DNA of 52,121 bases from the NCBI GenBank assembly GCA_021796415.1, contig JAJYJC010000005.1:1-52121 (forward strand), in the 5' to 3' direction. Both the position numbers and the translations under genes were made by a program. Below are positions 1 through 52,121 of this stretch, piece after piece (position 1 is the first letter of the stretch; each line of letters starts with the position of its first letter). The notes below the pieces were generated by a model. That model was not told where the DNA came from. It saw only the letters and a program-made list of their open reading frames with translations, and ran no database searches. The stretch comes from a bacterium. GTDB lineage: Bacteria > Patescibacteriota > CPR2 > UBA1875 > JAJYID01.

Positions 1-93
1 TATTTGCACTTCAAATCCTTCAAGCTGGAACTTTCGCTTGTACATCTCAACAAGTTGGATGTCATCTTCGGCAAGAAGAATTTTATAAGCCAT
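1..93 (-). CDS. Response regulator, N-terminal receiver fragment
   Basis: The reverse strand reads ATG GCT TAT AAA ATT CTT CTT GCC GAA GAT GAC from position 93 and runs off the window edge after 31 codons. The start MAYKILLAEDD is the first strand and acidic cluster of a CheY-like receiver domain, where the E-D-D residues bind Mg2+ beside the phospho-acceptor Asp, which lies beyond the edge. It would be the cytoplasmic output partner of a histidine kinase. The output domain cannot be seen. A good promoter lies just upstream. The family is clear, the rest unknown. Confidence 0.8.
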   Translation of the reverse strand, partial: MAYKILLAEDDIQLVEMYKRKFQLEGFEVQI

Positions 94-115
94 GATGCTC
101 GTATTAGTGATTCTG

Positions 116-144
116 ATATTATGATTAATTTGCGCGCGTGTCAA
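116..144 (-). promoter_or_regulatory. Sigma-70-type promoter of the response regulator
   Basis: On the reverse strand TTGACA (144-139) is followed after exactly 17 bases by TAATAT (121-116). A transcript starting near 109 would give a leader of about 16 bases before the ATG at 93. Confidence 0.65.
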
Positions 145-235
145 TTGGGTAATTATTTTTTAAAAAAATTTCTTGTTTGCAGAGGCATTTTATGATAAAA
201 TCTTTACCGTTCGTTAGCTCCACTCTGATCTTTCT

Positions 236-294
236 GTCATTCCCGCGCAGGCGGGAATCCGGGTTGAATAGATTCCCGCCTGCGCGGGAATGAC
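236..294. repeat. Dispersed palindromic repeat, perfect 24-bp arms
   Basis: Bases 236-259 and 271-294 are exact reverse complements (GTCATTCCCGCGCAGGCGGG and its mirror), separated by 11 bases. Shorter or diverged relatives of the GTCATTC...GAATGAC unit recur across the window, for example at 4808-4877, 37172-37215, 39937-40037, 41075-41136 and 45524-45585. Confidence 0.85.
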
Positions 295-370
295 TTTGGG
301 GTAGTTGGAATGGCAAGATGTTAAGCCTAGTTATTCAATTAGAGATCGTGTAGTTGCTTGAATTGTTGTG

Positions 371-2125
371 ATGAAAAATCTGAGAAAATTATATCAAATA
401 ATGAAATCGCTGAAGTGGGTGATGCTGTCACTCTCTGTTTTAGCTATTGTTGAGGCGCTAGTTGGAGCTGCTGCCCCCTTGGTTTACAAGCAAATCATAA
501 ATAACATTACAGGCATCGTTTCAAAATCTATCGGCAGGCAGCAAGGAATCGAAAACGGTATAGTAATCGGCGCCATTCTTTTCATAATGTTTTTAATTTA
601 CACATTTATAAATATCACGAAGAATTATTTGGCTCCCAAGCTTGAGGCGGGCGCTCAGAGCATACTTCGTGACAGGATTTTTAAGCATTTGACTGAGCTT
701 TCTCTTGATTTCTATGAAAAGGAGAGAGTAGGTTCGATGATGGCCACTTTTAACCGCGGTATCTCGAGAGCCGGTTCGCTGCTTAGCCAGATATCAAACT
801 GGGTTGCGGCTCAAATGATTCAAGCTTTATTTGCTCTTATAATGATGTTTATCATCGACCCTATTGCCGGTGGCATTATCCTTGTTTCAGCATGCATTTT
901 CCTCACAAGTACTATCAGGCTTGTCAAAAAGATCAATCCAATGCATCTAAAGGTCAATGAGGAATATGACAAGATCGGAGGCCAGACTTATGAAGTGGCT
1001 GCCGGCATACATACTGTCAAATCATTTGTTCAGGAAGACAACGAGACGAAACTTTTCAGGAAAAAGAACAGAAAATGGACAGACCTAAATGTAGCTCGCG
1101 GCAAGAAGAGGGCGGCGTTCGTCTTGGGCCGATACGGCGTCATGGACTTTGCCAGGGTGGTCATTTTGACCATGGCAGCATTCAAAGCGCTGTATGGGCA
1201 GATAACTCCGGGCGATGTCCTTCTCTACGTGACCTACATCAATTTTATCATCTGGCCGATTGGCAACTTGACATGGTTGTATGACGACGCTCAAGAAGCG
1301 ATGAAATCCATCGAAGATGTCTTGGATTTCCTTGAAATAAAGCCGAAGGTTGTCGACAAGGCAAATGCCAAGAGAATCAAAAAAGTAAAAGGAAAAGTTG
1401 AGTTCAAAAATGTTGGATTTGCCTACAATGGCGGGAGAAAAGTCCTGCATAATGTTTGTTTTGCGGCAGATCCCGGCCAGTCTGTAGCTCTTGTCGGGCC
1501 TTCAGGGACAGGCAAATCCACCATTGCCAAGCTTTTGGGCAGGTTCTACGACGTAAGCGAGGGACAGATTTTAATTGACGGCAAGGATATCCGTGATGTG
1601 ACGCAGAAATCCTTGAGGGATAATATCGGCGTCGTTCAGCAGGAAACCATGCTTTTTAATGATTCTGTCAAAGAGAACATAAAGTACGGCACCCCGAAAG
1701 CTTCAATGAAAGAAATTAAAGAAGCAGCAAAGGCTGCCAACATTCACACCTTTATCATGAGCTTGCCTCACGGTTATGACACGATTGTCGGTGAGAGGGG
1801 TATCAAGCTTTCCGGCGGCGAAAAGCAAAGAGTGGCCATAGCTCGCGCCCTTCTCAAAAATCCGCCGATTCTCATTCTGGATGAAGCCACTTCTCATCTT
1901 GACTCAAAATCCGAGCAGCTCGTTCAGGAAGCTATCTGGAGAGTGATCAAGGGCAGGACCACCATCATCATTGCCCATCGGCTAGCGACTGTTATGGAAG
2001 CTGACAAGATCATCGTTCTGGAAAAGGGGCGAATAGTTGAGGAAGATACTCACAAAGAACTCGTCGAAGCCGGCGGGCTGTATTCAGAATTGTTCAGAAT
2101 CCAGTCCGGTGCTATGCTTGAGTAA
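371..2125 (+). CDS. ABC exporter, fused membrane and ATPase half-transporter
   Basis: This 584-585 residue protein has the standard layout of a homodimeric type IV ABC exporter (MsbA/LmrA-like). The N-terminal half carries about six membrane helices, the first in residues 15-40. The C-terminal half is the nucleotide-binding domain, with Walker A GPSGTGKS near residue 377, signature LSGGEKQR near 481, Walker B ILILDEA near 501 and the switch histidine in AHRL near 537. GTG at 368 is directly followed by ATG at 371, and either could start. The substrate cannot be told from the sequence. Lipid or drug export is usual for the family. It appears to be a single-gene unit. Confidence 0.93.
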   Translation: MKNLRKLYQIMKSLKWVMLSLSVLAIVEALVGAAAPLVYKQIINNITGIVSKSIGRQQGIENGIVIGAILFIMFLIYTFINITKNYLAPKLEAGAQSILRDRIFKHLTELSLDFYEKERVGSMMATFNRGISRAGSLLSQISNWVAAQMIQALFALIMMFIIDPIAGGIILVSACIFLTSTIRLVKKINPMHLKVNEEYDKIGGQTYEVAAGIHTVKSFVQEDNETKLFRKKNRKWTDLNVARGKKRAAFVLGRYGVMDFARVVILTMAAFKALYGQITPGDVLLYVTYINFIIWPIGNLTWLYDDAQEAMKSIEDVLDFLEIKPKVVDKANAKRIKKVKGKVEFKNVGFAYNGGRKVLHNVCFAADPGQSVALVGPSGTGKSTIAKLLGRFYDVSEGQILIDGKDIRDVTQKSLRDNIGVVQQETMLFNDSVKENIKYGTPKASMKEIKEAAKAANIHTFIMSLPHGYDTIVGERGIKLSGGEKQRVAIARALLKNPPILILDEATSHLDSKSEQLVQEAIWRVIKGRTTIIIAHRLATVMEADKIIVLEKGRIVEEDTHKELVEAGGLYSELFRIQSGAMLE

Positions 2126-2132
2126 TTATAAT

Positions 2133-2170
2133 CATGTCAACACCTGGTGTCGACACCAGGTGTTGACATG
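2133..2170. repeat. Perfect 38-bp palindrome, upstream of transposase
   Basis: The sequence around CACCTGGTGTCGACACCAGG is a perfect 38-bp palindrome. A copy sharing the 22-bp core and the whole right arm lies at 2869-2902, directly after the transposase gene. Similarity continues past the arm in both copies (GACATGA followed within a few bases by TAGGA), so the repeated unit is a little longer than the palindrome. Confidence 0.9.
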
Positions 2171-2197
2171 AAAAACTAGGAAGTTTAATATCGGTGT

Positions 2198-2866
2198 ATG
2201 CCTTATAGAAAAACAAATTTTGTTAATGGTAATTTTTATCATGTTATCAATCGTGGTGTAAACCATGATGCGATTTTTAAGGATGAAAAAGATTACCGGC
2301 GTTTTTTAGACTCAACTAATTTTTCAAGATTTGATTCAGAAGTTCAGTTCTCCTATTTTAATAGGATTTCCGAAAAAGCAAGGGGTGAAATGTTGGAGAG
2401 ATTTGAAAAAACAAAAGGTCCTTTAGTTGATATTTTGGTTTTTAGTTTGATGCCAAACCATTACCATTACCTAATGAGACAACTTTTGGATGGTGGAGTG
2501 CAAACGTTTATGAGGAATTTTCAGAATAGCTATGCGAAATTCTTTAATATCAAACACGAAAGAATCGGCCCTTTGTTTCAATCAGCTTTTAGGGCTACAC
2601 CAATTGAAAGCGAGGAACAGCTAGTTCACACCTCAAGATATATTCATTTAAACCAAGTCTCCTCGTCACTAGTGGAAATAACAGATCTGGAAAAATATCC
2701 TTGGACTTCTTTTCCTGAATATTTAGGCAAAAAAAGATATAACTTCGTAAATACCAAACCAATATTAGAATTCTTTGATGGCGATAGGATTAAATATAAA
2801 AAATTTGTTTTTGAGCAAGCTGATAATCAGAAAGAATTGCAAATTATAAAAAATCAATTAAACTAA
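2198..2866 (+). CDS. REP-associated tyrosine transposase (Y1, TnpA_REP/RAYT family)
   Basis: This 222-residue protein has the single-stranded DNA transposase fold of the IS200/RAYT group. It opens with FYHVINRGVN. The HUH motif is seen as MPNHYHYL near residues 84-91, and the likely nucleophilic tyrosine is in NSYAKFFN near residue 112, followed by IGPLFQSAFRA. RAYT proteins nick and join single-stranded REP palindromes, and this gene lies between two copies of one palindrome (2133-2170 and 2869-2902), which fits. The start ATG at 2198 follows the left palindrome by 27 bases. It is intact, with no sign of decay. Confidence 0.92.
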   Translation: MPYRKTNFVNGNFYHVINRGVNHDAIFKDEKDYRRFLDSTNFSRFDSEVQFSYFNRISEKARGEMLERFEKTKGPLVDILVFSLMPNHYHYLMRQLLDGGVQTFMRNFQNSYAKFFNIKHERIGPLFQSAFRATPIESEEQLVHTSRYIHLNQVSSSLVEITDLEKYPWTSFPEYLGKKRYNFVNTKPILEFFDGDRIKYKKFVFEQADNQKELQIIKNQLN

Positions 2867-2868
2867 TA

Positions 2869-2902
2869 CTGACACCTGGTGTCGACACCAGGTGTTGACA
2901 TG
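2869..2902. repeat. Second copy of the transposase-flanking palindrome
   Basis: The 22-bp core CACCTGGTGTCGACACCAGG (plus two bases) at 2873-2894 and the right arm TTGACATG match the copy at 2133-2170. The left outer arm is diverged. It ends 11 bases before the rdgB start codon, so it forms most of that gene's leader. Confidence 0.88.
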
Positions 2903-2913
2903 AGAAAAATAGG

Positions 2914-3459
2914 ATGAAGATAGGGTATTTTGCCACAGGCAATGAAAACAAACTCAGGGAATTTAATCAAATTCTCGGCTTGGAATTGGAACAGATTGAT
3001 CTGGATTTGCTGGAACCTCAAGGAATTGCTGTTTTAGAAATTGTTAAAGAAAAGGCGCGTGATGCATACGAAAAAACGGGCAAGCCGGTACTGGTAGAAG
3101 ACACCGGCCTAGAATTTTCGGCTTGGAATGGCTTGCCCGGTGCACTTATCAAGTGGTTTCTTGATTCGGTTGGCAACGAAGGTATCCTGAAAATGATGGT
3201 CAAAGAGGATGACAGGCAGGCCAAAGCAAAAACGGCGGTTGGTTTTTATGATGGCAAAAAATGTCACGTATTTTTAGGCGAGGTGGAGGGAGAAATTCCG
3301 ACAGAAATTCGCGGCGTGAGCGGCTTTGGCTGGGATCCGATATTTATCCCTGATGGCTACCAGAAGAGCTTTGCCGAGATGGAATCATCTGAAAAAAATG
3401 AGGTTTCAATGCGCAAATTAGCACTTGAAAAATTAAAGTTAAGCATGGAAATCAAATGA
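2914..3459 (+). CDS. rdgB: Non-canonical purine NTP pyrophosphatase (RdgB/HAM1)
   Basis: The protein (181 residues) hydrolyses dITP, XTP and similar deaminated nucleotides to the monophosphate, keeping them out of DNA and RNA. Family hallmarks are visible: FATGNENKLREF at the N terminus, EDTGLEFSAWNGLPG in the middle, and GFGWDPIFIPDG followed by KSFAEM near the C terminus. Length is close to the usual 190-200. The stop codon overlaps the next start (ATGA at 3456-3459), so the methyltransferase is probably translationally coupled. The leader is occupied by the transposon-type palindrome. Confidence 0.93.
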   Translation: MKIGYFATGNENKLREFNQILGLELEQIDLDLLEPQGIAVLEIVKEKARDAYEKTGKPVLVEDTGLEFSAWNGLPGALIKWFLDSVGNEGILKMMVKEDDRQAKAKTAVGFYDGKKCHVFLGEVEGEIPTEIRGVSGFGWDPIFIPDGYQKSFAEMESSEKNEVSMRKLALEKLKLSMEIK

Positions 3460-4277
3460 CAAACAATAAGGGTTCGTATAGAGGCAGCAAAAAGATTAAA
3501 GACGAAGCTAGGCGCCTAAACCTCATATCAGAAATAGCAAACGAAGAGGCAGAGCGAGTGTTGCTTAACATGAAGAACTCTGGTTTTAGCCCTCGGGTAA
3601 TTTGTGATTTCGGATGCGGAACAGGTGATGCGTTTAGCGTTCTGCAGAAAGTCTTTCCGAGATCTCGGATATTTGGAGTAGACCAGTCAGAGACAGCAGC
3701 TTCACTGGCAAAAGAAAATAATAAGGATGTACAGGTATTTAAAAAAGACATGAATCTAGATGGCGCTTTTGATGAAATAGGACAGCAAACAGGGCCGATA
3801 GACCTTGCTTTTTTCCGAAACGTTTTATTGCACATACCCAAACCATCAATGGCTTTAGAAAAAGCAAAAGAACAGGTTAAAAAGAATGGTTTCTTGTTTG
3901 CCCAGGAACCAGACTGGAGTAAAGCAGAGGGAAACTGGCAAGAATTCTCGGTTTTTGTTAATGCTATAACCAAGATGATGCAATCTGTCAAAATAAATCC
4001 TTATATTGGTCGGGATATGGAAGGGGTATTTAAAAATTTAGATCTAAAAGACGTTGAGGTCGATGTTTCTAGGCGAAAGGTAATACCCAAAGATACCACG
4101 TGGGAGATTCTCTATTATTTGCTTGAGGTGGCAGGTGAAGGCATAGATCCGTACCTGCAGGAGAGAGGTATTAAAAGTAGAAAAGAGATGAAACAAAGGA
4201 TGGAAGTTGTGAGAGGAGCTAAAGGCAACTATTACTATACACCGGCATGGTTTATAGCGACTGGCCGTGTTGTTTAA
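3456..4277 (+). CDS. Class I SAM-dependent methyltransferase, substrate unknown
   Basis: This 273-residue protein contains the Rossmann motif I VICDFGCGTGDAF near residues 48-60, an acidic residue after strand 2 in IFGVDQSE, and a motif-IV-like stretch DLAFFRNVLLHIP. This is the SAM-binding half of a methyltransferase of the UbiE/Methyltransf_11 type. The C-terminal 100 residues carry no motif I recognise. It overlaps rdgB by four bases and shares its transcript. The family is sure, the methyl acceptor unknown. Confidence 0.85.
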   Translation: MTNNKGSYRGSKKIKDEARRLNLISEIANEEAERVLLNMKNSGFSPRVICDFGCGTGDAFSVLQKVFPRSRIFGVDQSETAASLAKENNKDVQVFKKDMNLDGAFDEIGQQTGPIDLAFFRNVLLHIPKPSMALEKAKEQVKKNGFLFAQEPDWSKAEGNWQEFSVFVNAITKMMQSVKINPYIGRDMEGVFKNLDLKDVEVDVSRRKVIPKDTTWEILYYLLEVAGEGIDPYLQERGIKSRKEMKQRMEVVRGAKGNYYYTPAWFIATGRVV

Positions 4278-4288
4278 GCGCCAGGATT

Positions 4289-4711
4289 TTAAAAATGAAT
4301 TTTTTCTTCTCTAAGGTAATCTTTGAGGTCTTGGTGTGTTAGGATTTTGGCCGCTTCTTCTGTTGATACCCATTTTAAACCGTCGTGTTTAAACTCCGGG
4401 GTAAGGTGTCCGTCTAAAATTTTTGCCAAAAACATGTGCTGCGTGACATGGTGCACCTTGCCGGTTTGCTCAAATTCGTAGTTTATATCGGGCAGTTTCT
4501 CAATTAACTCCACGTCAAATCCGGTTTCTTCCTTTAGCTCGCGAATGGCGGTCATCTCTGGGGTTTCTCCGTCTTCCATGTCGCCCTTAGGAAAAGTCCA
4601 GTCGTCGTAGCCGCGGGCACGGTACTCAAGCAATACCTCCTCCATACCATTATTGTCTCGAATTAGCACTGCCCCGGCTTTCTCTAGATTAGTTTTGGTG
4701 TATTCCTTCAT
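4289..4711 (-). CDS. NUDIX hydrolase, Ap4A-type
   Basis: The 140-residue protein has a complete Nudix box, GDMEDGETPEMTAIRELKEE followed by TGF, at about residues 43-65, matching the GX5EX7REUXEEXGU pattern. The preceding WTFPKG and the compact single-domain length fit MutT/Ap4A-hydrolase-like enzymes that cleave nucleoside diphosphates linked to another group. The gene converges on the methyltransferase with 11 bases between stops. The true substrate cannot be deduced. Confidence 0.9.
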   Translation of the reverse strand: MKEYTKTNLEKAGAVLIRDNNGMEEVLLEYRARGYDDWTFPKGDMEDGETPEMTAIRELKEETGFDVELIEKLPDINYEFEQTGKVHHVTQHMFLAKILDGHLTPEFKHDGLKWVSTEEAAKILTHQDLKDYLREEKIHF

Positions 4712-4807
4712 GATTCAAATTATATCATAACCATGGAATTAAAAACTTCCAGGCAGATTATTTTAACGGTAAATCGTAAACCTAAATGAAAGCCCATACT
4801 CAGGGAG

Positions 4808-4877
4808 GATTCTGGGTAAGCAGAATGACAGTATACTAAGTTTCTCCCCAGTTCGTCATTCTGGCTTGCCCAGAATC
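4808..4877. repeat. Dispersed inverted repeat of the GATTCTGG...CCAGAATC type
   Basis: GATTCTGGGTAAGCAGAATG (4808-) and GTCATTCTGGCTTGCCCAGA (4855-) are near-perfect inverted arms around a 25-base spacer. This lies in the 250-base gap between the NUDIX gene and the membrane protein. I see nothing else in that gap. Confidence 0.8.
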
Positions 4878-4964
4878 TTTTATCCCATATGAATTCTGTC
4901 TGGTTTTTGTTAAATTTGTTGGTCTACCCTTGTTTTGTGCTGGAAAGGTGTTACTATAAGCGTA

Positions 4965-6071
4965 ATGGCAAAAGCGATTTCCATAATCTTTACAATTATT
5001 TTACTTCCGACCTTTTTTGTTTGCCTGTTTTTAATTTCTTTAAAATTCACTATTTTTAATCCCGGATTTATCAAAAATGAGCTGAAAAGCCACAACGCCT
5101 ACACCGTAATTCACAATAACTTTTCTGAGATAGGAACGAGTATCATTGGCGGAGATGGAAAGGATGCAAACGGCGCGCCGGTTGCCGGAGCGGAAAATGC
5201 AAATCCTTTTAGCCAAGCAGACACAATAGCTTTTGCCCAAAACGTCTTAACGCCCCAACTTATGCAGAAAGAAACCGAATCGTTCATTGATTCGGTTTGG
5301 CCGTGGCTTTTTTCCGGGAAAAAGCTGGCGCCTGTTGCTACCGGAGATCTGAAGGACAATATTTACAATGGTATCATGGCGCAGTTTAGGGCAAAGTACA
5401 GCGCTTTACCGGTTTGCTCTTATCCCGGCCAGTTTACCATGAATCTTGGAACTTGCAGGATTGCCGGCGTTAGTTTTGACGACCTGGTTAAACAGGCGCA
5501 GATGCAGAAGTTTGGCAATACCACTATGCCGCTTTTTGCCGTAAACAGTATCTCTGATAACTTTAACATTTCCCAAGCGGCTTCAAATAATCCCAAGCTC
5601 GGAAACAGTTTTCAGAATCTTTCAGGTGCACAGAGCTGGTTGTCACCCATTACGAAGAACTTTTATTTCATCCCGGCTGTACTCTTAATTATCTTGTTGC
5701 TTCTGGCCCGGCTGTTTGCCGGCGCATGGAAGAAAACACCAATGATTTTCGGGATATATTTGATCATCATAACCGGATTGTTCTATCTGATAAGCTTTTT
5801 GGAAACGAAATTTGGATTTTCGTGGCTCATAAACTTTGCAGATAGCAAAATTACTGCTCTTCCAAATATCAAAACACAGCTAGTAATTCCCATGGTGCGT
5901 GACATCGCCGCAAAGGTGGAGAGAATGAATCTTGAGATTATGATCATAGCTATCATTATCGGCATTATATTAATTTCAGGTAATGTTGTACTCAAGAAGT
6001 TTTTTGAAAAAAAAGCAAATGACATAGGTAAGCCTGCGCTGACAGAGACGACAAATTCGAAAAAAGAATAG
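4965..6071 (+). CDS. Conserved membrane protein, four predicted helices
   Basis: I do not recognise the family. From ATG at 4965 the protein is 368 residues: one N-terminal helix (AISIIFTIILLPTFFVCLFL), about 200 residues predicted outside the membrane, then three helices near residues 230-250, 260-280 and 330-350, ending in a charged tail. A TTG at 4935 would add ten residues without a better ribosome site, so I prefer 4965. The architecture suggests a cell-surface domain held by membrane segments. It appears monocistronic. Confidence 0.7.
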   Translation: MAKAISIIFTIILLPTFFVCLFLISLKFTIFNPGFIKNELKSHNAYTVIHNNFSEIGTSIIGGDGKDANGAPVAGAENANPFSQADTIAFAQNVLTPQLMQKETESFIDSVWPWLFSGKKLAPVATGDLKDNIYNGIMAQFRAKYSALPVCSYPGQFTMNLGTCRIAGVSFDDLVKQAQMQKFGNTTMPLFAVNSISDNFNISQAASNNPKLGNSFQNLSGAQSWLSPITKNFYFIPAVLLIILLLLARLFAGAWKKTPMIFGIYLIIITGLFYLISFLETKFGFSWLINFADSKITALPNIKTQLVIPMVRDIAAKVERMNLEIMIIAIIIGIILISGNVVLKKFFEKKANDIGKPALTETTNSKKE

Positions 6072-6148
6072 AGTGCTTGAGTAAACCTTACAAGCAGAAT
6101 AATCCATGTTATCATAGACAATAAGTCAAATATCCAGGAGGAATCAAA

Positions 6149-6244
6149 ATAGAAACAAAAATCGATAATGTCATACTGGCCGCAACTAGTTTATTATATG
6201 GTTCAAAGCTTGTTTTAGTGTTAGCATATTACAGTAGAGGTTAG
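6149..6244 (+). CDS. Possible 31-codon leader ORF with AUA start
   Basis: A perfect AGGAGG (6136-6141) has no ATG, GTG or TTG at normal distance, but an ATA at 6149 sits seven bases after it and opens 31 codons ending in TAG at 6242-6244, one base before the ATG of the next gene. The peptide begins ETKIDNVILAATSLLYG and is mostly hydrophobic. infC in this window also appears to start with ATA, so AUA initiation is credible here. Another reading is a 16-codon ORF from ATG at 6168. It may couple or gate translation of the cassette, or be a small membrane or signal peptide. This is inference. Confidence 0.4.
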   Translation: METKIDNVILAATSLLYGSKLVLVLAYYSRG

Positions 6245-6245
6245 C

Positions 6246-7706
6246 ATGGCATCCAGGAAAACAATGAATCAAAACACAGAAAATATAAAAAGCGCAATAC
6301 AGCTCTTTCGTGAAGCTGCCCAAAGAGTACCTGCGTACAAGGATTTTTTGAAACAGAACAAGGTTAATCCTGACGAGGTGGTATCAGGTAAAGACTTTGA
6401 GCGGGTTCCGCCGGTAGACAAGAAGAATTACCTAAGAAAGTATTCATTAAAAGACTTGTGCTGGGATGGCTCATTAAATAAACCGCTGGTTTTTACCTCA
6501 ACATCCGGCTCAACAGGGAAGCCTTTTTACTTTGCAAGGAATGAATCGATAGATTTGCAAAGCGCCATGATATATGAGTCTTTCTTGAAGCAAAATGTTC
6601 TTAAAAATGGTGGCACAACTCTGATTATTGTTTGTTTTGGCATGGGTGTGTGGATTGGGGGGCTTATCGCTTACGAATCTTTAAGGATGTCGAGCTGTGA
6701 AAACAATTATCCGATTTCGATACTGACGCCGGGCATTAACAAAAAAGAGATATTTGAAGCGCTTCGAGAGCTGGCCCCAAACTTTAATCAAGTCGTTATG
6801 ATTGGTTATCCGCCCTTTATCAAAGATGTGATTGATGAGTCGTCCAGTATGGGTATTGACATCAAAGCGATGAATATCAAGTTAATTTTTGCCGCAGAAA
6901 TTTTTACCGAAAAATTTCGCGACTATATAGTAAAAAAAGCAGGGATAAAAAATACATATTTAGACATAATGCACATTTATGGCAGTGCCGACATAGGCAC
7001 CATGGCGTGGGAAACGGGCATTTCAACGCTCATTAAAAAGTTGGCATGCAAAGACAAAAACTTATTTTCATCCTTGTTTCCGGGGTTGGAAAACAAAACA
7101 CCGACGCTCGCCCAATATAACCCCCGATTCATTAACTTTGAAGAACAAAACGGCGAGATATTACTTACGGGCAATAACGTTGTCCCGTTGGTGCGCTACT
7201 CTATTGGAGACCGGGGGGGAGTTATGAGCTACTCCGAAGTAAGCAGGATATTTCAAGAGAATGGTTATGATCTCGAGAAGGAATTGCGTAAGGCATCTAT
7301 TGAGGGTCATGTCGAGAAGCTGCCCTTTGTCTATATTTATGAAAGGATCGATTTTGCGACAACTCTTTATGGGTTGCAGATTTTTCCAGAGATGATAAGA
7401 GATTCATTGTTGCATGATGCTGCCACAGAATTTTTAACGGGTAAGTTTACTTTATTGACGAAGTTCGACAACAAACAAAATCAATATTTGGAGATAAATG
7501 TGGAGCTCAAAAATAACGCAAAGCCTGACAGCGGCTTCAAGAGAATGCTGGCCAACAAAATAACATCTGATCTGTCTAAGAAAAGTTCAGAGTTCAGAGA
7601 ACTGCATGCCCATCTCAAGAAAAGGGCTGTGCCAAAGCTGGTTTTTTGGGATTTTAATGACCCCACATACTTTAAAGCGGGAATCAAGCAGAAGTGGGTT
7701 GCATAA
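6246..7706 (+). CDS. PaaK-like adenylate-forming enzyme (acyl-CoA ligase family)
   Basis: This 486-residue protein belongs to the phenylacetate-CoA ligase branch of the ANL superfamily, which activates a carboxylate as acyl-AMP. The phosphate-binding loop is TSTSGSTGKPF near residues 82-92. A second motif, HIYGSADIGTMAWETG, corresponds to the Y-G-x-x-E region, with D in place of the usual E. The C-terminal hinge region includes VRYSIGDRGG. AGAGG at 6235-6239 precedes the ATG by six bases. It leads a compact cassette with a nitroreductase, an E1-like protein and a sensor kinase, spaced 12, -8 and 4 bases apart. The substrate is unknown. Confidence 0.82.
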   Translation: MASRKTMNQNTENIKSAIQLFREAAQRVPAYKDFLKQNKVNPDEVVSGKDFERVPPVDKKNYLRKYSLKDLCWDGSLNKPLVFTSTSGSTGKPFYFARNESIDLQSAMIYESFLKQNVLKNGGTTLIIVCFGMGVWIGGLIAYESLRMSSCENNYPISILTPGINKKEIFEALRELAPNFNQVVMIGYPPFIKDVIDESSSMGIDIKAMNIKLIFAAEIFTEKFRDYIVKKAGIKNTYLDIMHIYGSADIGTMAWETGISTLIKKLACKDKNLFSSLFPGLENKTPTLAQYNPRFINFEEQNGEILLTGNNVVPLVRYSIGDRGGVMSYSEVSRIFQENGYDLEKELRKASIEGHVEKLPFVYIYERIDFATTLYGLQIFPEMIRDSLLHDAATEFLTGKFTLLTKFDNKQNQYLEINVELKNNAKPDSGFKRMLANKITSDLSKKSSEFRELHAHLKKRAVPKLVFWDFNDPTYFKAGIKQKWVA

Positions 7707-7718
7707 ATTTTATTTAAT

Positions 7719-8756
7719 ATGAATACCAAAACAGTCAACAAAAAATCTTTCAAGTTGCTTCCGGGTAAAGAAAAAATTAAAACTTTGCTGGAGTACGCCA
7801 CTTTAGCGCCTTCCACACACAACACGCAACCGTGGATTTTTAGCGTTGCCGAAAACTCCTGCAAAATCTATGTCAATCCCTCACTCTATTTGAGGGAGGC
7901 AGACAGGAAGGGCAGATACATAGCTATTAGCCTGGGATGCCTCATCGAAAATCTTGTTATAGCCGCAAAACATTATGGTTATTACCAGGATATTGAGTAT
8001 AATATCGCTCTGAAAAACATTAAACAATATAAGAAAGGCGACAAATTTCTAATCGCCGAGGTGTTTTTGGAGAATAATGGAGCCAAAGAAGAGAATAATG
8101 AACTATTTGACGCAATACCGAAGCGATTCAACGCAAGGGGCCCATTTGAAGAGAAAGCCCTGCCAAAACCGCTCAAAGACCAGCTTTGCGGCATAAAAAA
8201 AGAAATACCGGAAGTTGACATGACAATGGTTGCTGACAAAGAAAAGATACTCGAAATTGCCAGACTCACTGCAAAGGGGATGATGGCGGCCCATAAAAAC
8301 GTTAATTTTAGGAGAGAGCTTTCCGGTTGGGTCAGAAATGCTTTTTCCAGAAAGAGAGACGGCATGTCATGGAAATCTATGAGAATCCCAGCCCCCTTTG
8401 CCGGATTTATTTCTTACATGATTCGTTTTTTCAATATGGGACCGGTGTTAGGGAAGCTGAATTTCAAGAGCGTGGCTTCTGCTCAGGCTGTATGTGTTTT
8501 TGGGTCAGGTGAAAATATGTTTAGCTGGCTGCAGGTTGGGCGAGCCGCCGAAAAAGTTATGTTAAGCACATATGCAAAGGGCTTCAATACTTCTGTTTAT
8601 GTTGCGGCGATTGACATTGATTCTTTGAGAAAGAACCTAAAAAGTATCATTGATAGTGAGAGTGAGCCTCAATTTCTACTATGCCTAGGTTACATGGACC
8701 AAAAACATCCCAAAACGGCTCGCAAGGACATTAAGGAGGTTATTATAAATGAGTGA
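7719..8756 (+). CDS. Nitroreductase-family flavoprotein (Acg-like)
   Basis: The 345-residue protein begins with a typical FMN-binding nitroreductase segment, LLEYATLAPSTHNTQPWIF (residues about 24-42), and ends with the second nitroreductase half (GRAAEKVMLSTYAKGFNTSV). The long middle and overall length resemble the Acg-type or MoeY-associated nitroreductases rather than the short NfsB type. Its last eight bases overlap the start of the ThiF-like gene, so the two are coupled. In mycobacterial MoeY (Rv1355c), as I recall, a nitroreductase-like domain is fused to a ThiF domain, which supports a joint function here. Confidence 0.83.
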   Translation: MNTKTVNKKSFKLLPGKEKIKTLLEYATLAPSTHNTQPWIFSVAENSCKIYVNPSLYLREADRKGRYIAISLGCLIENLVIAAKHYGYYQDIEYNIALKNIKQYKKGDKFLIAEVFLENNGAKEENNELFDAIPKRFNARGPFEEKALPKPLKDQLCGIKKEIPEVDMTMVADKEKILEIARLTAKGMMAAHKNVNFRRELSGWVRNAFSRKRDGMSWKSMRIPAPFAGFISYMIRFFNMGPVLGKLNFKSVASAQAVCVFGSGENMFSWLQVGRAAEKVMLSTYAKGFNTSVYVAAIDIDSLRKNLKSIIDSESEPQFLLCLGYMDQKHPKTARKDIKEVIINE

Positions 8757-9837
8757 TATAAAAGACAGCTTGGTTGAGTTACAAAACTATGACCTCAAAA
8801 CCTATTCTCCGATTGTTTTTGACCTTGGAAAAGAAAGTGATATTCAGAGTATTGATGAATTAATAGAGAAAAAGAAGATAACCAAGGTGGTAGATTATTT
8901 GCATGAGCAAAAAAAAGAACTGCAGCTGATAAACGACCCGAAGCTCTTATACGAGGGGGTCGATGCAGTAAAAATAAAAAATGAAGAAGGGGTATGGATC
9001 TATTACCCGTGGCTTTCATCGCTGGTACACTGCCTGAAGGAGGGTGATTACAATAGATTGCGTTTGTCCAGAAATAGAGAACTGATTACAGAGGAGGAAG
9101 AAAAAGAGTTTGCCAGCCTTAAAATAGGCTTTGCCGGGCTGAACGTAGGAAACCCAATAGCGATTTGTACCGCCCTGGAAGGTGGTAGTTTGGCTCTCAT
9201 GAAGTTAGCCGACAACGATACTCTGGACTTCACGAATTTGAATAGGTTCAGAGCGACTGTTGCAGATCAAGGGATAAACAAGGCTATTTTGACAGCTCGC
9301 CAGGTATATGAAGTGAGCCCGTTTGTCAAAACAGAAGTTTTAGATAAGGGAATTAGCGCGGAAGGAATTGAAGATTTCCTATTAAGACCCAGGATAGATA
9401 TTCTCGTTGAAGAGATGGATAACTTGCCCCTAAAAATTAAAATTAGAGAGAAGGCCAGGGAGCATGGGATACCAGTTGTGATGATCACGGGAAATGGTGC
9501 TGGCGTGATTGTGGACGTGGAAAGATACGATAAAGACAAATCTTCAAGGGTATTAAACGGCTATTTGAAAGATGATGTTATCGAGAGGATTAAGAACCCC
9601 GTTAGCACATTGGATGAAAAAATTGCTCTTGCCAGGGATTTCATGGGGAAAGAGCATTTGTCACCGAGATTAAATAAATCATTTGGCTTGATTGGTCGAG
9701 AATTAGTTGGTATACCGCAAATTTCCGAGGCGTCATTTTTGAGAGGGGCGGTTGTGTGCAATATATTAAGAAATCTGTTGCGTAAGGATATACCATCCGG
9801 GAGATATAGTTTTAGCCTAAGCGATATAATAAAATAA
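8749..9837 (+). CDS. ThiF/E1-like adenylyltransferase-fold protein
   Basis: This 362-residue protein has about 120 N-terminal residues I cannot place, then an E1/ThiF/MoeB nucleotide-binding fold: IGFAGLNVGNP (glycine loop, residues 126-136), LMKLADNDTLDFTNLNRF (the acidic end of strand 2 and the Asn-x-x-Arg motif), and KAILTARQVYEVSPF. No CxxC zinc pairs are visible, unlike MoeB or canonical ThiF. E1-like enzymes adenylate a C-terminal carboxylate of a carrier protein or peptide. AGGAGG at 8735 precedes the start. No ThiS or MoaD-like partner is encoded nearby. Confidence 0.85.
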   Translation: MSDIKDSLVELQNYDLKTYSPIVFDLGKESDIQSIDELIEKKKITKVVDYLHEQKKELQLINDPKLLYEGVDAVKIKNEEGVWIYYPWLSSLVHCLKEGDYNRLRLSRNRELITEEEEKEFASLKIGFAGLNVGNPIAICTALEGGSLALMKLADNDTLDFTNLNRFRATVADQGINKAILTARQVYEVSPFVKTEVLDKGISAEGIEDFLLRPRIDILVEEMDNLPLKIKIREKAREHGIPVVMITGNGAGVIVDVERYDKDKSSRVLNGYLKDDVIERIKNPVSTLDEKIALARDFMGKEHLSPRLNKSFGLIGRELVGIPQISEASFLRGAVVCNILRNLLRKDIPSGRYSFSLSDIIK

Positions 9838-9841
9838 ATAG

Positions 9842-12106
9842 ATGATACTACTCGCAGTAACTATTACCATACTTCTAATAAATACCCTTCTGGGTTATTT
9901 GGTTTTGGTGAGAAACTATAAAAGCGGCAGCAACCTCATCTTCTTTCTGATAACCTTTGCCTTTTCTCTTCTGGGGCTTGTGAACTATATATCCATACGA
10001 GTTACCTCTCCGGATAGTATTCTACTATGGGCAAGATGGGTGATGGCCCTCGCCACTTTGCATACATTTCTTCTGGTTGTTTTTGCAAGCGTATTTCCGC
10101 AGAAAAAATTTCAGATAAACAAATTTCTAGCGGTATATCCAATATCATTTCTTGCAATTTTTGCCATGTCTCTTACCTCCTTGGTTTTTAAGGGGATTGA
10201 TGTTTCTGGCGGCAAAATTACGGTTATGCCCGGCAGCCTCATTCCGCTATACGGAGCCTGGGTTATTTTCTCGGTAGTTGCAGCCTTTATTATTCTGTTT
10301 AAAAAATATCGCCGTTCAGCAAATCGCCTCGAGAAATTACAACTGAAGTACATTATAGCGGGCTTAATAATTACATACACAACACTGTTTACCATGAACT
10401 TCATAATCGTTAATGTCTTTAAATACACAGACATCGTAAAGCTTACGCCTTTATTCACTTTGCCATTCATCTTCCTTTCTGCTTATGCCATCATTAAACA
10501 TCGCTTTATGGATATACGAATGGTGGCAGCGAGATCGGTTGTGTTTGCGGTACTCCTGTCTCTGATCGGCTTTATTTACACTTTTTCTATGCTCTGGACC
10601 GACCGCGTCATGTTTCCCACCTCTGGAAGCGTGCTAAGCGTTTGGCAAATTTTATTCAGGGCAGCTTTGACCTTATTTATTATTTTCTCTTTCCAGCCGC
10701 TAAAAAGGTGGATTGGAAAAAGAACAGATAGAATTTTCTTCAAACAATCTTATGACCCGGAAAAACTGCTGGACGAGCTATCCCACACCATGGCTTCGAG
10801 CATTGTCTTGATTGAACTGCTATTTAAAGTTATGAATATATTGATTGATAAGATGAAGGTTTCCAAAGGATTCTTTATCTTACTGAAGGATGGAGAAGTC
10901 TATACAACCCAAGGCATTGGTTATAAAAAGAATTTACGGGTAAACCCAAAAGACATTGAGGCTCTAACTCATGATGGCATATGTATATATGATGATCTGG
11001 AGGAGGGTTCGCATTTAAAGCAAATCTTGAAAAAATATGACGCCTACATTGCTCAGCCATTAAAAAACGATAACCGCATAACCGGAGTACTGCTTTTGGG
11101 GGATAAGAGTTCAGGCGACATATACTCCAAACAGGATATAAGAATATTTGAAATTATCGGTCCGCAGATATCGGTTGCCATTGAAAACGCTAAATCTTAT
11201 GAAGAGATTCAAAAATTTAATACCGTGCTCAGAAGCGAGGTGAAAAAAGCGACAAGCGAGCTCGAGACGGCAAACGAGAACTTAAGGGAGCTGGATAAAG
11301 CAAAAGACGAGTTTATTACCATGGCTTCCCATCAGTTAAGGACGCCGTTAACTGCAATTAAAGGATACCTTTCCATGCTGCTTGAGGGTGATGCCGGTGA
11401 GATAAAGGTGGGGCAGTACGAGTTTGTTGAAGAAGCCTACTCGGGAGCGACAAGAATGGTGGCATTGATAAATGACCTTTTGAATGTTTCCAGGATGGAA
11501 ACGGGAAAATTCTTCCTGGAGCCTACGGAATTTGAGCTGACGAAAATGGTTGAGGAAGAGATCAAACAGCTTGAGAAGACAGCAAGGGATAAGGGTCTAA
11601 AGGTTGTGTTTGAAGGGAGGGGAAAAATAAATCTCTATGCTGACGAAATGAAAGTAAGGCAAGTGGTTATGAACTTTATTGATAATGCCATTTACTACAC
11701 TCTGCAAGGCAAGATAAAAGTCAAGGCTTACAAGGAGGGTAAAAATGCATGTTTTGAAGTTACGGACAACGGCATCGGAGTTCCTAAAGAACAACAAAAA
11801 AACTTATTTACCAAATTTTATCGTGCCGAGAATGCACGTAGAACCAGGCCGGACGGGACGGGACTAGGGCTCTTTATGGCAAAGAAAGTGGTGGAGGATC
11901 ATAATGGAGAAATTATTTTTCATTCAGAAGAAGGGGTTGGGTCTACTTTTGGTTTTCGTCTGCCGATAGCAGCTAAGATTAAAAAACAAGACCACCTGGC
12001 CGAAGCGGCGAAAAATGTTGCTGCCGAAACAAAGGTGGCAGATGCTCCGCGGCAAGAAAAAGACGAGATAATCAAAAAGAATAAAGAAGCGGTTCCAACC
12101 TCCTAA
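9842..12106 (+). CDS. Sensor histidine kinase with seven-TM N-terminus and GAF domain
   Basis: The 754-residue protein has seven hydrophobic helices in residues 1-220 (His_kinase_7TM-like), a GAF-like domain at about 310-450, a short coiled coil, then HisKA and HATPase_c. The phospho-acceptor is His497 in MASHQLRTPL. The N box is NFIDNAIYYT, the G1 box DNGIGVP, the F region FTKFYRAENA, and the G2 box GTGLGLF. A lysine-rich, alanine-rich tail follows. It starts four bases after the ThiF-like gene and is thus in the same transcript. No response regulator adjoins it. It may sense a product of the upstream enzymes; this is inference. Confidence 0.92.
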   Translation: MILLAVTITILLINTLLGYLVLVRNYKSGSNLIFFLITFAFSLLGLVNYISIRVTSPDSILLWARWVMALATLHTFLLVVFASVFPQKKFQINKFLAVYPISFLAIFAMSLTSLVFKGIDVSGGKITVMPGSLIPLYGAWVIFSVVAAFIILFKKYRRSANRLEKLQLKYIIAGLIITYTTLFTMNFIIVNVFKYTDIVKLTPLFTLPFIFLSAYAIIKHRFMDIRMVAARSVVFAVLLSLIGFIYTFSMLWTDRVMFPTSGSVLSVWQILFRAALTLFIIFSFQPLKRWIGKRTDRIFFKQSYDPEKLLDELSHTMASSIVLIELLFKVMNILIDKMKVSKGFFILLKDGEVYTTQGIGYKKNLRVNPKDIEALTHDGICIYDDLEEGSHLKQILKKYDAYIAQPLKNDNRITGVLLLGDKSSGDIYSKQDIRIFEIIGPQISVAIENAKSYEEIQKFNTVLRSEVKKATSELETANENLRELDKAKDEFITMASHQLRTPLTAIKGYLSMLLEGDAGEIKVGQYEFVEEAYSGATRMVALINDLLNVSRMETGKFFLEPTEFELTKMVEEEIKQLEKTARDKGLKVVFEGRGKINLYADEMKVRQVVMNFIDNAIYYTLQGKIKVKAYKEGKNACFEVTDNGIGVPKEQQKNLFTKFYRAENARRTRPDGTGLGLFMAKKVVEDHNGEIIFHSEEGVGSTFGFRLPIAAKIKKQDHLAEAAKNVAAETKVADAPRQEKDEIIKKNKEAVPTS

Positions 12107-12217
12107 CCCGTGATTTGTAGGAATTAACATAGCACGAGGGCTATTTTTTGTTTATGATGCGCTTAAATATTAATAATTTGCCCCGGTAAGGGCAAAGTAG
12201 ATGAAAAGGAGATTATT

Positions 12218-12406
12218 ATGCAGTTCTATAATGTGAAAAAGAGAGAAAAGGTAGAAATATCCGACGACCAGCTGAAAAAGACCGTATACACGGGTAAAAG
12301 CGGTCAGAAGAGATACGCTGTGCGCGCTGTCGATGACGATGGCACAAATCTGACGCGATTTGTTTCCAAGGATGATTACGATGCGCTAGATGCACCGGAA
12401 GAGTAG
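12218..12406 (+). CDS. Small hypothetical protein, 62 residues
   Basis: I do not recognise this protein. It is charged and soluble, starts MQFYNVKKREKVEISDDQ, and ends in an acidic DALDAPEE. AAGGAGA at 12206 gives a good ribosome site before ATG 12218. An intrinsic terminator follows directly, so it is an independent short gene. The middle, YTGKSGQKRYAVRAVDDDG, suggests a small beta-rich fold. Confidence 0.75.
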   Translation: MQFYNVKKREKVEISDDQLKKTVYTGKSGQKRYAVRAVDDDGTNLTRFVSKDDYDALDAPEE

Positions 12407-12411
12407 AAAAG

Positions 12412-12437
12412 AAAAAAGCTTCTTTCGAAGCTTTTTT
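12412..12437. terminator. Bidirectional intrinsic terminator
   Basis: AAAAAAGCTTC, loop TTTC, GAAGCTTTTTT is a perfect 11-bp hairpin with A and T runs on both sides. It ends the 62-residue gene on the plus strand and rnpB on the minus strand. Confidence 0.9.
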
Positions 12438-12442
12438 CAATT

Positions 12443-12823
12443 GCTCAAGTGAGTCTATAAGCCGGGTTCTGTTATCGATGACCATCTATCTATGCGTCCG
12501 GACCGCAGTTTTCAGCGCGAGCAACACTTTTCTAATCAAGAGCCATACCTTGCTTTCACAAAGTTAAGACACATTTTAGGAAAACTTTGGCCCACCGGAC
12601 TTGCACCAGGTAAGGTTTACCTCCATTTATCGTCGCCGATAAATGCTGTGGGCTCTTACCCCACTCTTTTCACCATCGCCGGCTAATTTGCATTAGCTTA
12701 GGCAGTTTTGTTTCTGTGGCACTAGCTCGGGCCTTTCGACCGGTCACATTTCGTGACTACCATGCTCTTTGGTGCCCGGACTTTCCTCCCCTTTTACAGG
12801 GTAGCCATCCGACTCACTCAAGC
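12443..12823 (-). ncRNA. rnpB: RNase P RNA, bacterial class A
   Basis: On the minus strand the 5' end reads GCTTGAGTGAGTCGGATGGC, then GGGGAGGAAAGTCCGGGCACC (split here only by description), the universally conserved CRI segment, and near the 3' end ACAGAACCCGGCTTATAGAC. The first and last 13 bases pair completely as helix P1, with two G-U pairs. The RNA is the catalytic subunit that removes 5' leaders from pre-tRNAs. Length of about 381 bases is normal. The ends are set by P1 and may shift by a few bases. It is followed by the shared terminator at 12412-12437. Confidence 0.95.
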
Positions 12824-12948
12824 TATGAGAATATACCACAAATTTCAGCTTAAATCAAGCATATTTTCCTTGAATTCTGCTGTTATTTTTGTTATAATTT
12901 CGTGGTATTTCATTACAAATTTCGAATTGTAAATTTCAAATTATTCCC

Positions 12949-13023
12949 GGCCCGTTCGTCTAGTGGTTAGGACGCCAGGTTTTCATCCTGGTAACAGGGG
13001 TTCGATTCCCCTACGGGCTACCA
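12949..13023 (+). tRNA. tRNA-Glu (anticodon TTC), CCA encoded
   Basis: The 75-base sequence folds as a cloverleaf: acceptor GGCCCGT with ACGGGCT (G1-U72), anticodon stem CCAGG/CCTGG with loop TTTTCAT giving TTC at 12982-12984, and T arm CAGGGGTTCGATTCCCCTA region. CCA is encoded at 13021-13023. Its 3' part is overlapped on the opposite strand by the end of the serine recombinase gene, marking it as the insertion site of the element. Confidence 0.95.
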
Positions 13024-14530
13024 ATGAAGATTTCTTGCCATCAAAAGTGGCATTTATACTATAAACAAGCCCTAAACGGGCGGTTCCAAAACCTACATTC
13101 TTTTTATATGAAACTCCCTCAGGAAAGACCAACTTTTGGAACCGAGGTTTTATTTTGTCTGGCATATCAAACCACTGCCTGCCTAAATCATCAATAAAGT
13201 GCATTGCATAGTTCAAAGCCCCCTCAATATCAAGCTGGTCTATTTTAGATTCATTTAATGAAATCTGTTCGGCAACAATTTCGTTATCAACCTCCGCCTT
13301 CCTAGTAAAAAACTCCTCTTTTGTATAAGAGCCATCTTCTCTCATTTCATATAAACGTTTTCTCTTTTTCTCTAGAAGATTTATTGCTTTTTGTATTCTT
13401 GCAGTTTCCGTTTGGTAAGCTTGACCCTTCTCTTGCCAAAAATCTAAGGCAGTTTCTTTGAATAGTTCTAGAAATTCGTTTTTAGGTGTTATAGTTCGGA
13501 GGTGTTTAATAAAATCCGCCTCAATGTCTTTTTTCGGCAATGACTTCCCATACATTGAGCATTCTTTATTATAGCAATGATAGTTAGCATATTTCCCGCC
13601 ATTGCCCCTTGAATAACTGCCCGTTAAAGTGTGCCCACATTCTCCGCAAAGGATAGTTCTTCTTAGAGCAAAGTCGGGATTAAACCTATGTCTTTTGAGT
13701 TTCAATTTTCCGCCACTTTTAAAGTAGGTAATCTTACCCATCTCTTCTTCGCTAATCATCGGTTTGTGCAAACCTCGTCTTTCTTCCTGAGTCCAAGGAT
13801 TTACAATAATGCCTGTATAAAATTTCAGATGTTTGCTTAGCATTTTGTCTACAAACTGCATGGAGGTCTCTTTGCCTCTGATTCTGGCAAGACCCCACTC
13901 GTCAAGTTTGCCAGTTAATTCTTTTTGTGAATATATGCCCTTTGAAAATTCCTTTAATGCCTTTTGAATAATAGGGAAAGATTGCTCGTCTGGCGGGTCT
14001 GGTCGTGTTTTCTTCTCACCATGCTTTTTAGAGTGAAGACATCTATATCCAGTGGGAGCTTTCCATGGATAAATACCTCTGTTGATTTGAGTCATCATTC
14101 CGTCGGTACACTGCCTTTTTCTTATAGCGTTTTCGTATTCTGAAGCTCCTGCAATGATTGTTTCAAAGAATTTACCAGTAGGGGAACTGTCAATCGGTTC
14201 CGTGACAGAGTGGAGAGTCGTGCCGTAATCTATAAGTATTTTTCTGACCGCAAAATGGTCTTCGGTATTTCTAGCAAAGCGGTTTAATCTTAGGACAATG
14301 AAAGCTTCCACATTTCCCTTATTTTTACGGCAATATTCAAGGGCATCTAAGAAAACCTTGCGATTATTCAGGCTTAAATCCTTTGCACTTTCACCTTCTT
14401 CCCGAAAAACAGATACCACTTCGATACCTTTTTCTTGACAATATTTTTTGCATACTTCTTCTTGGAACTCTAAAGATGTGCCTTCAACCTGCTCACCGCT
14501 TGAGACTCTTGTATAAATTATTCCTTTCAA
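12983..14530 (-). CDS. Large serine recombinase (element integrase)
   Basis: This 515-residue protein has the serine resolvase/invertase catalytic domain with nucleophile Ser10 in YTRVSSGEQ and the arginine-rich LRLNRFARN near residue 85. A recombinase domain follows, then a zinc ribbon (CGECGHTLTG and the Cys pair in NYHCYNKECSMYG), and a coiled-coil segment near residues 375-430. Such enzymes integrate and excise phages and mobile elements. The start is TTG at 14530, with AGGAG five bases before it. The stop TGA lies in the tRNA-Glu anticodon region, so the last residues, ARRGIEPLLPG, are read from antisense tRNA. A structured leader lies upstream. Confidence 0.93.
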   Translation of the reverse strand: MKGIIYTRVSSGEQVEGTSLEFQEEVCKKYCQEKGIEVVSVFREEGESAKDLSLNNRKVFLDALEYCRKNKGNVEAFIVLRLNRFARNTEDHFAVRKILIDYGTTLHSVTEPIDSSPTGKFFETIIAGASEYENAIRKRQCTDGMMTQINRGIYPWKAPTGYRCLHSKKHGEKKTRPDPPDEQSFPIIQKALKEFSKGIYSQKELTGKLDEWGLARIRGKETSMQFVDKMLSKHLKFYTGIIVNPWTQEERRGLHKPMISEEEMGKITYFKSGGKLKLKRHRFNPDFALRRTILCGECGHTLTGSYSRGNGGKYANYHCYNKECSMYGKSLPKKDIEADFIKHLRTITPKNEFLELFKETALDFWQEKGQAYQTETARIQKAINLLEKKRKRLYEMREDGSYTKEEFFTRKAEVDNEIVAEQISLNESKIDQLDIEGALNYAMHFIDDLGRQWFDMPDKIKPRFQKLVFPEGVSYKKNVGFGTARLGLVYSINATFDGKKSSLVARRGIEPLLPG

Positions 14531-14561
14531 CTCGGCTCCTTTCTTTTAAATAAACCAAAGA

Positions 14562-14660
14562 GGGACAACCCTGCTGTACACAGTTCCTCGCGGATACTGA
14601 ACAGGATTGCCCCTCAAAGGCAAAATCCGCGAAATTGAAACTGTGTACAATCTAATTATA
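14562..14660 (-). ncRNA. Structured leader RNA of the recombinase gene (candidate)
   Basis: On the minus strand an extended -10 (TGGTATAAT; hexamer at 14660-14655) places the transcript start near 14649. The RNA opens with a 13-bp stem (14649-14637 with 14587-14575), encloses an 8-bp stem TCGCGGAT/ATCCGCGA and a 5-bp TTGCC/GGCAA hairpin, and is followed by AGGGTTGTCCCT, a 4-bp hairpin with T-rich tail. The layout and the AGGGTTGTCC tail resemble the leader at 17413-17530. Function unknown; it could be a regulatory leader or a recombination site. Confidence 0.5.
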
Positions 14661-14680
14661 CCATTCTTGTCAAACTTTTG

Positions 14681-14950
14681 CTACCTAGCATTTAATTTTT
14701 CGAGTTCCCTTTGTACCAAACTATTCAAGTACCTTTTCCTATCCCGTACACTCGGGGATTCCTTAGTCAGTCCATAGAGCCTCTCAAACACCGCTAGACC
14801 AAGTTTGTTGTAGCTACTCAAGATAAAGTTCATGTTTTCTTCTCCTAGCTCTTGGGCAATCTCATAGCATCGGTACTCATCAGGTGACCCTGGCTCAAAC
14901 CCCCTTACTGGAATCTCTTTAAAAGATTTATTAATCATCGATGTTTTCAT
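14681..14950 (-). CDS. Small hypothetical protein of the integrated element
   Basis: From ATG at 14950 the protein is 89 residues; another ATG at 14938 overlaps the stop of the upstream gene (ATGATTAA) and would give 85, with translational coupling. The sequence (KEIPVRGFEPGSPDEYRCYE, then IAQELGEENMNFILSSYNK) is helical and acidic-basic mixed. I do not recognise it. Possibly a DNA-binding accessory protein, since it closes a run of element genes, but no motif supports that directly. Confidence 0.6.
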   Translation of the reverse strand: MKTSMINKSFKEIPVRGFEPGSPDEYRCYEIAQELGEENMNFILSSYNKLGLAVFERLYGLTKESPSVRDRKRYLNSLVQRELEKLNAR

Positions 14951-15491
14951 TATCTTTTTCTTTATCCTTATTATTATTACAACTTCTGACTTGATTGGTT
15001 CCACCATCCATTGAAAAGCTTTCTATAAGAGCCTTTTTCCCTTCATTTAAGTTCTGACTAACAGACATCGGCTTAGTACTAACTTCTGACTCTAGAGGCT
15101 CCTGAGTTTTCTCTTCACCTCTGACTAAGTTGTCTTCAAAATATTTATCTAGCTTTTTGATTTTCTTATCGGGAAGGATAAAATCGCCAAAATGTATCTC
15201 AAATGAACCTCTGCACCCTCGACGGTCTTTGAACCATATCAACCTCTTCCTCTTTAATGACAACACTAACTTTTCGATGTAGTTGACTCCCTTAAGTTTT
15301 GGAAACAAGTCGCTTTTAATTGTCTCAAGGTTTGTTGTACAAATTCCATAAGCATTACAGGTTAGTCTAAGGTGGAGATAGAGTGTATATTCGTTCCTGT
15401 TTATCCCACCGTTCCTATATAAAGAAACAATATCTCGCTTATAGGCTATCCAGTTTTCTAGCTTTTCATCATCTAGTGATTCCTGTGTCAT
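14931..15491 (-). CDS. Helix-turn-helix-like protein of the integrated element
   Basis: From ATG at 15491, preceded by AAGGAG, the protein is 186 residues. The first 120 residues (IVSLYRNGGINRNEYTLYLH, NLETIKSDLFPKLKGVNYIE, LVLSLKRKRLIWFKDRRG) read like a winged-helix domain of the replication-initiator or DnaD-like kind. The rest is a polar, low-complexity tail rich in Asn, Lys and Glu. Its 3' end overlaps the next gene and its 5' end overlaps the gene before, as expected in a compact mobile-element operon. Function is inferred from shape only. Confidence 0.6.
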   Translation of the reverse strand: MTQESLDDEKLENWIAYKRDIVSLYRNGGINRNEYTLYLHLRLTCNAYGICTTNLETIKSDLFPKLKGVNYIEKLVLSLKRKRLIWFKDRRGCRGSFEIHFGDFILPDKKIKKLDKYFEDNLVRGEEKTQEPLESEVSTKPMSVSQNLNEGKKALIESFSMDGGTNQVRSCNNNKDKEKDNENIDD

Positions 15492-15642
15492 TTTTCTTCT
15501 CCTTATTATAATTTTTATCTTCATTCCATTGCTCAAATATGATTTCAACAAGAGAACGCATAGAATCTCTTACTGTCTCTGCTTCTTCGTCAGTAATATG
15601 GGGGTTGCCTATCAGGCTCTTGGTGCGTTCAATACTCAGCAT
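15469..15642 (-). CDS. Small acidic hypothetical protein, 57 residues
   Basis: The minus strand from ATG 15642 encodes 57 residues beginning MLSIERTKSLIGNPHITDEE and continuing AETVRDSMRSLVEIIFEQWN. It is amphipathic and helical. The stop TGA lies 23 bases inside the following gene, so the two overlap. The segment is clearly protein-like, and short proteins of this kind are common beside serine recombinases in this type of element. No function known to me. Confidence 0.65.
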   Translation of the reverse strand: MLSIERTKSLIGNPHITDEEAETVRDSMRSLVEIIFEQWNEDKNYNKEKKNDTGITR

Positions 15643-15643
15643 T

Positions 15644-15889
15644 TCATTGTCTTATGTTATAAATTCTGGTTTTTACTTCCTTGAGATAATTGAAATAGGT
15701 TAAGGCATCAACATTAAGCTGATGGTCAAAATAAAGTTTAAGGATGTCATTCAGCTGGTCATCCTTGTTAAAGGAAAATGTTGCCTTGCCCGAAATTTGC
15801 TTTGTAATATCGACTATCACGTAACCTTGGCATATGAGAGCCGTGCAAAGAGCAATATCAGTAGTTGTATATACACTATCTCCGTTCAT
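15644..15889 (-). CDS. DUF5659-like small protein
   Basis: The 81-83 residue protein has TTTDIALCTALICQGYVIVD followed by KATFSFNKDDQLNDILKLYF, matching the layout of DUF5659: a TTD-hydrophobic helix, a beta strand ending in Asp, then a phenylalanine-rich strand. Two ATGs, 15895 and 15889, are possible. The first overlaps the stop of the previous gene (ATGGCAATGA). The function of the family is unknown. It belongs to the minus-strand operon of the element. Confidence 0.65.
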   Translation of the reverse strand: MNGDSVYTTTDIALCTALICQGYVIVDITKQISGKATFSFNKDDQLNDILKLYFDHQLNVDALTYFNYLKEVKTRIYNIRQ

Positions 15890-16143
15890 TGCCATTCTCC
15901 TTCCTCTACATACCTTAAGAGTGTGGGTTCAGTCCACGAGTGCAGTGCTCGTAAAAGGTCTTGTTTATTTGAGAAGTCTCCATCGTTATAAATTTTTTTT
16001 GTGTAATGTACTTTTAGGTAGGCACTTTTAAAATTTTTAAGCTCAGGGTTACGAGATATTTTGCTTTTTCGGGTCGGGTATAGGGATTTGGTCGTCCCGT
16101 CATTGCGAGTAATAGATAATGCGTACTTTGGCTTTATTTTCAT
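15886..16143 (-). CDS. Small basic hypothetical protein of the element
   Basis: The protein (85 residues) starts MKIKPKYALSITRNDGTTKS and has a basic first half (YPTRKSKISRNPELKNF) and an acidic end. AAAAGGAG precedes the ATG by eight bases. I do not recognise it. It heads the operon that runs through to the recombinase. Its stop overlaps the start of the DUF5659-like gene. Confidence 0.65.
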   Translation of the reverse strand: MKIKPKYALSITRNDGTTKSLYPTRKSKISRNPELKNFKSAYLKVHYTKKIYNDGDFSNKQDLLRALHSWTEPTLLRYVEEGEWQ

Positions 16144-16214
16144 TTTTTAATTCTCCTTTTCAAAAGATTAGTATTGTCTATTTCGGTTTTTGGGAAAATT
16201 ATAAAAGAAAAAGT

Positions 16215-16235
16215 AGCCCTTGTTATTGAAGGGCT
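16215..16235 (-). terminator. Intrinsic terminator after the Rep-like gene
   Basis: On the minus strand AGCCCTT, seven-base loop, AAGGGCT is followed by ACTTTTTCTTTT. It lies 38 bases past the stop of the 272-residue gene and separates it from the small-gene operon. Confidence 0.75.
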
Positions 16236-16272
16236 AAAAGTTGCGTTTTCTAAGGGTTAATCTAGCTATACT

Positions 16273-17091
16273 TTAGGTCTTTTTTGACGATTTGGAGCGG
16301 TTTTTGACGATTAATCTTTCATAATCAATCTTTGGGAGATTCACTTCACTCTTCATCAGTAGCTTATCTGCCCCACAGACAGGGAAGAAATGAGGCTTTA
16401 ATTTTTTGTCAAACCCTGCCCTTCTAACAACCTCAGATAAATTATTGAGACCTTGTTGGTTGGGGTATGCATTATTTAAATCTTGTTTCGTCACAGTTTG
16501 ATTCAATTTATTATTAACCAAATAATTGAAAAGTAGGTCAGGAGCTAGCCCATCTCTAAGTGTTCTAAATAGGATATTTTGTTCCTTGGTTTGCATAAAT
16601 AATTTAGTCCCATCTTTATAAAGCTTGATGTGTACGGCTTGATGATTATCATTATTGTCACTTGAAAACTTTGGGGGTAATCTCTTAGCAAGAATCTGTC
16701 GTGTGAGCAATAACACGTCGGTATAATCCCAATGGGTGTAGCCAGTGCTATCTACCAGTTTCAAAACAATCGATGTTTTTACATTGTTATTTGCTGGCTC
16801 ATAGTCTCTTATACCAGTACCAATACAGTCGCCACTATATTTCTCAAATGTCATCAATTCAATTATTTGATGAGAGTGTAGCACTCTAATTATTCGCTCG
16901 ATTTCTTGCTGAGGTATTTTGATTTCTGATGCAGTTGGGATGTCAACAAATTCATTTTGAGTTAGTTCATAGGTATCTAGTATGAAACAAACTACTTTTT
17001 GCAAATTGTTAAGTCTGTTTATTGCTTGGATAGAACCAAGCCATTTATTAAGCTCTTTGGTTCTCCTTTGTATGTAACTTTCATTTTTCAT
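16273..17091 (-). CDS. Probable replication initiator (Rep-like) of the element
   Basis: I do not recognise this 272-residue protein by strong motif. It is soluble. It starts with a basic, helical part (YIQRRTKELNKWLGSIQAIN, then ASEIKIPQQEIERIIRVLHS, which looks like a helix-turn-helix), and ends with a second basic helix-rich part (VTKQDLNNAYPNQQGLNNLS; RSKSSKKT). Two winged-helix-like regions in a 230-300 residue protein, encoded directly next to an iteron array (17142-17291), is the usual arrangement of iteron plasmid initiators. The Rep assignment is therefore an inference from context. Confidence 0.5.
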   Translation of the reverse strand: MKNESYIQRRTKELNKWLGSIQAINRLNNLQKVVCFILDTYELTQNEFVDIPTASEIKIPQQEIERIIRVLHSHQIIELMTFEKYSGDCIGTGIRDYEPANNNVKTSIVLKLVDSTGYTHWDYTDVLLLTRQILAKRLPPKFSSDNNDNHQAVHIKLYKDGTKLFMQTKEQNILFRTLRDGLAPDLLFNYLVNNKLNQTVTKQDLNNAYPNQQGLNNLSEVVRRAGFDKKLKPHFFPVCGADKLLMKSEVNLPKIDYERLIVKNRSKSSKKT

Positions 17092-17141
17092 AATAATTTT
17101 AATTGTGTGTTGTGTTATGACAACTTAAATACAAAAATACT

Positions 17142-17291
17142 ACCTATTAACACTTTTTAATTGCCCATATTTATTATATTACATTCTCAACCACCTATAA
17201 ACAGATAAAAAAACACCTGTAAACTAGGAAAAATCACACCTATAAACGCATAAAAGTACTGTCTAAACAGAAAATAATCATACCTATTAAC
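17142..17291. repeat. Iteron-like array, ACCTATAAAC, 22-23 bp period
   Basis: Copies at 17142 (ACCTATTAAC), 17193 (ACCTATAAAC), 17215 (ACCTGTAAAC), 17238 (ACCTATAAAC), about 17259 (CTGTCTAAAC) and 17282 (ACCTATTAAC) lie in direct orientation. The last five are spaced 22, 23, about 21 and 23 bases, two helical turns. The surroundings are very AT-rich. This is what a plasmid-type origin or the operator of a Rep gene looks like. It lies between the Rep-like gene and the structured leader, in a stretch with no other gene. Confidence 0.8.
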
Positions 17292-17378
17292 TAAAAATAA
17301 TTAAAAGCTTAGAATTTAACCTCGTGTGTTGTATAGGGATTATCTTTGTTTTGTCTCGCCATTCCCCCAACGAAGTAA

Positions 17379-17406
17379 TTGCTTTTTATAAGGAAAAAAG
17401 TATAAT
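17379..17406 (+). promoter_or_regulatory. Promoter of the structured leader and cargo operon
   Basis: TTGCTT (17379-17384), 16 bases, TATAAT (17401-17406). The expected start near 17413 coincides with the first base of the outer stem of the folded leader. Confidence 0.7.
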
Positions 17407-17412
17407 ATAAGC

Positions 17413-17530
17413 GTCTAGACTAGCATAGATTGCAAATTCATTCTTCCGAGAGTGATTGCGCCTTATTTTAGGGCAATCACTCGATAAACAGGGCGCAATC
17501 CCTGCTGGTCTAGACACCTAGGGTGGTTGT
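17413..17530 (+). ncRNA. Structured leader RNA, long hairpin with internal loop (candidate)
   Basis: Bases 17413-17433 and 17495-17515 (GTCTAGACTAGCATAGATTG... and its partner) form a 21-position stem with one G-T pair and two mismatches. Inside it, GAGTGATTGC (17450-17459) pairs perfectly with GCAATCACTC (17473-17482). The two are separated by an asymmetric loop of about 16 and 12 bases. AGGGTGGTTGTCCTTTTT follows, similar to the tail of the leader at 14562-14660. It ends 48 bases before the first cargo gene. Confidence 0.55.
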
Positions 17531-17578
17531 CCTTTTTGTTTCAAAATGTGTTACATAGATAATCAAGAAAGAGGAAAA

Positions 17579-17806
17579 ATGAATAAGAAAACTATATTAT
17601 TAACGCTAATCATTCTTTTTTTCGGAATAGGTTTGTTCTATTGGTTTCAGATAAGACCAGGCAACATAAAACAACGATGCGATGCACAAGCAAATCAAGG
17701 TCTAAAAGATAACAATTTTGGTGTTAATCCAGGTATTTCCGACCCAGACAATGCTCGTGAATACAATGATTTCTTTCAAAAATGTCTACATGAAAAGGGA
17801 TTATAA
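17579..17806 (+). CDS. Small membrane-anchored protein, 75 residues
   Basis: From ATG 17579, with GAGGAAAA just before it, the protein has one N-terminal membrane helix (TILLTLIILFFGIGLFYWF) and a short polar domain with two cysteines (QRCDAQANQ; FFQKCLHEKGL). An in-frame ATG at 17546 would add eleven residues but lacks a ribosome site. It is first in a five-gene plus-strand operon. I do not recognise it. The domain probably faces the outside, so a disulfide is possible. Confidence 0.65.
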   Translation: MNKKTILLTLIILFFGIGLFYWFQIRPGNIKQRCDAQANQGLKDNNFGVNPGISDPDNAREYNDFFQKCLHEKGL

Positions 17807-17820
17807 TTTAATCTACTACT

Positions 17821-18381
17821 ATGGGAACAAGCATATTCGATTCAGAAGAAAAAATTGAAACCAAAAAGACAGATACACCTACTAGTTGGCATTACTGTCC
17901 AAAGTGTGGAGAGAAAATTAAGCAAGAGGCTAGTTTTTGTACTCAGTGCGGTTTTCAGATAGTGGAAAAGTCGGATACAACAAAAGATTTTCAAGCAGTT
18001 TCTAAGAAAAAAGCTCCCTCAAAAACGAAGGGCGTTATTTCGAGAGTTGTGGGAATCATATTTATACTAATTGCCATAGCCGTGGGAAGATACTTAGGTC
18101 AAACTTTGGGTATATTATATATTTTTCTACTAATACCAGGTTTAGCTGGTTATTACCTCCCCAAGTATTACATAAATAAGCCTAGATTCATTCGTTTCTT
18201 AGCCTGGTCGAATGTTATAACTTGGCTCTTACCATTCGCTGGTCTATATACTGCAATTTCAACACTTAAAACGGCTAGTAGCTCTAAGAAGAAGGTGAAG
18301 TATGAGACATTGGGCATCATTGGGTTATCACTGTCAGTCATTAACTGCTTATTGGGGGTTTATATATCAAGCCTAAAATAG
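17821..18381 (+). CDS. Zinc-ribbon membrane protein
   Basis: The 186-residue protein has a zinc ribbon near residues 27-47 (HYCPKCGEKI ... SFCTQCGFQI, two CxxC pairs), a basic linker, and four predicted membrane helices from about residue 75. Proteins of this plan (zinc_ribbon_2 plus TM) are widespread and mostly uncharacterised. It lies 14 bases after the previous gene. The ribbon should be cytoplasmic if the basic linker follows the positive-inside rule. Confidence 0.7.
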   Translation: MGTSIFDSEEKIETKKTDTPTSWHYCPKCGEKIKQEASFCTQCGFQIVEKSDTTKDFQAVSKKKAPSKTKGVISRVVGIIFILIAIAVGRYLGQTLGILYIFLLIPGLAGYYLPKYYINKPRFIRFLAWSNVITWLLPFAGLYTAISTLKTASSSKKKVKYETLGIIGLSLSVINCLLGVYISSLK

Positions 18382-18387
18382 AAAACT

Positions 18388-18870
18388 ATGAAGTGCCATA
18401 ATTGTAAAAAAGAAAATTCCATAAAAGATAAATTCTGCTTTCATTGTGGCACTAGTCTTGTTGAAGCTGAGAGTGACAATCTGATAGAGCTGAGACCCAA
18501 GAGAAAGACGAAGAGAAAAATAAAATTTGCCTTCAAGTCTCTGGCAATAGTTGTTATTGTCGGGGTTATCAGCACTCTGTCCTATCTCCTCTATACCTCA
18601 TATCAGTCAAGCAAAGGTCTTAAAGCAAAGAATGCAGAATTAACAAAGCAACTAAAGGACACTGACTCAAAACTACAAGACACAAGTTCACAGCTTAATG
18701 ATTCTCAAGATAGGATAAGCCAACTAGAACGCCAACAGTCTGCGAATCAATCGCAAATCAATAGCCTCAATTTTTCTAATAGTATGCAAAGAAGTAATCT
18801 CGGATATGAACAACTTAAAAACCAAGAATTACAGGACAATATTAATGCACAGAGGTACAACTGGTGGTAA
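18388..18870 (+). CDS. Zinc-ribbon, single-TM, coiled-coil protein
   Basis: This 160-residue protein starts with a zinc ribbon (MKCHNCKKEN ... DKFCFHCGTS), followed by a basic stretch, one membrane helix (SLAIVVIVGVISTLSYLLY, residues 51-69) and a coiled coil of about 80 residues rich in Gln, Ser, Asp and Asn. The plan suggests a membrane-spanning scaffold or sensor. It pairs with the preceding zinc-ribbon gene, six bases away, which suggests a shared complex. Confidence 0.7.
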   Translation: MKCHNCKKENSIKDKFCFHCGTSLVEAESDNLIELRPKRKTKRKIKFAFKSLAIVVIVGVISTLSYLLYTSYQSSKGLKAKNAELTKQLKDTDSKLQDTSSQLNDSQDRISQLERQQSANQSQINSLNFSNSMQRSNLGYEQLKNQELQDNINAQRYNWW

Positions 18871-18874
18871 AATC

Positions 18875-19183
18875 ATGAAAAAGAAAATTTTAGATGTCTT
18901 GAAAAATCCAGTAGTAATAATTTGTGCAATTGTTATGTTAGCAATCGGCTTATTTCTCTCTTACAAATACGGGTATATTCCATATAAGCAAACACAGGAA
19001 GGATGGGTGAGTTCAAATTCTTGGGATTGTCCTGCCGACCATCCAATCAAAGGCAATCTTCACAGCATGATTTATCACACAAAATCAAGTCGCTGGTATA
19101 GTAAAACCAATGGTAGAAATTGTGAATGTTTTGATACGGAGGAGCATGCAAAAGCTCAAGGATTTAGGGCACCATTAAGGTAA
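18875..19183 (+). CDS. Membrane-anchored sunset-domain-like protein
   Basis: From ATG 18875 the protein is 102 residues: one N-terminal helix (NPVVIICAIVMLAIGLFLSY) and a C-terminal domain with WDCPADHPIKGN, SMIYHTKSSRWY, CECFDTEEHAKAQGFRA. This matches the short Cys/His-containing module called the sunset domain, often at the end of secreted nucleases and surface proteins (pattern CPxxHPIKGN ... YH ... CF.TEE.A...GFR). It probably lies outside the membrane. Role unknown; the family suggests an envelope or DNA-processing context. Confidence 0.7.
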   Translation: MKKKILDVLKNPVVIICAIVMLAIGLFLSYKYGYIPYKQTQEGWVSSNSWDCPADHPIKGNLHSMIYHTKSSRWYSKTNGRNCECFDTEEHAKAQGFRAPLR

Positions 19184-19186
19184 CTT

Positions 19187-19714
19187 ATGTTTCAAACTAT
19201 CAAAAGACTTATTGATAAGTACAAGAGTGTCATAGAAATGATAGAGGGTTTATTGATATTGATAGCAATTCCATTAGTAATAATCGGCATTGGCTCTGGC
19301 TATTCATACATTAGTAATATTCTCAAACAACCGCAACAAGCAGCAGAACAGAAAAGGATAGATGAGCAAAAGGCAAAAGATAAGGTCAAGCAACAACAAG
19401 AGAAAGCAGATTTTTCAAAATATCTAGACGATTTATCAATGATTTGCAATGGTAATGTATCCGATGTCACTGGAGAACAACTCAATCAATGTTATTACTT
19501 CAGCGAAGATTTAAAGAACAGAGGCAACAAAAACCCCAACTCTGACTTTGACTATGTTGATAAAGAAACCTATGATGATTATTTGAAAGACAACCCATTA
19601 CCTAAAAATTGCCTTGAAAAAGTGTCTCAACTTAAGCCAAGTGATTTATCCCAATGCTTACACTCGTATGATGAGCTAAATCCGCCTGATAACACAGATA
19701 CATCTCAAAACTAG
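19187..19714 (+). CDS. Single-TM hypothetical protein with Cys-containing domain
   Basis: The 175-residue protein has one helix near residues 19-45 (EGLLILIAIPLVIIGIGSGY), a short Gln/Lys-rich coiled coil, then a polar domain with four cysteines (SMICNGNVSD, NQCYYFSED, PKNCLEKVS, LSQCLHSYD) that could form two disulfides. Start at 19187 is three bases after the previous stop. Last gene of the cargo operon. No family recognised. Confidence 0.65.
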   Translation: MFQTIKRLIDKYKSVIEMIEGLLILIAIPLVIIGIGSGYSYISNILKQPQQAAEQKRIDEQKAKDKVKQQQEKADFSKYLDDLSMICNGNVSDVTGEQLNQCYYFSEDLKNRGNKNPNSDFDYVDKETYDDYLKDNPLPKNCLEKVSQLKPSDLSQCLHSYDELNPPDNTDTSQN

Positions 19715-19808
19715 CTAGTAGTTCTTAACTCGTTCAAATAATCTCGCCACTAGTTGTTTGATAGGAAACGGGAAGTTCTCTTTTCGTTGAGGGACAAAAG
19801 ATTTATTT

Positions 19809-20051
19809 TTAGAAAAGGGCACTAAGGAGTGCTGCCAAACTAGCCAAAATGCCTCCTACGAAACTAACGATGGTTGATGAAGTAGTATATTTTTGGATTA
19901 AATCAAATGTGGCATATTTTCGTTGTCCTTCTTTTTGAAAATTGGCTTTCATCTTGTTGTAAACCTTATCTAACTTGCGGTTATACCAAAAGCTTACAAA
20001 AGACAGGGTAAAATATGATATAGAAATAACTAGCCAAAAAATAACTTTCAT
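19809..20051 (-). CDS. Small two-helix membrane protein
   Basis: The 80-residue protein has a membrane helix at each end (VIFWLVISISYFTLSFVSFW and VSFVGGILASLAALLSALF) joined by a basic cytoplasmic-type loop (YNRKLDKVYNKMKANFQKE). It converges with the cargo operon. Small proteins with this plan include holins and phage-type membrane proteins, but nothing here proves that. It is the last gene I would give to the tRNA-Glu element. Confidence 0.5.
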   Translation of the reverse strand: MKVIFWLVISISYFTLSFVSFWYNRKLDKVYNKMKANFQKEGQRKYATFDLIQKYTTSSTIVSFVGGILASLAALLSALF

Positions 20052-20111
20052 ATTTTGAATTATACCAAGATTTTTTACAACTGACTATTTCAGACCCAAT
20101 ATCCCACACTA

Positions 20112-20295
20112 TCAGACTCCAAACTCTACTTGAAGTCTTTGCCACTCTAGTAATTCCTTTATTAATGAGTTCCAATTAAATCGGAGGTAGTCTACCAACT
20201 TTTGACCCCTCAAAATGCCTGCATATAGGTATTTTTTTTATGCCCAAAATCTTGACAGCGTAGAGGATTTGAACTTTCGAGTCTTTTCCACAGAA
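20112..20295. repeat. Repeat A: ORF remnant, terminator hairpin and tRNA-like end
   Basis: This gene-free stretch left of AbiE carries AATGCCT...AGGTATT plus eight T (20214-20236, a terminator), then ATGCCCAAAATCTTGACAGC and GTAGAGGATTTGAACTTTC. The same order recurs at 21955-22020 (repeat B). Read on the minus strand, the last part resembles a tRNA T-loop and acceptor end (GTTCAAATCC). A 33-codon minus ORF (20112-20213, TTG start) includes QKLVDYLRFNW and may be a remote relative of the small ORF in repeat B. Confidence 0.55.
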
Positions 20296-20365
20296 AAAAC
20301 CCTTGCAAGGATTTCCCCTATCTGTCTTAATCTTTACAGGATAATAACCCCAAGTAGAGTATTAT

Positions 20366-21136
20366 ATGGACATGAAAAAGACAATTTTATCGGAAAAAGA
20401 GCTCCAGCTTCTGGAAAGCCTTATTTCAAGCTATGGCTACATAGCTGATTTTAATCAGATCGAAGCCAGGCTTAAGATTAGTCATCAGGCTGTCAGGAAC
20501 CTAGTCGCCAAGCTGGTAAGCAACGGCTGGCTGGTCAGGATCAAGAAAGGCCATTTTGCCATTGCAAATCTAGAATCCCATAGCTTTTCAAATATTTCGC
20601 CTCTGGCGATAGCTCAGGTGCTGATTCCCGGTTCTTATGTTTCATTCGAATATGCCCTGAATTACCACGGTCATTTTGACCAGTTGTCTGCAAAGGTCAC
20701 TTCGGTAACCACTTCGAAAAAAAAGTCTTTTCAATTTCAAGATACAGAATATCTCTTTGTCAAAGCCAAGCCAGAAATGATGGCAGGTTTTAAAGAGATA
20801 ACGATTGAAGGACAGCCCGCCAATGTTGCGACCTTCGAAAAGGCTCTCCTTGATATTCTTCACTTCCGAAAAGACAGCTATACGATTGATCTATTAGTTG
20901 AAAAACTAAAAGAAGCTAGAAACGAGATCGATACAGAAGCTTTGATTCAATTATCAATGGTCTATCCCGTAACATTTAGGAGACGTCTCGGATTCTTGAT
21001 GGATCTAGCCGAGCTGAACAGCGACTTTCTGCAAATGGATCTAAAAGGGACCCCTGGTTTTGCCAAGCTGACTAAAAAATCAAATATCTTTAATCCTAAG
21101 TGGAGACTCTACTATGAAGATCGATTTGCTAAGTAG
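20366..21136 (+). CDS. AbiEi-family antitoxin / transcriptional regulator
   Basis: The 256-residue protein starts with a winged helix-turn-helix (RLKISHQAVRNLVAKLVSNG, WLVRIKKGHFAIA), followed by the AbiEi core: SPLAIAQVLIPGSYVSFEYA and the strand-rich segment that includes ATFEKALLDILH. AbiEi antitoxins repress their own operon and neutralise the AbiEii nucleotidyltransferase in a type IV system. It overlaps the toxin gene by 23 bases. Start ATG 20366 or, two codons later, 20372. Confidence 0.82.
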   Translation: MDMKKTILSEKELQLLESLISSYGYIADFNQIEARLKISHQAVRNLVAKLVSNGWLVRIKKGHFAIANLESHSFSNISPLAIAQVLIPGSYVSFEYALNYHGHFDQLSAKVTSVTTSKKKSFQFQDTEYLFVKAKPEMMAGFKEITIEGQPANVATFEKALLDILHFRKDSYTIDLLVEKLKEARNEIDTEALIQLSMVYPVTFRRRLGFLMDLAELNSDFLQMDLKGTPGFAKLTKKSNIFNPKWRLYYEDRFAK

Positions 21137-21869
21137 AGCTCAGCTCTCCATTATCAACAAAAACAACTTCCGCTATCCTCTGCAAATCGCGGAGAAGGAT
21201 TATTTTCTTGCCATCGTTTTACAGATTATCTATAGCTCAAAATTAAAGGATTCGCTGGTCTTCAAAGGCGGCACGGCCATCCATCATCTATATCTCGACC
21301 AGTTGCGATTTTCTGAAGACCTTGATTTTCAGACAACCGGCAAGATTACAGAAGATAATTTGCGAGAAGTATTCCAGCCATATGATTTTCTGGAAATAAT
21401 CAAGAGCTACCAGTCTAATTTCACGCTAAAGATTCAGAGGCTGAAATTCACCGGTCCTTTGGGACAAGCAAACTCCATCAAGCTCGACGTTGATTTGACT
21501 CAAGAGCTAATCCTGCCGGCTGAAAACGCAGAATACAGAAATGTTTATGGCGTGCCGGTTTCGGTCAGAGCCATGGCGATCAAGGAAATCTGCGCTGAGA
21601 AAATTCGGGCTGTAAATGAAAGAGCCAGATATCGAGATTTCTATGACCTGGCCATGGTGATGAAAACTAATAGATTCGAACCTAACGATGTTTTGGCAAT
21701 TCTCAAAAAGAAAGAACTCAGAAAACCGCTTAGCAAGGATTCTGTACTAGAAAATCTGGAGATTGCCGAGGAAGCAAAAAAATCTGGAGCTGAGAGCCTG
21801 TATTACAGCAAAGAAATGAGCGAATCAGAGTTGAAGACAAGTTTGAATAGCATTCTATCCTTGATTTAA
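21114..21869 (+). CDS. AbiEii-family nucleotidyltransferase toxin
   Basis: This 251-residue protein has the AbiEii/MenT-type nucleotidyltransferase motif KGGTAIHHLYLDQLRFSEDL followed by DF (residues 51-72), where the Gly-Gly-Thr loop and the Asp-x-Asp pair bind NTP and Mg2+. The later segment IKEICAEKIRAVNERARYRD is the conserved Lys-Arg helix of the family. Related toxins add nucleotides to tRNA acceptor ends and stop growth, often protecting against phage. The motif residues look intact, so the toxin is probably active. Confidence 0.87.
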   Translation: MKIDLLSRAQLSIINKNNFRYPLQIAEKDYFLAIVLQIIYSSKLKDSLVFKGGTAIHHLYLDQLRFSEDLDFQTTGKITEDNLREVFQPYDFLEIIKSYQSNFTLKIQRLKFTGPLGQANSIKLDVDLTQELILPAENAEYRNVYGVPVSVRAMAIKEICAEKIRAVNERARYRDFYDLAMVMKTNRFEPNDVLAILKKKELRKPLSKDSVLENLEIAEEAKKSGAESLYYSKEMSESELKTSLNSILSLI

Positions 21870-21953
21870 ATGCTTTACTGCTTTTTCAAGCTCAGCTAAG
21901 ACGCTATTGTTCGAATAGCTTACGATAGCGTCTACCAACAATTTGATTGACAT
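21855..21953 (-). CDS. Tiny ORF B, 32 residues, paralogue of ORF C
   Basis: From ATG 21953 the minus strand encodes MSIKLLVDAIVSYSNNSVLA plus 12 residues. Eleven consecutive residues (LVDAIVSYSNN) are identical to the tiny ORF at 28414-28506, and the two base differences within that stretch are synonymous, which argues for coding. It overlaps the 3' end of the toxin gene by 15 bases, convergently. Function unknown. It could be a real micro-protein or the conserved tail of a lost gene. Confidence 0.5.
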   Translation of the reverse strand: MSIKLLVDAIVSYSNNSVLAELEKAVKHLNQG

Positions 21954-21954
21954 T

Positions 21955-22025
21955 ATGCCTTAAATGAGGCATTTTTTTATGCCAAAAAATTAGACAGCAT
22001 AGGGGATTTGAACTTTCAGCATAAA
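21955..22025. repeat. Repeat B: terminator hairpin and tRNA-like end
   Basis: ATGCCTTAAATGAGGCATTT with a T run is a plus-strand terminator for the AbiE pair. It is followed by ATGCCAAAAAATTAGACAGC and ATAGGGGATTTGAACTTTC, an imperfect direct copy of 20214-20285. The pair of copies frames the AbiE cassette. Confidence 0.65.
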
Positions 22026-22071
22026 ATAGGTTGACTATCTAGCAGATTAATGAGAATATGCTTCAGTACTT

Positions 22072-23283
22072 ATGAAGCTATTTAGAAGAACTAAAATAAA
22101 ATCAGAAGAAAGTATTCAATCCGTTAATTTCAAGGGTAAAAAGAAACTTTTTCGAAAGAAACGAGGCAAGAAAAAGCTCAAAAGAAGAATCATTCTAGGG
22201 CTCATATTAATTGTGTTGGCCGTTGGTAGTTATCTCGGATATAAAGCTTACACCGCTATGGAAAAAGCCTTCGCCGGTAACAATGACTTAATTGGTCTTT
22301 TGGACGGGCAATCAACACCGTTAAAAGGACAAGACAGGGGTCGAACCAATATTCTTGTTTATGGTATGACCAAAGACGGGCTAAGAACTGACTCCATTAT
22401 CTTAACTTCGTATTACTGGAAGGAAAAGAAATTAGTAACTCTCAACATTCCCCGCGACCTTTACTTTTATGATGGATACGAAAATGACAAAATCGGCGAG
22501 GTTTACGCATATGCATTGAACAGAAAGCATGGTGATCAAAATTATGCCATGCAGTTTGTCTCAGACCTTATCTCAAAAGAATACAACATCCCTATCGATT
22601 ATCGAGTTAAAGTCAACATGCAAGGCGAAGTGAATTTTATCAATACCATCGGCGGAATAGACGTCAATGCACCTGACTCATTTACTGATTATGAATTTCC
22701 AACCTGGGATTATAGCGGGTACATCAGACCTGCACCTCATTTTGATGCTGGTATGCAGCACATGAACGGCGATACCGCCCTTATATATTCTCGCAGCCGC
22801 CACAGTATGGATAATAACGAGGGATCTGACTTTGCCCGTTCAAAGCGCCAAGCACTAGTAATCCAGGCCATTATGAATAAGGTGAAATCTATGGGGCTGG
22901 TTGGCAATGTTGCCGACGTTACTCATTACTTGGATATCCTGGGAGATAATGTTCATACCGACATGAGTGTCAATGAAATGGTCAGCTTTGCAAAAACACT
23001 CAAAGAAATTGATCCCCAGCGAGATTACGTAAGAGCAAGTTGGGAGTCAGACAATGGTTTTCTTTGCGCGACCAGTAACTATGAAGGGTCATATATTGTC
23101 AAATACGGTACACAGGATGATTGTATAGTTGGAGGAGGTGGTTACAAAAACTCCAAATACAGAGATATGGCCAGATACTTTGTTCAGAATATGCTTGTAA
23201 GCGCTCCCCAAGCTCCTGCTGATTTTGTAAAGAGCGCGACTATAGCGCTTGGCAGTTCTCAAGAGAAGAGCACACAACAATAA
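22072..23283 (+). CDS. LytR-CpsA-Psr family glycopolymer ligase
   Basis: The 403-residue protein begins with a very basic cytoplasmic stretch (KKKLFRKKRGKKKLKRR), one membrane helix (residues 42-60), and an extracellular LCP domain with RTDSIILTSYYW, LVTLNIPRDLYF (catalytic Arg/Asp region), GGIDVNAP and ALIYSRSRHS/FARSKRQ. LCP enzymes transfer polyprenyl-linked sugar polymers to peptidoglycan or proteins. The sugar deacetylase that followed is now broken. Start at 22072 has no clear ribosome site. Confidence 0.92.
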   Translation: MKLFRRTKIKSEESIQSVNFKGKKKLFRKKRGKKKLKRRIILGLILIVLAVGSYLGYKAYTAMEKAFAGNNDLIGLLDGQSTPLKGQDRGRTNILVYGMTKDGLRTDSIILTSYYWKEKKLVTLNIPRDLYFYDGYENDKIGEVYAYALNRKHGDQNYAMQFVSDLISKEYNIPIDYRVKVNMQGEVNFINTIGGIDVNAPDSFTDYEFPTWDYSGYIRPAPHFDAGMQHMNGDTALIYSRSRHSMDNNEGSDFARSKRQALVIQAIMNKVKSMGLVGNVADVTHYLDILGDNVHTDMSVNEMVSFAKTLKEIDPQRDYVRASWESDNGFLCATSNYEGSYIVKYGTQDDCIVGGGGYKNSKYRDMARYFVQNMLVSAPQAPADFVKSATIALGSSQEKSTQQ

Positions 23284-23400
23284 CAGTTGGATGCCGTTTT
23301 TTTGTTCACTCGACAAATAAATTGAAAGGATAGAGACAGGAAGGCAGTTGCAAAAAAACCGGAGAAGCTGGTTAAAATTACCCAAAAGTAACAGGAAGAA

Positions 23401-23931
23401 AAAATCTATAAAACATTATACTTAGACAATCCCTTGCCAGCCAAAAGCGTAGCTCTTACTTTCGATGACGGTTACGGTGACAATTACACGAACGCTTTTC
23501 CTATTCTTCAGAGATATCAGATGAAGGCAACGTTCTTTATTATCACAGGTGCTTTAGGCGAACCGGATATATGGCAGACTCCCAAATCAGGGAAATGTCA
23601 GAAAGCGGCATGGAAATCCAATCACACACCGTTCATCATGTAGCCTTAGGAAAGATTAATGCTGGACTGGCAGCAAAGGAAACTGCAGATTCGAAAAAAA
23701 CTTTGGAGCAGATCTTAGGAAAACCCTGCCTTTTCCTCGCTTATCCATCCGGCTCATTTAATACTACAGTTGAAAATAATCTTAAAAAATAAGGATGCTT
23801 GCTGGCTGTTACCACCGAATACGGTGATACTCAGAAAAGCGCTAAGCCATTTGAACTCATGAGAATCAGAGTAATGGAACGAACCAGCTTAAAGTCATTG
23901 CTCAGTAGAATTGCTGACCAAAAAACCAGGT
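23401..23931 (+). pseudogene. Broken polysaccharide deacetylase (NodB homology)
   Basis: Pieces of one deacetylase lie in different frames: VALTFDDGYGDNYTNAFPIL and KATFFIITGALG (23445-23565; TFDDG is the metal-binding motif), then SGMEIQSHTVHHV (H-x-x-x-H region) and LFLAYPSGSFN in a second frame from about 23571, a stop at 23790, and YGDTQKSAKPFELMRIRV after it. At least one frameshift and one stop interrupt it. The family removes N-acetyl groups from cell-wall sugars. The upstream 150 bases hold only debris of its N-terminus. Confidence 0.8.
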
Positions 23932-24001
23932 GAATGTCTTTTTTATGATTATGCGAGATTTTCAACCAAGCACTTAGGTAGTTGATTCAATTCCTGCTAG
24001 T

Positions 24002-26566
24002 TTACTCGTAGCCATATTTTCCAGTAAACCAATTTTTGATGAATTGGGTCAGGATGAGGTATGTCAAAGAGATGAGAGCGAGGATACCAAAAAATAGAAA
24101 AGGCAAAGGAACAAAGCCAAAGTAGTGACCAAGGGCAGTATAAGGTAAGAGGGCGCCAAAGGCAACGATAGCAAGTGTGGCAAAAAGCAGAGTTTTGCTA
24201 GGTCGGCTTTCAAGGAAAGGAATCCTATTGGTTCTGATGATATAGACAACAAAGACCTGGGTGGTCAGCGATTCAACAAACCAGCCGGTATGAAAGAGCT
24301 CTGGCGGCGCTTTGAAAATCCAGAGCATCACCCCGAAAGTGGCAAAGTCGAAAATAGAGCTGACTGGACCGATAAAAATTATGAAGTACTTAAGAAACTT
24401 AATGTTCCAGGGCCTCGGTGTCACCAAATACTCACTGTCAACCTTATCTGTCGGCAGGGCCACTTGCGAGAGGTCATAAAGAAAGTTGTTCAAAAGTATC
24501 TGAGTCGGCATCATTGGGAGAAACGGCAGAAGGAAGCTGGCACCAGTCATGGATATCATGTTGCCGAAGTTGGAGCTTGCCCCCATTTTGATGTATTTCA
24601 CGGTGTTGGCAAATGTTTGCCGGCCTTCCTTGATGCAGTCAGCCAGGATTGTCAAATTCTTTTCGAGCAGAATAATCTGGGCGGCGTCCCGAGCGATGTC
24701 GGTAGCGTTGTTGACCGAGATTCCAACGTCAGCAATTTTTAATGATGGCGCGTCGTTGATTCCATCGCCGATAAAGCCGACAACATGTTTGTTATCTTGG
24801 AGGGCAGTGATAATCCTCTCCTTTTGGAGGGGCGTCAGACGGACAAAGGCATGAGATTTCTCAACGGCAATTCTTAGCTCGGCGTCGTCTAATTTGTCAA
24901 TCTCTTCACCGGTCACAATTTCTCCGGTATCAATTTTTAGCTCTTGGCAGATTTTTTGAGTCACAAGAGCGTTGTCACCGGAGAGAACCTTAAATTGAAT
25001 GCCTTGTTTTTCCAATTTTGAAACAGCATGACTGGCCGTGGGTTTGGGAGGATCCATAAAATAGACAAAACCGAGAAATATCAAATTTTCTTCATCTCTG
25101 ATACTATAAGAATCCTTTTTCTCAATTTGTTTATAAGCCACCGCGAGAACCCTGAATCCATCATGGCTTAACGACTCGTAAACTTGCTTGATTTTTGCCT
25201 TTGTTTTAGCGTCCAGCTTGTGGACATTGCCGTCGGTTTCATAGCTGACAGACTTCCCAAGAATAGATTCCGGTGCGCCCTTGGTGATCAAAAGCAACCC
25301 GGCACTTTTTGCCACAACCGACATCATCCGCCTTTCAAAATCAAAGGGAATCTCATCAACCTTGGCGTATTTTGAAATGTCAATTTTTTGGTGCTTTACT
25401 ATGGCACTATCAAGAACATTTTCCATACTGGACTGCATAGTGCTGTTTAGGTAAGTGTATTCAAAGACTTTTTCATTTCTTTTCCTGTTCAGGTCATCAG
25501 CACCTATCAAAGAAACTTCGTCAAACGTCAGTGTCCCGGTCTTATCGGTGCAAAGGACGTCCATGGCTCCAAAGTTCTGTATCGAGCTAAGCTCTTTGAT
25601 GATTACTTTCTTTTTAGCCATGTCACGTGCTCCCTTGGAAAGGTTGATGGTCACAATCATTGGGAGCATTTCGGGAGTTAGCCCGATGGCCACAGCGAGT
25701 GCAAAGAGAAGAGATTCAGTAAAGTTGCCTTTCAGGAAAAAATTAGCGGCAAAAACCACTAAGACAAGGATGACAATGAGACGGATCATAAGCATGACAA
25801 AACGAGTTATGCCTTTATCAAAAGAGGTCGTAATCTTTGTTTTGGCAACCTCATGGGAAAGTTTTCCAAACTCAGTTTCCTTACCGGTTTTTAAAACGAC
25901 TGCCTCAGCCGATCCTCCAACAACATTCGAGCCCATAAAAATCAGGGAGTTAATGTCAAAAACCAGGCTGGTTTTCTTTCCATTCCAGGCCTCACTTTTT
26001 TTAACCGGGAAAGATTCGCCATTTAAAGCCGACTGATTTATGTGCAGATTATTACTCGAAATAATTCTGGCGTCGGCAGGAACCATTTTCCCAGCCGAAA
26101 GTTCGATAATGTCTCCGGGAACGACGTCTCTTAACGGCAGTTCCAGTTTCTTGCCATCGCGTTTTACGAAGACTGTGATTTTTACCATCTCTTGCAGTTT
26201 TTTGGCGGTTTTTGAGGCGCTATATTCCTGCAAGAATGACAAAACAACGCTTAAGACAGCCATGAGAATTACTATAAGCGAGTCAACCCGTTGGCCCAAG
26301 ACGAAGGAGACAACAGCAACAAAAATAAGGGTCAGGGTGAGAGGGCTTGTGAGCTTTGAGATAAATTTCAGGATAAGGCCCTTTTCATCTACAGAAGCAA
26401 TCTGATTCGGGCCGAACTTGGCAAGGCGGTCGATAGCTTCTTTCCCCGAGAGACCTAAGGAGGAAGTTTTAAGACTGCTGAATAGTTCAGACAGCGGTTT
26501 TTCTGCATCAGAGCGCTCTTCTATTGCTATTTTGGAACCTGGTTGGGATTTTGTAATGGTTGTCAT
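24002..26566 (-). CDS. Magnesium-type P-ATPase (MgtA/MgtB class IIIB)
   Basis: This 854-residue membrane transporter carries the P-type motifs: LNGESFPVKK (actuator loop), DKTGTLTFDEVSL with the phosphorylated Asp near residue 340, KGAPES, and GDGINDAPSLKIADVGISV. The MgtA-like features are the VNLSKGARDMAKKKVIIKEL stretch (here ITINLSKG...) after membrane helix 4 and the IILLEKNL hinge. Ten membrane helices are expected. It would import Mg2+ down the membrane potential. It is a single gene, convergent with the deacetylase remnant. No regulatory leader is obvious. Confidence 0.92.
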   Translation of the reverse strand: MTTITKSQPGSKIAIEERSDAEKPLSELFSSLKTSSLGLSGKEAIDRLAKFGPNQIASVDEKGLILKFISKLTSPLTLTLIFVAVVSFVLGQRVDSLIVILMAVLSVVLSFLQEYSASKTAKKLQEMVKITVFVKRDGKKLELPLRDVVPGDIIELSAGKMVPADARIISSNNLHINQSALNGESFPVKKSEAWNGKKTSLVFDINSLIFMGSNVVGGSAEAVVLKTGKETEFGKLSHEVAKTKITTSFDKGITRFVMLMIRLIVILVLVVFAANFFLKGNFTESLLFALAVAIGLTPEMLPMIVTINLSKGARDMAKKKVIIKELSSIQNFGAMDVLCTDKTGTLTFDEVSLIGADDLNRKRNEKVFEYTYLNSTMQSSMENVLDSAIVKHQKIDISKYAKVDEIPFDFERRMMSVVAKSAGLLLITKGAPESILGKSVSYETDGNVHKLDAKTKAKIKQVYESLSHDGFRVLAVAYKQIEKKDSYSIRDEENLIFLGFVYFMDPPKPTASHAVSKLEKQGIQFKVLSGDNALVTQKICQELKIDTGEIVTGEEIDKLDDAELRIAVEKSHAFVRLTPLQKERIITALQDNKHVVGFIGDGINDAPSLKIADVGISVNNATDIARDAAQIILLEKNLTILADCIKEGRQTFANTVKYIKMGASSNFGNMISMTGASFLLPFLPMMPTQILLNNFLYDLSQVALPTDKVDSEYLVTPRPWNIKFLKYFIIFIGPVSSIFDFATFGVMLWIFKAPPELFHTGWFVESLTTQVFVVYIIRTNRIPFLESRPSKTLLFATLAIVAFGALLPYTALGHYFGFVPLPFLFFGILALISLTYLILTQFIKNWFTGKYGYE

Positions 26567-26702
26567 AACTTATATAATTTTATCTTTGTGCATAAAATTG
26601 GTAAAGTATTAAATGGCTCCTTCGATAATGGATATGGGGCAAAAGAGTTGTTTTTTAAAGGGAGGTAATTGACTTTTTCAAACAGCTGCTTAAAATTTAA
26701 AT

Positions 26703-28346
26703 ATGCCAAAACTCTTTCGTAAAATATATTTCTGGGTTCCTTTGATAATAATTCTGATTTTGGTAATTGGAGCAGCAGGCTACTTGTTTCTATCAAATCA
26801 CTCCAGAACCGCCGGCTCTGATGAAACCGGCATCCACAAGATCAAACATATTGTGATCATCATGCAGGAGAACCGCTCTTTCGATAGCTACTTCGGTACC
26901 TTTCCCGGAGCTGACGGCATTCCAATGAAAGACGACCAGCCCACTGTCTGTGTTCCCGATCCGGCCACTGGTCAGTGCGTAAAACCATATCACGATACAA
27001 ATGACAAAAATGCTGGAGGACCTCACAGCCAATCAAATGCCACCGCCGACATCAACGGTGGCAGGATGGATGGCTTTATCGGCCAGGCAGAAATGTCCAA
27101 GAAGAAATGCGCCGCAAATGATCCGGCTTGCTCTAGTGGCGAGAATACTGATGTGATGGGATATCACACGGATGCCGAGATTCCCAACTACTGGGATTAT
27201 GCCAAAAACTTTGTTCTCCAGGACCACCTGTTTGAGTCCAACGCCTCCTGGAGCCTGCCATCGCACTTGTTTATGGTGTCGGAATGGTCGGCAAAGTGCT
27301 CTAAGAGCAATAATCCTCAGTCGTGCGTAAATGCACTGCAGAGTCCGGGTAATCCACCAGATTTCCTTGCCGGCGCAGGCAAAAACATCATCAAAGCATG
27401 CCAGAATGGTAGCAAATCAAAAACATGTGAGTCGGCATTGACGCAAATTGGCATTACGCCAGATATGGCTCAACAACTGCAATCAATTATCAAACAAAAT
27501 TGTACTGCCAATGAGGACGCCAATCAGTACATCCAGCAATGCATAGACAAGCTAAAATCAGTCAATATTCCTCCGAAGCTCAAGAAAAAGCTGACGGCGG
27601 CCGCGACTAAACTCAAGCCTCCCATCTATGCTTGGACCGACCTTACTTATCTACTGCACAAACAAAATGTGTCCTGGGGCTATTATGTTTTTAACGGCAC
27701 TGAGCCAGATTGTGAAAACGACGCGGATATGTCGTGTAAAGCGGTGCCTCAGAATGCCAAGACACCGGGTATCTGGAATCCTCTGCCATATTTTGACACT
27801 GTGAAACAGGACGGCCAGCTGGGGAACATCCAGTCGCTAAATAACTTCTACGCTGCCGCCAAGAAAGGCGATTTGCCGTCGGTTAGCTGGATCGATCCGA
27901 CCGGCTCAGTCAGCGAACATCCCCCGGCACTTGTAAGCAGCGGTCAGTCATATGTGACCGGTCTGATCAACGCAATCATGAAAAGTCCGGACTGGGACAG
28001 CACCGCTATTTTCCTTTCCTGGGACGACTGGGGCGGGTTTTACGACCACGTCGTTCCACCCACGGTAGATGAGAACGGTTATGGCCTCAGAGTCCCAGGC
28101 ATTGTCATCAGCCCATATGCAAAAAGGGGATATATCGATCATCAAACGCTCAGCCATGATGCTTACATCAAATTTATCGAAGATGATTTCCTTGGCGGCG
28201 AGCGGTTAGATCCCAAAACCGACGGACGTCCCGATCCTAGACCGGATGTACGGGAGAATAATCCTGCTCTCGGAAACTTAATAAGTGATTTTGATTTCAG
28301 CCAGACGCCCCAGGCACCTGTGATCTTAAACCCAAATATAAAGTAA
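26703..28346 (+). CDS. Membrane-anchored phosphoesterase (PLC/acid phosphatase family)
   Basis: The 547-residue protein has an N-terminal membrane helix ([20 protein letters not shown]), then the phosphoesterase domain of the phospholipase C/AcpA type: [19 protein letters not shown] near residues 47-66, [10 protein letters not shown], and [17 protein letters not shown] near 435-452. Between the first and last parts is an unusual Cys-rich helical insert of about 110 residues (roughly 195-310; [36 protein letters not shown]). It is probably extracellular and cleaves phosphate mono- or diesters. The start has no clear ribosome site. Confidence 0.88.
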
Positions 28347-28413
28347 GGTAAAGCTTCTAGGACTATATGGTAAATTGATTTCTCGGTGAGACAGAGAAGA
28401 AAGTTTTTTCTAA

Positions 28414-28506
28414 TTAAGCAGGGATTTCTTTGAAGGCTTTCTCAAGCTGAATTAAGGCATCATTGTTCGAATAACTTACGATAGCGTCTACCAGAAAAGG
28501 TCTCAT
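28414..28506 (-). CDS. Tiny ORF C, 30 residues, paralogue of ORF B
   Basis: From ATG 28506 the minus strand reads MRPFLVDAIVSYSNNDALIQ followed by ten residues ending KEIPA. It shares LVDAIVSYSNN and the pattern L..LEKA.K with the ORF at 21855-21953. Synonymous third-base differences are frequent, as expected for coding sequence under selection. A plus-strand hairpin (CTCATC, GCAA, GATGGG, T run) overlaps its start, as in ORF B. Function unknown. Confidence 0.5.
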   Translation of the reverse strand: MRPFLVDAIVSYSNNDALIQLEKAFKEIPA

Positions 28507-28581
28507 CGCAAGATGGGATTTTTTCTTTGCAGACAGGACGTAAATTTTCGTGTAGAATAGAATAGTTAATAAGGGTCTTTT

Positions 28582-29877
28582 ATGTTTGAAATTATTCGCA
28601 ACATGTTTCGGAGGAAGCTAAGAACAATTCTTACAATATTTGGTATTGTCATCGGCGTTTTGGCATTAGTTGTTCTGGGCGCTTTGGCTGAAAAAATGAA
28701 CTTGATGCTAAAGGGCGGCGAGCAGTTTCTCACCGGGCAGATTACCGTTTCTTCTTCGCAAGGGGCAAGCGGCGAGAGAAACCCTTTTGCGTCCGGAGGA
28801 TTTCTAACAAAGGATCAGATTGACCAAATTGCAAAGGTTGATGGAGTAAAGGCGGTTCAGGCAGGAGTGGAGACAAGCTACATTGATCCCGATAAGAAGA
28901 ATGGAGGATCGGGGATCAGCTTTGGTCCGCCGCCGACCATTATGGGAGTCGATCTAAATAGCGACTTCAAAAATGAAAACTGGAAAACTTTAACCATGAA
29001 AAGCGGCAGAATGATCCAAAAGGGGGATGCGGGAGTTATTTCGGTCGGTTCAGACATCGCTTCTGATAAAAATTTAAAAACCGGCGATACATTTAAGATT
29101 GATAATAAAGACTTTAAAGTTGTCGGAGTTTTGGAAAAAACCATGACAGGCCCGGATAGTTATATTTTCATGAATATCGGAGATGCTCGGGCGATTTTAA
29201 TCGACCAGACGCCAACGTTAAAGGATTTGCAAGATAAATCAGCGAGTGCCAAACAGGCTGTGGCGGACCCATCATTTAAATACCTATCTCCTGCAGTGCA
29301 GAGCCAGATTGCCCAAGCAGCCAACTTTGACGTAAACAATATCAATTCTTCGGCTTCTGTAAGTTGGAAGGATGGCGCAGATCCGGAAAAGGTTTCCAAA
29401 GACATTGAGTCAAAAGTGAAGGACGTGAAGGCTCTTTCACCGGCGCAAGGCAAGAAGATGATCGAATCGGTATCAGTGCTTTTAAACGCCGTGATTATGG
29501 GAAGCGCGCTCATTGCTCTGGTTGTCGGATCGCTCTCCGTGATTAACACTATGATTATGTCGGTTTCAGAAAGAAGGCGCGAAATCGGCGTCAAGAAAGC
29601 GGTTGGCGCGCGCGACCGGCATATTATCAAAGAATACTTGATTGAATCATCCATGATTGGTCTTTTCGGCGGCCTTATCGGTCTGGGTATTGGTAGTGGA
29701 ATCGTATATCTAATCAATATGTCCACGGCGTCAAAGAATATCCAGATATTTGCCATCACACCGCGGCTTGCTATCGGGGCGATAGTATTTTCAATCGTGA
29801 TTGGCGCTGTAGCCGGTCTTTATCCGGCGTGGCATGCTGCGAGAGTCAACCCGGTATCGGCTTTAAAGGAAGAATAG
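28582..29877 (+). CDS. MacB-type ABC transporter permease (FtsX family)
   Basis: This 431-residue protein has the MacB/FtsX plan: helix 1 (residues 16-38, ILTIFGIVIGVLALVVLGAL), an extracytoplasmic MacB_PCD domain of about 230 residues, then three helices (residues 300-430) with the conserved SERRREIGVKKAVGARDRHI loop. The C-terminus, PAWHAARVNPVSALK, is typical. The pair with the ATPase gene, 63 bases downstream, forms a complete mechanotransmission-type ABC system. No periplasmic adaptor is encoded, as expected in a monoderm. Confidence 0.92.
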   Translation: MFEIIRNMFRRKLRTILTIFGIVIGVLALVVLGALAEKMNLMLKGGEQFLTGQITVSSSQGASGERNPFASGGFLTKDQIDQIAKVDGVKAVQAGVETSYIDPDKKNGGSGISFGPPPTIMGVDLNSDFKNENWKTLTMKSGRMIQKGDAGVISVGSDIASDKNLKTGDTFKIDNKDFKVVGVLEKTMTGPDSYIFMNIGDARAILIDQTPTLKDLQDKSASAKQAVADPSFKYLSPAVQSQIAQAANFDVNNINSSASVSWKDGADPEKVSKDIESKVKDVKALSPAQGKKMIESVSVLLNAVIMGSALIALVVGSLSVINTMIMSVSERRREIGVKKAVGARDRHIIKEYLIESSMIGLFGGLIGLGIGSGIVYLINMSTASKNIQIFAITPRLAIGAIVFSIVIGAVAGLYPAWHAARVNPVSALKEE

Positions 29878-29940
29878 CTAAAAATTTCCAATTTCCAATG
29901 ATCAATTTCCAATAAAATTACAAATTTCAAAGGTAGATAA

Positions 29941-30636
29941 ATGGCAAAAAAAGACGAAAAAATACTTGAGGCAAGAAAGCTTACAAAAACTTATAAACCG
30001 AGCAAGGAAAACATTGTTCATGCTCTGAATAATTTAAACTTGGATATTAAAAAAGGTGAAATAGTAGCCATTATGGGACCGTCGGGATCGGGTAAGTCGA
30101 CGCTTTTAAATATGTTTGGTATTTTGGATCAACCATCGAGCGGCAAAGTAATTATCGATAAAAAAGATATTACAAAAGTTAAAAAGGGTGATTACCCGAG
30201 CATTAGATCAGAGATGGTTGGATTCATATTTCAGCAATACAACTTAATCCCAACGCTAACAGCTCTTGAAAACGTTATGTTGCCGCTTAAATACTCGGGA
30301 GTTAAGAAGAAGGAAGCAAAGAAAAGGGCGCTGAAGCATCTTGAAGAAGTAGGTATGGGCAAAAGAGCCAGTTCTAAGCCGACCCAGCTTTCCGGAGGCC
30401 AACAGCAAAGAGTAGCTATAGCGAGAGCCTTGGTTAACAACCCGGCGATTATCCTAGCCGATGAGCCGACCGGCAACCTAGATACCAAGACAGGCGATGA
30501 GATCATCGACATGATGACTGATCTCAACAAAAAAACCGGACAAACGTTCGTGATAGTTACCCATAATCCGGATGTGACGAGGATTGCGAACCGAGTGATA
30601 CATCTTCGAGACGGTAAACTAGAGAAGATAAAATAA
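29941..30636 (+). CDS. MacB/LolD-type ABC transporter ATPase
   Basis: The 231-residue ATPase has Walker A GPSGSGKS near residue 45, Q-loop FIFQQYNLIPTLTALENVML, signature LSGGQQQRVAIARALV near 148, Walker B IILADEPTGNLD near 165-176, and switch His in VTHNP. The TGNLDTKTG extension is diagnostic of the MacB/LolD group. It powers the preceding permease. The gap between the two genes contains AATTTCCAATTTCCA-type low-complexity repeats that recur elsewhere. Confidence 0.94.
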   Translation: MAKKDEKILEARKLTKTYKPSKENIVHALNNLNLDIKKGEIVAIMGPSGSGKSTLLNMFGILDQPSSGKVIIDKKDITKVKKGDYPSIRSEMVGFIFQQYNLIPTLTALENVMLPLKYSGVKKKEAKKRALKHLEEVGMGKRASSKPTQLSGGQQQRVAIARALVNNPAIILADEPTGNLDTKTGDEIIDMMTDLNKKTGQTFVIVTHNPDVTRIANRVIHLRDGKLEKIK

Positions 30637-30674
30637 AATAAAATAAAATAAATCTTTTTACCACGAGGGAAATT

Positions 30675-30700
30675 AAAAAAGCACCAATCGGTGCTTTTTT
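30675..30700. terminator. Bidirectional intrinsic terminator
   Basis: AAAAAAGCACC, loop AATC, GGTGCTTTTTT. It serves the ABC pair on the plus strand and the zinc-ribbon gene on the minus strand. A pentanucleotide AAAAT run (30631-30654) lies just before it. Confidence 0.9.
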
Positions 30701-30720
30701 AAAGCATGTAGACTTTTATT

Positions 30721-30897
30721 TTACTCGCATCCGTGGCAGGCAGAACATCCTCCGCCACAGCCGCTTTCGATCTCTTTGGTTCCTTCTTTTTTCACATTTT
30801 TACTTTCGCAGCTGATGCATTTTACTTCCGGTGTATTGCCTTCAAGAAGTTCAAACTCAGCTTCGCAATCCTTGCATTTATATTTGTTGATTTTCAT
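30721..30897 (-). CDS. FmdB-like zinc-ribbon small protein
   Basis: The minus strand from ATG 30897 encodes 58 residues: MKINKYKCKDCEAEFELLEG, then VKCISCESKNVKKEGTKEIE and a tail SGCGGGCSACHGCE. The two CxxC pairs are the regulatory-protein FmdB zinc-ribbon pattern. The glycine-cysteine tail with one His adds four or five possible metal ligands. AAAGGAG precedes the start by about seven bases. Role unknown. Confidence 0.8.
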   Translation of the reverse strand: MKINKYKCKDCEAEFELLEGNTPEVKCISCESKNVKKEGTKEIESGCGGGCSACHGCE

Positions 30898-30954
30898 ATT
30901 GCTCCTTTCGTTTGTTAATGGTTATTCAATGGTTATTCGGTGGTAATCCAATAG

Positions 30955-31344
30955 TTATTCAGTTGTTTTTCTATTGTTTTTCAAGATAGCAGTTATAAAA
31001 TTATTTAGTTTAATGCCCAGGTTTTTTATTTTCTTATCTAGATTATCATATTCTACTTGATTTATATACCTTAACTTGAGAGAAATATTTAAGAAGTGTA
31101 GGGTTTCCATTAAAGATCCGCGCGCTATGTAAAGAAACCTTGTGAAGTCCTTGTATGAATATCGTCCATAGCCCTCTGCGATGTTAGCCCCAACCGAATT
31201 AATTGCTCTTGTCAGTTGATCTCTGATCCCGTAGTGTTCGGATTTCGGCAGCTTATCAACCAAGCGATAAATATCTAATGCCAGCTCAACAGAAAGCCTA
31301 TATACTTCTAAATCCTGAAATCCCTCTTTTTTCTTATTATCCAT
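30955..31344 (-). CDS. Four-helix-bundle protein, S23 family
   Basis: The 129-residue protein matches the family found in 23S rRNA intervening sequences: FQDLEVYRLSVELALDIYRL, IRDQLTRAINSVGANIAEGY, FLYIARGSLMETLHFL. It forms a pentamer of helix bundles in known structures. Function unresolved. It follows rplT by 40 bases on the same strand. A second, frameshifted copy lies at 35069-35453. The flanks carry AATAGTTATTC-type short repeats. Confidence 0.9.
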   Translation of the reverse strand: MDNKKKEGFQDLEVYRLSVELALDIYRLVDKLPKSEHYGIRDQLTRAINSVGANIAEGYGRYSYKDFTRFLYIARGSLMETLHFLNISLKLRYINQVEYDNLDKKIKNLGIKLNNFITAILKNNRKTTE

Positions 31345-31384
31345 TGAGTAACTACCGAATAACTATTGAATAACAACCGATGAT

Positions 31385-31717
31385 CTATTTTACTAGTTTT
31401 TTAAAAACTTCCGGCTCTGTTGCGGCAAGGTCTGCCAAAATCTTTCTATCAATCTCGATATGCCTGTCTTTTAGGGATTTCATAAAATCTGAATATTTTG
31501 TGCCGTTTAGCCTGCAGGCCGCTGAAATTCTAGCGATCCATAGCGATCTGAAGTCGCGCTTTTTTGTTCTCCTATCACGGTATGCATAGGACATGGAGTG
31601 GAGCAATGCCTCTTTTGCGCCCTTTATGGATGAAGTCCTGGCATGTGACATACCTTTGACTTGCTTCATTATTTTTTTATGCTTTTTGCGTGTAGTAACG
31701 CCTCTTTTGACTCTCAT
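31385..31717 (-). CDS. rplT: Ribosomal protein L20
   Basis: The protein (110 residues) shows the L20 signature: MRVKRGVTTRKKHKKIMKQV near the N-terminus, then DRRTKKRDFRSLWIARISAA and YSDFMKSLKDRHIEIDRKIL. It binds 23S rRNA early in 50S assembly. It follows rpmI by three bases, in the conserved infC-rpmI-rplT order. Confidence 0.97.
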   Translation of the reverse strand: MRVKRGVTTRKKHKKIMKQVKGMSHARTSSIKGAKEALLHSMSYAYRDRRTKKRDFRSLWIARISAACRLNGTKYSDFMKSLKDRHIEIDRKILADLAATEPEVFKKLVK

Positions 31718-31720
31718 TTA

Positions 31721-31915
31721 TTATCCTCTGATTTGCTTTTTTACATTTTTATAGTCAGCGGGGGAAACCGATGCATTTTTTGTATCGTCTCTCTTCCTGT
31801 CCGGGGACTTTTTCTCCAAAATATGATTGCCGTAGGCTCGGGCTCTTATGAGCTTGCCCTTTTTGGTCAATTTAAATCTTTTTACCGCAGCTTTGTGCGT
31901 TTTCATCTTTGGCAT
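31721..31915 (-). CDS. rpmI: Ribosomal protein L35
   Basis: The 64-residue protein starts MPKMKTHKAAVKRFKLTKKG, the typical L35 N-terminus, at ATG 31915. A longer reading from 31951 adds twelve residues with no family match. Basic throughout, it is a 50S subunit protein. It lies between infC and rplT. A 110-bp element with inverted ends occupies the infC-rpmI gap. Confidence 0.96.
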   Translation of the reverse strand: MPKMKTHKAAVKRFKLTKKGKLIRARAYGNHILEKKSPDRKRDDTKNASVSPADYKNVKKQIRG

Positions 31916-31943
31916 TACTAATTTTCTCCTTACTAATTCTCTT

Positions 31944-32053
31944 GTAACCAATTGCTAATCATGCTAATTTACTTATCTTCATTAAGGATGCTTGAATTTT
32001 AATCGCGCCCCTTATCTAGAGTATGTATATCGGTATTATTTGTAATTGGTTAC
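31944..32053. repeat. MITE-like 110-bp element between infC and rpmI
   Basis: GTAACCAATT (31944-31953) and AATTGGTTAC (32044-32053) are perfect inverted ends. A diverged copy lies at about 34035-34160, sharing TTGAATTTTAATC, TATTATTTGTAATTGGTTAC and the order of the parts. Neither contains an ORF. Confidence 0.6.
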
Positions 32054-32055
32054 GC

Positions 32056-32565
32056 TTATTTTTCTTTTTTTGGAGCCAGAATGATCCCAGCTTCTCTTCC
32101 CGTGAATGCTACATCTTGTTCAACCGTTGAAACGTCCTCTAACTTTTCAGCAAACTTTCTCAAGACCTTTTCACCAATGTCCTTATGGGTAATCTCTCTG
32201 CCCTTAAAGAATAATCTGACCTTTACCTTGTTTCCTGACAAGAGAAATTTTTTAGCGCTTTTTGCCTTCGTCTCCATGTCGTGCTCGCCTATCTTTGAGC
32301 TTAGGCGGACACCTTTCATCTCAACATTTCGTTGTTTTTTCTTCTGGGTTTGTTCCTGTTTGCGTTTCTCGTATTTAAATTTCCCCCAATCTATAATCTT
32401 TGCAACGGGGGGATTTGCATTTGGAGATATTTCCACAAGATCCAATCCTTCCTCTTCCGCGGTTCTTAGCGCTTCAGGCAATGAAACAACTCCGATTTGT
32501 TCGCCGTTTATGTCAAGCAGGCGCACTTCCTTTGCCTTAATCTGGTGGTTTATGTTGTATCTTAT
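32056..32565 (-). CDS. infC: Translation initiation factor IF-3, apparent AUA start
   Basis: The gene encodes IF-3, which binds the 30S subunit and rejects non-canonical start codons. Hallmarks: KEVRLLDINGEQIGVVSLPE, WGKFKYEKRKQEQTQKKKQ, VRLFFKGREITH. A GTG at 32526 would remove the conserved first strand. Reading upstream in frame gives NHQIKAKEVRLLD, the usual N-terminus, back to ATA at 32565, eight bases after AAAGGAG. No ATG, GTG or TTG lies between. AUU/AUA starts are known for infC and let IF-3 repress itself. The length from ATA is 169 residues, normal. Confidence 0.93.
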   Translation of the reverse strand: MRYNINHQIKAKEVRLLDINGEQIGVVSLPEALRTAEEEGLDLVEISPNANPPVAKIIDWGKFKYEKRKQEQTQKKKQRNVEMKGVRLSSKIGEHDMETKAKSAKKFLLSGNKVKVRLFFKGREITHKDIGEKVLRKFAEKLEDVSTVEQDVAFTGREAGIILAPKKEK

Positions 32566-32641
32566 AGAAATTACTCCTTTAATTTTCCTCGAATATCATA
32601 GCAAAAAATGAGCTTGGTGTCAATTGTATTTAAGATGCCTT

Positions 32642-33544
32642 TTAAGATGCCTTTGCCTTGGTTTTTGCCTCTTGTTTTGCCGGGGCTTTTTTGCGGGCTA
32701 CTATTAGCTTCAACTGTCTGGTGGAGATTTGGCAAACAATAGGAGTTTTGCAGGCAATTGATCCGTCGATTGCCACATCCATTGGTTTTGGCGTGTTTAT
32801 GGCTATTCGTTTGGCCCGAAACAGTGAAATGTCCGGCTTTTTCTCCGGTTTTAGCTTCTCGGGATCCATTATATATTTTAAAGAATTTAGCCCCGACATC
32901 TTTCCGGTAATTAAAATGTCCAGCAGATTTGATTTTGAATCTTGCGGCTGATTTTCTGAAAACCTGGCATTTGATATCTGAATATTGAAAAAGTCGGTCT
33001 CAACGATGAAGTCGTCATTAAAGTTCAAAATGGCTCGCTGAGGCTTAAACTTAGAAGCCCATGAAAGAGCGTTTCGATAGTATTTTGTTTTCTGGAACAG
33101 GGAATCTTCAGTCGGCTTTGCATTAGTAATTTCTGCGCTAAACCCGATATTTACGCTTGTGATAAAATATTTCTTTCCCACTTTTCCGACATCTAAAATG
33201 TCTATTTTTCTGGCAGCCAGAATGTTGCATGCGGTCTGCCAGTCAAGTATGCCAAGAGACTTGGCGAGTTCATTCTTGTGTCCTATGGGGATCATGCCGA
33301 CGGCCACGTCATTCTTGCCAATGCCGTTTATAACCTCATTTATCGTACCGGTACCGCCGACAGCAACAATCGTTTTGTAGCCCTTTTTAATGCCCAGATT
33401 CGTGAGCTTTGTGATGTCTCCTTCACCAATGCTTTTTACGAACTCACCGGCAATGCCAAGCTCCTTCAATCGCGCTTTCAAGCGATCCTGGATTTTATTT
33501 ATGCGCCCGCCTCCTGAAGCGGGATTTAGAATATAGTAGTACAT
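32642..33544 (-). CDS. Diacylglycerol/lipid kinase family protein with altered motifs
   Basis: The 300-residue protein has the two-domain fold of the YegS/DagK family: YYYILNPASGGGRINKIQDR at the start, the nucleotide loop TIVAVGGTGTINEVINGI near residues 60-77, and VGMIPIGHKNELAKSLGI. In active kinases these read GGDGTxxEV and LGTGNDLAR. Here the Asp is Thr, and the GTGND is GHKNE. A C-terminal strand-rich domain is present, followed by a lysine-alanine tail. It may be a non-catalytic relative or have changed specificity. It is monocistronic or begins the unit running to infC. Confidence 0.82.
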   Translation of the reverse strand: MYYYILNPASGGGRINKIQDRLKARLKELGIAGEFVKSIGEGDITKLTNLGIKKGYKTIVAVGGTGTINEVINGIGKNDVAVGMIPIGHKNELAKSLGILDWQTACNILAARKIDILDVGKVGKKYFITSVNIGFSAEITNAKPTEDSLFQKTKYYRNALSWASKFKPQRAILNFNDDFIVETDFFNIQISNARFSENQPQDSKSNLLDILITGKMSGLNSLKYIMDPEKLKPEKKPDISLFRAKRIAINTPKPMDVAIDGSIACKTPIVCQISTRQLKLIVARKKAPAKQEAKTKAKAS

Positions 33545-33593
33545 AAAAATAATTTACAATTTGAAATTAGAAATTTGAAATGGAATACGCCGA

Positions 33594-34028
33594 TCATTTT
33601 TTGGCGCTTTTTTCTTTTTCTTGTGTCTCTTCGACTTCCAGGATGGGTTCGAGCTCAACTTCCTTCTTTGTTTCAGCCATAGCGCATTTGCCTGAAAAGA
33701 CAGCGCCGGGAGAAACGACCAAGATCCCGGCTTGTATGTCGCCGTAAACTCTGCCGGTCTCAGATATTTGCAATGTGTCGGTAGCTTCGACATTACCTTG
33801 GACGACACCGGAAATGTAGACATTCTTTGCCTTGATGCTGGCTACGACATTTGCACTGCCGCCGATTTGGACGCTTGCTTTTGTTCTGATGTCACCAGAG
33901 ACGTGGCCATTGATGTTGATGTCCCCGTCACTTTTAAGGTTCCCCTTAAGTTTTACCGATGAGCCGACAATCGTTTCGATGTTTTGGCTGTCCATAGTGG
34001 GCGTGAAATCGTCTTTTTTCTCAAACAT
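33594..34028 (-). CDS. Bactofilin
   Basis: The 144-residue protein has the bactofilin beta-helix core: ETIVGSSVKLKGNLKSDGDI, NINGHVSGDIRTKASVQIGG, VYISGVVQGNVEATDTLQIS, GDIQAGILVVSPGAVFSGK. Bactofilins polymerise without nucleotides and organise the cell wall or envelope. The N-terminus and an acidic/lysine-rich tail are unstructured. AAGGAGTT precedes the ATG. Confidence 0.93.
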   Translation of the reverse strand: MFEKKDDFTPTMDSQNIETIVGSSVKLKGNLKSDGDININGHVSGDIRTKASVQIGGSANVVASIKAKNVYISGVVQGNVEATDTLQISETGRVYGDIQAGILVVSPGAVFSGKCAMAETKKEVELEPILEVEETQEKEKSAKK

Positions 34029-34034
34029 GATAAC

Positions 34035-34160
34035 TCCTTACTAATTTAATGTTGCTAAATACTAATCATACTAATTTACTAATTCTCATTAAAGCTACTT
34101 TGAATTTTAATCACGCTTCTTTTATTTAAAATACGTATATTATTATTTGTAATTGGTTAC
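34035..34160. repeat. Second copy of the MITE-like element
   Basis: Diverged copy of 31944-32053, in the same orientation between bactofilin and the DUF4446 gene. The right end AATTGGTTAC (34151-34160) is intact, while the left inverted end is lost. Confidence 0.5.
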
Positions 34161-34172
34161 ACTTATTTGCTT

Positions 34173-34643
34173 TCATTCTTTCATTGCTTTTTTTATTGCT
34201 TCTTCTTCCTCTGCGCTGAGAGTATTTGTGGATTTGCCGTCTTTGACTTGCTTTGCATAAACCCTTGTGCCTTCTCTGGCGTGCATGCTGGAGATTACAA
34301 AGCCATTATCGTCGTTATCAAGCAGTGCAACGGAAAAGCTCTGGTTTCCTCCTGTGTCGTTTTTGCCAAATGGGTTGTATCTGATAAAGCCTGTTTTTTG
34401 GAGGCTGCGCTGCATTTTCCTGCCGATTTTTACCATCTCGATCTGCATCTTCTTGGCGTATTGCTCGACTTCCTTGGTTTCATGCAAGTATTTTTCAAGG
34501 ACCTTGTATACATCGCCGTTTTTGTCGGTATTAAAAAGTTCGCTGGCGCGCTTGTAGATTTTGTTTTGGCGATAGGTTAAAAAGACTAGCCAAATGGCTA
34601 GAATAAATGTTGCTCCAGCGATGATAAGAAGATTTGTGTCTAT
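34173..34643 (-). CDS. DUF4446-type membrane protein, apparent AUA start
   Basis: From ATA at 34643 this is a 156-residue protein: one membrane helix (NLLIIAGATFILAIWLVFLT) then a coiled coil and the DUF4446 domain (KTGFIRYNPFGKNDTGGNQS, FSVALLDNDDNGFVISSMHA). The ORF has no ATG, GTG or TTG early enough to include the helix; a TTG at 34487 would remove it. GGGAG lies eight bases before ATA, and a strong promoter leaves a leader of only about 24 bases, so the start must lie close to here. Function of the family unknown. Confidence 0.78.
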   Translation of the reverse strand: MDTNLLIIAGATFILAIWLVFLTYRQNKIYKRASELFNTDKNGDVYKVLEKYLHETKEVEQYAKKMQIEMVKIGRKMQRSLQKTGFIRYNPFGKNDTGGNQSFSVALLDNDDNGFVISSMHAREGTRVYAKQVKDGKSTNTLSAEEEEAIKKAMKE

Positions 34644-34673
34644 TTTAAGGTCTCCCGCTTCAAAGTTAAGGGT

Positions 34674-34702
34674 ATTATACCTTGCAATAAGTGCGACTTC
34701 AA
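34674..34702 (-). promoter_or_regulatory. Promoter of the DUF4446 gene
   Basis: On the minus strand TTGAAG (34702-34697), 17 bases, TATAAT (34679-34674). The expected start near 34667 leaves about 24 bases before the ATA at 34643. Confidence 0.7.
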
Positions 34703-34710
34703 GACTTATC

Positions 34711-34739
34711 TTGTAATGGTTTTGCCTATAAAATATAAT
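34711..34739 (+). promoter_or_regulatory. Promoter giving a leaderless transcript
   Basis: TTGTAA (34711-34716), 17 bases, TATAAT (34734-34739). Seven bases further is the ATG at 34746, so the transcript probably starts at or next to the start codon. It is divergent from the DUF4446 promoter. Confidence 0.6.
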
Positions 34740-34745
34740 CTAACC

Positions 34746-35015
34746 ATGGCAAAGAAAAAGAAATCTCCCAAAAAGAGAAATTTAAAGTATGGCACGATTA
34801 GCGCCGGTGCGGCGAAATCCGATGCGGTAGTTTCAATCGGCAAAAAAGAACCGAAAGATGAAGTTCAAGACGTCTGGTTTAAAAAAGAGCTTAGGCGAAA
34901 CCTGATATTCCTGGCAGTTTTCTTTTTAACCCTCATTACAATTTACATTTTGGTTACAAAAACAAATGCGCTGAATCCTGTTTTGGCAATCTTTGGACTG
35001 CAGAATCTATATTAA
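34746..35015 (+). CDS. Small basic single-TM protein
   Basis: From ATG 34746 the protein is 89 residues: a basic start (MAKKKKSPKKRNLKYGTISA), a short acidic linker, and one membrane helix (NLIFLAVFFLTLITIYILV) near the C-terminus. An in-frame GTG/ATG upstream would add ten residues but lies within the promoter. No family recognised. The plan suggests a tail-anchored protein with cytoplasmic N-terminus. Confidence 0.7.
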   Translation: MAKKKKSPKKRNLKYGTISAGAAKSDAVVSIGKKEPKDEVQDVWFKKELRRNLIFLAVFFLTLITIYILVTKTNALNPVLAIFGLQNLY

Positions 35016-35068
35016 ATACATTAATTTTCAATTTTCAGTTCTCAATTTTCATTGAATGTCCCATTTGA

Positions 35069-35453
35069 TCAATTCTTTATTGTTTCTTTTTCTTTTAGCG
35101 AAGATGTGATTTTCTGAAATATCATTGTTAGCTCTTGCGCTTCTTGCCACAGCTTTCCAGCTTCTTCTTTTTTCTCGGGAAGACAGCGGACAATCATTCT
35201 CAACCAATGCTTGGTTTCCTGGGCCTCTTTTTTACAAATGAAGATCTTATTTTCGGAAATCTTTCTTTGAACTTGCCGCGTTGGCTTCCATGTAGTTCGC
35301 TCCGACGCTTGTTCCTGAACGAATCAGCTGGCTTACAAGCGGCTTTGTTATCGCATCTTGCTTTATGCTTTTACAGAAATCAATAATCATCTCGCCAAAC
35401 TTTGCTGTCCGCTCTTCCAGGGTGTATTCGTTTTTGTTTGAAAACTGCTTCAT
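35069..35453 (-). pseudogene. Four-helix-bundle protein (S23 family), single-base frameshift
   Basis: From ATG 35453 the first frame reads EYTLEERTAKFGEMIIDFCK, PLVSQLIRSGTSVGANYMEA, SSKKDFRK and stops at 35247. The next frame continues with ICKKEAQETKHWLRMIVRCL and EAQELTMIFQKITSS to a stop at 35069. Joined, they make a normal 125-residue S23-type protein. The shift lies at CCGAAAATAAG, where one extra A would explain it. It could be a true frameshift, a sequencing error in an A run, or slippage. A full-length paralogue is at 30955-31344. Confidence 0.8.
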
Positions 35454-35528
35454 TTATTTTGGTTAATTTTTAATTTTCAGTTCTCAATTTTCATTGAATG
35501 TTCCATTGATACAATGCTTCATTGAAAA

Positions 35529-37040
35529 TTAATTTTTTGGCCTATACTGCAAGGCTTCGGCGATGTGACTGGATTTAATATTTTCGCTTGATTCAAGATC
35601 GGCAATGGTGCGAGCCAGCTTCAAAACTTTCGTGTAAGATCTTGCGGACAGATAGAGTTTTTCGATGGCGGACTTGAGCAGTTCGGAGGACTCTTTGTCG
35701 AGTTGGCAAAAATCCTTGATGTCGCGGGAATCCATCTCGGAATTTGTTATTTTTTTGCTTTCTTGAAATCGATCCAGCTGGATTTTCCTGGCTTTTTCGA
35801 CTCGTTCCTTGATTTTTGCCGAATTCTCAGCTTTCTTATCGGATAATAATTTCTCGTGCTCAACCCTTGGCACTTCGATGTGCAAATCAATCCTGTCTAA
35901 AATCGGCCCCGATATTTTCTTCTGATATTTTAGGATTTGGTAGGGCGAGCAAGAGCAGTTCTTGACAGGATCGTTCAAAAATCCGCAAGGGCAGGGATTT
36001 TGGGCGGCGACAAAGATAAACTTTGCCGGGAATGTGAGGGAGCCGCTGGCGCGGGAAATAGTTACGGTGCCGTCTTCAAGCGGCTGGCGCAGCATTTCCA
36101 CTACAAATCTTGGAAACTCCGGCAGTTCGTCCAGAAAAAGTACGCCGCGGTGGGCAAGAGATATCTCACCCGGTTTCGGCCATTGGCCGCCGCCGACAAG
36201 AGCGATGTTCGATGCGGTATGATGAGGGTTGCGGAATGGGCGAGCGGTGATTAAGGCTTTATCCTTTGGCAAAACACCGGTTATCGAATAAATCTTTGAT
36301 ATTTCCAGCGCTTCGTCGAAGGTTAGCTTGGGAAGAATTGTGGTAAGTGTCTTGGCAAGCAGGGTTTTGCCGGATCCCGGAGGACCGCTCATCAGGATGT
36401 TGTGTCCGCCGGCAGCGGCGATTTCCAGAGCGCGTTTGGCGTGTTCCTGTCCTTTGACATTCGCCATATCCAGGAATGTGTCTTCCGTTTCTGAAAAATT
36501 GATCTCAAAATCCTTTTCTTTGGCAATACCTTTCTCTTTTCTGAAGTGGAGAATCAGACTCCTCAATGTATCAACCGGGAGGATTTCGCTTCCCTTGACG
36601 ATTACCGCTTCCTTGGCGTTCACCTTGGGTACAATCATCTGCTTGTAGCCCTTTTGCTTTGCCATCATGGAAACAGGCAGGACTCCATTCACCTTTCGCA
36701 GTTTGCCGCCGAGCGAAAGTTCGCCGATAACAACAGAATTTTCCGTATCAAAAGCTATCTGCTCGGACGCCGCCAGGATGCCAAGCGCAATGGGCAGGTC
36801 AAATGCCGGGCCCTCTTTCTTGATATTTGCCGGGGCGAGATTTACTGTAATCCTCTTCTGCGGAAACTCTGCGCCTGAGTTTTTGATGGCGCTTTTGACC
36901 CTTTCCTTCGCTTCTTCGACCGCTTTGTCAGGCAGGCCAACGATATTAAAGCAGGGGAGGCCGCGTGACAGATCCACCTCGACATCTATTTCCTCGCATT
37001 CCAGCCCGATAACGGTTGCTGATTTCACTTTTGATAGCAT
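35529..37040 (-). CDS. comM: ComM/YifB, Mg-chelatase-like AAA+ ATPase
   Basis: From ATG 37040 this is a 503-residue protein. It has the YifB N-terminal domain (VKSATVIGLECEEIDVEVDL, GLPDKAVEEAKERVKSAIKN), an AAA+ module with Walker A SGPPGSGKTLLAK, Walker B GVLFLDELPEF, and the C-terminal Mg_chelatase_C domain. A four-cysteine motif CPCGFLNDPVKNCSCSP is present. ComM is a helicase that promotes branch migration during natural transformation, which fits an organism that takes up DNA. A longer start at 37100 adds 20 unmatched residues. Confidence 0.95.
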   Translation of the reverse strand: MLSKVKSATVIGLECEEIDVEVDLSRGLPCFNIVGLPDKAVEEAKERVKSAIKNSGAEFPQKRITVNLAPANIKKEGPAFDLPIALGILAASEQIAFDTENSVVIGELSLGGKLRKVNGVLPVSMMAKQKGYKQMIVPKVNAKEAVIVKGSEILPVDTLRSLILHFRKEKGIAKEKDFEINFSETEDTFLDMANVKGQEHAKRALEIAAAGGHNILMSGPPGSGKTLLAKTLTTILPKLTFDEALEISKIYSITGVLPKDKALITARPFRNPHHTASNIALVGGGQWPKPGEISLAHRGVLFLDELPEFPRFVVEMLRQPLEDGTVTISRASGSLTFPAKFIFVAAQNPCPCGFLNDPVKNCSCSPYQILKYQKKISGPILDRIDLHIEVPRVEHEKLLSDKKAENSAKIKERVEKARKIQLDRFQESKKITNSEMDSRDIKDFCQLDKESSELLKSAIEKLYLSARSYTKVLKLARTIADLESSENIKSSHIAEALQYRPKN

Positions 37041-37171
37041 AAGGACTATTTTACGGCAAAGAAAAAACCAAAAACAAGTATACAAAGCGAGAATTTTCAA
37101 TTTTCAAGTATCAATTTTCCTGACCGCCGGCCGGCAGGCATTCAATGTTCAATTTTCAGGATTCAAAAGTT

Positions 37172-37215
37172 GTCATTCTGGCCTGCCTTGCCGGCAGGCA
37201 GGCCCGTCCAGAATC
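37172..37215. repeat. Dispersed palindromic repeat copy
   Basis: GTCATTCTGGCCTGCCTTGC ... CCAGAATC; the inner part GCCTGCCTTGCCGGCAGGCA is itself an inverted repeat. Almost the same unit is found inside MurT at 39937. The preceding 37080-37170 stretch has AATTTTCAATTTTC-type repeats and no gene. Confidence 0.8.
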
Positions 37216-37327
37216 GGTTGAACAATGGCTTTGGTTGTGCTAATATGTTTTTAACAGAAGGAGGGCAAAGTTTTACTCCTTCTTTTGCGTCCTTAATCAG
37301 CCTAATTTTCCTGGAAAAGGAGGAGTA

Positions 37328-37804
37328 ATGGCAACGCAAGCTTATGGAAAGATTGATTCTGTTCGTGAATGGGAAAAAATATACAATTTTAGATTTTTCC
37401 CGCTTATCCAGCAACTGATAAATGGCGGCACTGATGTCGAGCCGGTTTACAGCGGCAAGGGTTGCGAAGTATGCCCTTATTGTGCCGTTTATCCTTGGCA
37501 AGGTTTCATGGGAATGCACTTTTGCCTCCTTTGTTTTATGGAGACAAAGAAGATCCTTGAACTTGGCAATGGCCTTGACTTCGATGGCCAGGGCTGCGAC
37601 GGACGGCATCAGAAAGGTCGAATTTCCCGGAAAAAACGCAAGCAGCTTTTCCGGAAGCTCAGAGCAAAAACCGGCAATAGGCACGGACCGTACAAAATCA
37701 TCCGCACGAGGCCTTACGATCCCTTTACTCCTCTGATCAAGGATGACGCTGGCAGGATCGTCAACATCCTTTCTCAGAGGATAGAGGTCCTGAAAACCGG
37801 CTAG
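37328..37804 (+). CDS. Cys-rich hypothetical protein, 158 residues
   Basis: I do not recognise it. A strong AAAAGGAGGAG precedes ATG 37328. The middle has KGCEVCPYCAVYPWQGFMGM, HFCLLCFME and later FDGQGCDGRHQKG, which gives CxxC-xx-C and CxxC pairs and a CDGRH, probably zinc-binding. The second half is basic (RKKRKQLFRKLRAKTGNRHG) and could bind nucleic acid. It is the first gene of a two-gene unit ended by a terminator. Confidence 0.65.
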   Translation: MATQAYGKIDSVREWEKIYNFRFFPLIQQLINGGTDVEPVYSGKGCEVCPYCAVYPWQGFMGMHFCLLCFMETKKILELGNGLDFDGQGCDGRHQKGRISRKKRKQLFRKLRAKTGNRHGPYKIIRTRPYDPFTPLIKDDAGRIVNILSQRIEVLKTG

Positions 37805-37813
37805 GAGGCGATA

Positions 37814-37972
37814 ATGGTGCGACAACTATATCGCAGGGAGCTTTGCGATCTGAAGAACCCGGAGGAAGCGGCAGTGGTCAGAAAGATTGCCGAAGCAGCA
37901 TTGCTTGGCGTCAACGAACCTCCGAAATCGAAGCCAGCATCCAAGGCTGACAAGCCTGAAGGGAAGCATTAG
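37814..37972 (+). CDS. Small basic hypothetical protein, 52 residues
   Basis: From ATG 37814, with AGGAGG six bases before it, the ORF encodes MVRQLYRRELCDLKNPEEAA then VVRKIAEAALLGVNEPPKSK and a lysine-rich tail. The ribosome site is strong and the gene follows the Cys-rich protein by nine bases. No family recognised. Confidence 0.6.
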   Translation: MVRQLYRRELCDLKNPEEAAVVRKIAEAALLGVNEPPKSKPASKADKPEGKH

Positions 37973-37988
37973 CTTCCGCAGTGTTATC

Positions 37989-38013
37989 ATCCCCGAGAAA
38001 TCCCCTCGGGGAT
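37989..38013 (+). terminator. Intrinsic terminator
   Basis: ATCCCCGAG, loop AAATCC, CTCGGGGAT followed by TTCTCTTTG. It closes the two-gene Cys-rich unit. Confidence 0.8.
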
Positions 38014-38165
38014 TTCTCTTTGTGGATGTTTTTGTTTTCATGTGAGTTTTTTTGGAGCTTTGTATTGAGGCAATAAATTGCTCTACCGTTACACTAATAT
38101 GTATTAGTGTAGTAACTGAAACATTTTGATTATCTTTGATTCTGGTCAAGCCAGAATGACAGGGA

Positions 38166-38933
38166 CTAAATGTGCGCTGTTTTGGCGGTTTTTGCACGTA
38201 GAACAGCCGCTTTGTGGGCGGCCAACTCGATTCTGTCATCGATTTGCTTCATTCGTGCCCAGCTGCCGTATTTTCTATTTATTGCCATCTGGATTAAATG
38301 ATCAGCAAAATGAGGATTTTTGGGCAGGACCGGACCGTGCAGATAAGTGCCGTAACAATTATTATAGACGGCGCCTTCATACTTGCGGTCGCCGGTGTTG
38401 CCGTAACCGATTTTCACCTTGCCGAGGGGTCTGGTTTTTCCCTCCAGATATGTCAGTCCGCTGTGGTTTTCGAAGCCGACCAAGGTATTTAAAGTGGATT
38501 TCCATTTCTTCGCCTCAGCCTCGATGTCCAGAACGACATTCCCGATGCACCTTTTGTCTGACCCGACAGTGTAGGCGTCAAAAACGCTAATTCCCGGCAG
38601 CATTTCACCTTCTTTGGTTTTAAAATATTTGCCGAAGAGCTGAAAACCGCCGCAGATGGTTAGGCAAACCAAGCCTCGCTCGACCTCACGTTTAATTGCC
38701 GGACCGCGTTTGGCCAAATCGTCAGCTATAATTTTCTGCCCTCGGTCCTGGCCGCCGCCTAGAAAGACGATATCGGCTTTGGAAAAATCAGCTTTCACAC
38801 CGCGCCCGACATTTACGATGTCAACCGAAATGCCGCGCTCAAGCATGCGGCGGCGAAGCGTTACGACATTGCCAAGATCGCCGTATAGGTTCATGGCGTC
38901 AGGATACATGTGATAAATCGTTAAACTTTGCAT
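38166..38933 (-). CDS. gatD: Lipid II isoglutaminyl synthase, glutaminase subunit GatD
   Basis: The 255-residue class I glutamine amidotransferase starts LTIYHMYPDAMNLYGDLGNV, and has the nucleophile Cys in LTICGGFQLFGKYF (residue about 94) and the catalytic His in GTYLHGPVLPKNP. It supplies ammonia to MurT, which amidates the D-Glu of the peptidoglycan stem. It is encoded three bases after MurT, on the same strand. Amidation is typical of Gram-positive-like walls. Confidence 0.93.
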   Translation of the reverse strand: MQSLTIYHMYPDAMNLYGDLGNVVTLRRRMLERGISVDIVNVGRGVKADFSKADIVFLGGGQDRGQKIIADDLAKRGPAIKREVERGLVCLTICGGFQLFGKYFKTKEGEMLPGISVFDAYTVGSDKRCIGNVVLDIEAEAKKWKSTLNTLVGFENHSGLTYLEGKTRPLGKVKIGYGNTGDRKYEGAVYNNCYGTYLHGPVLPKNPHFADHLIQMAINRKYGSWARMKQIDDRIELAAHKAAVLRAKTAKTAHI

Positions 38934-38936
38934 AAT

Positions 38937-40451
38937 TTAAGTCCAGTAATTATCTAATATTTTTTCTTTGACCAGTAAATTTCTCAGCTCAAGCATGGCG
39001 GTGTAGGTGGGTAAAATATAGAGCTTCTCGTTCGGGCCGGTTTTTTTAATGGCCGTATCCAGCGCTTCAGAAATGTCTTTTTTTACCGTAATTATTTTTG
39101 ACGACACGTCGGCATATTTTAGCCTCAACCTGAGGTCTTCACTGCGGATGCCGCTGACGACGATGTTTGAGAAATAATTTTTGAAAACCTCGTACTCGCA
39201 GTCCCAAATCCAGGAAATGTCGGTGCCGTCGGCGAAGTTGTCGTTTAAAATCAAAAGCGCAGTTTTGGGTTTTCGGGTGGATGAGATTGCCTCTACAACT
39301 TGATTGAAGCCGGTTGGATTCTTAACTAAGTGGATAATGGCTTTTTTGCCGTTTTTCTCAAATGATTCCATACGGCCGAAAGCCGGCTTCAAGTGAGACA
39401 GGGTTTTAGCGATGGCGGCGCTTTTGACTTCCAGAAATGATGCTGCGGCCGTTGCTGCTAAAGCGTTGTAAATGTTGTAAAGTCCGACCATCGGCAGCTT
39501 CAAGTCGAAACTTTCGCGCTTGATAATCATTTTTGCGGTGATGCTTCCCGCTTCCAACCGGATATCCTTGGCGGAAATCTGAGGGTTTGGGCGCTTGAAT
39601 CCGCAGTTTGGACATTCATATACACCGATATGGCCGTAATATCTTCTCGCGTAATTTAGCTCGCTGCCGCAAACGAGGCAGTCCTTTGAGTCAATGGCAA
39701 GCTCGGAACTGGCCGAAATTCGCGTGTCTTGAACGCCGAAGTACAAGACATTGTCCTTGCCTTTTCCAAGCGAGGCAACCATGGGGTCGTCGGCGTTTAA
39801 GATCAGCTTGGCATCCGGCGCATCCTTGATCGCTTTCTCAATAATTGCGGCCGTTTTGTCGACCTCGCCGTAGCGGTCAAGCTGATCACGGAATATATTT
39901 GTAACCATAATCGCCTTGATTTGACTCTTGTTTTTCGTCATTCTGGCCTGCCTTGCCGGCAGGCAGGCTTGTCCAGAATCGGAATTTTTCTGGATTTCCG
40001 CCGGATGTTTATCCGACCTTTGGTGGGCGGGAATGACAGTGGATGGCCCATTTTGAATTTTAAATTTTAAATTTTTAATTAATTCCGGCATCGTTGCTTC
40101 GTCAACCTCATAAACGCCGATATCGGCTTTTAAACTGCCGAAAATACTAGCACGAGATATTAAGGCTGAGGCGATGCCGCGAGAAAGATTTGACCCGCCG
40201 GAGTTATTTAGGACTTTCATTCCAGCATTCTCCAGAATTTCAGTAATCATCTTTGCGGTTGTTGTTTTGCCGTTAGTGCCGGTAACCAAAATGACGCCTT
40301 TTGCCAAATTTTGGGTCAGCTTTGCATTAATTTCAGGATCAATCCGTTGGGCGATAACGCCGGGCAAAGCTCCGCCGCCGCCACGCCCAAAAGCGCGCGA
40401 CCAAAATCCCGCCTGCTTGGCAGCAAGAATAGCCAAATACTTTTTATCCAT
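38937..40451 (-). CDS. murT: Lipid II isoglutaminyl synthase, Mur-ligase subunit MurT
   Basis: This 504-residue protein has the Mur ligase ATP loop VILVTGTNGKTTTAKMITEI near residue 55, the MurT zinc ribbon CLVCGSELNYARRYYGH with YECPNCGF, and a C-terminal DUF1727 domain. It activates the D-Glu carboxylate for amidation. Between the helix PELIKNLKF and the conserved IMVTNIFRDQLDRYGE there is an extra segment that is simply the translation of a palindromic repeat (nt 39937-40037; VIPAHQRSDKHPAEIQKNSD, QACLPARQARMTKN). The frame is kept, so the enzyme may tolerate it. Confidence 0.93.
   Translation of the reverse strand: MDKKYLAILAAKQAGFWSRAFGRGGGGALPGVIAQRIDPEINAKLTQNLAKGVILVTGTNGKTTTAKMITEILENAGMKVLNNSGGSNLSRGIASALISRASIFGSLKADIGVYEVDEATMPELIKNLKFKIQNGPSTVIPAHQRSDKHPAEIQKNSDSGQACLPARQARMTKNKSQIKAIMVTNIFRDQLDRYGEVDKTAAIIEKAIKDAPDAKLILNADDPMVASLGKGKDNVLYFGVQDTRISASSELAIDSKDCLVCGSELNYARRYYGHIGVYECPNCGFKRPNPQISAKDIRLEAGSITAKMIIKRESFDLKLPMVGLYNIYNALAATAAASFLEVKSAAIAKTLSHLKPAFGRMESFEKNGKKAIIHLVKNPTGFNQVVEAISSTRKPKTALLILNDNFADGTDISWIWDCEYEVFKNYFSNIVVSGIRSEDLRLRLKYADVSSKIITVKKDISEALDTAIKKTGPNEKLYILPTYTAMLELRNLLVKEKILDNYWT
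39937..40037. repeat. Palindromic repeat inside the murT coding region
   Basis: The unit begins GTCATTCTGGCCTGCCTTGC and ends GGGCGGGAATGAC, matching intergenic copies at 37172 and 51296-51346. It is read in frame as about 33 residues of murT. Confidence 0.85.
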
Positions 40452-40638
40452 GGTTATATTTTAACACAAAATCTGTTATCATTCCGTAATTCCTGACTGT
40501 CCGGCAGGCGGGGATGCGGAATCCATGTAAATGTACCTGGATTCCCGATCAGAGCCGGGAATGGCAAACCTACTTTGCTGGACTGATTCAGAATAATAAA
40601 TGGGACGGATCTCAATCATTTCAATTTATGAATGGTGT

Positions 40639-40717
40639 ATTGGTACACTAAACTAGTTTAGTGTACCAATAGTGTAAATAGTCAAAAGCACTACGCTAAT
40701 ACAGTTTAGCGTAGTGC
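40639..40717. repeat. Two adjacent hairpins: 32-bp perfect palindrome and 12-bp stem
   Basis: ATTGGTACACTAAACTAG and its complement form a perfect 32-bp palindrome (40639-40670). GCACTACGCTAA (40688-40699) pairs with TTAGCGTAGTGC (40706-40717). A related hairpin (TTACACTAATA...TATTAGTGTA) lies at 38088-38112. The 300-base gap 40452-40749 holds these and a GGATTCCCG-type repeat (40500-40562), and no gene. Confidence 0.8.
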
Positions 40718-40749
40718 TTGCAATGTGTATTTAGGGCAGAATCGTATGC

Positions 40750-41745
40750 TTAGGTGCCCAAGAAATTTTTGACTGCTTTTTCTGCTTCGGATTTATTCTT
40801 TATCCAAGTCACATCTTTATTGCGACGAAGCCAGGTAAGCTGGCGTTTGGCAAGGTTGCGGTCGCCTTGTTTAAACTTCTCAGTCGCTTCTTTCAAACTA
40901 ATTTTTCCAGTTAGATATAGTCCAACTTGTTTGTAGCCTATACCGTTCATGCCAGGATCACCCAAAGAATATTTTTCGAGTAATTTTTTCACCTCGTCCA
41001 CAAATCCTTCCTTCATCCAGACATCGGCACGTTTGTTTATTCTGTCGTACAATTGCTTGCGGTCATTTCCCTTTGTCATTCTGGCTTGTCCAGAATCTGC
41101 TTTATTTTTCTGGATTCCCGCCTGCGCGGGAATGACAGAGGAGGGAGATTTCATCGCTTTAGCTCCAAAGCCTTCACAAAGAGCTAAATACAAAACATTT
41201 TTTGGTAAGGATTTCTTCTTTTCGCTGGCTTTTGGCGATCCGGTCTCATAGAAAATCTCCAAGGCTCTGATTAATCGGTGCCGGTTGTGGGAATCGATCA
41301 TTTTGGCTGTTCGGGAGTCGGCTTTTTGAAGCTCGGAAAAAATTTCCTCGGTTGATTTTTGGGCCAATCGCTCCCGCAGTTTCTGATTCGGCTTTGTATC
41401 GGACATTTCATAATTATAAATAACGGCATCGATATACATCATCGTTCCGCCGGCAATGATAGGGATTTTCCCGCGGCCGGCAATTTCCTTAATTTTTTCT
41501 TCTGCCAGCTTCTTGTACTCGGCTACCGAAAATTGCTCGTCGGGATCGGCAATGTCGAAAAGGTGATGCGGGATGCCTTCACGCTCTTCCGTTGTCGGTT
41601 TGCCGGTGCCCAGATCCATCTCTCTGTAAATGCTCCGGGAGTCGGCATTTATGACTTCGCCGCCGAGCTTCTTTGCCAAGTGAACCGCAAGCGCAGTCTT
41701 TCCGCTGGCCGTTGGTCCGGCAATGACTATAATTGGGTTCTTCAT
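40750..41745 (-). CDS. miaA: tRNA dimethylallyltransferase MiaA
   Basis: This 331-residue enzyme adds the dimethylallyl group to A37 of tRNAs reading UNN codons. Motifs: P-loop IVIAGPTASGKTALAVHLAK at residues 4-23, VINADSRSIYREMDLGTGKP, GIPHHLFDIADP, IIAGGTMMYIDAVI, and the C-terminal GIGYKQVGLYLTG. About 35 residues near position 205 (SSVIPAQAGIQKNKADSGQA and neighbours) are the translation of a palindromic repeat, inserted before DRKQLYDRINKRAD. miaB, which acts next in the pathway, is 650 bases away. Confidence 0.95.
   Translation of the reverse strand: MKNPIIVIAGPTASGKTALAVHLAKKLGGEVINADSRSIYREMDLGTGKPTTEEREGIPHHLFDIADPDEQFSVAEYKKLAEEKIKEIAGRGKIPIIAGGTMMYIDAVIYNYEMSDTKPNQKLRERLAQKSTEEIFSELQKADSRTAKMIDSHNRHRLIRALEIFYETGSPKASEKKKSLPKNVLYLALCEGFGAKAMKSPSSVIPAQAGIQKNKADSGQARMTKGNDRKQLYDRINKRADVWMKEGFVDEVKKLLEKYSLGDPGMNGIGYKQVGLYLTGKISLKEATEKFKQGDRNLAKRQLTWLRRNKDVTWIKNKSEAEKAVKNFLGT
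41075..41136. repeat. Palindromic repeat inside the miaA coding region
   Basis: GTCATTCTGGCTTGTCCAGA ... GGATTCCCGCCTGCGCGGGA ending ATGAC, a 62-bp unit like the intergenic copies at 236-294 and 45524-45585, read in frame by miaA. Confidence 0.87.
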
Positions 41746-41831
41746 TTCCTATTTATCTAATCCCTAATTAACTAATTGATTATATCAGAAAACTTATGTA
41801 TGATGAGGGAAATTAAAGAAGGGTTTCAAAA

Positions 41832-42395
41832 ATGAATGAAACTGGAGATGTAAATAGAGGTCCTAAAGCGGAAGAATCAATAGTCGAGGGAAATTCGAGA
41901 CACAAAGAAATGGTAAGAAGATTTGGCCAGGAAGGGATTGGTGAGAAACCAGTTACTGAAAAGCCTGACTTTACACTGAAAGATCAGCAAGGTATAGAAG
42001 AAATACGTTCAACATTTAACAGTCCAGTTGAGACTTCGGAAGGTAAGCAGGCAAGACAAATTCGAGAAGGTGACGATAATGTTGCAAGAGAGATAGCTAG
42101 GAATAAGGTGCGAAGAGAGGCCGAGAGAAATAAAAAAGGCATTATAAGAGCTGCTGTTTTAACTCCGTTGATCACGATTGGCTCCTTCATTGCAGTACAT
42201 ATTGGTTTGGGCAGACAGGAGAAAATAGATGACCAAAAGGAAGCAGGATATGAACAGGCAGTTTTCACCGATCAACAGAATGATATGAGCCTGCAAGTTC
42301 ATGTTGGCGAAGGTGGTAATGTAAATGCAACAGTTTCAGATGGTACTGAATATTCAACCGATGCTGCTAGCCAGGAAAGCAATCAAGGAAATTAG
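41832..42395 (+). CDS. Single-TM hypothetical protein
   Basis: The 187-residue protein has a charged, disordered N-terminal 110 residues, one membrane helix (AAVLTPLITIGSFIAVHIGL), and a polar C-terminal segment rich in Gln, Asn and Asp. No family recognised. It lies between the divergent-strand genes miaA and miaB. Its last four bases overlap the miaB stop on the other strand. Confidence 0.6.
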   Translation: MNETGDVNRGPKAEESIVEGNSRHKEMVRRFGQEGIGEKPVTEKPDFTLKDQQGIEEIRSTFNSPVETSEGKQARQIREGDDNVAREIARNKVRREAERNKKGIIRAAVLTPLITIGSFIAVHIGLGRQEKIDDQKEAGYEQAVFTDQQNDMSLQVHVGEGGNVNATVSDGTEYSTDAASQESNQGN

Positions 42396-43981
42396 ACAAC
42401 TCTTCCTTTTAGCATCCAAGCTTCAGAGCTAACAATCTCAACATCGACAAACTGGCCTAAGAGGCTAGTTTGTTTTCCGAGGTTCAACCTCACGTGAGGT
42501 TGAACCTCATTTTGCAACTCGACTATTTTATAATTATCGGTGCGGCCGTAGTATTTGCCGTTTTTCTCAGAGTCTATAAGCACCTTCATGATCATGCCGA
42601 CATACTTTTTGTTTTCTTTCTCAAGGTATTTCTTTAAAAGATTTGTTATTTCCTGCCATCTTTTTTCTTTTACTTTTTGAGGCACATTATCTTCCATTTT
42701 TGCTGCTCTCGTGCCTGATCGAGGAGAAAATTTGCCGATGTAAATCATTTCAAAACCGACATCGCGCACTACTTTCTTTGTCTCGTTAAAATCTTCTTCC
42801 GTCTCGCCCGGGAAGCCAACAATTACGTCAGTGGTAATGGCGACCTCAGGTATCGCTTTCTTAATTTTATTAACTAAACTAAAGTAGTTTTTCTGGGTGT
42901 AATGGCGATTCATAGCTTTCAAGATTTTATCGCTGCCGGACTGCAGGGGCAGGTGGATGTAATGAGGAAAATGCTCAGTTTTCGGAATAGCTTTGATTAG
43001 CTCGTCTGAGAAGTCTTTTGGGTGGTTAGAGTAGAAATAAACTCGGTATGTGCCGGGGATTTTATCAATTTTTTTAAGAAGTTTAGTGAAATCGGTATTA
43101 AGTGTTTTGCATTGAGAATCTGACCCAACATTGTCATTCTGAGCGACTTCACATAGTGACGAGTCGAAGAATCTCTTTTCTTCCTCATTTTTCTTTGAGA
43201 GATCCTTCGTTTCCTCAGGATTACTGCAAACATTATTCTTTTGTTTTTCAGTCCTTTTGTCCTTTTGTCCTTGGTAATTATGCGTATGGACAAAATCTGA
43301 GCCATAGGAATTCACATTTTGGCCAAGGAGGGTTATTTCTTTGTAGCCGGCAGACACCAGATTGCGGATCTCAGACAAAATCTCCGGCATTGGCCGCGAA
43401 ACTTCCCGCCCGCGAGTGTAGGGGACGGCGCAGTAGGTGCAAAAATTATTGCAGCCGGTAGAGATGGGCACGTAGGCAGAGAACGAAGATTCTCTTTTTG
43501 GAGTAATACTGAAATAATCTTCGTAATTTTCAATTTCCAATTCACAATTTTCAATCGAATCCCAATTTTCAATTTCCAAATCAGTTTTTTCGGGATTGGC
43601 TTTTTTGGGGTTTTGGTATTGTTTAGGATTTAGACTTTTGGATTTAGTGCTTGATTCCAAAAATTTTCTCAATTTTGGGAGATCTTTTATATCAAAAATC
43701 AGGTCAAAAAATTTGCTCATGGTAACTCTATCTTTATCTAAGACACAGCCGGAGAGAATAGTGACCAAACCTCCATTTTCCTTGCGTTTTTGCCACTCGC
43801 GAGCTTTGCCGTAAATGCGATCGATGGCGTGCTGGCGGACGCTGCAGGCGACAATAACTACAAAATCAGCATCAGATTCAGACGTCGTTTGTGTATGGCC
43901 GGCATCTTCAAAAACAGATGCGATCCTTTCCGCATCCGAGTGGTTCATAGCGCAACCCAAGGCCCAAATATAGTACTTCAT
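42392..43981 (-). CDS. miaB: tRNA methylthiotransferase MiaB
   Basis: This 529-residue radical-SAM enzyme adds the methylthio group to i6A37. It has the N-terminal UPF0004 domain (YIWALGCAMNHSDAERIASV), the cluster motif STGCNNFCTYCAVPYTRGRE, and a TRAM domain at the C-terminus. Length is about 80 above the usual 440-450. The excess lies in three repeat-derived segments: one rich in IEN near residues 130-165, one containing EEKRFFDSSLCEVAQNDN near 285-300, and a palindrome coding for EVQPHVRLNL near the end. All keep the frame. Confidence 0.94.
   Translation of the reverse strand: MKYYIWALGCAMNHSDAERIASVFEDAGHTQTTSESDADFVVIVACSVRQHAIDRIYGKAREWQKRKENGGLVTILSGCVLDKDRVTMSKFFDLIFDIKDLPKLRKFLESSTKSKSLNPKQYQNPKKANPEKTDLEIENWDSIENCELEIENYEDYFSITPKRESSFSAYVPISTGCNNFCTYCAVPYTRGREVSRPMPEILSEIRNLVSAGYKEITLLGQNVNSYGSDFVHTHNYQGQKDKRTEKQKNNVCSNPEETKDLSKKNEEEKRFFDSSLCEVAQNDNVGSDSQCKTLNTDFTKLLKKIDKIPGTYRVYFYSNHPKDFSDELIKAIPKTEHFPHYIHLPLQSGSDKILKAMNRHYTQKNYFSLVNKIKKAIPEVAITTDVIVGFPGETEEDFNETKKVVRDVGFEMIYIGKFSPRSGTRAAKMEDNVPQKVKEKRWQEITNLLKKYLEKENKKYVGMIMKVLIDSEKNGKYYGRTDNYKIVELQNEVQPHVRLNLGKQTSLLGQFVDVEIVSSEAWMLKGRVV
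42479..42508. repeat. Perfect 30-bp palindrome inside miaB
   Basis: GAGGTTCAACCTCAC and its exact complement GTGAGGTTGAACCTC are adjacent. It lies in the TRAM-domain coding part of miaB. Confidence 0.85.
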
Positions 43982-44029
43982 AGGGATTAATTTTAACAGA
44001 AAAATGGAGTTTTTGGAATGAAACTAATC

Positions 44030-44323
44030 TTAGATGTTATTCAACCCCTCTTCAAGAGCTTTAATTTTGTTTTCTATTTCTGTTATTTCTATTATTTTCT
44101 TAAGTGTTTCATCTTCTGTCTCATATTGATTGCTGGCAATTTCTCTTTTTTTTGTCAGAGATTCTATATTATCTGCTTTGAATCCCAAACGCTCACTTGT
44201 TGCCATCCCTTGATCAACCTCGTTTCTAAGAACCTCAAGCCTGTTCTTCAGCGACTCAATTTCTCTTGTTGCTCTTTCGGTGCTGAGATTGATAATATTT
44301 TCCGATCCACTTTCGGGAGGCAT
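44030..44323 (-). CDS. Coiled-coil hypothetical protein, 97 residues
   Basis: Starting at ATG 44323, one base inside the stop of the malic enzyme gene (ATAATG/TAA overlap), this protein is mostly heptad-like: ERATREIESLKNRLEVLRNE, ESLTKKREIASNQYETEDET. No family recognised. Probably translationally coupled to the malic enzyme. Confidence 0.65.
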   Translation of the reverse strand: MPPESGSENIINLSTERATREIESLKNRLEVLRNEVDQGMATSERLGFKADNIESLTKKREIASNQYETEDETLKKIIEITEIENKIKALEEGLNNI

Positions 44324-45528
44324 TATTTTTTCTTGCCCTGTTTATCGAAATCTTTCAGTGAATTTGCAATCGTTGGTACCAAGCCTTTGTCAAAGATAGA
44401 CGGAATAATTTTTTCTGCGGTTGGATTTTCTACCATTTTTGCGATGGCCTCAGAAACAGCGACCTTTATATCCATGGTTACTTTTTGAATGCCATTATCG
44501 AGCAACCCTCGGAAAAGGCCGGGGAAGACAAGTGCGTTATTGATCTGATTCGGAAAGTCGCTTCGGCCGGTGGCAATGACTTTGGCGCCACCTTTTCTCG
44601 CCTCATCCGGCATGATTTCGGGGATAGGGTTTGCCATGGCAAAGACTATCGGATCTGGGTTCATGGATTTTATGTCTTTTGTTGTAAACTGGCCGGGTTT
44701 TGAAACTCCTATCAAGACATCGGCGTCTTTAAGGGCCAGATTACAGCTTCCTTCCTTGCAAGGCGAGGCGCTTCTTGTGATTATGCTTTTTTTGTGTTCG
44801 CTTAAATCTTCTCTTCTTCCGTGAACTATTCCCCTAGAGTCGCACAGGCATAGGTTTTCAAAGCCGTAGTGAAAAAGTAAATTTGCTATGGCGATGCCTG
44901 CAGCTCCGGCGCCGGAGATAACAATTTTTACATTTTTGTCTTTGCCGACAACCTTTAAGGCATTGATCAAACCTGCCAAAACGACGATGGCGGTGCCGTG
45001 TTGATCGTCATGAAAGACCGGGATATCGAGATCTTCGGTTAATCTTTTTTCAATTTCAAAACAGCGGGGCGCCGAGATGTCTTCCAGATTAATCCCGCCA
45101 AAAGATGGTGCCATGGCTTTCACTATTCCAATAATTTCCTCAGTATCTTGGGTGTCTAGGCAAATCGGCACAGCGTTTATTCCGGCAAATTGGGCGAAAA
45201 TAGCTGCTTTGCCCTCCATCACCGGCATGGCAGCTTCGGGGCCGACGTTGCCAAGTCCAAGCACTGCGCTGCCGTCGGAAACAACCGGTACGGTATTTTG
45301 CCTTCCCGTCAAGACATTGACCTGCGATTTGTCTTTGGCGATGGCGTCTGACGCCTTGGCAACGCCCGGAGTATAGGCAACAGGAAGAGTCTCCTCATTT
45401 AGTTCGATTTTCGAACTGATGATGATTTTGCCCTTTAAATCCCTGTGCATCTTTATCGGATCTTCTAGATTCATTAATTCAATTCTACGCCTTGCATTAC
45501 GGAATTTCAAGATCTCCTTGGGCGTCAT
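44323..45528 (-). CDS. Malic enzyme (NAD(P)-dependent, decarboxylating)
   Basis: The 401-residue protein converts malate to pyruvate, CO2 and NAD(P)H. Motifs: KIIISSKIELNEETLPVAYT with PGVA, VSDGSAVLGLGNVGPEAAMP, FHDDQHGTAIVVLAGLINAL (metal/acid-base Asp pair), and the Rossmann loop IVISGAGAAGIAIANLL. It belongs to the short bacterial form without phosphotransacetylase domain. ATG 45528 lies inside a palindromic repeat; another candidate start is Met19 (MNLEDPIKMHRDLKGK). It may feed pyruvate and reducing power, together with the nearby glutamate dehydrogenase. Confidence 0.94.
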   Translation of the reverse strand: MTPKEILKFRNARRRIELMNLEDPIKMHRDLKGKIIISSKIELNEETLPVAYTPGVAKASDAIAKDKSQVNVLTGRQNTVPVVSDGSAVLGLGNVGPEAAMPVMEGKAAIFAQFAGINAVPICLDTQDTEEIIGIVKAMAPSFGGINLEDISAPRCFEIEKRLTEDLDIPVFHDDQHGTAIVVLAGLINALKVVGKDKNVKIVISGAGAAGIAIANLLFHYGFENLCLCDSRGIVHGRREDLSEHKKSIITRSASPCKEGSCNLALKDADVLIGVSKPGQFTTKDIKSMNPDPIVFAMANPIPEIMPDEARKGGAKVIATGRSDFPNQINNALVFPGLFRGLLDNGIQKVTMDIKVAVSEAIAKMVENPTAEKIIPSIFDKGLVPTIANSLKDFDKQGKKK

Positions 45529-45585
45529 TCTGGCTTGGCCAGAATCTGGCTCTTGAAAATTGGATTCTGGCCAAGCCAGAATGAC
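45524..45585. repeat. Palindromic repeat covering the malic enzyme start
   Basis: GTCATTCTGGCTTGGCCAGA (45524-) and TGGATTCTGGCCAAGCCAGA, ATGAC (to 45585) are inverted arms. The minus-strand ATG of the malic enzyme (45528-45526) is part of the arm CCAGAATGAC. Confidence 0.85.
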
Positions 45586-45639
45586 AATTTAATTACAAAT
45601 CTCTTTTTTAAATTTCGAAAATGAACTAAAATAATTTTT

Positions 45640-46905
45640 ATGACAATAAAAGAGATGGAAAAAGAAACCGCTTTTGATAGTGCCTTGAGCCAGCTGGAAA
45701 AAGCATGCGAGATCCTCCAGGTCGGGGGAGACGTGCTGAAAGTTTTGCGCGAGCCGCAAAAAATCACCCTGGCTAGCATTCTGGTCCAACTCGACAATGG
45801 AAGCACGGAGGTATTCCAGGGTTATCGGGTGCAGCACAACAATGCCCGCGGGCCGTACAAAGGCGGCATTAGATTTCATCCGCGGGTTGATCTTGACGAG
45901 GTTAAGGCGCTGTCATTTTGGATGAGTATCAAAACTGCCGTTCTGGATGTGCCGTATGGCGGAGCGAAAGGCGGTGTGACGGTTGACCCGAAAAAGCTTT
46001 CACAAAAGGAATTAGAGCGATTATCACGCGGTTTCGTCAGGCAGTTTTACTCGGTCATCGGTCCCGATCAGGATATACCTGCGCCGGATGTTTATACAAA
46101 CTCTCAAGTGATGGCGTGGATGAGTGATGAATATTCCACCATTGCCGGCAAGAAAGAGCCGGCGGCATTTACCGGCAAGCCCATCGAGATTGGCGGGTCT
46201 ATCGACCGTGATACCTCGACATCTCAAGGCGGTGTTTACGTGCTGGAAGAGGTGATAAAGCACAGATTTAAGAGTAGAAAGAAGCCGCTTACCGTTGCTA
46301 TTTACGGCATTGGCAATGTCGGAGGAGGCGCGGCCGAAATACTTCATTACGCAAACAACGATTTTAAGGTGGTTGCCTTGGCTGATTCGAAAAATGCGGT
46401 GTACAATCCTCATGGTTTCGACGTCCCATTTTTGCTTGCGCAGAAACACGAGGAGGGAACTATTGCTGGATTTAAAGGCGCGAAAGAGATTACCCACGAG
46501 GAACTTTTGACACTCGGTGTCGACATTTTGATTCCTGCCGCTCTTGAGAACACCATCACGGCAGAAAATGCGGATGGCGTGCAGGCAAAACTTATCCTTG
46601 AGATGGCAAATGGTCCCGTAACGCCGGAAGCTGAAAAAATATTACTCAAAAATGGCACTTTAATCGTTCCGGATATCCTGGTAAATGCCGGCGGTGTGAC
46701 GGTGAGCTACTTTGAATGGTCGCAAAACAAAAGCGGATTTTATTGGGATAGTGAAGAGGTGCAGGCAAAACTTGCAAAGAAAATGAAAACCGCTTACAAA
46801 AATGTCCTAGAAATATCCAAAACTTACAAAACAGACCTTCGAACCGCTGCATACATACTTGCGGTTTCAAAAATCGTCAAAGCCCAGGGACAGTTGGGAG
46901 TTTGA
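45640..46905 (+). CDS. gdhA: Glutamate dehydrogenase
   Basis: This 421-residue enzyme oxidises glutamate to 2-oxoglutarate and ammonia. Motifs: GPYKGGIRFHPRVDLDEVKA, the catalytic Lys region VPYGGAKGGVTVDPKKLSQK, PAPDVYTN, and the Rossmann loop VAIYGIGNVGGGAAEILHY. Length and pattern fit the hexameric small-subunit class of the archaeal/Gram-positive type. Cofactor preference cannot be read safely. It diverges from the malic enzyme gene, and the 111-base gap is mostly repeat. Confidence 0.95.
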   Translation: MTIKEMEKETAFDSALSQLEKACEILQVGGDVLKVLREPQKITLASILVQLDNGSTEVFQGYRVQHNNARGPYKGGIRFHPRVDLDEVKALSFWMSIKTAVLDVPYGGAKGGVTVDPKKLSQKELERLSRGFVRQFYSVIGPDQDIPAPDVYTNSQVMAWMSDEYSTIAGKKEPAAFTGKPIEIGGSIDRDTSTSQGGVYVLEEVIKHRFKSRKKPLTVAIYGIGNVGGGAAEILHYANNDFKVVALADSKNAVYNPHGFDVPFLLAQKHEEGTIAGFKGAKEITHEELLTLGVDILIPAALENTITAENADGVQAKLILEMANGPVTPEAEKILLKNGTLIVPDILVNAGGVTVSYFEWSQNKSGFYWDSEEVQAKLAKKMKTAYKNVLEISKTYKTDLRTAAYILAVSKIVKAQGQLGV

Positions 46906-47009
46906 GCTTAAGTGTCATTCTGAACTTGATTCAGAATCTATACCAATAAATTCTGGATTCCGGATCAACTGATTATAATTTAAATGAATAGTCCGGAATG
47001 ACAAGAATC

Positions 47010-47726
47010 CTAAATGTCCTTTAATGAATTTTCATCTATATATTTCCAGTGCCATGATTCCCAAACAACACCATAAACATTATTTTTCGGATACGATTCT
47101 ACAAAACCAAATTCTTTAGCGTTTTTGGTGAGCCACGCATATTCTGTTGTTTTCTCAAAACCGTCACCTTTAATACCATCTTGGGTAATAAAGTCTATAC
47201 CCTGGACTACGCCGGAAGCATGTTCGCTATAGTGTGGCGGGAAAACACGCTTGATTGCTGCATCAAAATCAAAATGAAATGTTCTGTTTAGGTGATCAAA
47301 AAATAAGAAGACCTGTCTAGCGGGTGAACGGTAACCATATAGCACATTCAGTTCTTTGCCGAGATCTTCCCTTATCTCTTTGTTGAGTCTGGCTAAAGCT
47401 TTCACGTCTCTTGATGGGAGATACTGGACAGGAGGAACATCGGCAAGCTTATCTGTTGTAAAATGTTGATTCCTGATCGTGACAAGATTTTCCGGCTCCT
47501 TGATACCAAGAAAAGGGAGCGATTTACTGAGTTCTTTGGGATTGAAGGCAAGATACTTCTCAAAAATAGCGATCTCGTTATCAGAAAAGATATTGTACAT
47601 ATCCTCGAAGCTAAAAATGGCAAATCGTTCGTTATGCCTTTCTTCTTCCTTGCCTTTTGTGACCAGTGAGAGTATAGATTTTTTCTCTTGTTCTGATATC
47701 TTCCAAAGACTGCTTTTCATAATCAT
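47010..47726 (-). CDS. VanY-like D-Ala-D-Ala carboxypeptidase (M15B)
   Basis: From the second Met (47720) the protein is about 236 residues. The M15 zinc site is seen in PHYSEHASGVVQGIDFITQD (His and Asp ligands) and VWESWHWKYID (His ligand); LYGYRSPARQ is the substrate-binding region. It would trim the terminal D-Ala of peptidoglycan stems. No signal peptide or membrane helix is visible, which is unusual for this family and suggests a cytoplasmic role, a missed N-terminus, or non-classical export. The ends carry GATTCTGG-type repeats. Confidence 0.85.
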   Translation of the reverse strand: MIMKSSLWKISEQEKKSILSLVTKGKEEERHNERFAIFSFEDMYNIFSDNEIAIFEKYLAFNPKELSKSLPFLGIKEPENLVTIRNQHFTTDKLADVPPVQYLPSRDVKALARLNKEIREDLGKELNVLYGYRSPARQVFLFFDHLNRTFHFDFDAAIKRVFPPHYSEHASGVVQGIDFITQDGIKGDGFEKTTEYAWLTKNAKEFGFVESYPKNNVYGVVWESWHWKYIDENSLKDI

Positions 47727-47776
47727 TTTTAGTGAATAAATTCTGAGATTCTGGACATGCCAGAATGACGGATTAA

Positions 47777-48667
47777 TTATTGTGTATTAAATAAATACTT
47801 TCCGGCGCCGATGAGGGAGATGTCATCGCCGAAACTTGTAAATGATATTTCCGGCAGATCTTTAATCTCCTTTATGCCGTCCAAGACTTCCTTTTGGTTG
47901 TTTATAGCCGCCGATCCGCCGAAAACAATCTTCTCCGGATGATATTTTTCGATAACTTTTTCAACGGCTATTTTATTTATCCGTCCAAAGCCGTCTTTTA
48001 AAAATTTCTTGGCGGCTTCATTGCCATCACTTGCGGCGGTGAAAATGTCCTTGGCTTCTTTGGGCTCAAAATCTGAATCTATTTTCTCATTTGACTTCCA
48101 TGCGTTAAAGAAGCGCACCAAGTTATTACCGGAGCAGAAGGCTTCCCAGTGGTTGAACATTCCGGGTTTGCAGCCGCAGGGAAGATGATAGGCGCTATCG
48201 GCTATCTCAATATGGCCAAATTCCTCATCGGTGTCTTTAAATCTGATAAGCCCGCCATTTTTAATGACGGCTCCGCCGATGCCGGATGAAATAGTAATGA
48301 ATACTATGTCTTTTGCCGGGTCTTTGTAATGTTCCGCGTAAACTGCGGCAGCACCATCATTTAAGAATATAACCTCGGGGTTAATACCTCTAAAATCATC
48401 GCAGCACATCTCCGGCTGGCCGGGCAGATTGGTGAAGCTAGAAGACTCTCCGTCTACCGGACCTGCGATAGAGAAGGCAAGTCCGGCAAGCTTCTCGCCG
48501 TCGACAAAATCCCTGACCTTTTCCTTGATAATTTCAATCGTGTTCTCCTGAGGCGTCTTGATTCTCTCCGTTCGAAAAATTCGTCCTTGTTCATCCACAA
48601 TTGCAAGCCGGCAGTTGGTGGCGCCGATGTCTGCGGCAAAGCATTTTCGGGAGACGCTAGGATTCAT
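47777..48667 (-). CDS. ROK-family sugar kinase
   Basis: The 296-residue protein has the actin-like kinase fold: FAADIGATNCRLAIVDEQGR (phosphate 1), FLNDGAAAVYAEHYKDP (catalytic Asp in the LNDG motif), ITISSGIGGAVIKNGGLIRF (phosphate 2), GHIEIADSAYHLPCGCKPGM (ROK/zinc region, Cys-Gly-Cys), and the adenosine loop VFGGSAAIN. Glucokinase or N-acetylmannosamine/allose kinase are all possible. It overlaps the coiled-coil gene upstream by 11 bases. Confidence 0.87.
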   Translation of the reverse strand: MNPSVSRKCFAADIGATNCRLAIVDEQGRIFRTERIKTPQENTIEIIKEKVRDFVDGEKLAGLAFSIAGPVDGESSSFTNLPGQPEMCCDDFRGINPEVIFLNDGAAAVYAEHYKDPAKDIVFITISSGIGGAVIKNGGLIRFKDTDEEFGHIEIADSAYHLPCGCKPGMFNHWEAFCSGNNLVRFFNAWKSNEKIDSDFEPKEAKDIFTAASDGNEAAKKFLKDGFGRINKIAVEKVIEKYHPEKIVFGGSAAINNQKEVLDGIKEIKDLPEISFTSFGDDISLIGAGKYLFNTQ

Positions 48668-48863
48668 TTTTGTCTCTTTCTTCCTTTAGCCAGGCCAATT
48701 GTTGTTTCTTATCAGCTTCTTCTACCTCCAGAGCTTCCATTTTTCTCTGAATGTTCTTAATATCGAGCTCGAGACTACTTATGCCCTCATCAATTTCTTG
48801 ATTTGTCAGGGGTTTTTCCAGGCTGTCTCTGCCGCCTTCGGGAAATTTTAAAACTTCGTTCAT
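48657..48863 (-). CDS. Small coiled-coil protein, 68 residues
   Basis: The protein starts MNEVLKFPEGGRDSLEKPLT and continues with a coiled coil (SLELDIKNIQRKMEALEVEE). ATG 48863 overlaps the thrS stop (ATGA-type, 48860-48863). The stop overlaps the ROK kinase start. It is similar in plan to the protein at 44030-44323. Function unknown. Confidence 0.65.
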   Translation of the reverse strand: MNEVLKFPEGGRDSLEKPLTNQEIDEGISSLELDIKNIQRKMEALEVEEADKKQQLAWLKEERDKNES

Positions 48864-50593
48864 TTTTTCTCGTTAATTTCTTTTTTGAGATTTGAGATCA
48901 GTTTCTTTAGTTCAATCTGGCCTTCGTCGCCTTTTTTATGCGAGCGGACGGCGACCTTGCCGGCTTTTTCTTCCTTCTCACCAAGTATCAGCATGTATGG
49001 AATTTTTTCGAGCTCTGCATTTCGGATCTTCTTGCCGACCGATTCATCGCTAGCATCAAACTCAACTCGCAAATCTGCGTCTTTCAATTCTTTCTCAACT
49101 TTTCTGGCAAATTCCTCAAACTTTTCCGAAACCGGAATTACCTTCACCTGCACCGGCGCAAGCCAGAGAGGGAAATATCCACCGTAGTGCTCGATCAAAA
49201 CGCCAATGAATCTTTCCAGGGAGCCGAGAAGCGCTCGGTGAATCATAACCGGCCTTTTCTTCTTGCCTTTTTCATCGACATATTCCATCTGGAAGCGTTC
49301 CGGCAGGTTGAAATCGAACTGGATGGTAGAGCACTGCCAGCTTCTGCCTAGAGAATCTTTAATCTTGATGTCGATTTTTGGCCCATAAAAAACACCTTCG
49401 CCCGGGTCAATTTCGTAGTTTATTTTTTCTCTCTTTAGGGCGCTTTCGAGAGCGCTTGTTGCCATTTTCCAGTTTTTATCGCTGCCGACAGCCTTTTCCG
49501 GTTTGGTTGAAAGATAGATCTGGATATCTGAAAATTCAAACTCCTTTAAGATTCGAAGTGCAAATGAAACCGTATCCCCAATTTCTTGTTCAACTTGATC
49601 CTCGCGGCAGATGATATGGGCATCGTCTTGGGTGAAGCCGCGTACCCTCATCAGTCCATGAAGAACGCCGCTTTTTTCATACCTATAAACAGTGCCGAAC
49701 TCAGCCAATCGCATCGGAAGTTCGCGGTAAGAACGCTGTTTGTTTTTATAAACCGCAATGTGAAAAGGGCAATTCATGGGCTTGACCAGAAACTCTTGCT
49801 TGTCGGCTTTAAACGAGGAATACATATTTTCCTTGTAAAAGCCAAGATGTCCGGAGGTTTCCCATAGTTCTTTGTGGGCGATATGCGGAGTTTCAACCAT
49901 CTGATAGCCCGACCGCTTCAGCTCATCCGTCAAAAACTCTTTGATAGCCGTTCTTAAAGCCGTGCCTTTTGGGAGCCAAACCGGCAGGCCTGCGCCAACC
50001 TCGTCGTTTATGGTAAAAATCTCAAGATCTTCACCCAACTTTCGATGGTCGCGCTTCTTGGCTTCTTCTAAGTTTTTCAAAAATTCATCCAGTTCTTTTT
50101 GTGTGGCGAAGGCGTAGCCGTAGATGCGCTGGAGCATCTTATTCTTTTCGTCACCCTTCCAGTAAGCGCCGGAAATGTGTGAGAGTTTGAAAGCGCCCAG
50201 CTGACTTGTGGAGGCCACATGCGGACCGGCGCAAAGATCGATGAAGTTTCCGGTTTTGTAGAAAGATACCGATTTCTCGCAGGATTTTTCGAGATCTTTG
50301 ATAAGCTCGGTTTTGTAAGTTTGCTTGGATTTCTTGGAAATCTCAAGCGCTTCTTTGATAGAGACATCCGCTCGCTCAAACTTCTCGTTCTTTTTTACTA
50401 TCTGCCTCATCTTTTTCTCGAGAATCGGCAAATCTTCAGGAATTAAAGTCCTCGGAAGGTCGAAGTCATAGTAAAACCCGTTCTCAATTGCCGGGCCCAT
50501 GCCGAGCTTGGCTTCCGGGAACATGTCCAAGACCGCCGCCGCCAGGATGTGGCTGAAGCTATGCCTCATAGTTTCTACATTGTTATTCTTCAT
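48860..50593 (-). CDS. thrS: Threonyl-tRNA synthetase lacking the TGS domain
   Basis: This 577-residue class II synthetase starts directly with the editing domain (TMRHSFSHILAAAVLDMFPE, H-x-x-x-H) rather than a TGS domain. The catalytic core has motif 2 TVYRYEKSGVLHGLMRVRGF, zinc ligands in VKPMNCPFHIAVYKNKQRSY, and motif 3 with RALLGSLERFIGVLIEHYGG. The C-terminal anticodon domain is present. Its start overlaps the stop of the upstream gene (ATGAAGAATAA). The two share a transcript controlled by a probable T-box leader. Confidence 0.96.
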   Translation of the reverse strand: MKNNNVETMRHSFSHILAAAVLDMFPEAKLGMGPAIENGFYYDFDLPRTLIPEDLPILEKKMRQIVKKNEKFERADVSIKEALEISKKSKQTYKTELIKDLEKSCEKSVSFYKTGNFIDLCAGPHVASTSQLGAFKLSHISGAYWKGDEKNKMLQRIYGYAFATQKELDEFLKNLEEAKKRDHRKLGEDLEIFTINDEVGAGLPVWLPKGTALRTAIKEFLTDELKRSGYQMVETPHIAHKELWETSGHLGFYKENMYSSFKADKQEFLVKPMNCPFHIAVYKNKQRSYRELPMRLAEFGTVYRYEKSGVLHGLMRVRGFTQDDAHIICREDQVEQEIGDTVSFALRILKEFEFSDIQIYLSTKPEKAVGSDKNWKMATSALESALKREKINYEIDPGEGVFYGPKIDIKIKDSLGRSWQCSTIQFDFNLPERFQMEYVDEKGKKKRPVMIHRALLGSLERFIGVLIEHYGGYFPLWLAPVQVKVIPVSEKFEEFARKVEKELKDADLRVEFDASDESVGKKIRNAELEKIPYMLILGEKEEKAGKVAVRSHKKGDEGQIELKKLISNLKKEINEKK

Positions 50594-51281
50594 TTTCTTC
50601 CTCCTCTATAAAACTATTTTCAAAATCCTCAAGACTTAGTATTTCAGGATGCCTCTTTCGGATTGTCTCAACAAAAATTAAGGCCTCTTCTGAAAGTTCT
50701 TCAATTGGAACTCCAAATGCCTCATGAACTATCAATTCATAAGGTAGCTCGTCGCCCAGTTCCTTCACCAGTTCTTCTAAGTGTTTCATGTCTTTGTGCG
50801 GTTTTTCTAGTCTTATGATTCTATCGTGCAGATCACACTGATATCTGTAAAAAGATCTTCTTAAAAGGTCCACTCTAAATAGTTCTTGTGCATCTTCTCC
50901 TAATGCTTCCGGATCATGCCCCTTTTCTTGAAGCCATTTTTCAAACTTTTCCCAATCTTCTTTGAATTGTTCTTCATGCCGTTCTCCCTTTATAAAATCG
51001 AGGGTTAACTCTGATAAATCAATTTCGTATTCTTCAATTCTTTCGCCTGCAGCGCCTCTTTTTGATCGTTCTGCAATGTAATCGTGAAAGAATGCGGCTT
51101 TCGTTTTGTTTATCTCATCAACTTCATCGGCGCCTATCTTCTCAACAACAGCTTGGGTCCTTTCATACAACTGTTCTTTTTCTGTCTCAAGAATTTCTTG
51201 TCGTGATTTATATTCTGCTATTTCCGCCAATCGGCGCTCTTCTGCTGCCTCTGGTGAATTGCCTGAAATATCTTGTCCCAT
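50583..51281 (-). CDS. Helical hypothetical protein upstream of thrS
   Basis: From ATG 51281, preceded by AAAGGAGG, this is a 232-residue acidic, helix-rich protein: EERRLAEIAEYKSRQEILET, EEIDLSEL-type segments, RVDLLRRSFYRYQCDLHDRI, and an acidic tail FIEEEENEE. No family recognised. It is co-transcribed with thrS and sits behind the T-box leader, so it may be linked to threonine or tRNA status. Longer ORF readings run into the leader and are not credible. Confidence 0.7.
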   Translation of the reverse strand: MGQDISGNSPEAAEERRLAEIAEYKSRQEILETEKEQLYERTQAVVEKIGADEVDEINKTKAAFFHDYIAERSKRGAAGERIEEYEIDLSELTLDFIKGERHEEQFKEDWEKFEKWLQEKGHDPEALGEDAQELFRVDLLRRSFYRYQCDLHDRIIRLEKPHKDMKHLEELVKELGDELPYELIVHEAFGVPIEELSEEALIFVETIRKRHPEILSLEDFENSFIEEEENEE

Positions 51282-51295
51282 TTTTCCTCCTTTCG

Positions 51296-51350
51296 ATTTT
51301 CTGGATTCCCGCCGGATGTTTACCCGACTTTGGCGGGCGGGAATGACAGG
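51296..51350. repeat. Dispersed palindromic repeat between T-box and gene
   Basis: CTGGATTCCCGCCGGATGTT ... GGCGGGCGGGAATGACAGG. It separates the leader terminator from the first gene of the thrS transcript. The same version is read in frame inside murT. Confidence 0.8.
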
Positions 51351-51357
51351 GTAATTT

Positions 51358-51580
51358 AAAAAACGACCTGAAATTAGGCCGTCAAGTCCCAAATTGGGAG
51401 GTTCCACTCGACTTCCCAGCACCTTTTAGTCTTCGAATTCTATTCTCTTCTTTAATTCCTGAAGACCTTTGCCATGGTGCCGGACTCTCTTTTGCCCATA
51501 TCGCTTCATTAATTCATTTTCACCTGGGTCTGGGTGGGGCTCAGAAGATGGTTAGTCTTCATCAAAGCCCTTATTTATTT
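51358..51580 (-). promoter_or_regulatory. T-box riboswitch (threonine) of the thrS transcript
   Basis: On the minus strand the antiterminator has all parts: helix A1 GTCGAG/CTTGAC, the seven-base bulge TGGAACC (51406-51400, matching the TGGNACC T-box), and helix A2 TCCC/GGGA with loop AATTT. An intrinsic terminator that shares the A1 3' strand follows (ACGGCCT/AGGTCGT plus six T, 51382-51358). Stem I can form from GAAGACT with GGTCTTC, and the 3' side holds CACCATGG, where ACC could be the Thr specifier. Uncharged tRNA-Thr would permit read-through. Confidence 0.75.
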
Positions 51581-51586
51581 AAAGCA

Positions 51587-51615
51587 ATTATAATCATTTT
51601 TACCACCACAATCAA
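51587..51615 (-). promoter_or_regulatory. Promoter of the T-box leader
   Basis: On the minus strand TTGATT (51615-51610), 17 bases, TATAAT (51592-51587). The start near 51580 matches the 5' end of the folded leader. Confidence 0.75.
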
Positions 51616-51699
51616 GTATTGTTCGAAAATTTGTAGCAAAAAACGAAGAAACGTAAAGCACTTTATGTTAATTTTTCAACAAAGAGTTAAGGAGAGGTT

Positions 51700-51894
51700 A
51701 TGAACGGTAAGTTAGTTTTGGCATTTGTGGTAGCGATCCTGCTGGTAGCGGCTCTGATATTTTTGTCTTTTCTCTTGTCAAAACCGTTAACCACGACATC
51801 TACCACAACCACTCTTTTTGAGACTACGACATCGGTGCCTTCGACGACAACCTCTTCTGCAACATCCACCACAACTACAGTCCCGGGTCCGTAA
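51700..51894 (+). CDS. Small Thr/Ser-rich membrane-anchored protein
   Basis: The 64-residue protein has a membrane helix (LVLAFVVAILLVAALIFLSF) followed by a tail that is almost only Thr, Ser, Ala and Pro (TTTSTTTTLFETTTSVPSTT). AAGGAGAGG precedes the start. Such mucin-like tails are often glycosylated and work as spacers on the cell surface. It may be a stalk or a truncated surface protein. It precedes the cupredoxin by 36 bases. Confidence 0.7.
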   Translation: MNGKLVLAFVVAILLVAALIFLSFLLSKPLTTTSTTTTLFETTTSVPSTTTSSATSTTTTVPGP

Positions 51895-51930
51895 AATTGA
51901 TCATTAATTCAAGAGTGAAAGGAGGTGAAA

Positions 51931-52121
51931 ATGAAAAAACCGCTAGTTGCAGTTGCCGCCTTGGTGCTTATAGTTTCGTTTTTGGGCGCTTATCTTCTTT
52001 TAAAACCTCCTCCAAAACCGGTGGTAATGCTTCCAAACGAAACTACGGTGCTTGCGAAAGACAAAAACACCGTTTCTATAATGAACTTTGCTTTTACCCC
52101 GAGCACCCTACGAATTCAGCA
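51931..52121 (+). CDS. Cupredoxin-like exported protein, truncated by the window edge
   Basis: AAAGGAGG precedes ATG 51931. The N-terminus is a signal anchor (LVAVAALVLIVSFLGAYLLL), then a proline-rich linker, then VSIMNFAFTPSTLRIQ, the first strands of a plastocyanin/cupredoxin fold. The copper ligands (His, Cys, His) lie beyond the edge and cannot be checked. It may carry electrons or copper on the outside of the membrane. Confidence 0.75.
   Translation, partial: MKKPLVAVAALVLIVSFLGAYLLLKPPPKPVVMLPNETTVLAKDKNTVSIMNFAFTPSTLRIQ

What the first reader, a model, noticed from the sequence alone, without database searches (positions are those of the whole stretch)
39937..41136. Palindromic repeats read in frame inside murT and miaA
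Units that are intergenic elsewhere lie in the coding region of two essential-type enzymes without breaking the frame. They add about 33 and 35 residues, just before conserved motifs (IMVTNIFRDQLDRYGE; DRKQLYDRIN). This is the behaviour of Rickettsia palindromic elements and is little described outside that group.
Basis: partly seen in the sequence, partly recalled or inferred. Interest (0 to 1): 0.7.

Follow-up and report, generated by a model that had tools for sequence, protein, structure and literature searches.

The report
Palindromic DNA repeats inside bacterial proteins
In this small uncultured bacterium, short palindromic repeats that are normally found between genes also sit inside more than 30 recognisable genes, including murT and miaA, where they are read as extra amino acids in flexible loops without breaking the protein; the repeats belong to a known kind also seen in Rickettsia.

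Summary
murT and miaA each contain a palindromic repeat dimer (39937-40037, 101 bp; 41075-41136, 62 bp) read in frame. Against relatives without it, MurT gains about 47 residues and MiaA 36; only 34 and 21 of these are the unit itself. The miaA insert is missing from the closest relative with the gene (75% identical). In murT the same-genus relative carries different repeat DNA at the same site. Both inserts are modelled as low-confidence loops.

The unit has the features of CGTC-tagged REP repeats (Di Nocera 2013), the superfamily to which that paper assigns Rickettsia RPE-4 and RPE-6. Its two main arms occur about 100 times each in the 0.9-Mb genome. About one fifth of the clusters lie inside genes: over 30 recognisable proteins. 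Of about 60 units flanked by homologous protein in three genomes, none breaks a frame. One open frame of the unit is never used in recognised genes. Both facts indicate real translation under selection.

Unexpected: inserts sharing a site in two species differ far less at synonymous positions (0.16-0.19) than their host genes (0.77).

So this is a new, unusually dense case of a known phenomenon, with one unexplained feature.

The parts
38937..40451 (-). murT (lipid II isoglutaminyl synthase subunit), 504 aa
   Evidence: Pfam MurT_C 1.1e-36; NCBIfam NF045635 9.4e-87, below its cut-off
39921..40061 (-). net insert in MurT, about residues 131-177, absent in other genera; modelled as a disordered loop
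   Evidence: tblastn pieces 3-130 and 178-504 abut in G006, 3-129 and 179-504 in G004; alignment; pLDDT below 50 over 136-141 and 143-172
39937..40037 (.). palindromic repeat unit (CGTC-type REP dimer with extra inner palindromes) inside murT
40049..40076 (.). AT-rich repeat next to the unit, read as NLKFKIQNG in MurT
   Evidence: the repeat finder family D1; matched by NLQFTIQNG in G002
40750..41745 (-). miaA (tRNA dimethylallyltransferase), 331 aa
   Evidence: Pfam IPPT 1.2e-74; TIGR00174 2.8e-83
41071..41178 (-). net 36-residue insert in MiaA (about residues 190-225), absent in all 13 relatives aligned
   Evidence: pLDDT about 28 in the middle of the insert
41075..41136 (.). palindromic repeat unit (CGTC-type REP heterodimer) inside miaA
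42392..43981 (-). miaB (tRNA methylthiotransferase), 529 aa, third gene of the cluster with in-frame repeats
   Evidence: TIGR01574 2.2e-116; alignment
43133..43173 (.). palindromic unit inside miaB (RFFDSSLCEVAQND)
   Evidence: relatives carry other units at the same site
43525..43591 (.). AT-rich repeats inside miaB (LEIENWDSIENCELEIENYE)
   Evidence: the repeat finder families D1 and D2
45524..45585 (.). intergenic copy, near-perfect homodimer that folds as one hairpin, upstream of a gene start
236..294 (.). copy of the unit outside the finding
46914..47002 (.). copy of the unit outside the finding
37172..37217 (.). half-unit near-identical (96%) to the murT arm, in the region upstream of comM
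   Evidence: the repeat finder family D11

Best explanation
The inserts are copies of a CGTC-tagged REP repeat (paired hairpins with GTCATTC at the outer ends) that landed in murT and miaA, kept the reading frame, and are translated as extra flexible surface loops in proteins that stay functional. Shown: the repeat family, absence of the insert in relatives, intact frames and conserved motifs on both sides, loop placement in models, more than 30 similarly tagged genes, no broken gene found. Inferred: that copies move by transposition or recombination, that frame-breaking insertions were removed by selection, and that the peptides mostly do nothing useful. The agent that moves them is unknown; the genome's three RAYT-like transposases are flanked by other palindromes.
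For: Absence in relatives: MiaA of G002 (75% identical) aligns on both sides of the insert with 3 bp between the pieces; 13 relatives lack it, as do six viral-contig homologues; MurT pieces abut in G004 and G006. Family: of 168 half-units, 155 are tagged TGTC or CGTC, 161 have 7-8 bp stems, 135 have 4-5 nt loops, 110 have tail CCA or CTA, and pairs with tags outside number 27 against 3, matching PMC3733652. Scale: 33 named or tentatively named proteins with units, 31 of them with an NCBIfam hit at 1e-10 or better. Frame: no gene with a frameshift or stop at the unit among about 60 units flanked by homologous protein in G000, G002 and G003; the flagged exceptions lie upstream of start codons or have their stops outside the unit. 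Frame choice in G000 genes: forward units use VIP 14, HS 11 and SF 0 apart from one native TsaB motif; reverse units use ND 17 and MT 13. Structure: MurT 143-172 and MiaA 197-225 have pLDDT below 50 between well-modelled elements.
Against: No transcript or protein data. The census covers 434 kb around known arms, not the whole genome. The unit alone does not account for the full net inserts. Inserts at shared sites are too conserved at synonymous positions for simple neutral passengers.
Confidence: 0.86

Rival explanations
1. The inserts are not translated: the hairpin makes the ribosome skip the element, or the element is removed from the RNA.
For: The units are hairpins and lie in genes whose products should not tolerate damage.
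Against: Skipping would not need the frame to be kept, stops to be absent or certain peptides to be preferred; yet no unit with homologous protein on both sides breaks a frame and one open frame is avoided.
Confidence: 0.03
2. The insert residues are an old part of the protein that only resembles repeat DNA.
For: MurT of the same-genus relative G002 also has extra residues at this site.
Against: MiaA insert absent in all relatives aligned; MurT insert absent in other genera; the G002 residues come from different repeat DNA.
Confidence: 0.02
3. The inserts have been taken into use: they alter activity, binding or regulation of the tagged enzymes, which explains their hold in tRNA-modification and DNA-repair genes and their conservation between genera.
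For: Same-site inserts in UvrB, TlyA, Elp3, PcrA and others in two genera or species; REP-derived parts have pN 0.02; Di Nocera 2013 noted repair genes as frequent targets.
Against: Inserts are modelled without order; many sites are empty in relatives; units at shared sites often differ; synonymous sites are conserved too, which selection on the peptide would not produce.
Confidence: 0.1
4. The copies are assembly errors or pseudogenes.
For: Repeats break contigs: G001's reading frame and contig end at the UvrB insert site.
Against: Similar inserts occur in separately assembled genomes (G002, G003, G005), one of them with 7 contigs; host genes are intact at full length.
Confidence: 0.03

Closest known systems
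CGTC-tagged REP superfamily (Di Nocera et al. 2013, PMC3733652)
   Same: C/TGTC tag, stem starting ATTC, 4-5 nt loop, CCA-like tail, paired units with tags outside, some copies inside genes in frame, repair genes among targets, no transposase linked to them.
   Different: Here in what I infer to be Patescibacteria, not among the five phyla listed for CGTC repeats; a third of the stems are 7 bp and tail CTA is as common as CCA; often joined to an AT-rich repeat inside genes.
Rickettsia palindromic elements RPE-4, RPE-6 and RPE-1 (Ogata 2000, 2002; Claverie and Ogata 2003, known here through PMC3733652 and PMC10969869)
   Same: Repeats read in frame inside unrelated housekeeping genes; RPE-4 and RPE-6 are assigned to the same superfamily by PMC3733652.
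   Different: RPE-1 is a longer palindrome outside this superfamily; hosts are unrelated; no direct sequence comparison with RPE consensus was run.
REPs moved by RAYT transposases (REPtrons)
   Same: Short paired palindromes; the genome does hold three Y1 transposases of this kind.
   Different: These transposases are flanked by other palindromes, not by this unit.

Membership tests
CGTC-tagged REP | unpaired CGTC (or TGTC, CCTC) tag at one end | tested here: met
   TGTC 117 and CGTC 38 of 168 half-units; the search was anchored on GTC, so only the first base was free
CGTC-tagged REP | stem of 8-9 bp beginning with A and T | tested here: met
   8 bp in 106, 7 bp in 55, 9 bp in 2; all start ATTC by the anchor
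CGTC-tagged REP | loop of 4-5 nt | tested here: met
   135 of 168
CGTC-tagged REP | short unpaired tail, mostly CCA | tested here: inconclusive
   CCA 54 and CTA 56 of 168
CGTC-tagged REP | mostly paired in one inverted arrangement | tested here: met
   27 pairs with tags outside, 3 with tags inside, 5 same direction; that this equals the paper's 'HH' is my reading
CGTC-tagged REP | no associated transposase gene | tested here: met
   three Y1 transposases in the genome carry other palindromes
Rickettsia palindromic elements | in-frame inside functional, unrelated genes | tested here: met
   function is inferred from intact conserved sequence
Rickettsia palindromic elements | sequence similarity to RPE-4 or RPE-6 consensus | not tested
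   relation taken from PMC3733652 only
Rickettsia palindromic elements | expression of the tagged protein shown | not testable with these tools
   no expression data for this organism
RAYT-mobilised REP | unit flanks a RAYT gene in the genome | tested here: not met

The most novel reading that the evidence does not exclude
The composite inserts (AT-rich repeat plus REP unit) are gained or exchanged repeatedly at the same codon of the same gene in different lineages, in a homing-like way, possibly by homologous recombination during DNA uptake. Support: at sites shared by two species the insert's synonymous divergence is 0.16-0.19 against 0.77 in the host genes, lower than every equal-sized window elsewhere in five genes, with an abrupt edge; the non-palindromic part is as conserved as the palindromic part; the UvrB insert is present in G000 and in G003 of another genus but absent from G002 of the same genus. 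A DNA-level constraint on the repeat with loss in G002 is not excluded.
Probability: 0.2. Interest if true: 0.75.

Novelty: new member of a known kind. Interest (0 to 1): 0.5.

Why it matters
It extends protein-coding palindromic repeats to a deep, uncultured bacterial lineage at high density, in tRNA-modification, DNA-repair and cell-wall genes. With several related genomes, empty and filled sites can be compared gene by gene, which makes old questions testable: how proteins tolerate random inserts, which peptides are allowed (one open frame is avoided), and what moves CGTC repeats, for which no transposase is known. The low synonymous divergence of shared inserts is a concrete puzzle for anyone studying repeat mobility or gene exchange in these bacteria.

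Tried and rejected
RAYT as mover of this unit: rejected because the three RAYT-like genes carry other palindromes. Frame-broken genes: seven ORF-level candidates and four homology-level flags were read; none is a gene broken at a unit. Concerted evolution within each genome as cause of the low divergence: not favoured for UvrB and PcrA, where the orthologous insert (94%, 92%) is closer than any paralogue over similar length (up to about 86%), but open for Elp3 and the hydrogenase gene, where paralogues match as well over parts. Hairpin constraint alone: not enough, since the AT-rich part is as conserved.

Full report
What was claimed.

What is there. MurT (38937-40451, minus) and MiaA (40750-41745, minus) are confirmed by Pfam and NCBIfam. 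The murT unit is 39937-40037 and the miaA unit 41075-41136. Both read through without a stop. The arm pattern is far above chance in the window (14 against 0.24) and in the genome (102 and 111 hits for two arms against 1 and 0 for reversed controls). Across 116 genomes the count is highest in the same genus (204-266 sites per genome against 1-2 controls), intermediate in parts of the family, order and class, and near background in most of the phylum, with a few separate peaks.

Empty sites. MiaA of G002 (same genus, 75% identical) aligns on both sides of the insert with 3 bp between the pieces. The insert is 36 residues and absent from all 13 relatives aligned and from six homologues in viral contigs. 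MurT lacks about 47 residues at this site in other genera. G002 has extra residues at the same MurT site made of other repeat DNA, and a second insert further on, where G005 of another genus also has a different one. MiaB carries different units at two sites in G000, G001, G002, G003, G005 and probably others. So sites are used repeatedly.

Genome scale. In 434 kb of stretches around the arms I found about 200 unit clusters. Some 62 have a spanning open frame. Manual naming plus NCBIfam gives 33 proteins with units, 31 of them with a hit at 1e-10 or better, among them IlvE, MtaB, DusB, LepA, PheA, GatB, TsaB, TsaE, TsaD, YchF, TlyA, a family-4 uracil-DNA glycosylase, PolA, Tgt, Elp3, two PcrA-like helicases, QueA, RNase HI, RsmI, PrmC, UvrB, MurT, MiaA and MiaB. 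A few units near N-termini may lie upstream of the true start. The list is rich in tRNA modification and DNA repair; no enrichment test was run.

Frame. A homology scan of G000, G002 and G003 found about 60 units with homologous protein on both sides, and none with a stop or frameshift at the unit. The four flags were read by eye: two lie upstream of start codons, and in the others the stops lie outside the unit, before the start. Of the five open frames of the unit, four are used in recognised G000 genes and one (SFPRRRES type) is not: 0 of 25 forward units, (2/3)^25 = 4e-5 if the three frames were equal. This treats units as independent, and it leaves out one native TsaB motif that matches by chance. 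In the three-genome set three more SF cases occur in two short ORFs (134 and 188 aa) that I did not verify. The frame record argues for real translation and against ribosomal skipping.

Structure. The MurT model (mean pLDDT 84.9) puts the insert between helix 118-128 and strand 178-183, with pLDDT below 50 at 143-172; it matches solved MurT structures. The MiaA model (mean 80.9, only seven sequences) puts it between strand 184-189 and helix 225-245, with pLDDT about 28; it matches solved MiaA structures. Low confidence is read here as disorder, which is an inference. Whether the MiaA loop comes near bound tRNA was not examined.

What it belongs to. Of 168 half-units, 155 are tagged TGTC or CGTC, stems are 7-8 bp, loops mostly 4-5 nt, tails mostly CCA or CTA, and pairs have tags outside. 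This fits the CGTC-tagged REP superfamily of Di Nocera et al. 2013, which lists dRS3 of Neisseria and RPE-4 and RPE-6 of Rickettsia as members and reports intragenic copies. The genome's three Y1 (RAYT-like) transposases are flanked by other palindromes, in line with that paper's statement that CGTC repeats lack a dedicated transposase.

The unexplained part. Of 25 unit sites in G000 genes comparable with G003, 10 are shared, 9 are empty and 6 hold no recognisable unit; these counts include two matches that are probably native protein sequence. At shared sites with similar inserts (UvrB, TlyA, Elp3, PcrA with G003; hydrogenase with G002), synonymous divergence in the insert is below that of every equal-sized window elsewhere in the same gene (0 of 121, 41, 92, 76 and 72) and is mostly high again just outside it. 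Pooled over seven genes it is 0.19 for the AT-rich part and 0.16 for the REP part against 0.77 for the host genes. These genes were picked because their inserts look alike, so the test shows that such pairs exist, not how common they are; overlapping windows are not independent. UvrB's insert is absent from G002, which is closer to G000 than G003 is. Either the repeat is constrained as DNA, or it was acquired again at the same codon. I cannot decide between them.

Verdict. It is a new, dense instance of a described phenomenon in a lineage where I found no earlier report in the open-access library searched.

Noticed in passing
window 2124-2910: A RAYT-like Y1 transposase gene (2387-2647 match) flanked by its own palindrome (TGTCAACACCTGGTGTCGACACCAGGTGTTGACA), unrelated to the unit studied.
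   Followed up: partly
L176 (own genome C43) and L301 (G002 C30): PcrA-like helicases of G000 and G002 share a large in-frame insertion after CVVGDDWQC ending in HNS, which looks like an intein; G003 lacks it.
   Followed up: no
L188 (own genome C7:7000-9704), about 1140-2040: A RAYT-like gene flanked by GCAAGGGTCTGACCCTTGC palindromes lies between two similar copies of about 60 bp that resemble the 3' end of the neighbouring gene.
   Followed up: no
window 40639-40721: Two further near-perfect palindromes between murT and miaA (TTGGTACACTAAACTAGTTTAGTGTACCAA and AAGCACTACGCTAATACAGTTTAGCGTAGTGCTT) next to a degenerate copy of the unit at about 40480-40565.
   Followed up: no
L111 (G001 C57), MiaB: G001 MiaB resembles G003 at the second insert and G000 after it, which suggests recombination or a chimeric assembly.
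   Followed up: no
window 43525-43591 and many loci: An AT-rich repeat (AATTTCC type) is often joined to the palindromic unit inside genes and read in frame as NFQFPISNFQS-like peptides.
   Followed up: partly
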